Positions 1-22,351 of a stretch of DNA of 22,351 nucleotides are shown piece after piece. The position numbers and the translations under genes are program-made. The notes under the pieces were generated by a model. That model ran no database searches, was not told the origin of the DNA, and worked only from the letters and a program-made list of their open reading frames with translations. Numbering within the stretch: position 1 is the stretch's first letter; each line of letters starts with the position of its first letter. The DNA is taken from positions 1 to 22,351 of the IMG/VR virus record IMGVR_UViG_3300010354_000742. One strand, given 5' to 3'. This stretch comes from a virus.

Positions 1-1799
1 AAAGCGGCGTCAGCCAACAACTGGAAGTTGCCGATGGGGTCGTCGAGTCCCTTGGCAAGGTCTTGTCCCTTCTGAAGGGCGGTGTCAAAGGCTTGGCCGA
101 CTGCAGTGCCAACGAGGCTGAGGCCGAAGCCAAAGTTGCCGCCTAGCAAGCCACCGGCCAGACCACCAAGACCGCCCCCGACGCTGGCGCCAACGCCCTG
201 GCCGAACAGCGCGGGGAACGCACCACCGATGATCGCGTTGCCGGCGGCCTCACTAAATCGCTTATTTCGCTTCTCCCGAGACTTCTGTTCGTCGCGTGCT
301 AGTCGCCTAGTGTCGCGCTCAACTTGTTTCCGAGCTGCGCTGAGTCTCTGCTCAGCATCGGCAAGCGCAGCAGGTGAACCCGGTACGGCGCTGCCATCCA
401 CTAAGCGGCCGCTAATCGGGAGGGCAGGGCCGCGAGGAGTGCCACCGCCCCCGGCTGATTGAAGCTTGCGCTGCCTGTCTGCAGGTGAGCCGGGGATCAC
501 CTGACCGTTGATCAGGCGGCCACTGACAGGTAGCGCGGGTCCCTTGATCTTGGCGGCAGCATCCGCACTCGACTTATCAATCGTCTTCTTGTTGTCGACA
601 AGATCGTCGAGAAAGACCTTCCAGTTGTTTGCAATTTCTACCTGCCTTGCTTTAAAGGCAGGTGATCCTGGGATGCGAATCCCTCCAGGCAAAACACCGG
701 AAATTGGAGACCGTGGACCCCCGGCCTGCGCAGATCTCTTTAACTCTGCGGCCTGCTTCTTTAGGAACTCCTCGTAAATCTGAGAAGAACGCCTGACCTG
801 CGCTTCAAGAAATGCTGGTGAACCCGGTAAGTCTTTTCGTCCTCTAATGGGCTCCCGAGGGCCACCAATCCGGGCTGCTCGGTCCAGGCGTTGCTGCTCT
901 TGGCGCCGTTGCTCCTCAAGAAACGCAGGTGAGCCCGGCGTGTCCTTACTGCCCCGGATCGGGCTACGCGCACCACCGGCACGAGCACGCTTATCTAGCT
1001 GCTGCTGGATCTCACGCTCACGCCTCGCACGCGCCTCGGTCAGCGCAACCTGGCGTGCCAGCTCGTTTGTGAGCTGCTTTGCCGTGCCGAACTGACGCTG
1101 TGAGTAGGCGGTGGTGAGGTCACCAAGCTTTGAACGCAAGCTTGTGACCCTGACTCCGCCTTCCTCCAGCTTGTTGATCCGCTGGCTCAAGCGGAACCGG
1201 CGGTTCTGCGCTTGCTCAAGCGCGTTGATCGATTCGGAGGCGCCGCCTTGTCGAGCGCCGAGGGTGGCTTGCTGACGCGCTTCACGCTCAGCACGACGCC
1301 GAATCTGGGTCTTGCGCTCCTCCAGCGTGACCTGGCGGGCAAGCTCTGTACTGATCCGTCTGAACGAGCCGAACTGTCTGTTCGACTGGGTTTCCGTCAG
1401 CTGGCCCAGTCGGGTGCGCAGCCGGGCAACGTCCGCACCGCGCTCCTCAAGCGCATCAATGCGTCGCGCTAAGCGGAATCGCTTTTCCTGCGCAATCTCC
1501 AGCGCACGGATGTTTTCACGTCTGCCTCCGTTGCGGGCGGCATTATTGATCTCGCTCTGTTCCTTCTTGCGCCGAGCTGCATCTGCTCGTTCTTCGCGGC
1601 GGCGCTCAGCTCTTGCCCTGCGCTCAGCAGCCAACTCTGTGTTGCGCTGCCCGCCGGTGCCTCGGCTGCCGCTACGAGCACCTACGGATACGTCGCCCAG
1701 CTCCGACGCAACCAGCCGCTTGGCAGCCTGCAGATCCTTGCTGAACTGCGACAGATCGACGGTCAGCGTTAATTGGGCTTGGCCCAGGTTCTCCGCCAC
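1..1799 (-). CDS. tail tape measure protein, N-terminal 599 residues (cut by left window edge)
   Basis: An uninterrupted leftward frame runs from a GTG at 1799 to the window edge. The chosen start gives MAENLGQAQLTLTVDLSQF, a typical opening for this class; the frame is also open upstream, but no better start was found. Residues 50-270 are strongly charged and rich in Arg, Glu and Ala (coiled-coil-like) and hold two related segments of about 57 residues (about 105-161 and 198-256). Residues 277-480 carry five copies of a GPxxPIxG...PGSPA motif. About residues 515-560 form a Gly-rich hydrophobic stretch (GGGLGGLAGGLLGGNFGFGL), as in the membrane-inserting segments of tape measure proteins. The family sets tail length and is threaded inside the tail tube. 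The downstream position relative to the tail tube gene fits. Nothing else with this composition and length is likely at this place in a siphovirus; the C-terminal part is not visible. Confidence 0.85.
   Translation of the reverse strand, partial: MAENLGQAQLTLTVDLSQFSKDLQAAKRLVASELGDVSVGARSGSRGTGGQRNTELAAERRARAERRREERADAARRKKEQSEINNAARNGGRRENIRALEIAQEKRFRLARRIDALEERGADVARLRTRLGQLTETQSNRQFGSFRRISTELARQVTLEERKTQIRRRAEREARQQATLGARQGGASESINALEQAQNRRFRLSQRINKLEEGGVRVTSLRSKLGDLTTAYSQRQFGTAKQLTNELARQVALTEARARREREIQQQLDKRARAGGARSPIRGSKDTPGSPAFLEEQRRQEQQRLDRAARIGGPREPIRGRKDLPGSPAFLEAQVRRSSQIYEEFLKKQAAELKRSAQAGGPRSPISGVLPGGIRIPGSPAFKARQVEIANNWKVFLDDLVDNKKTIDKSSADAAAKIKGPALPVSGRLINGQVIPGSPADRQRKLQSAGGGGTPRGPALPISGRLVDGSAVPGSPAALADAEQRLSAARKQVERDTRRLARDEQKSREKRNKRFSEAAGNAIIGGAFPALFGQGVGASVGGGLGGLAGGLLGGNFGFGLSLVGTAVGQAFDTALQKGQDLAKGLDDPIGNFQLLADAA
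369..972 (-). repeat. five-copy PGSPA motif repeat inside tape measure gene
   Basis: Five protein repeats end in PGSPA. In plus-strand coordinates they lie at about 921-972, 810-864, 654-720, 479-543 and 369-431. Each has the form G-P/A-x-x-P-I/V-x-G, then 5-10 variable residues, then PGSPA. The DNA copies share a core like CAGGTGAGCC but are diverged, so the protein motif rather than the DNA seems conserved. Spacing between copies is roughly 110, 155, 175 and 110 bp. Confidence 0.85.
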
Positions 1800-1847
1800 C
1801 GACTCACGTACCGCTGTGGGCCTAGGTTGCCCCCGGCAATCTTGGGT

Positions 1848-2240
1848 ATGGCTACCTCAGCTCTCCAATCACTCGCCAACGCAACCGTGGCGTTTGAGAT
1901 CGCCGGAGCAGGTGTTGTGACGGATCCAGAGACGGGAAACGTCTACGCAGCTAAGTCGCAGGTCAGCTACACCGCATTCCTGAAAGCCACCAACGTCGAT
2001 CCCGCACTTTTCCCTGGCGTCGACGCAAACGGCATCGTCTACGAGGGCTATGTCATCAACCCTCAAACGCTCAGCCCCAAGATCGGTATCGGAAGCACCG
2101 GAACGCTCACCTTCGGTAGCGGGCAGCCGGTGGGGTTTGAGATGGTGCGCTCCCGCCTTGGCTACGGGGATACCGGGGTGCTCGGTTCGATCCTTACCGA
2201 TGTCCTAGGCACAAAGATCACCCTGCTCGCCAAGGAATAA
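1848..2240 (+). CDS. putative head-tail connector (stopper-like) protein, 130 aa
   Basis: The start is ATG at 1848 (MATSALQSLANATV...). The frame is open further upstream, but that would overlap the tape measure start on the other strand. The product is small and beta-rich in appearance, with repeated Gly/Thr segments and no signal peptide or membrane segment. It ends 2 bases before the next gene, so the pair is co-transcribed; AAGGA over its stop region serves as the next gene's ribosome site. By position (next to a tail-completion-like gene, between tail tube and tape measure) it may be the head-closure or stopper protein. The sequence itself shows no motif I can name, so this role is inference. 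Its strand is opposite to its structural neighbours, which is unusual. Confidence 0.6.
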   Translation: MATSALQSLANATVAFEIAGAGVVTDPETGNVYAAKSQVSYTAFLKATNVDPALFPGVDANGIVYEGYVINPQTLSPKIGIGSTGTLTFGSGQPVGFEMVRSRLGYGDTGVLGSILTDVLGTKITLLAKE

Positions 2241-2242
2241 CG

Positions 2243-2734
2243 ATGGGCGTTCGTTTCACAAGGTGGAACGCATCGGCGCTAACAGCGAAGGTGGCAACCA
2301 CCTTGGGTCGTATCGCCCCCGTTTACGTCGAGGAGACCACGCTGCAGATCTCTAATCCGCTGTGGGACTGGAATTGGGACACTCTCCGCGAAGAAAGCCT
2401 GCTGCTAGGCGGTGAAACAGAGCCCGGCCTGCCCGGCGTGATCGTCAAGGCAGGCAAGCGGGACATCGTTGACACCGGACGCCTGCTCGACTCCATCACT
2501 GCCCCGCTGATCGTGCGTCGTGGCAACACCGCCACCCTGAGCATTGCGTGGACTGCCCCCTACGCAAAGCGGGTGTTGGAAGGTGGCGTCTACGGCACCT
2601 ACGTGAACGTACGCGGCGAGATCGTCAGTGTCGGCCAGCGACCTGCACGCAACTGGATTCAGGCTGCCTACAACAGCAGACCACCGGAAAAAGTGTTTGC
2701 CAATGCTTGGCTCAAGTTCAAGGCCACGCAGTAA
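2243..2734 (+). CDS. putative tail completion protein (HK97 gp10-like), 163 aa
   Basis: ATG at 2243 follows an AAGGA about 5 bases upstream that overlaps the previous stop. The protein has an internal DTGRLLDSI segment followed by a beta-rich part (ATLSIAWTAPYAKRVLEGG) and a C-terminal RPARNWIQAAY. This pattern of a tail completion or minor structural protein (DTGxLxxSI, then Y-A-x-x-x-x-x-G, then a RPxRxW/F-type ending) is familiar from HK97 gp10-like proteins. Such proteins cap the head-proximal end of the siphovirus tail. It forms a two-gene rightward unit with the 130-aa gene and is followed at once by a strong hairpin. The orientation is opposite to the tail tube and tape measure genes on either side. 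Confidence 0.65.
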   Translation: MGVRFTRWNASALTAKVATTLGRIAPVYVEETTLQISNPLWDWNWDTLREESLLLGGETEPGLPGVIVKAGKRDIVDTGRLLDSITAPLIVRRGNTATLSIAWTAPYAKRVLEGGVYGTYVNVRGEIVSVGQRPARNWIQAAYNSRPPEKVFANAWLKFKATQ

Positions 2735-2761
2735 CTAGGGGGAGGTCGTTCCTCCCCCTAG
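2735..2761. terminator. perfect 11-bp hairpin between convergent genes
   Basis: CTAGGGGGAGG, a 5-base loop, then CCTCCCCCTAG: an 11-bp perfect inverted repeat. It starts directly after the stop codon at 2732-2734 and lies before the tail tube stop at 2770. There is no long T run on either side, so it may act as a bidirectional terminator or as an mRNA 3'-end stabiliser. Confidence 0.7.
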
Positions 2762-2769
2762 CCTCAACC

Positions 2770-3255
2770 TCAAGCGGCAGCTGCCTGAGCAGTCCAGTCG
2801 TAGGCGCCGTAGCCGATCAGATCAAAGGTCACCTTGGCGATGTTGCCTGCGGTGATGTCCTCGGAGAATGAACCGACCTGCGCAAGACCAGCGTGGATCT
2901 CGGGGTCGTCGCCAGAGTCGTCAGTCACAGGGGTTTCGCGATACCAGCGCACCAAAGTGCCGCTGGCAGCTTCCATAGCCGCCTGTTTAAGGATGGCATA
3001 CCCCGCATCCGTAACCGATAAATTCATGCTGCAGGGAATGGTGTACGACTGCGAAGTGATCAGGTTTGCCACGAAACCTTGCTCAGAGTCGTAGTCCACA
3101 ACTTCTTGGCTGTTGGACTGAGCCGAAATGCCGGTGTTGTCCAGCGAGAACACGCGGGTCAGGCCGGTAGAGCTGGTAGGGATAGTGCTAGCGCTCGTAC
3201 CCAAAGCCAGATACAGCTTGTATCCGAGGGCGGCAAAGAAGGCTCCAGTAGCCAT
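2770..3255 (-). CDS. major tail tube protein, 161 aa
   Basis: ATG at 3255. The N-terminus MATGAFFAALGYKLYLALG is followed by Ser/Thr-rich beta-strand-like segments and an ending of SEDITAGNIAKVTFDLIGYG. Length, small-residue content and this C-terminal strand pattern fit siphovirus tail tube proteins, which polymerise into the hollow tube around the tape measure. The gene lies between the head-tail module and the tape measure, as expected once the inverted two-gene unit is ignored. No catalytic motif is expected or seen. An alternative would be another tail or neck structural protein. Confidence 0.7.
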   Translation of the reverse strand: MATGAFFAALGYKLYLALGTSASTIPTSSTGLTRVFSLDNTGISAQSNSQEVVDYDSEQGFVANLITSQSYTIPCSMNLSVTDAGYAILKQAAMEAASGTLVRWYRETPVTDDSGDDPEIHAGLAQVGSFSEDITAGNIAKVTFDLIGYGAYDWTAQAAAA

Positions 3256-3275
3256 GGATCGTGGGGTGTTTAGCC

Positions 3276-3830
3276 CTAAGTTGCCTCGTTGTCTTCAAGC
3301 ATCTCCCACGGGGTTGGTCGTGGGCAGATATGGAGGTCAAACCCACGGATGTCGTGATCCATTGGGCTGGTGGCTGTCAGTGCCAGCTTGAGCTGCTCTT
3401 CCGTCATTCCGAGCTGCATCAACACATCCCCTCGGCTACACCCGCGCTCCAGCATCTTCCTCGCAAGCTGTCCATTACGCCGAACAGCGCCGGGTGCCTT
3501 GAGCGTCCAGTTGTGGTCACGGATGAAGTGCAGCACATCCCCCTCGGCAAACACCGTCAGCAGCGTCGAGAAGGTGCCTTTGGCGGGCTGCCATGCGCGG
3601 CAGGTCTTGATAAATGCCTGATCAATGCAGCTGAACACGTCTTCCGCCGCCACAAACGGATACTTACGGCACAGCTTGCGTCCCATCAAGCGGAGCAGCC
3701 CTTGGTGCTCTCGATACATCCGCGCAACGTGCCTCTGCTCTTCCTTGCTCAGGGGCGTCGAAAGGTAGCCGGTGCGGGGTCTTCGACGCACCGGCTTGGT
3801 TGGGTCACACCTATCGGCAAACTGCCTCAT
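3276..3830 (-). CDS. minimal sigma-70-like factor (region 2 plus a short following segment), 184 aa
   Basis: ATG at 3830. Residues 36-106 match the shape of sigma region 2: a helix (EHQGLLRLMGRKLCRKYPF), then AAEDVFSCIDQAFIKTCRAW, then KGTFSTLLTVFAEGDVLHFI ending in RDH. This corresponds to the family pattern of ED-L-x-Q-E, A-x-x-x-F, G-x-FST and G-x-I-x-x-x-R-D. Residues about 110-155 (LARKMLERGCSRGDVLMQLG) look like a region 3-like helix-turn-helix. I see no region 4 (-35 reader). Size and architecture recall T4 late sigma gp55 (185 aa), but homology to gp55 is not claimed. It lies in the structural operon between the neck adaptor and the tail tube genes. A 47-bp gap upstream holds tandem TACGACTACGCTAC-like words. 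Role in late transcription is inference. Confidence 0.65.
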   Translation of the reverse strand: MRQFADRCDPTKPVRRRPRTGYLSTPLSKEEQRHVARMYREHQGLLRLMGRKLCRKYPFVAAEDVFSCIDQAFIKTCRAWQPAKGTFSTLLTVFAEGDVLHFIRDHNWTLKAPGAVRRNGQLARKMLERGCSRGDVLMQLGMTEEQLKLALTATSPMDHDIRGFDLHICPRPTPWEMLEDNEAT

Positions 3831-3877
3831 GGCGGCAGTGTACCGATAACGTAACCCAGTAGCTACGACTACGCTAC

Positions 3878-4420
3878 TCAGCTACGTACTACAGCAATCG
3901 TCTGCCCAGGTGTGTTGAGGATCAGCTCCTGCAACAGCTGCTGTAGTTGGGGCAGTGCTTTCAGTGGTGTGATCGCTGGTTGCTGATCGGGCTTCCACTC
4001 CACCTCCATCACATCCAGCTTGACCCGCTTCAAGCCTGCATTCGGGATGCCGGGAATCAGGCTGGTGCTGCCAGCAACTGCACCAGCGACGATCATGTCC
4101 TTCACCAGCGACTTGGCTAACTCGTAGGTCGCCTGCTTGATCTCGGACGGGATCTCGTTGTTGGCGTAGGTCTTCTCAGTCGTGGTGAACTCCTTGCGCG
4201 GCCATGCCAACGCTTGGGTGGTGGTGCTGCGTGTCCCCACAAATCCCACTAAGTCCAGGTTGCGGGTAGCGGTGATCAGCGCTCGCGTCTTCTGGTCAGT
4301 GGTTGCGTCATCCCACTGAGTCGCGTCGATGTCGCCGTCCGCGTAAGCCTGCGCCTCAGCCAGCGTGATGTAGCTGTTGGCATCCGCAGCACCTGGCGTA
4401 GCAATGATGGTGGCTGTCAT
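3878..4420 (-). CDS. DnaT-like head-tail adaptor (neck) protein, 180 aa
   Basis: ATG at 4420. The first 75 residues follow the pattern of the so-called DnaT-like phage neck family: ANSYITLAEAQAYADG, an aromatic-containing W-D-D segment, KTRALITATRNLD, then ALAWPRKEF. The C-terminal half has IPSEIKQATYELAKSLV, also typical. Despite the family name, the usual role is a connector that sits under the portal and joins head to tail. The gene lies just downstream of the capsid block and upstream of the sigma-like gene. The last third (KALPQLQQLLQELI) is helical and less familiar. Confidence 0.75.
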   Translation of the reverse strand: MTATIIATPGAADANSYITLAEAQAYADGDIDATQWDDATTDQKTRALITATRNLDLVGFVGTRSTTTQALAWPRKEFTTTEKTYANNEIPSEIKQATYELAKSLVKDMIVAGAVAGSTSLIPGIPNAGLKRVKLDVMEVEWKPDQQPAITPLKALPQLQQLLQELILNTPGQTIAVVRS

Positions 4421-4452
4421 GGCGCAGGTGGTGTTGATTTAGCTTTCCGGTG

Positions 4453-4593
4453 CTAGCCGCGTCCTTGGCCGCGTTTCTGCTTGCGCCCGTGGTTGGCGAG
4501 GCTGTATTGACCCTGCCCTTGGCGGGTCTTCTTTGGTGAGCGCCGCTTGAACTGACGAGCTGCGCTCACGCTTCCCTTACTCTTCGCCGCCAT
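4453..4593 (-). CDS. small basic phage protein, 46 aa
   Basis: The ATG at 4593 lies inside the 3' end of the upstream 79-aa gene, overlapping it by 17 bases in another frame. The product is extremely basic, with KRRSPKKTRQGQGQYSLANH followed by a second Arg/Lys/Gly run. The composition and the K-T-R-Q-G...Y...R-G-Q-G-R layout recall tiny basic proteins found near capsid and neck genes in several phages (from memory). A role in DNA or capsid binding is possible but unproven. A GTG at 4569 would give a 38-aa version. There is no overlap with the downstream gene, which starts at 4420. Confidence 0.6.
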   Translation of the reverse strand: MAAKSKGSVSAARQFKRRSPKKTRQGQGQYSLANHGRKQKRGQGRG

Positions 4594-4816
4594 CCGAAGA
4601 CTCCGCCTTCAAATCGGCGGTGAAATCGGACTTCACCTCAGACCAAGTGGGATGTTCCACTTCGGTTGCGGCTTTGGTAGCGCGACGCTTGCGCTTCGGC
4701 TTTTCCTCAGCTGCTGCGGGTGCGGCAACTGCTTCTGGCGCGGGGCAAGAAAGGGAGGCCGCTTGCGCAGCCTCCTCGTCCTTACGCCGGGCCAGGTTGA
4801 ACCCGGTTAGTCCCAT
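4577..4816 (-). CDS. small Ala/Glu/Lys-rich protein after capsid gene, 79 aa
   Basis: The ATG at 4816 overlaps the capsid gene stop as TGATG, which indicates translational coupling. The protein starts MGLTGFNLARRKDEEAAQAA, has a low-complexity Ala/Pro/Glu middle with a basic KPKRKRR cluster, and ends in an acidic tail (SSDGGEE). Small proteins of this composition often follow the capsid gene in siphoviruses, but I recognise no family. It may be disordered and act in assembly or capsid decoration; this is inference. Confidence 0.65.
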   Translation of the reverse strand: MGLTGFNLARRKDEEAAQAASLSCPAPEAVAAPAAAEEKPKRKRRATKAATEVEHPTWSEVKSDFTADLKAESSDGGEE

Positions 4817-5769
4817 CAGTCGTTGAGGAAACCCTTGATGATGCCGATGTTCTTGTCATCGAACACCTGCTCCCAGTTGGAACCGGTCTCAAGGGTGGTG
4901 CGGTTGGGATTAGCACCGGTGCCCACGTACTTCACACCGATGGGGTGGAAGACGTTATGCCAGTCGAAGCTGACATAGGTGGCCTTGGCCAGGATGTCGC
5001 GGTCTTGCTCGGAGCGAAGACCGGCTTGCTCACCACTGGCAACAGCGCCAGGGGTGAAGAAGAACACATCATTGGCACCCAGGTCGTCAGACACCAACAC
5101 CCGCATGTTCATGTAGGTGGGGATGCGGACATCGCCGAAGCTAGGTACGCGGCTACCGCCCACAGGTGCAGTGGCGCCGAGTTCAGCAGCAGACACGAAA
5201 TCCAGTGCCTTCAGAGTCACCAGCTCGTAGTAAGCAGAGCTGTGAATTGCCATCACACTCAGCTTCTCGCCCTGGTCGCCAAGCTTGGCGCGGGCACCCG
5301 ACACCATTGCGGCGGTGGGGTATGCCTCGGCGGTGGCGACTGTCAGACCGTTCAGTGCAGTCGCAAAGGCGCCGGTGAGGCAGGCCAGCAGATCTTTCTG
5401 CTGTTCGTTGGCGATGTAGGACGCCACTTTGTTGCCGATAGCGGCGAGTGGGTCCGAGCCGGCTGCGAGGGCTGCAAGATCACGAGCACCGAAGGCCCGC
5501 CCTCTATGCAGCACAACTGCGCGTTGCTTATCGGCAGTGATGTTGCCAGGGGTCAGAGAGCCGGAATCGCTCAGAACTTCGGCGTCACCGGTCAGGTTGG
5601 CGACCCAGTTCGGGATGTTGATGAAGTCACCACCTTCGGTGGCGTTCAGCTCAGCCATTGGCTGCACCACACCGCTGCTAATAAAGGCGTTGCGGAGGGT
5701 GGTCTGTTCTTCGATGTACGGCTCAAAAATGTCAGGGATGATGACATTAGAGCGGACGGTTTCGGCCAT
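4816..5769 (-). CDS. major capsid protein (HK97-fold coat protein), 317 aa
   Basis: The ATG at 5769 is preceded by a GGAG with a 7-base spacer, one of the best ribosome sites in the window. The sequence follows a well-known siphovirus coat protein class. It has an N-terminal IIPDIFEPYIEEQT, then INIPNWVANLTGDAEVLSDS, GRAFGARDLAALAAGSDPL, a helix IGNKVASYIANEQQKDLLA, and a C-terminal YVSFDWHNVFHPIGVKYVG. No protease domain or long N-terminal delta domain is seen, consistent with the separate scaffold gene directly upstream. The protein forms the icosahedral shell. Confidence 0.9.
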   Translation of the reverse strand: MAETVRSNVIIPDIFEPYIEEQTTLRNAFISSGVVQPMAELNATEGGDFINIPNWVANLTGDAEVLSDSGSLTPGNITADKQRAVVLHRGRAFGARDLAALAAGSDPLAAIGNKVASYIANEQQKDLLACLTGAFATALNGLTVATAEAYPTAAMVSGARAKLGDQGEKLSVMAIHSSAYYELVTLKALDFVSAAELGATAPVGGSRVPSFGDVRIPTYMNMRVLVSDDLGANDVFFFTPGAVASGEQAGLRSEQDRDILAKATYVSFDWHNVFHPIGVKYVGTGANPNRTTLETGSNWEQVFDDKNIGIIKGFLND

Positions 5770-5800
5770 TGTCGGGCTCCGTTAATGGGTTCTTGAGTTC

Positions 5801-6541
5801 TCAGCCGCGCTGGGCCTCGGCTTTTAGGCGCTCATACAACGCTGGGTCTTCCCGGTACAAACGCGATTGCTCTGTAAGGTTTCGCGTCTCAGCCTTAAAC
5901 GGGTTCGGTTTCCCATAAAGAGAACCGCCGCCGCTTGTGCTGGGGGTGGTGCCCATACCCTTTGCTCCGTTCGGTGCAAAGTGGTGGTCCCATCCACTTT
6001 CCGGGTTGCGGAGCCTCGCTAGATGATCCTGCAGCGGGATCTCCATACCGCCCTCTAGAACCACTGGTTGCCCCTCAGCCTCACGGAGGTTGGGTTGCAA
6101 TAGGGCCAGCATTTGATCGGGGCGAAGCGCTTTGGCCTCGCTGATCTGCTGTAGAGCTTTGGTGCGGAGTGTCTCGGTGCGGCGGGCTTGGCGCTCGGCG
6201 TCAAGCTCGTTCTCTAACTCGGTGATCCGTCGCTCCAAGGCTTTGTTGGTCTCCTTGGAGTCCTCCCAGAGCTGGCGATATTCACCTGAGTTCTCCAGCT
6301 GCTGTTGCTCGCCTGTCTTGAGCTTGGCCGTGAGACCCCTCAGTTGGTCCTCAAGCTCTTGGACTTTGCTGTTGAGTTGGGCGTTCTTTTCGCCTGCTCG
6401 CAACTTGTCCTGCGTCACCAAGTCCAATTTGGCTTTGAGACGCTGAAGCTCGGAACTGTCGGGGGTTTCAGTCGCGGGTGAGGGCGGCACTGCCGCACTC
6501 GTTTCCTCCACGGGAGGAACACCACTTACGTTTTCGGACAC
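5801..6541 (-). CDS. capsid scaffolding protein, 246 aa
   Basis: GTG start at 6541. Residues 1-30 are Pro/Ser/Glu-rich and probably disordered. Residues about 31-135 are a long heptad-like coiled coil (LQRLKAKLDLVTQDKLRAGE and on), and the C-terminus has NPFKAETRNLTEQSRLYRED. That ending (N-P-F/W...NLTEQ...dP.....L) is typical of scaffold-like proteins encoded just before the coat gene. The role is to guide capsid assembly and then leave. It lies 31 bases upstream of the coat gene and downstream of the MuF-like gene, a standard order. Confidence 0.85.
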   Translation of the reverse strand: MSENVSGVPPVEETSAAVPPSPATETPDSSELQRLKAKLDLVTQDKLRAGEKNAQLNSKVQELEDQLRGLTAKLKTGEQQQLENSGEYRQLWEDSKETNKALERRITELENELDAERQARRTETLRTKALQQISEAKALRPDQMLALLQPNLREAEGQPVVLEGGMEIPLQDHLARLRNPESGWDHHFAPNGAKGMGTTPSTSGGGSLYGKPNPFKAETRNLTEQSRLYREDPALYERLKAEAQRG

Positions 6542-6580
6542 GCAATGGGCTGAGAGTACGTATCTAGCTTTCCCCTTTCA

Positions 6581-7408
6581 TTACAGGAACTCTGGGATCA
6601 GCACGCAGCGGCACAGCGGGTGCAACGGCGGCGGTCCCTCTGGAAATCCATCCGGCTCCATCTCCACACGGTTATGTAAGGGTCTGCAGCGTGGACATGT
6701 CTTCGGGTCAAGTACCGCGTTCCACCGCCAATCCACGTTGCGTAGCCTGCCGGCCGCTCGCCCAGTCTCCGCAGCACGCTTCGCCGCAGGTGTGATCGCT
6801 GCCCACAACACAGCAGCCGTGATGGAGCGGAATCGTTCTCGCCATGCGTTCGCCACCGTCCCCTTCGTAACCCTCGGCACGGGACGCCCTGCCTGCCGTC
6901 TCACCCCAAGCACTTTCTGCGCGACCTCCTCCGTTGTCGGGTCATCAAAAAACATGCCGACAACACTGCGCTCCAGCAGTTGCAGAAGCTGCGTCACAAA
7001 CGGTGGGATCCCTGTGCGGGGTGCAGGTGCAAATAGCTGGGATAGCCGCACCCCCACAACCTGCGTGTCGTCCAAGACCTGAGTGAGGGGTCTTGGCGCG
7101 AGCTGCCCAGCCTCAAGGCCAAACATCCGCTCCACCGGACCTAACACAGTCGTCTCAATAGCCAGCACCCGGCTGAGTAGCTGCTGAGCCAGTACATCAT
7201 TGGCCTGGAGCAACCATGGCAGCAGTTGCCTCCTGATCTGCGGCCACTGCAAGTAACGCTCAAACCTTGTTGGTGGCAGCTGCTGCAACAGCAGCGCGTA
7301 CACCCGCAGCGCTAGCTCGTACAGCACGTCACGCGCTTCGGCGTCCGTGATGTCCTCCTGCTGGCTGATCGCAGCGGCCAGCTCGCGGATGTACTCCTCA
7401 GGCGTCAT
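6581..7408 (-). CDS. minor head protein, MuF/SPP1 gp7-like, 275 aa
   Basis: The ATG at 7408 overlaps the portal stop by 4 bases (ATGA). The C-terminal quarter carries the diagnostic segment WRWNAVLDPKTCPRCRPLHN, then PPPLHPLCRCVLIP. The four Cys (about residues 238, 241, 266 and 268) and the His residues form a probable metal site. The N-terminal two thirds are helical and Leu/Gln-rich. Family members are minor capsid proteins bound near the portal and carried into the head. Coupling to portal and scaffold genes supports the call. Confidence 0.88.
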   Translation of the reverse strand: MTPEEYIRELAAAISQQEDITDAEARDVLYELALRVYALLLQQLPPTRFERYLQWPQIRRQLLPWLLQANDVLAQQLLSRVLAIETTVLGPVERMFGLEAGQLAPRPLTQVLDDTQVVGVRLSQLFAPAPRTGIPPFVTQLLQLLERSVVGMFFDDPTTEEVAQKVLGVRRQAGRPVPRVTKGTVANAWRERFRSITAAVLWAAITPAAKRAAETGRAAGRLRNVDWRWNAVLDPKTCPRCRPLHNRVEMEPDGFPEGPPPLHPLCRCVLIPEFL

Positions 7409-8988
7409 TCGGCGTTACGGCCAGATCGCAGTGGTGTCGGCAGCGTCTGGCTGCTAAGCGATTCCCCCTGGCCGGCGTTCTGGAATGCCATGTCAGGCCC
7501 AGCAGCCGCTAAACGCTCCATCACCTGTTGCTCCGCCAACCGCTCAGCCGTCAAGCTCAGCTCCTCCTCCAAATCCACGTTGGGCGGCAGCACCTCACCG
7601 TCCTGCAACACCTTCAGCAGCGTCTGCTGGCTGATCGCGTTCTGCATGTAGAGCTGCAGCAATGCCGTCACCTCATTGCCGGTCAGCATCCGGTTGTCGT
7701 AATCCCTCGGGATCATCACGGTCGGTGGGTCGATACCCACGTACTGCGATGCCAGCTCGAACATCTGCGAAAGGCTGCGCTCCAGATCAATCGAGATGAT
7801 TGCCATGATCGAATCACTGTCGATTCGATCCATACGACGCGCTTCTGCTGCCGCGTTCGTCAGGTTCTGAGATGTGAGCGTGTTGATGCCCAGTCGGCTG
7901 ATCTGATCCTCCAGCGCCTGCAGGCACTTCAACTGACTGTCGAACGCATCGCTGGTGGGCTGCACCCACTCCGCACCGCCATCCACCGGCATCAACAACG
8001 CCGTGTTGACGCTGATTCCCACTGGGCTATCAGTGTCTGGGTCGAAGCCACGCATCACCAGCATCGGGTTGGCACCGACGTGAATTGAGTGGTGGTAGTC
8101 GCAGAACCGCTGCGCATACGCGATGTTCAGCTGCGCTACCTCCAGTAGGGGAGGTGTGCTCATCAAGTTGCCGGTGCGGTTTGCATAGACCGTCACCAGC
8201 GGGATGCGGTCAACACTCGTGCTCCCGCTATCAACCAGCTCCCATTGCTTCGGCAGCGGCACGCTGCGCAGATTGGTAGGCCGGCTCAGCAGCGGGGCAG
8301 AACGCCAAATCTCATAGCCGCCTGGCGTCAACACTCGGATCTGATCAACCAGCTCTTCGCCATAAGGCCCCTTGGGCGACACCACCTGCTCGCGGATACG
8401 CACTTGGGCAAGATCGCTGCTCGCGCTGTCATTGCTGGTGCGCCACCCCAAGATCTGCCTGGGATGCACTGGCACTAGGTAGGGGCGCTGCCCAAGACGA
8501 CGCTCCTCCGCCAAGGTCCTCGGTGCCGTGTCAGCCGCAAAGTCGACGATGGTGCTGCCATGCCCGTACAGCAACGCCGTTACCAGCTGACGCCTGGCGT
8601 ACTCATTCAGCGTCGTGCCGTCACCAGTGACGTTCTGCGCCCACTCGCTCCAATAGGCATCACCCTCTATGGTGATCCCCTTGCGCAAGATGATCCCCGC
8701 TGCCTGTGAGGCCAAGCGGTTCAAAAACGGGGGCAACGTCGCGTGAAAAATTCGACGCTGATAGCTGTCGTCCTGCTCGGATGGCTCCTGGGGCACCAAA
8801 CGACGACTGTTCGCACGTAGTCCGTTGGTGCCTTCTAAACAGGTGTCAATCGGATCCCAGTGCGGCTGCATGGCCAGCACTGCACTACTAACAACGCTTG
8901 GATCATCCAAGTCGCTGCTGGCGGGCATCGCGCCAACAACCACGCTGGTGTTCAGCGGTGGATAGCTGCTGTTGTTGGCTACGGCCAC
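7405..8988 (-). CDS. portal protein (DUF4055-type), 527 aa
   Basis: GTG start at 8988 (MAVANNSSYPPLN). Length fits a portal. Recognisable parts are the N-terminal SYQRRIFHATLPPFLNRLAS and a central PLVTVYANRTGNLMSTPPLL followed by AQLNIAYAQRFCDYHHSIHV. The ending has AEARRMDRIDSDSIMAIISI and ALLQLYMQNAISQQTLLKVL. This matches the DUF4055 portal-like family. The product forms the dodecameric ring through which DNA enters and exits the head. It overlaps the MuF-like gene by 4 bases and follows a 111-aa gene. Confidence 0.88.
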   Translation of the reverse strand: MAVANNSSYPPLNTSVVVGAMPASSDLDDPSVVSSAVLAMQPHWDPIDTCLEGTNGLRANSRRLVPQEPSEQDDSYQRRIFHATLPPFLNRLASQAAGIILRKGITIEGDAYWSEWAQNVTGDGTTLNEYARRQLVTALLYGHGSTIVDFAADTAPRTLAEERRLGQRPYLVPVHPRQILGWRTSNDSASSDLAQVRIREQVVSPKGPYGEELVDQIRVLTPGGYEIWRSAPLLSRPTNLRSVPLPKQWELVDSGSTSVDRIPLVTVYANRTGNLMSTPPLLEVAQLNIAYAQRFCDYHHSIHVGANPMLVMRGFDPDTDSPVGISVNTALLMPVDGGAEWVQPTSDAFDSQLKCLQALEDQISRLGINTLTSQNLTNAAAEARRMDRIDSDSIMAIISIDLERSLSQMFELASQYVGIDPPTVMIPRDYDNRMLTGNEVTALLQLYMQNAISQQTLLKVLQDGEVLPPNVDLEEELSLTAERLAEQQVMERLAAAGPDMAFQNAGQGESLSSQTLPTPLRSGRNAE

Positions 8989-9022
8989 GTCACGCTTACG
9001 TCTTTACCGAGGTTTCCGGTGC

Positions 9023-9358
9023 TCACAACACCGTCCTCGTCTGGTAATTCGGGTCGCTTTCATCCAATGCGTGGACTTCAGGCCCGAATCCCGTCGCCAA
9101 TAGCTCCTCGCTCATCCCCTCCTCGACAGGCTTCGCCTTCTTGGCGGCGTCCGCTGCCTCCAATGAGGCGATCCAGCTGTCAAATGCCTCACGCGATGGG
9201 ATCTTGGCCGGTAGCTTCAACCACTTGCGCACCTCCTTTGGACACCGCAGAAACACCGAAGCGTTGTTCCCATACACGATGTAAAACCTCCCGTTCCAGT
9301 CCCTGCCGGTCTCGATGACGGTGTGCTGGGAGAGGTGAAGGCGTTCGCGTTTTGCCAA
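9023..9358 (-). CDS. unrecognised 111-aa protein before portal
   Basis: TTG at 9358 is the only usable start before an in-frame stop at 9374-9376. The protein opens MAKRERLHLSQHTVIETGRD and has a central KEVRKWLKLPAKIPSREAFD segment (possible short DNA-binding or helical part) and an acidic C-terminus. I recognise no family. It sits between the large terminase and portal genes in the same direction, so it is probably part of the packaging-head operon. The HNH gene separates it from terL. A perfect palindrome lies 11 bases upstream of its start. Confidence 0.65.
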   Translation of the reverse strand: MAKRERLHLSQHTVIETGRDWNGRFYIVYGNNASVFLRCPKEVRKWLKLPAKIPSREAFDSWIASLEAADAAKKAKPVEEGMSEELLATGFGPEVHALDESDPNYQTRTVL

Positions 9359-9368
9359 ATCCCAAAGG

Positions 9369-9382
9369 CGTACTTAAGTACG
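9369..9382. promoter_or_regulatory. 14-bp perfect palindrome CGTACTTAAGTACG
   Basis: A perfect 14-base palindrome 10 bases upstream of the TTG start of the 111-aa gene and 74 bases upstream of the rightward HNH gene. It belongs to the CTTA/TAAG palindrome family that recurs at other gene starts here, so it is a candidate operator. Confidence 0.5.
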
Positions 9383-9456
9383 ATAGCCCTTGGTAAAGTG
9401 AGGGCGCCAGCGGGTTGCCTCCCCTGGCGCGTGACCAACTCACCTAAGCTGAGCTG

Positions 9457-9993
9457 ATGCAGGAAGTATGGCGTCCCGTCGTCGGATACGAGGGGCTCTA
9501 TGAAGTCTCTGACCAAGGCAGGGTGCGAAGCCTTGACCGAGCCGTTGTGCAGTTAAACAGGGGAGGCAACTGCACCCGCCTGTACAAGGGAAAGTTGCTC
9601 CGGCTTGTGGCCACGGCTAAGGGCTACATGACCGTGTGCTTGTCAAAAGCCGGAAAGCACAGAACCGTCAAGACCCACCGGCTGGTTCTAGAAGCGTTCG
9701 TAGGAGGGCCTGCTCCGGGGCAGGTGTGCCGGCACGGACCTCTGGGCGTTCGGTGCAACGCACTGAATAACCTTTCTTATGGAACTCAGCAGGAGAACAT
9801 CAATGACCGAAGGCGTGATGGCACAGATGTGACTGGAACCCGAAATCCCAAAGCCAAGCTGACAGAAGCCCAAGTGAGTGAAATACGAGCTAGCAGGAAG
9901 ATGGGTACTGAACTCTCAAAAGAGTATGGAGTAAGTAAAAGTGCTATATACGCTATAAAAAGTAGTACCTCGTGGCGTAATCTTCTTCAGTAG
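9457..9993 (+). CDS. NUMOD4-HNH homing-type endonuclease, 178 aa
   Basis: ATG at 9457; no clear ribosome site. Residues 2-28 (EVWRPVVGYEGLYEVSDQGR) are a NUMOD4 motif. Residues about 72-120 are the HNH part: THRLVLEAFVGGP, His93 in CRHGPLG, Asn101/104/105 in NALNNLSYGT, then QQENINDR. Residues 130-175 (NPKAKLTEAQVSEIRASRK and on) are a DNA-binding helix-turn-helix tail. Such enzymes cut DNA and often spread as free-standing homing endonucleases, though HNH proteins beside terminase can also aid packaging. It runs against the flanking leftward genes and its stop overlaps the large terminase stop tail-to-tail by 7 bases. The last 120 bases are visibly more AT-rich than its neighbours, suggesting acquisition. 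Confidence 0.9.
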   Translation: MQEVWRPVVGYEGLYEVSDQGRVRSLDRAVVQLNRGGNCTRLYKGKLLRLVATAKGYMTVCLSKAGKHRTVKTHRLVLEAFVGGPAPGQVCRHGPLGVRCNALNNLSYGTQQENINDRRRDGTDVTGTRNPKAKLTEAQVSEIRASRKMGTELSKEYGVSKSAIYAIKSSTSWRNLLQ

Positions 9994-11342
9994 ACCCTGA
10001 ACTTTGAACCGCCTGTGGCCCACCGACGCAGTGGGGCGAGGTAGGACACGGCGTAACCCAAGGCATCCACGGGACCTGAGATGTCGTCCAAGCCCCCGAC
10101 CCCCTTCTCAGGCTTGCCGCTCTTGTCGTAAGTCTGCTGCTCCAAGGACTTAATCAGGTACTTGCAGCGGTTGTGAACCTTCATCCGATCCGCCAGCAGC
10201 AAGACGTTTACGCAGTTGACTCGATCACTGATCTGCGGGTTCGCGGACTGCACCTTGAGCTGGAACCCACCCTTACGAAGGAGCGACAGGTCGGATTCAC
10301 TGGCGTTGGTGGTGGTGCGCTGGCGAGAGGCCGCGTCAGGTATGACCACAAGATTCCCCGCCTCTAGCTGGACGGGGTAGGTCTCCTTGAGCAAGCGCAC
10401 CAAGGCAGGAGTGTCCTTCGGATGGTGCTCAGCGACAACGTGGAACTCATCGCCCCTGCGCACAATCACCTCGGTAAAACACGCCGAAACGTTGAAGTCA
10501 ACCCCGATAAGCAAGCGGTCTGTCTCAAGAATCTCCGTGTCGCACCAATGACGATCTCGGCAGAAGGGATGGTAGACCGTCGTATTTGCAAGGTTTGTGA
10601 ACTCACCTTGGATGTAGCTGGCAATTAACTGGTTGTCGTAGTTCTGGTAGAGCGATTCGACAAAACCCTTGGGGAGGTGGGGGTTGTCGGTGGTCGCAGC
10701 GCGTATCAAACGGCGGTCGTCGTTGTCACCCTCTTCAACGAAGGTGCGGTACATGTATTTATAGCCTTCTGGCGTGGAGGCAAGTGCCAACTGGGGTTTC
10801 TTGCCGCCACGCAGACGGGCTAGCATCATCTCGGCGGCTTTCTTTGATACCTCCTGCGAAGATGTGTCGATCTCATCGGCCAGGCAGAAGCTTAAGTTCT
10901 GGCCCCTGATTCTATTAAATGTCTCGGTTGCTCGACAGATAAGGGTTACGGGGCCGTTTGAAAGATGTAGGATGTACTCCGGCTGGGGAGACACGCGGAA
11001 GTCGTACTCAATCTTAAATTGTTCGAGAAACTCGTCGAAGGAGCGCATCCAAACGTCCCGCAACATGATGTTGGTGGGCTCGAAGACTGCGGCGGTGGTG
11101 TTTGGGTTATCGAGACCAAGAAATATGGCCTTCGCGCACAACGCAAAGGTCTTGCCAGCGCCGAATCCGGCGCAATAACCGAGGATCTTGTGCTCGGTGT
11201 CGTCGACAAACTCCTTTTGAGGGGGGAGTAGGGCGTCGTAAATGCGGCTGCGCAGTGATTCGTAGCTCTCCGTGCAGCGGGTGCTGGTGCGTTGCGGGGG
11301 CTCCAGGACGTTGCCGCCGGCGATCACGCTCAGAATCGACAC
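9987..11342 (-). CDS. terL: terminase large subunit, 451 aa
   Basis: GTG start at 11342 (MSILSVIAGGNVLEPPQ). The ATPase domain has Walker A at about residues 58-65 (AGFGAGKT) and Walker B with the catalytic Glu at about 153-158 (CLADEID). The RNase H-like nuclease begins near residue 282 (LIGVDFNVSACFTEVIVRR), and the C-terminus has GLDDISGPVDALGYAVSYLA, where Asp residues of the nuclease are expected. The enzyme is the motor and nuclease that packages DNA into the prohead through the portal. The small subunit gene lies 600 bases upstream instead of adjacent. Confidence 0.93.
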   Translation of the reverse strand: MSILSVIAGGNVLEPPQRTSTRCTESYESLRSRIYDALLPPQKEFVDDTEHKILGYCAGFGAGKTFALCAKAIFLGLDNPNTTAAVFEPTNIMLRDVWMRSFDEFLEQFKIEYDFRVSPQPEYILHLSNGPVTLICRATETFNRIRGQNLSFCLADEIDTSSQEVSKKAAEMMLARLRGGKKPQLALASTPEGYKYMYRTFVEEGDNDDRRLIRAATTDNPHLPKGFVESLYQNYDNQLIASYIQGEFTNLANTTVYHPFCRDRHWCDTEILETDRLLIGVDFNVSACFTEVIVRRGDEFHVVAEHHPKDTPALVRLLKETYPVQLEAGNLVVIPDAASRQRTTTNASESDLSLLRKGGFQLKVQSANPQISDRVNCVNVLLLADRMKVHNRCKYLIKSLEQQTYDKSGKPEKGVGGLDDISGPVDALGYAVSYLAPLRRWATGGSKFRVY

Positions 11343-11357
11343 GTTCTCGCCAAGGAA

Positions 11358-11378
11358 CTACTTACTCAGGTTACTAAG
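11358..11378. promoter_or_regulatory. CTTA...TAAG element before terL
   Basis: CTTACTCAGGTTACTAAG lies between the terminator-like hairpin and the terL start, 16 bases upstream of the GTG. Its TTACTCAGGT core closely matches CCTACTCAGGTAAG at 19129-19142 before the ribbon-helix-helix gene. It is a candidate operator or promoter element; no clear -10/-35 pair is seen. Confidence 0.35.
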
Positions 11379-11382
11379 CCCC

Positions 11383-11413
11383 AAAAGAAAAGCCCCCGCT
11401 CTCCAACGAGGGC
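11383..11413 (-). terminator. leftward rho-independent terminator upstream of terL
   Basis: Read leftward, GCCCTCGT and GCGGGGGC form an 8-bp stem (two G-U pairs) with a 6-base loop, followed by TTTTCTTTT. It would stop transcripts coming from the small terminase and the non-coding block before terL, implying that terL has its own promoter or that read-through is controlled. Confidence 0.6.
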
Positions 11414-11472
11414 CTCGTCCCCTTGGTCACATCCACCCGTTGGATGCACCCCACCTTACCTAGGTCGTCAAT

Positions 11473-11515
11473 GGGGGCAGGGGGAGGTGGGGGTAGGGAC
11501 CTTGGGGGTAGGGGG
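11473..11515 (+). repeat. G-run cluster, G-quadruplex-prone
   Basis: Six runs of 3-5 G separated by 2-5 bases lie on the plus strand (for example GGGGGTAGGG), so the leftward mRNA would be C-rich here. It is the densest G-run cluster in the window and lies in the non-coding block upstream of terL. Confidence 0.65.
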
Positions 11516-11521
11516 CACTGA

Positions 11522-11598
11522 CGTAGGGGTAATTAGAGTGTTAGATGTGACGTAAGGGTGTTATTGAGCTTGGGGGTTACTGGCGTAAGGGTGTTATT
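11522..11598. repeat. three CGTARGGGT direct repeats
   Basis: CGTAGGGGTAATTAG at 11522, then CGTAAGGGTGTTATT at 11551 and again at 11584, spaced 29 and 33 bases. Read on the minus strand they give ACCCTTACG, related to the C-rich leaders of the rightward gene set. Confidence 0.6.
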
Positions 11599-11945
11599 TG
11601 GGGTGGTTCGATGTGGGAGGCGCGGGGTATGTCCCTGTGCCCTGAGCTCATCACCGTGGGGGTAGGGCTGCGGCACCCGGTACGGGGGGCATTTGCTCCA
11701 TTAGTGACAACCACTAGTGGGGTTGATGCTCACCTAGCGGGTGCAATCCTGCCCCTACCCCTGACGGGGGTGTGCGATATGTGAGAGACCTTAGCGCTGG
11801 TGAGTTTGGCCGGATTAAAGGCGCGATACCACCGGCCGGATGTGGTGAGCCTGCCTTGTTGGTAGGTGTGGCTGCCCGCCTCGGTGTTGTTACCGGCTGG
11901 CGTTAGCGGGTGTTACCACCGGCAAGTGTCGCCCTGGTGCGCGGG

Positions 11946-12275
11946 TTACTTGGGTGCGTCGGCGCCTACGGTGCGCAGGATTGCACAAGCGGCACCAACG
12001 GCTGCGCTGTATTGGCGCTCCTTGGTGGCGAGGTCTGCGATGTGTTCAAGCCTTGCGAGCTGACGCGCGACAAACTCCTCGCGCCTTTGGTTGAACGTGG
12101 CCGCGATTCGCTCGGTTGCTTTCTTTATGTAGGTGTCAATCATGCGATCAGATACCCCCCACCCCTCCTCGGAAGCGAATCGGATTATCCGCCAACGGGC
12201 TGCCCCTTGGCTCAAAAGCTCTTCAACAGCCGAGATGCGCTGTTCGAACTGCGCTTTTGTTCCTTTGACGGCCAC
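11946..12275 (-). CDS. terminase small subunit-like protein, 109 aa
   Basis: GTG start at 12275 (MAVKGTKAQFEQRISAVEEL). Residues 14-53 form a helix-turn-helix of small-terminase style (RWRIIRFASEEGWGVSDRMI, then DTYIKKA). A helical tail follows (ARLEHIADLATKERQYSAAV), as in DNA-recognising small subunits that bind the packaging site and recruit the large subunit. It is in the same direction as terL but separated by a 600-base gene-free block. The 142-aa protein at 14917-15345 has a similar architecture, so which of the two is the packaging subunit is not certain. A simple phage HTH regulator is the alternative. Confidence 0.65.
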   Translation of the reverse strand: MAVKGTKAQFEQRISAVEELLSQGAARWRIIRFASEEGWGVSDRMIDTYIKKATERIAATFNQRREEFVARQLARLEHIADLATKERQYSAAVGAACAILRTVGADAPK

Positions 12276-12409
12276 CGACCCTTACATAAGTTATTCTGAC
12301 CCTAGTTTGCCCGGATTGGTCGCCCTGGTGGGTTTACGACCGCAACTTACGTAAGGCACAATGGAGTTAAGGCCCGTAAGGGTCTGACCTTTACCCCTAC
12401 CCCTCCTCT
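12276..12409. promoter_or_regulatory. divergent control region with two CTTAC-type palindromes
   Basis: This region separates the leftward small-terminase gene from the rightward accessory genes. CTTACATAAG (12281-12290, one central mismatch) abuts the leftward start, and CTTACGTAAG (12346-12355, perfect) lies on the rightward side. A possible 8-codon leader ORF (12361-12387) contains a weak hairpin GGCCC-gtaa-GGGTC without a T run, followed by the first C-rich leader. No convincing -35/-10 pair was found; the palindromes are likely operators. Confidence 0.5.
12384..12409 (+). repeat. C-rich leader copy 1
   Basis: TTACCCCTACCCCTCC directly before the ATG at 12410. It is a short form of the leader found before four further genes; it lacks the upstream stop codon and the CCCAACC part. 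Confidence 0.6.
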
Positions 12410-12703
12410 ATGGAACCCGTTTCAACTCTGACCCTTGTAGACGGCGTGTGGGTCGCGCCTAATGGCCAGACCTTTGCCCCGGACAGCGAGGGTGTTGTAC
12501 TGATTCCTGCCGGTGCGATCAGCGCCGACTCGTTTGAGATTTACCCCCACACCGAATCGGTGGTGCTGTATTTGTACCCCTTCAGCACTTACATTTGTGA
12601 GCTGGACTGCGGCGGCTTTTACCTCCAGCTGGAGAACTGCGAGCACGAGTCAGCAGAACTGGCTGAGCTGGCCGCGATTCTTGAGGAGTGGTTGGCCGAA
12701 TGA
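12410..12703 (+). CDS. unrecognised acidic 97-aa protein
   Basis: ATG at 12410 follows the C-rich leader. The protein opens MEPVSTLTLVDGVWVAPNGQ and has a middle with alternating hydrophobic and aromatic residues (VVLYLYPFSTYICELDCGGF). Its C-terminus is strongly acidic (ENCEHESAELAELAAILEEW). There is no signal peptide or membrane helix. First gene of the rightward set; its stop overlaps the next start (ATGA). Small acidic phage proteins sometimes mimic DNA and block host nucleases, but nothing here proves such a role, and I recognise no family. Confidence 0.65.
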   Translation: MEPVSTLTLVDGVWVAPNGQTFAPDSEGVVLIPAGAISADSFEIYPHTESVVLYLYPFSTYICELDCGGFYLQLENCEHESAELAELAAILEEWLAE

Positions 12704-12867
12704 TCCGCTCTGCCTTTTGCTTTGCCGCTGCCTGCGGCCTTTATGTGCTTGGCACTGCTGGCTGCCTCGTTACTACTGCTGCGATTGCCAAGCATCTTGA
12801 GATCACCGGCTGCCGCTCTGAGGCTCGCCTAGCGGGTTTGGACCCGTCCTATTGCGAGCATCGCTAA
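12700..12867 (+). CDS. small Cys-rich membrane or secreted peptide, 55 aa
   Basis: The ATG at 12700 overlaps the previous stop by 4 bases, a coupled arrangement. Residues 1-30 (MIRSAFCFAAACGLYVLGTA and on) form a hydrophobic segment that could be a membrane anchor or signal peptide. The remainder (KHLEITGCRSEARLAGLDPS) is polar with two more Cys. No family recognised. Its TAA begins the second copy of the C-rich leader. Topology and role are unknown. Confidence 0.55.
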   Translation: MIRSAFCFAAACGLYVLGTAGCLVTTAAIAKHLEITGCRSEARLAGLDPSYCEHR

Positions 12868-12905
12868 CCCAACCTCGTTACCCCTTACCCCTACCCCTTC
12901 TCATC
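12865..12905 (+). repeat. C-rich leader copy 2
   Basis: It begins with the TAA stop of the 55-aa gene: TAACCCAACCTCGTTACCCC, then TTACCCCTACCCCTTCT, then ATG at 12906. The C runs would give G-runs on the template strand. Confidence 0.75.
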
Positions 12906-13181
12906 ATGCAATCCCCAGAACACTACTTGCCCGGTTTGCTGGTGCGTTATCGCGGCGCAACTGACACGCGAGGCAGCCGCTGGGTTGCCACTCTCACCCG
13001 TGGTGCTGGCCCGGATTGGAAGCTGAGCGCCACGGTTCCCTATCAGTCCGGCCCGGATGCGGCAGCCGCTGCGGTGGTGGCCAAATTCAATACAAAGCAC
13101 GCCACCAGCTGGCGGGTCGATCCCACTGCGCTCTCGTTAGACGGTGGTGCTCTGTACGGGTACGGCTGTTTGTGCAATTAA
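12906..13181 (+). CDS. conserved small phage protein of unknown function, 91 aa
   Basis: The ATG at 12906 was chosen because it directly follows the C-rich leader; an upstream ATG at 12852 would overlap the previous gene. The core VRYRGATDTRGSRWVATLTR, followed by an Ala-rich helix (AAAAAVVAKFNTKH) and a closing aromatic strand (GGALYGYGCL), resembles a small phage protein type with a TNTRGSRxxA motif seen near DNA metabolism genes in many phages. That is from memory and gives no function. It is the second leader-preceded gene of the rightward set. Confidence 0.65.
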   Translation: MQSPEHYLPGLLVRYRGATDTRGSRWVATLTRGAGPDWKLSATVPYQSGPDAAAAAVVAKFNTKHATSWRVDPTALSLDGGALYGYGCLCN

Positions 13182-13213
13182 CCCAACCCCGCCAACTTTT
13201 CCTCCTTTTGATC
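13179..13213 (+). repeat. C-rich leader copy 3 (diverged)
   Basis: TAACCCAACCCCGCCAAC, with the stop codon of the 91-aa gene at its start. It then diverges into a pyrimidine-rich TTTTCCTCCTTTT before ATG at 13214. The first 13 bases match copy 5 exactly; the TTACCCC part is lost. Confidence 0.7.
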
Positions 13214-13933
13214 ATGGCCAAGACCGTTACCCTTACCACTGCTACAGGTTCCCGCACCGTTCCGGCGGTGTGGGTTGGTGATCACCTAGCGGTGCATCGG
13301 CCGCTTGATAGCAAGGAACCCAGCGGCCTTAGCAAGCTCCCGCGCTGGTGGGTGATCAGCCACACGGCAACCGGCTATAGCGCTTCCGGTGGGATTGATG
13401 CTGCGCAACGGGATGTGATCGCACTGGCCCGCTTGTGGGATGGTGCGTTTGCAAGCGTCACCGCTGCAGGCGATGCCAAGGGCTGGAAGTGGCGCGACCG
13501 CTGGGCGGATGATGTTCGCCGGTTGGGTTACGGCAGACCTGTTGTTGGCCCGCGTGATCTGACCCCCCTAGAGGAATTGAACAGCGCTGGCACAGCTGGT
13601 GAGGTTGAGCAGGCCGTGCGGCGGGCTATGGGTTACAGCCCGATTGAAGAACCGGAAGCATCCGAACAGTTTCCGGCTGAGGTCACCAAACGCAAGGCCG
13701 GCCACGGTGCGATCCGGCGTAACCCTGAGAGCCAAGAACTGGAATTCTGGTGGCTGCCACAAGGCGGTAACTATCCCGATTCTGAAGCGTTCGCTCTGGC
13801 CGCTTGGTATCCGATCCCTGCCGCTTGTGATGTTGAGGGCTGGTGCCTTGGTTCCGTTGCCGAAACCCCCTGCGGCGATTCTGTGGAACCTGATCACCCG
13901 GACGCATGGCCGCGCTTGCTTGGCCTGATCTAA
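13214..13933 (+). CDS. unrecognised 239-aa protein
   Basis: The ATG at 13214 is set by the leader position; upstream in-frame codons overlap the 91-aa gene. The N-terminal half is rich in Trp (LPRWWVISHTATGYSASGGI; GWKWRDRWADDVRRLGYGRP). After a linker with many Glu/Pro, the C-terminal half (AGHGAIRRNPESQELEFWWL; ACDVEGWCLG) is again aromatic. No membrane segment, signal peptide or nucleotide-binding motif is seen. I recognise no family. It is in the same transcription unit as the GP88-like protein. Confidence 0.65.
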   Translation: MAKTVTLTTATGSRTVPAVWVGDHLAVHRPLDSKEPSGLSKLPRWWVISHTATGYSASGGIDAAQRDVIALARLWDGAFASVTAAGDAKGWKWRDRWADDVRRLGYGRPVVGPRDLTPLEELNSAGTAGEVEQAVRRAMGYSPIEEPEASEQFPAEVTKRKAGHGAIRRNPESQELEFWWLPQGGNYPDSEAFALAAWYPIPAACDVEGWCLGSVAETPCGDSVEPDHPDAWPRLLGLI

Positions 13934-13978
13934 CCGAACCCCGTTACCACTAACCGTTACCCCTACCCCTTTTAATCA
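13931..13978 (+). repeat. C-rich leader copy 4
   Basis: TAACCGAACCCCGTTACCAC, then TAACCGTTACCCCTACCCC and TTTT, with ATG at 13979. The TAA is the stop codon of the preceding 239-aa gene. Confidence 0.75.
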
Positions 13979-14680
13979 ATGGCAACCCCTACCCTCTCTG
14001 GCCGCTTGCGGTTCCACTTGACGGTGCGCAGCAGTAACGCAAAAACCGGCCCGATCCCGGTTTCCACCAGTAGCCGCGCAACCTGCCCCGATTCCTGCCC
14101 CTTTAAGCGGAACGGCTGCTATGGCGACGGTGGGCCGCTTGCGATTCACTGGCAGGCCGTTACTGATGGTGAGCGCGGCAACCCTTGGAAGGAATTCTTG
14201 GCCGCAATTGAAGCGCTACCAGCTGGCCAGATCTGGCGCCACAATCAAGCTGGCGACCTTTGGAAGCCGGGAACCCTTACGGGTCGCACCGCCTTAAATC
14301 AGCTGGTGGAATCGAACCGGGGCAAGCGCGGCTATACCTACAGCCACCACAAACGGACCCCTGCAACAGTTGCCGCTTTTAAGGCTGCAACCGCAAACGG
14401 TTTCACCGTTAACGCCAGCTGCGAAACCGTAGCCGGCGCTGATCACGCAATTGCGCAAGGGTTGCGGGCGGTGTTCGTGGTTCCCTCTACCGAAACCCGC
14501 ACGGCGTGGGATACCCCGGACGGCAACCGGGCGGTGCTTTGTCCAGCGCAACGTATCGACGGTCTGACCTGTGAGAAGTGCCGCCTATGTCAGTCCCGGC
14601 CGCAGAACGTAGCCGTTGCTTTTAAGGCTCACGGTTCCGGCCGTAAGCGGATTGAAGCGGTTCTCTCTGCACTTGCCTAA
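13979..14680 (+). CDS. Cys-rich phage protein, GP88/DUF7227-like, 233 aa
   Basis: ATG at 13979. The protein shows the hallmarks of a widespread phage family known to me as GP88 or DUF7227-like. These are KTGPIPVSTSSRATCPDSCP near residues 22-41, CYGDGGPLAIHW, a RHNQAGD block (87-93), GYTYSHHK (118-125), and a C-terminal CPAQ...TCEKCRLCQ cluster. Cys residues lie at about 36, 40, 47, 148, 188, 198, 201 and 204, so a zinc or iron-sulfur site is likely. The family's biochemical function is, as far as I know, undetermined. It is the largest conserved member of the rightward accessory set. Confidence 0.7.
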   Translation: MATPTLSGRLRFHLTVRSSNAKTGPIPVSTSSRATCPDSCPFKRNGCYGDGGPLAIHWQAVTDGERGNPWKEFLAAIEALPAGQIWRHNQAGDLWKPGTLTGRTALNQLVESNRGKRGYTYSHHKRTPATVAAFKAATANGFTVNASCETVAGADHAIAQGLRAVFVVPSTETRTAWDTPDGNRAVLCPAQRIDGLTCEKCRLCQSRPQNVAVAFKAHGSGRKRIEAVLSALA

Positions 14681-14720
14681 CCCAACCCCGTTACCCCTGA
14701 CCCTTACCCCTTTTAAAGCA
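14678..14720 (+). repeat. C-rich leader copy 5
   Basis: TAACCCAACCCCGTTACCCC, then TGACCCTTACCCCTTTT and a short purine stretch before ATG at 14721. It includes the stop codon of the GP88-like gene. It is the clearest copy. Confidence 0.8.
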
Positions 14721-14924
14721 ATGAGAAGCCCGATGCGTCCCGGTTCTGATGGTGTGTCAGTACGGCTGGCCGCTTTGCAACGCAAGCCTGATCGTGTAAC
14801 CGTTGTGATCAGCGCTTCGCTGTCTGATCGCCTACGGGATCGTGCCCTAGTTGAGGGCCGGTCTCTCTCCAACCTTTGCGCTTATTTGCTTGAGGTTTCG
14901 ATGGCAGGTGCGCAGCATGGCTGA
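14721..14924 (+). CDS. CopG-like ribbon-helix-helix protein, 67 aa
   Basis: ATG at 14721 after the fifth leader. Residues 25-58 fit a ribbon-helix-helix fold: a beta strand (RVTVVISASLS), helix 1 (DRLRDRALVEGR) and helix 2 (SLSNLCAYLLEVSM). Such dimers bind DNA operators through the strand, and the RSLSNL turn is common in CopG-like proteins of cyanobacteria. It overlaps the next gene by 8 bases, so the two are probably made together. It is a candidate regulator of the rightward set or of the CTTAC-type palindromes. Confidence 0.7.
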   Translation: MRSPMRPGSDGVSVRLAALQRKPDRVTVVISASLSDRLRDRALVEGRSLSNLCAYLLEVSMAGAQHG

Positions 14925-15345
14925 TGATCAGCGCAGCCGTGCCACTGATCAGCAGCTGGCGGAACGTGTGAGCGTGGCTGCCATGCTGCGCTTGCAAGGC
15001 GCCACACCTAGCGCGATCCTGTCCCGGCTGGTGAGCGATTATGGCGTGTCAGTCCGGCAAGCCCGGCGATACCTAGCGCTGGCCAATGAGGAGATAAAGG
15101 AGGATGGCATCCCACCAGCTGCCGACCCCTTTAGCGAAACCGCCACGATGGCTCTCCACCGGATACAGCTTCAAATGATGGAAGCGACCCCGAGTGAACT
15201 GCCCCGATTGATTGGTGCTCTGGCCAAATTGCGGGAGGTCATGGCAAACGGCCCTAGCCTCTCTGATGGTGACCTGATCAACCGCGCGGCGTTTGAGGGC
15301 GGGCTAGCTGCGCTAGGCAGCAGAGAAGGCCCGGAGCTGAGATGA
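14917..15345 (+). CDS. small-terminase-like HTH protein, 142 aa
   Basis: The ATG at 14917 lies within the end of the 67-aa gene. Residues 16-56 form a helix-turn-helix (RLQGATPSAILSRLVSDYGV, then SVRQARRYLALANEEI). A second helical part contains ALHRIQLQMMEATPSELPRL. This layout (HTH, linker, helical oligomerisation part) is like the 109-aa protein at 11946-12275 and like small terminase subunits. It could be a second small-terminase paralog, a DNA-binding partner in packaging, or an unrelated HTH regulator. It is the last gene before a strong terminator. Confidence 0.6.
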   Translation: MADDQRSRATDQQLAERVSVAAMLRLQGATPSAILSRLVSDYGVSVRQARRYLALANEEIKEDGIPPAADPFSETATMALHRIQLQMMEATPSELPRLIGALAKLREVMANGPSLSDGDLINRAAFEGGLAALGSREGPELR

Positions 15346-15368
15346 GATCACCGCCCATAGATTCCACC

Positions 15369-15390
15369 GGCCCCGTAAGGGGCCTTTTCT
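15369..15390 (+). terminator. rho-independent terminator ending rightward gene set
   Basis: GGCCCC-gtaa-GGGGCC followed by TTTTCT: a 6-bp perfect GC stem with a 4-base loop, 23 bases after the stop of the 142-aa gene. Confidence 0.85.
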
Positions 15391-15398
15391 GTGGCCGC

Positions 15399-15416
15399 TA
15401 TGTCACGAGTGACATA
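15399..15416. promoter_or_regulatory. 18-bp palindrome TATGTCAC-GA-GTGACATA
   Basis: Perfect 8-bp arms with a 2-base centre, 8 bases past the terminator T-run and about 130 bases before the 72-aa gene. Position and symmetry suggest an operator or promoter site for that gene. TATG/CATA ends recall the CTATGAC/GTCATAG arms before the 221-aa regulator, but the cores differ. Confidence 0.45.
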
Positions 15417-15547
15417 AGGCGCAGCCGAAACCCCTTGCAACCACTAGGGCGGTGCGGCGCAAAAACAAAAGGCCGGACGTTAACCCTTACGTATGGGCTA
15501 GGTTGGCGGTGCCAAGGGCAGCCTTGGCAGATCACAGAATCAGACCC

Positions 15548-15766
15548 ATGAAAACCCAGACCTGTTACAACCCCTCAGAGTTGGTGTGGCTTGCCATGCT
15601 CACCCTCCAGCACTTGGAGGATGTTGAGGATCTCAGCCGAACCTACGGCGACTTTCTAGATCATCTGCGGGAGTTGCAACAGGATTTGATTAGACCTCGC
15701 CGCCCTGGTGAGTTGTCCTGCACCATCCGCACAAAAACAACCCATAAGCGCTGCACCTGTAGGTGA
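15548..15766 (+). CDS. unrecognised 72-aa protein in a terminator-bracketed cassette
   Basis: ATG at 15548 (MKTQTCYNPSELVWLAMLTL) is preferred; an in-frame ATG at 15452 would add 32 basic residues. The protein has a helical, Leu-rich first half (LQHLEDVEDLSRTYGDFLDH) and a basic C-terminus with two Cys. No family recognised. It stands alone between two near-identical terminators and is preceded by a palindrome, the layout of a phage moron (an independently transcribed extra gene). That reading is inference. Confidence 0.5.
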   Translation: MKTQTCYNPSELVWLAMLTLQHLEDVEDLSRTYGDFLDHLRELQQDLIRPRRPGELSCTIRTKTTHKRCTCR

Positions 15767-15772
15767 TCGGCT

Positions 15773-15796
15773 GGCCCCATAAGGGGCCTTTCTTTT
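15773..15796 (+). terminator. second rho-independent terminator
   Basis: GGCCCC-ataa-GGGGCC followed by TTTCTTTT. It is nearly identical to the hairpin at 15369-15390 and lies 6 bases after the 72-aa gene stop. Confidence 0.85.
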
Positions 15797-15828
15797 GTGC
15801 CCTGAGATGAGAACAATAATCACTCCCC

Positions 15829-15877
15829 CTATCCGCCAGGTCCTATTTGCCAGGCCATTCCCCCTATTCGCCAGGCC
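15829..15877. repeat. three 14-bp direct repeats CTATYYGCCAGGYC
   Basis: CTATCCGCCAGGTC (15829), CTATTTGCCAGGCC (15843) and CTATTCGCCAGGCC (15864) lie in tandem, spaced 14 and 21 bases. They sit in the gene-free convergence zone and look like iterons or protein binding sites. Confidence 0.75.
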
Positions 15878-16003
15878 AAGAGCCACATAGCAGCGTAAGG
15901 GTTAGTGTAGGTGAGGCGGTCGTCGCTACCCGTAAGGCTGCGAGCGGTGTCATCAGGTGATTCTGCTGGTGGCTGAAACCGTACTGGAGGCCGCCAACCC
16001 CAG
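15878..16003. other. gene-free part of the convergence zone
   Basis: Between the two repeat arrays I see no gene on either strand. It contains GTAAGGGTTAGTGTAGG near 15894 and CCGTAAGG near 15930, words related to the recurring GTAAGG motif, but no clear promoter or terminator. Confidence 0.5.
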
Positions 16004-16071
16004 GGTGAATGCGATTTTGCTCCCTTGAATGCGATTTCTAAGGGGTGAATGCCCTAGTGAATGCGATTTTT
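16004..16071. repeat. GTGAATGCGATTT direct repeat array
   Basis: TGAATGCGATTT occurs at 16006, 16026 and 16058, with a truncated copy (GGTGAATGCC) at 16044; the TGAATG words are spaced 20, 20 and 12 bases. Looser relatives are at 16125 (TTGAATGGCGTTTC) and 16415 (ATGAATGCGGTTTC). An exact GGTGAATGCGATT lies inside the nuclease gene at 16615. Confidence 0.7.
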
Positions 16072-16180
16072 AGGGTCCGGTATCCAGCCCAGTGGCGTGC
16101 TTGTGGTGGGTGAGGTGTCCCCCTTGAATGGCGTTTCGGGTTCCGTTGTCGTAGCCCAAGAAGTAAACGCCAGCCAGCAC
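16070..16180 (-). CDS. possible 36-aa peptide
   Basis: A GTG at 16180 opens a short frame (MLAGVYFLGYDNGTRNAIQG, then His-rich) that ends at 16070, next to the repeat array. A TTG at 16186 would begin 2 bases before the stop of the preceding gene. The frame is also open upstream, but only within the 89-aa gene. Its short hydrophobic start may be membrane-associated. Weakly supported. Confidence 0.25.
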   Translation of the reverse strand: MLAGVYFLGYDNGTRNAIQGGHLTHHKHATGLDTGP

Positions 16181-16187
16181 GATCAAC

Positions 16188-16457
16188 TCACAGGCGGCGC
16201 AGGTTAAGGACCAGATCAATGTCCTCTCCCCACGTTTCCTCGCCGTCTTGCCAGAGGACCTCGCAGGTGGGGTCGAACTCGTCGTCGTAATACTCCTGGA
16301 CAAGCGGCTCCAGCACTCCAAGCAGGGCTTCGTTGAACCACAAACCCTGCAGGTTGTGGATGATGGGGTCAGGGCTGTCATTGCGGTGCAGAACGATGGT
16401 GGTGCGCTTGTGAGATGAATGCGGTTTCGGTGGGTTCAACCTGCTAAGCCACGACAC
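16188..16457 (-). CDS. unrecognised acidic 89-aa protein
   Basis: The GTG at 16457 overlaps the end of the nuclease gene by 14 bases and is the best start; a longer frame to 16607 would lie wholly inside the nuclease gene. After a basic N-terminus (MSWLSRLNPPKPHSSHKRTT), residues 45-89 are strongly acidic and aromatic (LGVLEPLVQEYYDDEFDPTC; WQDGEETWGEDIDL). No family recognised. It is the last clear gene of the leftward early unit. Acid-rich proteins beside nuclease genes could be inhibitors, but this is speculation. Confidence 0.55.
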   Translation of the reverse strand: MSWLSRLNPPKPHSSHKRTTIVLHRNDSPDPIIHNLQGLWFNEALLGVLEPLVQEYYDDEFDPTCEVLWQDGEETWGEDIDLVLNLRRL

Positions 16458-17145
16458 GGGGCGCCTCCTGCGGATGAAGTTGCTGATAGCGATGCAGGCG
16501 TTCAAAAAAGTCCTGCTCGCATTGATCAAGCAGTTGGCGATCCAAGTGATAAACATCAGGTTTGCCGATCTGACGGGCGACAACAAGTAAGGCTTGATTG
16601 ACCTCAATTCCGTAGGTGAATGCGATTGCAGCCCTGTAAGCCGCTAGTTGGATGTAGTACCCACCCCGCATCATTTCGGAGTTGGGATCGCGGTATCGCT
16701 GCGAGGTTTTCCAGTCGATCAAGCAAATGTCGGTGGAGTCGTAGGTCCACCCCAAGCAATCGAAGGTGCCACTGAAGCCTGCACCGTGGTAGCAAGGCAG
16801 CTCAACGCCGAGGGCGCTGTGAAAGTTGGTCTCTAACCAGCGCTGCAAGGATCTCCAGTAACCGCCAAACACAAGGTGGTGTTGAGTTGGTAGCCCGTGA
16901 ATCCAATTTTCCGCTTGCGTGTGTAGGTAGGTGCCTCGTGTACGTGCAGCGAGGGAGCGCTCCTGTCCACCTGGGCGATCCAGCCAAGCTTGGAGAGCTT
17001 TTTTAGCGGCATCACTTTTGGTGGCACCGACCACCGTGGTGATGGATGGGAGTCTGCCGAGAGGTGTTTCGTAGCCGGTGCGGTCTTCCCTGCGGGTGAT
17101 GTCGCCACGAGGGGGTGGCATCTGCAGGGAGTAGGTGGGTTTCAT
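16444..17145 (-). CDS. PD-(D/E)XK exonuclease, RecB/Cas4-like, 233 aa
   Basis: The ATG at 17145 overlaps the methyltransferase stop by 4 bases. Visible nuclease motifs are RGTYLHTQAEN (residues 70-80, His75), GFSGTFDCLG with Asp129, LIDWKTS with Asp144 and Lys146, and YYIQLAAYRAA with Gln166 and Tyr170. These are the conserved positions of the RecB-like PD-(D/E)XK fold. In phages such enzymes process DNA ends for recombination or replication, or degrade host DNA. The gene lies with ssDNA-binding and methyltransferase genes, consistent with a DNA-metabolism operon. Confidence 0.82.
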   Translation of the reverse strand: MKPTYSLQMPPPRGDITRREDRTGYETPLGRLPSITTVVGATKSDAAKKALQAWLDRPGGQERSLAARTRGTYLHTQAENWIHGLPTQHHLVFGGYWRSLQRWLETNFHSALGVELPCYHGAGFSGTFDCLGWTYDSTDICLIDWKTSQRYRDPNSEMMRGGYYIQLAAYRAAIAFTYGIEVNQALLVVARQIGKPDVYHLDRQLLDQCEQDFFERLHRYQQLHPQEAPRVVA

Positions 17146-17807
17146 GCGGCACTCCTCGCTTGGAGCAGTTGAAGCACCAAACCGGGTCCCGCGTTATCTG
17201 CAACCGCGTTAAGTAGCAAGGGTGCCCACTGAATGGCCATTGCGTCTGCAATGCCTTGGTAGGTCTTGCTGCGCTCCTTCCAGCGATCCTTGCCAGGGGC
17301 CAGCTTGTTCTGTCCAGATGGTGTCTGGTTATCCCAGCGTCCGTTGGCCGGCTTGGTCAGGATGTTGGTGGGTTGCAGTGCTGGGAGTCCTTGAAGCCAC
17401 AGGCAGGTGCGTTTGGCTTCAGGGTGGCCGAACTGCCACGGTTGAATGATGCAGTCCGGTTTTCGGATACGGGTAGAGATGATTCCCACGGGGTTTTCAA
17501 GAGCGATGTGGGGTATGGGGGCATTAAGGAGCAGCTGAACGAACTCCAGGGCGTCTTCAGTCAGCTGGGGGTCTCGGAGTCCACGAGTTGTCCAGTGCAT
17601 ACCGGACAGGCACAAGTAGGTGCAGGGTGGAAACGCGACCAGTAGGTCCCACTGCAGGTGCAGCAGGTCTCTTACGTCACCTTGGTGGTGAGGTCCTGGG
17701 GTGTCGGTGGGTAGGAGGTCGCAGCTGACGGCATCACAACCAGCAGCAATGAATGCGTCGCGTACTCGTCCGCTGTATTCGCAGGCAACGAGAACTCGTG
17801 GTTTCAT
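17142..17807 (-). CDS. phage DNA cytosine-5 methyltransferase-like protein, 221 aa
   Basis: ATG at 17807, overlapping the 84-aa gene by 4 bases. The N-terminus RVLVACEYSGRVRDAFIAAG is motif I (SAM binding), with CDLLP following. FPPCTYLCLSG near residues 59-69 is motif IV, with Cys62 as the probable nucleophile, and ALENPVGIIS (about 102-111) is the ENV/ENP motif VI. The protein is shorter than bacterial C5 enzymes and has little space for a target-recognition domain, as is usual in this phage class. It probably modifies phage DNA against host restriction. The target site cannot be read from sequence. Confidence 0.8.
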   Translation of the reverse strand: MKPRVLVACEYSGRVRDAFIAAGCDAVSCDLLPTDTPGPHHQGDVRDLLHLQWDLLVAFPPCTYLCLSGMHWTTRGLRDPQLTEDALEFVQLLLNAPIPHIALENPVGIISTRIRKPDCIIQPWQFGHPEAKRTCLWLQGLPALQPTNILTKPANGRWDNQTPSGQNKLAPGKDRWKERSKTYQGIADAMAIQWAPLLLNAVADNAGPGLVLQLLQARSAA

Positions 17808-18058
17808 CGCACACCCTGCACTTGAAGACGTTCACCGTCTGCGGTGATGAGGAGTTCCCTCACCCAGACCCGCTTAGAGCGAAGTTGCCCCTCGCAAGCT
17901 TTGTTGTGGGTGTAGGCAGCATCCACGCAGTTCTGGAAGCCCGCCCAGAGGTGAGCAGCGTTGAGGTCCTTGCACCACTGGTTGGAGGTGGCGTTGGGAT
18001 GGGTAAACCAGAGACCGTCAGCACGCTGGAGGGCGTAACGGGTACGCAGGAGGGACAT
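17804..18058 (-). CDS. unrecognised 84-aa protein
   Basis: ATG at 18058 (MSLLRTRYALQRADGLWFTH). The protein contains three Trp and two Cys, and its middle (WCKDLNAAHLWAGFQNCVDA) is helical. The C-terminal SKRVWVRELLITADGERLQV is beta-like. No family recognised. Its stop overlaps the methyltransferase start, so they are co-translated. A CTTAC-type element lies 28-40 bases upstream. Confidence 0.6.
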   Translation of the reverse strand: MSLLRTRYALQRADGLWFTHPNATSNQWCKDLNAAHLWAGFQNCVDAAYTHNKACEGQLRSKRVWVRELLITADGERLQVQGVR

Positions 18059-18085
18059 CGCTCTCCAAAGGGCAGATGGTTATGC

Positions 18086-18098
18086 GAGTAAGTACGAG
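18086..18098. promoter_or_regulatory. GAGTAAGTAC element before 84-aa gene
   Basis: GAGTAAGTACGAG (GTACTTAC on the coding strand) lies 28 bases upstream of the 84-aa start, inside a 134-base gap after the SSB gene. Only a half-site match to the recurring palindromes. Confidence 0.3.
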
Positions 18099-18192
18099 CC
18101 GTAGGGAGTGAATGGGGGCCACCTAAGCAGCTCCCCATGTCGCCCCAACGCAGGTAGGTGATCAGAGCCTCCTAGAAGGCCCCCTAAGCCCC

Positions 18193-18798
18193 TCAGAACG
18201 GAGACTTGGTGGGATCACCGCCAGTCAGCAGGGCAGAGAGGTTGTAGCCCTCTGCAGCGCACTCCTCCCACGCAGCCTTCACCTGCGCTCCAACCGCACC
18301 CTTCCGTTTTCCAGGCTTGAGCACCACCGTGTAGCGGGTGTCCATGCCGGTGCCGGTGCGGTTCAGCTCGAAATCCCATGCACCAGGATCGTTGGCCACG
18401 TCCTCATCACTGAACAGTGCAGCCAACGTGTCGAGGATCGACACTTGGCTGGCCTGGAACAAACGCACCTTCTCAGTGGCGTAATCCCAAATCCAGAAGG
18501 CCAGCGCCTGCTTCAAGCGGGTGGGCTGTCCCTTCTGGTCGATGAGGGTGACACCCTCATCAGCAGCGCGGTCGTCCAACTCCTTGGCGGTGGGCTCCTC
18601 AGAGAAACGCAACGACTTGGGCTTGCCTTCTGAGGTGCGTCCCCAGATCTCGTAGAAATCCAGGGAGGCGTCACCCACAGGGGAGAACCGCACGGTGTCC
18701 CCATCAGAGAGGGAACCGGGGTTCAGGTAGAGATCACCGCTACCGGAGGTCTTCTTCTCCTTGACGGCGGTGACGAAACGGTCAGAGACGAATGGCAT
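18193..18798 (-). CDS. gp32-like single-stranded DNA-binding protein, 201 aa
   Basis: ATG at 18798. The central part follows phage ssDNA-binding proteins of the gp32-like type. It has LKQALAFWIWDYATEKVRLF (residues 95-114), QASQVSILDTLAALFSDEDV, then GAWDFELNRTGTGMDTRYTV (139-158). This is the OB-fold strand pattern with a hydrophobic W-x-Y segment and R-x-G-x-G-x-D-T-x-Y. The C-terminus ends in SPF, similar to the PF tips with which SSBs contact partners. It coats ssDNA in replication and recombination. A TTGACA promoter overlapping a palindrome lies just upstream. Confidence 0.78.
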   Translation of the reverse strand: MPFVSDRFVTAVKEKKTSGSGDLYLNPGSLSDGDTVRFSPVGDASLDFYEIWGRTSEGKPKSLRFSEEPTAKELDDRAADEGVTLIDQKGQPTRLKQALAFWIWDYATEKVRLFQASQVSILDTLAALFSDEDVANDPGAWDFELNRTGTGMDTRYTVVLKPGKRKGAVGAQVKAAWEECAAEGYNLSALLTGGDPTKSPF

Positions 18799-18822
18799 GA
18801 ATGGAGTGCCGGTGTCGTCTCC

Positions 18823-18850
18823 ACCTTACCCAGATAAGTAAGGGTGTCAA
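18823..18850 (-). promoter_or_regulatory. SSB gene promoter with overlapping operator-like palindrome
   Basis: Leftward, TTGACA (18845-18850), a 16-base spacer and TAAGGT (18823-18828) form a sigma-70-type promoter about 25 bases before the ATG. CCTTAC (18824-18829) and GTAAGG (18838-18843) form perfect 6-bp arms lying over the -10 and spacer, where a repressor would block RNA polymerase. Confidence 0.6.
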
Positions 18851-18869
18851 GGGGTTGAGGTGGTGCGGT

Positions 18870-19100
18870 TCAGCTGCTCTTCACCTCAGACAGCAGGTGG
18901 CTGCGCAACTTGCCAATGTCCATGCCGGAGACCTCACGGGCCAGCACCTCAAACAGCTCAGACCTGTTGATGCCGCTCTTCTCAGCAGCATCAGTCCACA
19001 GCACCCACGCTTCCTCGCTCACAGAGATGGTGCGCTGTGCCTTGAAGCCCCAAGGGGTGTGGCTGGAACGTCCACCCATCGGGCGACTCAGTGCAGGCAT
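18870..19100 (-). CDS. ribbon-helix-helix (CopG/MetJ-type) DNA-binding protein, 76 aa
   Basis: ATG at 19100. After a 20-residue basic arm, AQRTISVSEEAWVLWTDAAE followed by KSGINRSELFEVLAREV gives the strand-helix-turn-helix pattern of ribbon-helix-helix repressors. Fold assignment rests on this pattern only. It lies between the 221-aa regulator and the SSB gene in the same direction. It is a candidate for the protein that binds the CTTAC...GTAAG sites around it, including the one covering its own upstream region. Confidence 0.65.
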   Translation of the reverse strand: MPALSRPMGGRSSHTPWGFKAQRTISVSEEAWVLWTDAAEKSGINRSELFEVLAREVSGMDIGKLRSHLLSEVKSS

Positions 19101-19115
19101 CGTTGATCAGCTATT

Positions 19116-19144
19116 CACTTACATAATACCTACTCAGGTAAGTG
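19116..19144. promoter_or_regulatory. nested palindromes before RHH gene
   Basis: CACTTAC (19116-19122) and GTAAGTG (19138-19144) are perfect 7-bp arms. Nested within is TACCT-actc-AGGTA (19127-19140). On the leftward strand TATTAT, a near-consensus -10, lies between the arms. The element overlaps the 3' end and stop codon of the 221-aa gene. Confidence 0.6.
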
Positions 19145-19795
19145 CTTGCTTACTTCGTGTTGGATCACGTCCCACAGCTCCCCCTCAGGCACCTCCAGCT
19201 CCTTCGCTATCGCTGGTAGTGACTCCACAATCACCTCCCCATGCACCGTGTTGCCGGTGAGGAGTCCCTCGAATGCAGGTGCCAAGCCATTCAGCCTCGC
19301 CTTGTCCTCCACCACATAATCCACACCCCGCTTCGCCAGCTCGATCCGCAGCCACCTCCCAAACTCCTTGTTCACCTCCACCTCACACTCCTGAGGGATC
19401 TCCTGCACATCGGGCAGCCCCAAGTCCAGCTCCCCCACAAACGCCAGGAACAGCTCCGCCGGTCCCAACACCTCACCACTGGAGGTGCGCATCGGTTGCT
19501 TCTCCTCCACCAGCTTCCCCAACCCAACGGGGTAGCTGCGCTCAGCTAACGCCACGTTCAGCCTCCCCAGCGCCAGCAACACCTTGGGGGCAGGATCCCT
19601 GAGAGTGCCGGTGGCAAAGCCGCTGATCTGGGATGAATGGATCACCTTGTCCCCCAGCACCGCTTCTGACAGCTTCAGCAGGCCAGGCTGGCTCCACTGA
19701 CGGGACCACGGCTTAAACAGCTTCCGAAACTGCTCGCGTCCCTCAACCGTTTGGCTGGTGATAGGGCCTGGGGGAAATTGGCTGGGCTTACCCAT
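19130..19795 (-). CDS. putative DNA-binding regulator, 221 aa
   Basis: ATG at 19795. Residues 37-80 look like a helix-turn-helix domain: LLKLSEAVLGDKVIHSSQIS, then GFATGTLRDPAPKVLLALGR. This SSQI...F..G.LRDPAPK pattern seems familiar from cyanobacterial and cyanophage hypothetical proteins. The C-terminal part (VNKEFGRWLRIELAKRGVDY; IAKELEVPEGELWDVIQHEV) may be a second helical domain. No protease or recA-cleavage site of a LexA-like repressor is evident. A TTGACA promoter overlapped by a palindrome lies directly upstream, which fits autoregulation. Function is inferred from these features only. Confidence 0.55.
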   Translation of the reverse strand: MGKPSQFPPGPITSQTVEGREQFRKLFKPWSRQWSQPGLLKLSEAVLGDKVIHSSQISGFATGTLRDPAPKVLLALGRLNVALAERSYPVGLGKLVEEKQPMRTSSGEVLGPAELFLAFVGELDLGLPDVQEIPQECEVEVNKEFGRWLRIELAKRGVDYVVEDKARLNGLAPAFEGLLTGNTVHGEVIVESLPAIAKELEVPEGELWDVIQHEVSKHLPE

Positions 19796-19800
19796 GTGCT

Positions 19801-19851
19801 CTATGACACGTAAGTAAGTACGTCATAGGTACGGGTGGGGGCGCCTGTCAA
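19801..19851 (-). promoter_or_regulatory. promoter and palindromic operator of the 221-aa regulator
   Basis: Leftward, TTGACA (19846-19851), an 18-base spacer and TATGAC (19822-19827). The -10 lies inside an inverted repeat with perfect 7-bp arms CTATGAC (19801-19807) and GTCATAG (19822-19828); the centre contains GTAAGTAAGTAC. The palindrome ends 5 bases from the start codon, so binding would block both promoter and leader. Confidence 0.65.
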
Positions 19852-19978
19852 CTGCGTGAGACTCATGCGACCCATCAACTTCGGTTGAAGGGTTTTTATA
19901 GGGGGTGGGGGTGGGGGGATTTTTGTTTGTTTATACAGCACCTCCCTTCCCCCACAGTCGATCTCAGCGAAATTGGCC
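19852..19978. other. gene-free stretch with small hairpin and G-runs
   Basis: TCAAC-TTCG-GTTGA (19875-19888), a 5-bp stem with a stable UUCG loop, is followed by TTTTTAT, possibly a weak rightward terminator. Three G-runs follow at 19901-19918. No gene is supported; the 68-codon leftward frame at 19896-20102 is made largely of the TGTTGG repeats. Confidence 0.5.
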
Positions 19979-20081
19979 ATGTTGGTTTATGTGTGTTTTC
20001 TCTAGAAAACCAACACCTCCCCAACACCCCTCCAGAAAGCCCACATGTTGGTTTCCAAGAATGTTGGTCAACAAATGTTGG
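19979..20081. repeat. ATGTTGG repeat array (iteron-like)
   Basis: ATGTTGG occurs directly at 19979, 20045, 20061 and 20075 (spacing 66, 16 and 14 bases). CCAACA occurs inverted at 20010 and 20021. The first direct copy and first inverted copy form a hairpin with GTTGGTTT/AAACCAAC-type arms around a T-rich loop. It lies between the primase-helicase gene and the regulator. Confidence 0.65.
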
Positions 20082-20155
20082 CTTAAGCCCCAGTCCTCCC
20101 AACGGTTCTCAGCGATTTACCTCATAAACCAACCACCCTCCCCCCACACCCCCTC

Positions 20156-22351
20156 TCACTCCTCCACCCAATACACGTAGGTGGGCTTCTTGACCCCCAC
20201 CCTTACCTCGCTCTCCCTCCTCAGCCCGTGCTGCCCTTCCCCAAACAGCACCTTCACCACCCTCTCCACACTCCCCCTATGGGCGTTGATCGCCCCACTG
20301 ATCTCAGTTAGGTCCAATGCTGTGTCACGGCTCCTGCCCCGCAGGCACTCCACCACCTTCAACCTCAACCCCTTCAGCCGCTCAGTCCCATCCGCCTCAC
20401 CGTTGTGGGTGGTGATCGTCAAGCTCAGGTCCTCGTTGCTCCCCAGCAGCTCAAACCGATCTCCCCCTTGCGTGATCCCGGTCCTCGGCTTCAGCACCGT
20501 CAACACAAACTTGGGCTCCTTGCTCTCCCCGTCCCGCACCACAGCCCACACGTCGCTAGCTCCGTTGACGATGTAGCTGCTCCCAAACAGATCCCCCAAA
20601 CTCACTTCACGCCTCGCACCCACCCGGCTTTTGTCCTGCTTCCGTAGGTGGTGTGTCAGCAAGATCGCCACGTTCTCCTCGCTGGCGATCTGGTTCAGCC
20701 GATACAGGTGCAGCCCCACTTCGGCTTCGCCCATCCCAACAGTCCCGCCAAACAGCGATCCGAAGCTGTCCATCACCACCACCCTGGCCTGGTGCTCTCG
20801 GATCCACCTCCTCAGCTCTGGGTACATCGCAGCGCTGAAGTTGAACTGGAACCGCACTGAGCCCTTAGGCACCTTCATGTCCATCAACCTCAGCTTCTGC
20901 TTCGCGTTAGCCGCTGACTCGTCCTTCTGGATCACCAGCACATTGCCCTGCACTGCTTGGAGCGTGCCGCCAAACTTCCCACCGCTCGCCACTGCTTCAG
21001 CTACGCGGTAGATCAGCACGCTTTTCCCGACGCCACCATCAGCAGCCACCATTGTCACGGCGCCAAGCGCCAGCAGGTTTTCGATGGCTGGCTTGATCTC
21101 GGCAGCGTTTTCCATCACCTCCTCCAGCGTTCCTGACTGGAAGGTGCTGTCGTCTTCTTGCTGCATCAGCTGCACCAGCTGTGACATCTCAGATTCCTTG
21201 CACCCCACAATCTTGGTTAGCTCCTGATACGACGCCAGCCGGTCAACAGGAGAATCCATTGCATCAATCACCTCCAGCGCCTCACGCAGTCGCTTCACCT
21301 TCTTGGCAGCGCTGGTAGTGAAGTCGTCCACGTCGATCTGACGTGGCGGCAGTGCCCACTTGGGCCACTCAAATCCGCCCTCTAACGCCGCCGTCACAAT
21401 CGAGCCCCACCCGCACTTCGCCTCTTCGTCGGTGGTGCTGCGCTGCAGCGATCTCATTAAGTCTTCAAAGCTGCCCAGATTCCCGTCGTCCCAGTTGTTC
21501 TTGCGGTCCCACTCCTGGCCGCCAAGCCACGCCAACGCCGTATCCATTCCCAGCACGTTCAACAGACCAGCCACCAACGGCCTGAACTTCGTCTGGTAGC
21601 TCGCCTCCTGCAGTGATCCAGCCGGTGCGCCCCGGTACGGCCAGTGGCGCTGCATCAACAGCAGCAACCGCCGCTGATCCTTTGGCAGCAGCAGGTCGCA
21701 TGGCTGTGGTTCACCTGCATTGCGCTTCGCCTGAAAACTGTCGTCGTCTCCAACCGCTACCTGGGGCGCCAACTTGCGCTCGATCTGGCGGATGAACCCC
21801 CCGATCACCCATGGCGGTGCAACAGCAACACCCACCTCCGCTGGATGGCAGCCGTCGATCCAGCTATAAGCAAGTGGGTGAGACTCAGTAGACGCGGGAT
21901 GATCGCCTGCGATGACGGCTTGCCGGGAGCTGCCGGTGCCGTTCACCCAGATCAGCTCTAGTGCGTGCTTCTTGCCCCCGTCATACGGGCCAAGATCCAA
22001 GCTGAAATTCCCAAGCACCGGCCACCACGCCTCCGGCACCTGCATGAACACCTTGCGACGGCCCTTGCGCCCGCTGGTGTTAGCCGCTGTCACGGGCAGC
22101 TCGCTGCTGGGCTTGCCGAAAACGCCCTGAAATACCTGCTCCGACAACCCATCCAGCTCCTCGGCCTCTGGTTCGTCGAAATCCACCACTAGCAATCCGC
22201 CACTCGCAGGGCCGGTGAGCACACCAACCCCTATGCACTGCGCCACAAACTGGCCGTTCTTGCTCAGTAGCTGCTCAGCCGTGTAGCGCTTCTCAGGGTC
22301 GTTGTTCCACCGGACCTCAAAGCAGTCCTTCACGCTCCCCCGGTTGCCCGT
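20156..22351 (-). CDS. primase-polymerase/RepA-like helicase fusion (N-terminus beyond right edge)
   Basis: The frame is open from 20156 to the window edge. A GTG at 22333 could start it (725 aa), but the frame continues upstream and that GTG would cut into the prim-pol domain, so the true start probably lies outside. Numbering from the GTG: residues about 35-55 have GVGVLTGPASGGLLVVDFDE, the prim-pol acidic motif, with further prim-pol sequence to about 180. Residues 405-570 are a RecA-fold (AAA_25/RepA-type) ATPase with Walker A ADGGVGKS (431-438), Walker B VVVMD (518-522) and a LLTHH motif (558-562). The C-terminus (LTEISGAINAHRGSVERVVK) looks like a winged helix. It probably primes and unwinds DNA at the phage origin. 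Confidence 0.85.
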   Translation of the reverse strand, partial: TGNRGSVKDCFEVRWNNDPEKRYTAEQLLSKNGQFVAQCIGVGVLTGPASGGLLVVDFDEPEAEELDGLSEQVFQGVFGKPSSELPVTAANTSGRKGRRKVFMQVPEAWWPVLGNFSLDLGPYDGGKKHALELIWVNGTGSSRQAVIAGDHPASTESHPLAYSWIDGCHPAEVGVAVAPPWVIGGFIRQIERKLAPQVAVGDDDSFQAKRNAGEPQPCDLLLPKDQRRLLLLMQRHWPYRGAPAGSLQEASYQTKFRPLVAGLLNVLGMDTALAWLGGQEWDRKNNWDDGNLGSFEDLMRSLQRSTTDEEAKCGWGSIVTAALEGGFEWPKWALPPRQIDVDDFTTSAAKKVKRLREALEVIDAMDSPVDRLASYQELTKIVGCKESEMSQLVQLMQQEDDSTFQSGTLEEVMENAAEIKPAIENLLALGAVTMVAADGGVGKSVLIYRVAEAVASGGKFGGTLQAVQGNVLVIQKDESAANAKQKLRLMDMKVPKGSVRFQFNFSAAMYPELRRWIREHQARVVVMDSFGSLFGGTVGMGEAEVGLHLYRLNQIASEENVAILLTHHLRKQDKSRVGARREVSLGDLFGSSYIVNGASDVWAVVRDGESKEPKFVLTVLKPRTGITQGGDRFELLGSNEDLSLTITTHNGEADGTERLKGLRLKVVECLRGRSRDTALDLTEISGAINAHRGSVERVVKVLFGEGQHGLRRESEVRVGVKKPTYVYWVEE

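Follow-up and report, generated by a model that had tools for sequence, protein, structure and literature searches.

How a ribosome chooses its start codon without a Shine-Dalgarno (SD) sequence, a frequent situation in cyanobacteria, is an open question that has mostly been addressed by genome statistics. The question is posed in concrete form by a 22,351-base IMG/VR virus record (the whole stretch is referred to below as the window), a cyanosiphovirus-like contig in which several different small genes follow nearly the same C-rich spacer. The window specifies terminase, portal, scaffold, major capsid and head-tail proteins, a PD-(D/E)XK nuclease and a primase/helicase. For its terminase, capsid and portal, the closest named relatives belong to cyanophages (S-H1, KBS-S-2A, MED4-117/184 and S-2L), with identities of at best 41%, 57% and 36%, respectively, and a cyanobacterial host is therefore likely. 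A DUF7227 protein, also encoded in the window, is related to proteins of phages that infect many different hosts, and a search of genomes with it returned distant MAG contigs only and no host; comparison of a phage sigma factor (G007) with solved structures indicated no particular host, and an exact-copy search of bacterial genome contigs with a 23-mer of the spacer found none. The material consists of metagenomic contigs, on which genes were predicted with a home-made gene caller and the starts of the operon described below were curated by hand.

The genes in question form a rightward run of seven (nt 12410–15345) that adjoins the leftward structural module. They appear to make up one short accessory-gene operon, presumably expressed as a single transcript. 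The region includes the following features:

12333–12362, + strand: promoter-like site, TTTACG - 18 nt - CACAAT, read by eye
12346–12355: palindrome CTTACGTAAG in the spacer of the promoter-like site, a possible operator
12371–12384, + strand: 5' hairpin GGCCC-GTAA-GGGTC, near the presumed transcript start
12384–12409, + strand: leader 1, C-rich, shorter, before gene 1
12410–12703, + strand: gene 1, 97 aa, no family match
12700–12867, + strand: gene 2, 55 aa, ATGA overlap with gene 1, no leader
12868–12905, + strand: leader 2, 38 nt, after TAA at 12865–12867
12906–13181, + strand: gene 3, 91 aa, no family match
13182–13213, + strand: leader 3, 32 nt, after TAA at 13179–13181, the most divergent copy
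13214–13933, + strand: gene 4, 239 aa, no family match
13934–13978, + strand: leader 4, 45 nt, after TAA at 13931–13933
13979–14680, + strand: gene 5, 233 aa, DUF7227 (Pfam PF23872, E 7.6e-77)
14681–14720, + strand: leader 5, 40 nt, after TAA at 14678–14680
14721–14924, + strand: gene 6, 67 aa, ribbon-helix-helix protein (Pfam RHH_5, E 1.7e-7)
14917–15345, + strand: gene 7, 142 aa, overlap with gene 6, no leader
15369–15391, + strand: terminator-like hairpin GGCCCCGTAAGGGGCC, then TTTTCTG, end of the operon

C-rich leaders are found at all five uncoupled starts, and both starts that overlap the preceding gene (12700 and 14917) lack one. The gaps beginning at 12384, 12865, 13179, 13931 and 14678 are present where a preliminary description of this DNA had placed them. 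The sequence TAACCCAACCCCGTTACCCC is matched by the copies at 12865 (one mismatch), 13931 (two) and 14678 (none). The copy at 13179 has its first 13 nt (TAACCCAACCCCG) in common with the others and continues as CCAACTTTTCCTCC, and the copy at 12384 shares only its 3' half (TTTACCCCTACCCCT). Aligned locally in pairs, the four internal leaders score 14.8 on average, compared with 7.4 +/- 0.6 for dinucleotide-preserving shuffles, none of which (0/300) reached the observed value, and the comparison was repeated. When a weight matrix was built from other phages, with the window phage left out, the six best matches of the window all fell within the operon: ranks 1, 2, 3 and 5 were the leaders at 12865, 14678, 13931 and 12384, rank 6 was that at 13179, and rank 4 (13220–13239) falls on the opening codons of gene 4 (start 13214). 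The distance from motif to start codon varies from 6 to 22 nt. The preliminary description had made the TAA stop codon part of the leader, which holds for all four internal gaps of the window; in the relatives described below, the stop is TGA in 21 cases, TAA in 11 and TAG in three, so that TAA is a feature of the window and not of the leader element. An Rfam search of nt 11300–16200 gave no match up to E 1. C-rich runs as such are unspecific and occur elsewhere in these genomes; position and sequence motif are what is specific.

Relatives were collected from IMG/VR via DUF7227, the terminase and the 14-mer AACCCCGTTACCCC, the last of which gave 102 matches, most of them by chance. Eleven phages of the same group carry the operon, some as fragments, and provided 62 gene starts: 11 of first genes, 35 internal starts separated from the preceding gene by a gap, and 16 at which the gene overlaps its predecessor or almost abuts it. 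The gaps measure 20–50 nt; in two places a seeming gap of about 150 nt holds a 35-codon reading frame, which is followed by a gap of about 40 nt. When a leader was defined as no more than 3 G together with 11 or more C within the 30 nt before the start, one was present at all 35 internal uncoupled starts, at none of the 16 coupled starts, and at 7 of 103 uncoupled starts outside the operon, counted in four of the genomes (G content of operon leaders versus the others, Mann-Whitney p 6e-17). The operon starts had been chosen with the leaders known; a recount by a blind rule (first ATG, GTG or TTG after the preceding stop) left 31 starts identical and again gave leaders at 35 of 35. In these probable cyanobacterial viruses, every gapped start of the operon bears nearly the same C-rich, almost G-free spacer of 20–50 nt. 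Measured against the expectations of the preliminary description, the outcome is mixed. The density of the motif in coding sequence is near zero, and close relatives keep the leader, but phages further away that have the DUF7227 gene carry leaders of unrelated sequence that are equally G-poor. Upstream of DUF7227 genes, 52 distinct regions were compared, of which 43 have at most 3 G in 30 nt, and the words found there differ (CAATCGCAACC, CAATCAAATCC, ACCACACC and others). In L015, the ACCACACC leader is common to three genes (0/500 shuffles reach the observed similarity); sharing is weaker in L068 (4/500) and weak in L008 and S-2L. The leaders of these other lineages were selected by composition, and in an exploratory set of ten between-lineage comparisons only L015/L008 exceeded shuffles (0/200). 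In L343 and L348 the copies have diverged strongly, with their composition retained. Thus, composition is kept over long distances and wording only within a group.

Within the group, AACCCCGTTACCCCTACCCC is shared far beyond base composition, and the similarity is independent of homology between the downstream genes. In pairs from seven core phages, leader identity is 0.68 where the flanking genes are unrelated, 0.68 where only the downstream genes are homologous, and 0.74–0.77 where the upstream genes are homologous. As identity is 0.68 regardless of downstream homology, the leader belongs to the position and not to the gene that it precedes. One such gene, gene 3 of the window, has an orthologue in L004 with an identical N-terminus.

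The leaders are predicted to fold only weakly. Mean folding energy of the segment from -35 to +20 is -2.2 kcal/mol at leader starts, compared with -11.6 at other uncoupled starts and -14.7 at coupled starts, and the leaders by themselves fold with energies near 0. SD tetramers within -20 to -4 are absent from the 35 uncoupled leaders and the 11 first genes and occur at 7 of 16 coupled starts; they are also rare at other uncoupled starts of the same genomes (10/103). The depletion of G extends into the genes, with a G fraction of 0.156 in codons 2–9 against 0.309 in the remainder of the same operon genes (p 1e-10); the corresponding value for codons 2–9 of other genes is 0.257, so the operon genes are the more depleted. 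Start-like triplets are found in 7 of 35 leaders versus 68 of 103 other upstream regions.

The best explanation, with a probability of about 0.6, is that the spacers are unstructured, SD-independent translation-initiation leaders for the accessory operon. Lack of structure has been reported to be necessary and sufficient for SD-independent initiation (PMC3121790), and cyanobacterial genes without an SD show weaker 5' structure (PMC6847405). Where genes overlap, the ribosome would be passed on directly, hence the absence of a leader; where there is a real gap, the C-rich, almost G-free spacer of 20–50 nt fills the distance from stop codon to start codon. The near-absence of G would prevent the spacer from pairing with itself or with coding RNA and would leave few competing start codons, so that the start region would stay open and could be located without an SD by 30S or scanning 70S ribosomes, perhaps assisted at the leader by ribosomal protein S1. 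The suggestion in the preliminary description of a shared translation signal is well supported, in that the leaders occur at uncoupled starts only, are predicted to be unstructured, lack an SD, and pass their G-depletion on into the first codons. Two observations count against the initiation reading. In the same genomes, the majority of uncoupled genes outside the operon likewise have neither SD nor leader, and the leader is therefore not a general need. In addition, unstructuredness requires no single conserved sequence, yet the group sequence is conserved well beyond dinucleotide composition. If the leaders serve initiation, their uniform wording within one phage group may be kept by concerted evolution or by recombination among the copies; a specific reader is a further candidate.

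Two rival readings start from this conserved wording. The leaders could be short stretches of homology for cassette exchange between phages, any translational role being secondary or additional, which we regard as possible though clearly less probable than the initiation reading. The gene content of the operon does differ among phages (the 62 genes of the 11 phages fall into 29 protein clusters, 16 of them singletons), and leaders between unrelated genes are about as similar as those between orthologues. Furthermore, 13 of 46 ends of homologous DNA blocks lie at leaders, which cover about 9% of the operon, examples being blocks between G004/G007, G004/G008, G007/G008 and G009/G010 and the start of that between G000/G001. 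Any gene-wise exchange breaks near gene borders, however, so that an excess of this kind would be seen in any case; genes also change at coupled borders, where there is no leader, distant lineages keep the composition and not the sequence, and both the G-poor rule and the depletion of codons 2–9 would be left unexplained. The preliminary description had listed recombination points for swapping cassettes among its options, and the differing gene content and the several blocks ending in leaders are compatible with this, whether as cause or as consequence. The initiation leaders may also serve as homology at cassette borders. A somewhat less probable reading is that a sequence-specific RNA-binding regulator of phage or host binds the leader and switches the whole operon translationally, with words that differ between lineages along with the factor. 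Such a regulator would fit the sequence similarity in excess of composition that is seen within the window group, within L015 and more weakly within L068, and also a similarity between lineages that, apart from L015/L008, is no greater than in shuffles. The factor is hypothetical, though, the distance from motif to start is variable, and the 13179 copy and those of L343 and L348 have drifted far with their composition kept. More doubtful still is an extended version, in which each cyanosiphovirus lineage would have its own leader word before all uncoupled genes of the accessory operon, read by a lineage-specific RNA-binding on/off factor and serving in addition as a universal socket for new genes.

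Readings at the level of DNA or transcription fare worse. Promoters can reside in intergenic elements that recur before genes (PMC8707807), and internal promoters or RNA-processing sites, comparable to the intergenic repeats of halovirus HF2, are a further candidate; they are improbable here, as a strict sigma-70 scan of nt 11300–16500 (-35 and -10 hexamers 16–18 nt apart) found none, the C-rich leaders lack an AT-rich -10, and gene 1 already has a separate promoter-like site and 5' hairpin upstream. About equally improbable are Rho-utilisation (rut) sites that cause intercistronic polarity. Rho binds C-rich, G-poor RNA of 30–50 nt, which the leaders resemble. Rho is, however, absent from cyanobacteria (PMC13289151), which are the hosts of the best named terminase, capsid and portal relatives, and with a cyanobacterial host the leaders are unlikely to be Rho sites. 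The least probable reading takes them as template-strand G-quadruplex or i-motif elements, a potential raised in the preliminary description. Most leaders do have G-runs on that strand, but the pattern of four G3 runs fits no more than 12 of 35 leaders when loops of up to 7 are allowed and 16 of 35 when they may reach 12, and in the window it fits one of the four internal leaders, and so is not a conserved property.

Among known systems, the start-associated sequences (SAS/ESAS) of Cluster K mycobacteriophages (PMC3203893) come closest: they too are a group-specific repeat a few nt before the starts of unrelated non-structural genes, in a single orientation and sometimes including the stop codon of the preceding gene; a translational role has been proposed for them (PMC3203893). 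The SAS is a 13 bp sequence, GGGATAGGAGCCC, with an AGGAG SD core, while the leaders of the phage group described here are 20–50 nt long, almost without G, and carry no SD tetramer (0/35, -20 to -4); unlike the SAS, they fill the whole gap and are absent at coupled starts. The leaders occupy the same place, immediately 5' of different non-structural genes, and are not members of the SAS family. The unstructured SD-independent initiation regions mentioned above (PMC3121790; PMC6847405), those of cyanobacterial genes included, agree in lacking an SD and in having a folding minimum around the start codon, but they represent a statistical tendency without a common sequence, whereas the leaders are one nearly repeated sequence throughout an operon. 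A looser parallel is provided by the TAACTGA repeats of Beggiatoaceae and some cyanobacteria (PMC4679880), which are intergenic, lie just 5' of starts and apparently replace the SD, with S1 named as candidate reader; these are tandem heptamers in bacterial genomes and unrelated in sequence. The PeSL elements of T4-type phages (Arbiol 2010 and Comeau 2014, cited in PMC4503421) are repeated intergenic elements connected with small-gene shuffling and, according to the account given in that citing paper, consist of a promoter and a stem-loop; the leaders have neither, with folding energies near 0 and no promoter detected. The cultured cyanophage S-2L (MW334946) has C-rich, G-poor gaps before several hypothetical genes of its small-gene block (for example, 2 G and 20–21 C in 30 nt), although their sequence is different and several genes have a TTTAAT promoter-like repeat just upstream. 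A literature search, with most subscription journals outside its coverage, returned no description of the leader of the window.

Nature offers here a compact test set for start-codon choice: a single operon with a sharp rule, by which a gap carries a leader and an overlap does not, leaders that are nearly the same before unrelated genes, and sister phages that use other words. If the leaders are standard sockets, they would explain how accessory genes can be swapped without loss of expression, and they could be useful parts for gene expression in cyanobacteria.

The region upstream of gene 1 differs from the internal gaps in its additional features. Pairing of the G-rich strand of nt 11470–11620 with the leaders in antisense was considered and rejected, as the complementarity follows from composition. 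The promoter-like site with its palindrome (12333–12362) precedes the first gene in most relatives, again as read by eye, and is tentatively suggested to be the operon promoter; the strict consensus scan did not report it. The minimum-energy fold of the window itself pairs the region of the 5' hairpin differently. In most relatives, as judged from individual folds, a hairpin is kept upstream of the first gene, with stems that vary in sequence and loops of GTAA, GCAA, GCGA or TTAG, mostly of the GNRA type.

A second repeated motif in the window, approximating GGMAAMYTAGG (for example GGCAACTTAGG and GGAAACCTAGG), lies 20–45 nt 5' of many structural genes, and similar sequences occur at many places in the relatives L310, L311, L307 and L308. 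The motif is a candidate late promoter element, and is perhaps recognised by the phage sigma factor encoded at nt 3276–3830, a gene assigned from a Sigma70_r2 match that falls under Pfam's cut-off. The sister phage G007 (L311) carries a full-length sigma-70 family gene besides a short sigma-like gene. These and other features are as follows (window coordinates unless stated).

Upstream of 1799, 3255, 4420, 6541, 8988 and 12275, minus strand: GGMAAMYTAGG-like motif
L311 18424–19476, minus strand: sigma-70 family gene of G007 (regions 1.2, 2, 3 and 4)
12346–12355, with further sites 5' of 18798 and 19795: palindrome CTTACGTAAG or a variant of it, preceding early genes
11470–11620, minus strand: long non-coding gap 5' of the large terminase gene
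9457–9993, plus strand: HNH endonuclease (NUMOD4) gene
Around 16026, 16058 and 16416 (16026–16075 and 16416–16433): short repeats TGAATGCGATTT

The palindrome, a candidate repressor operator, and its variants occupy an early-gene upstream position in relatives too.

In the terminase gap, CACCCTTACGTCA and variant forms of it recur against a C-rich background, and the gap is kept at the same place in the relatives examined (G001, G004 and G007–G010). It is possibly a replication or packaging site. The HNH endonuclease gene adjoins the terminase gene on the opposite strand.
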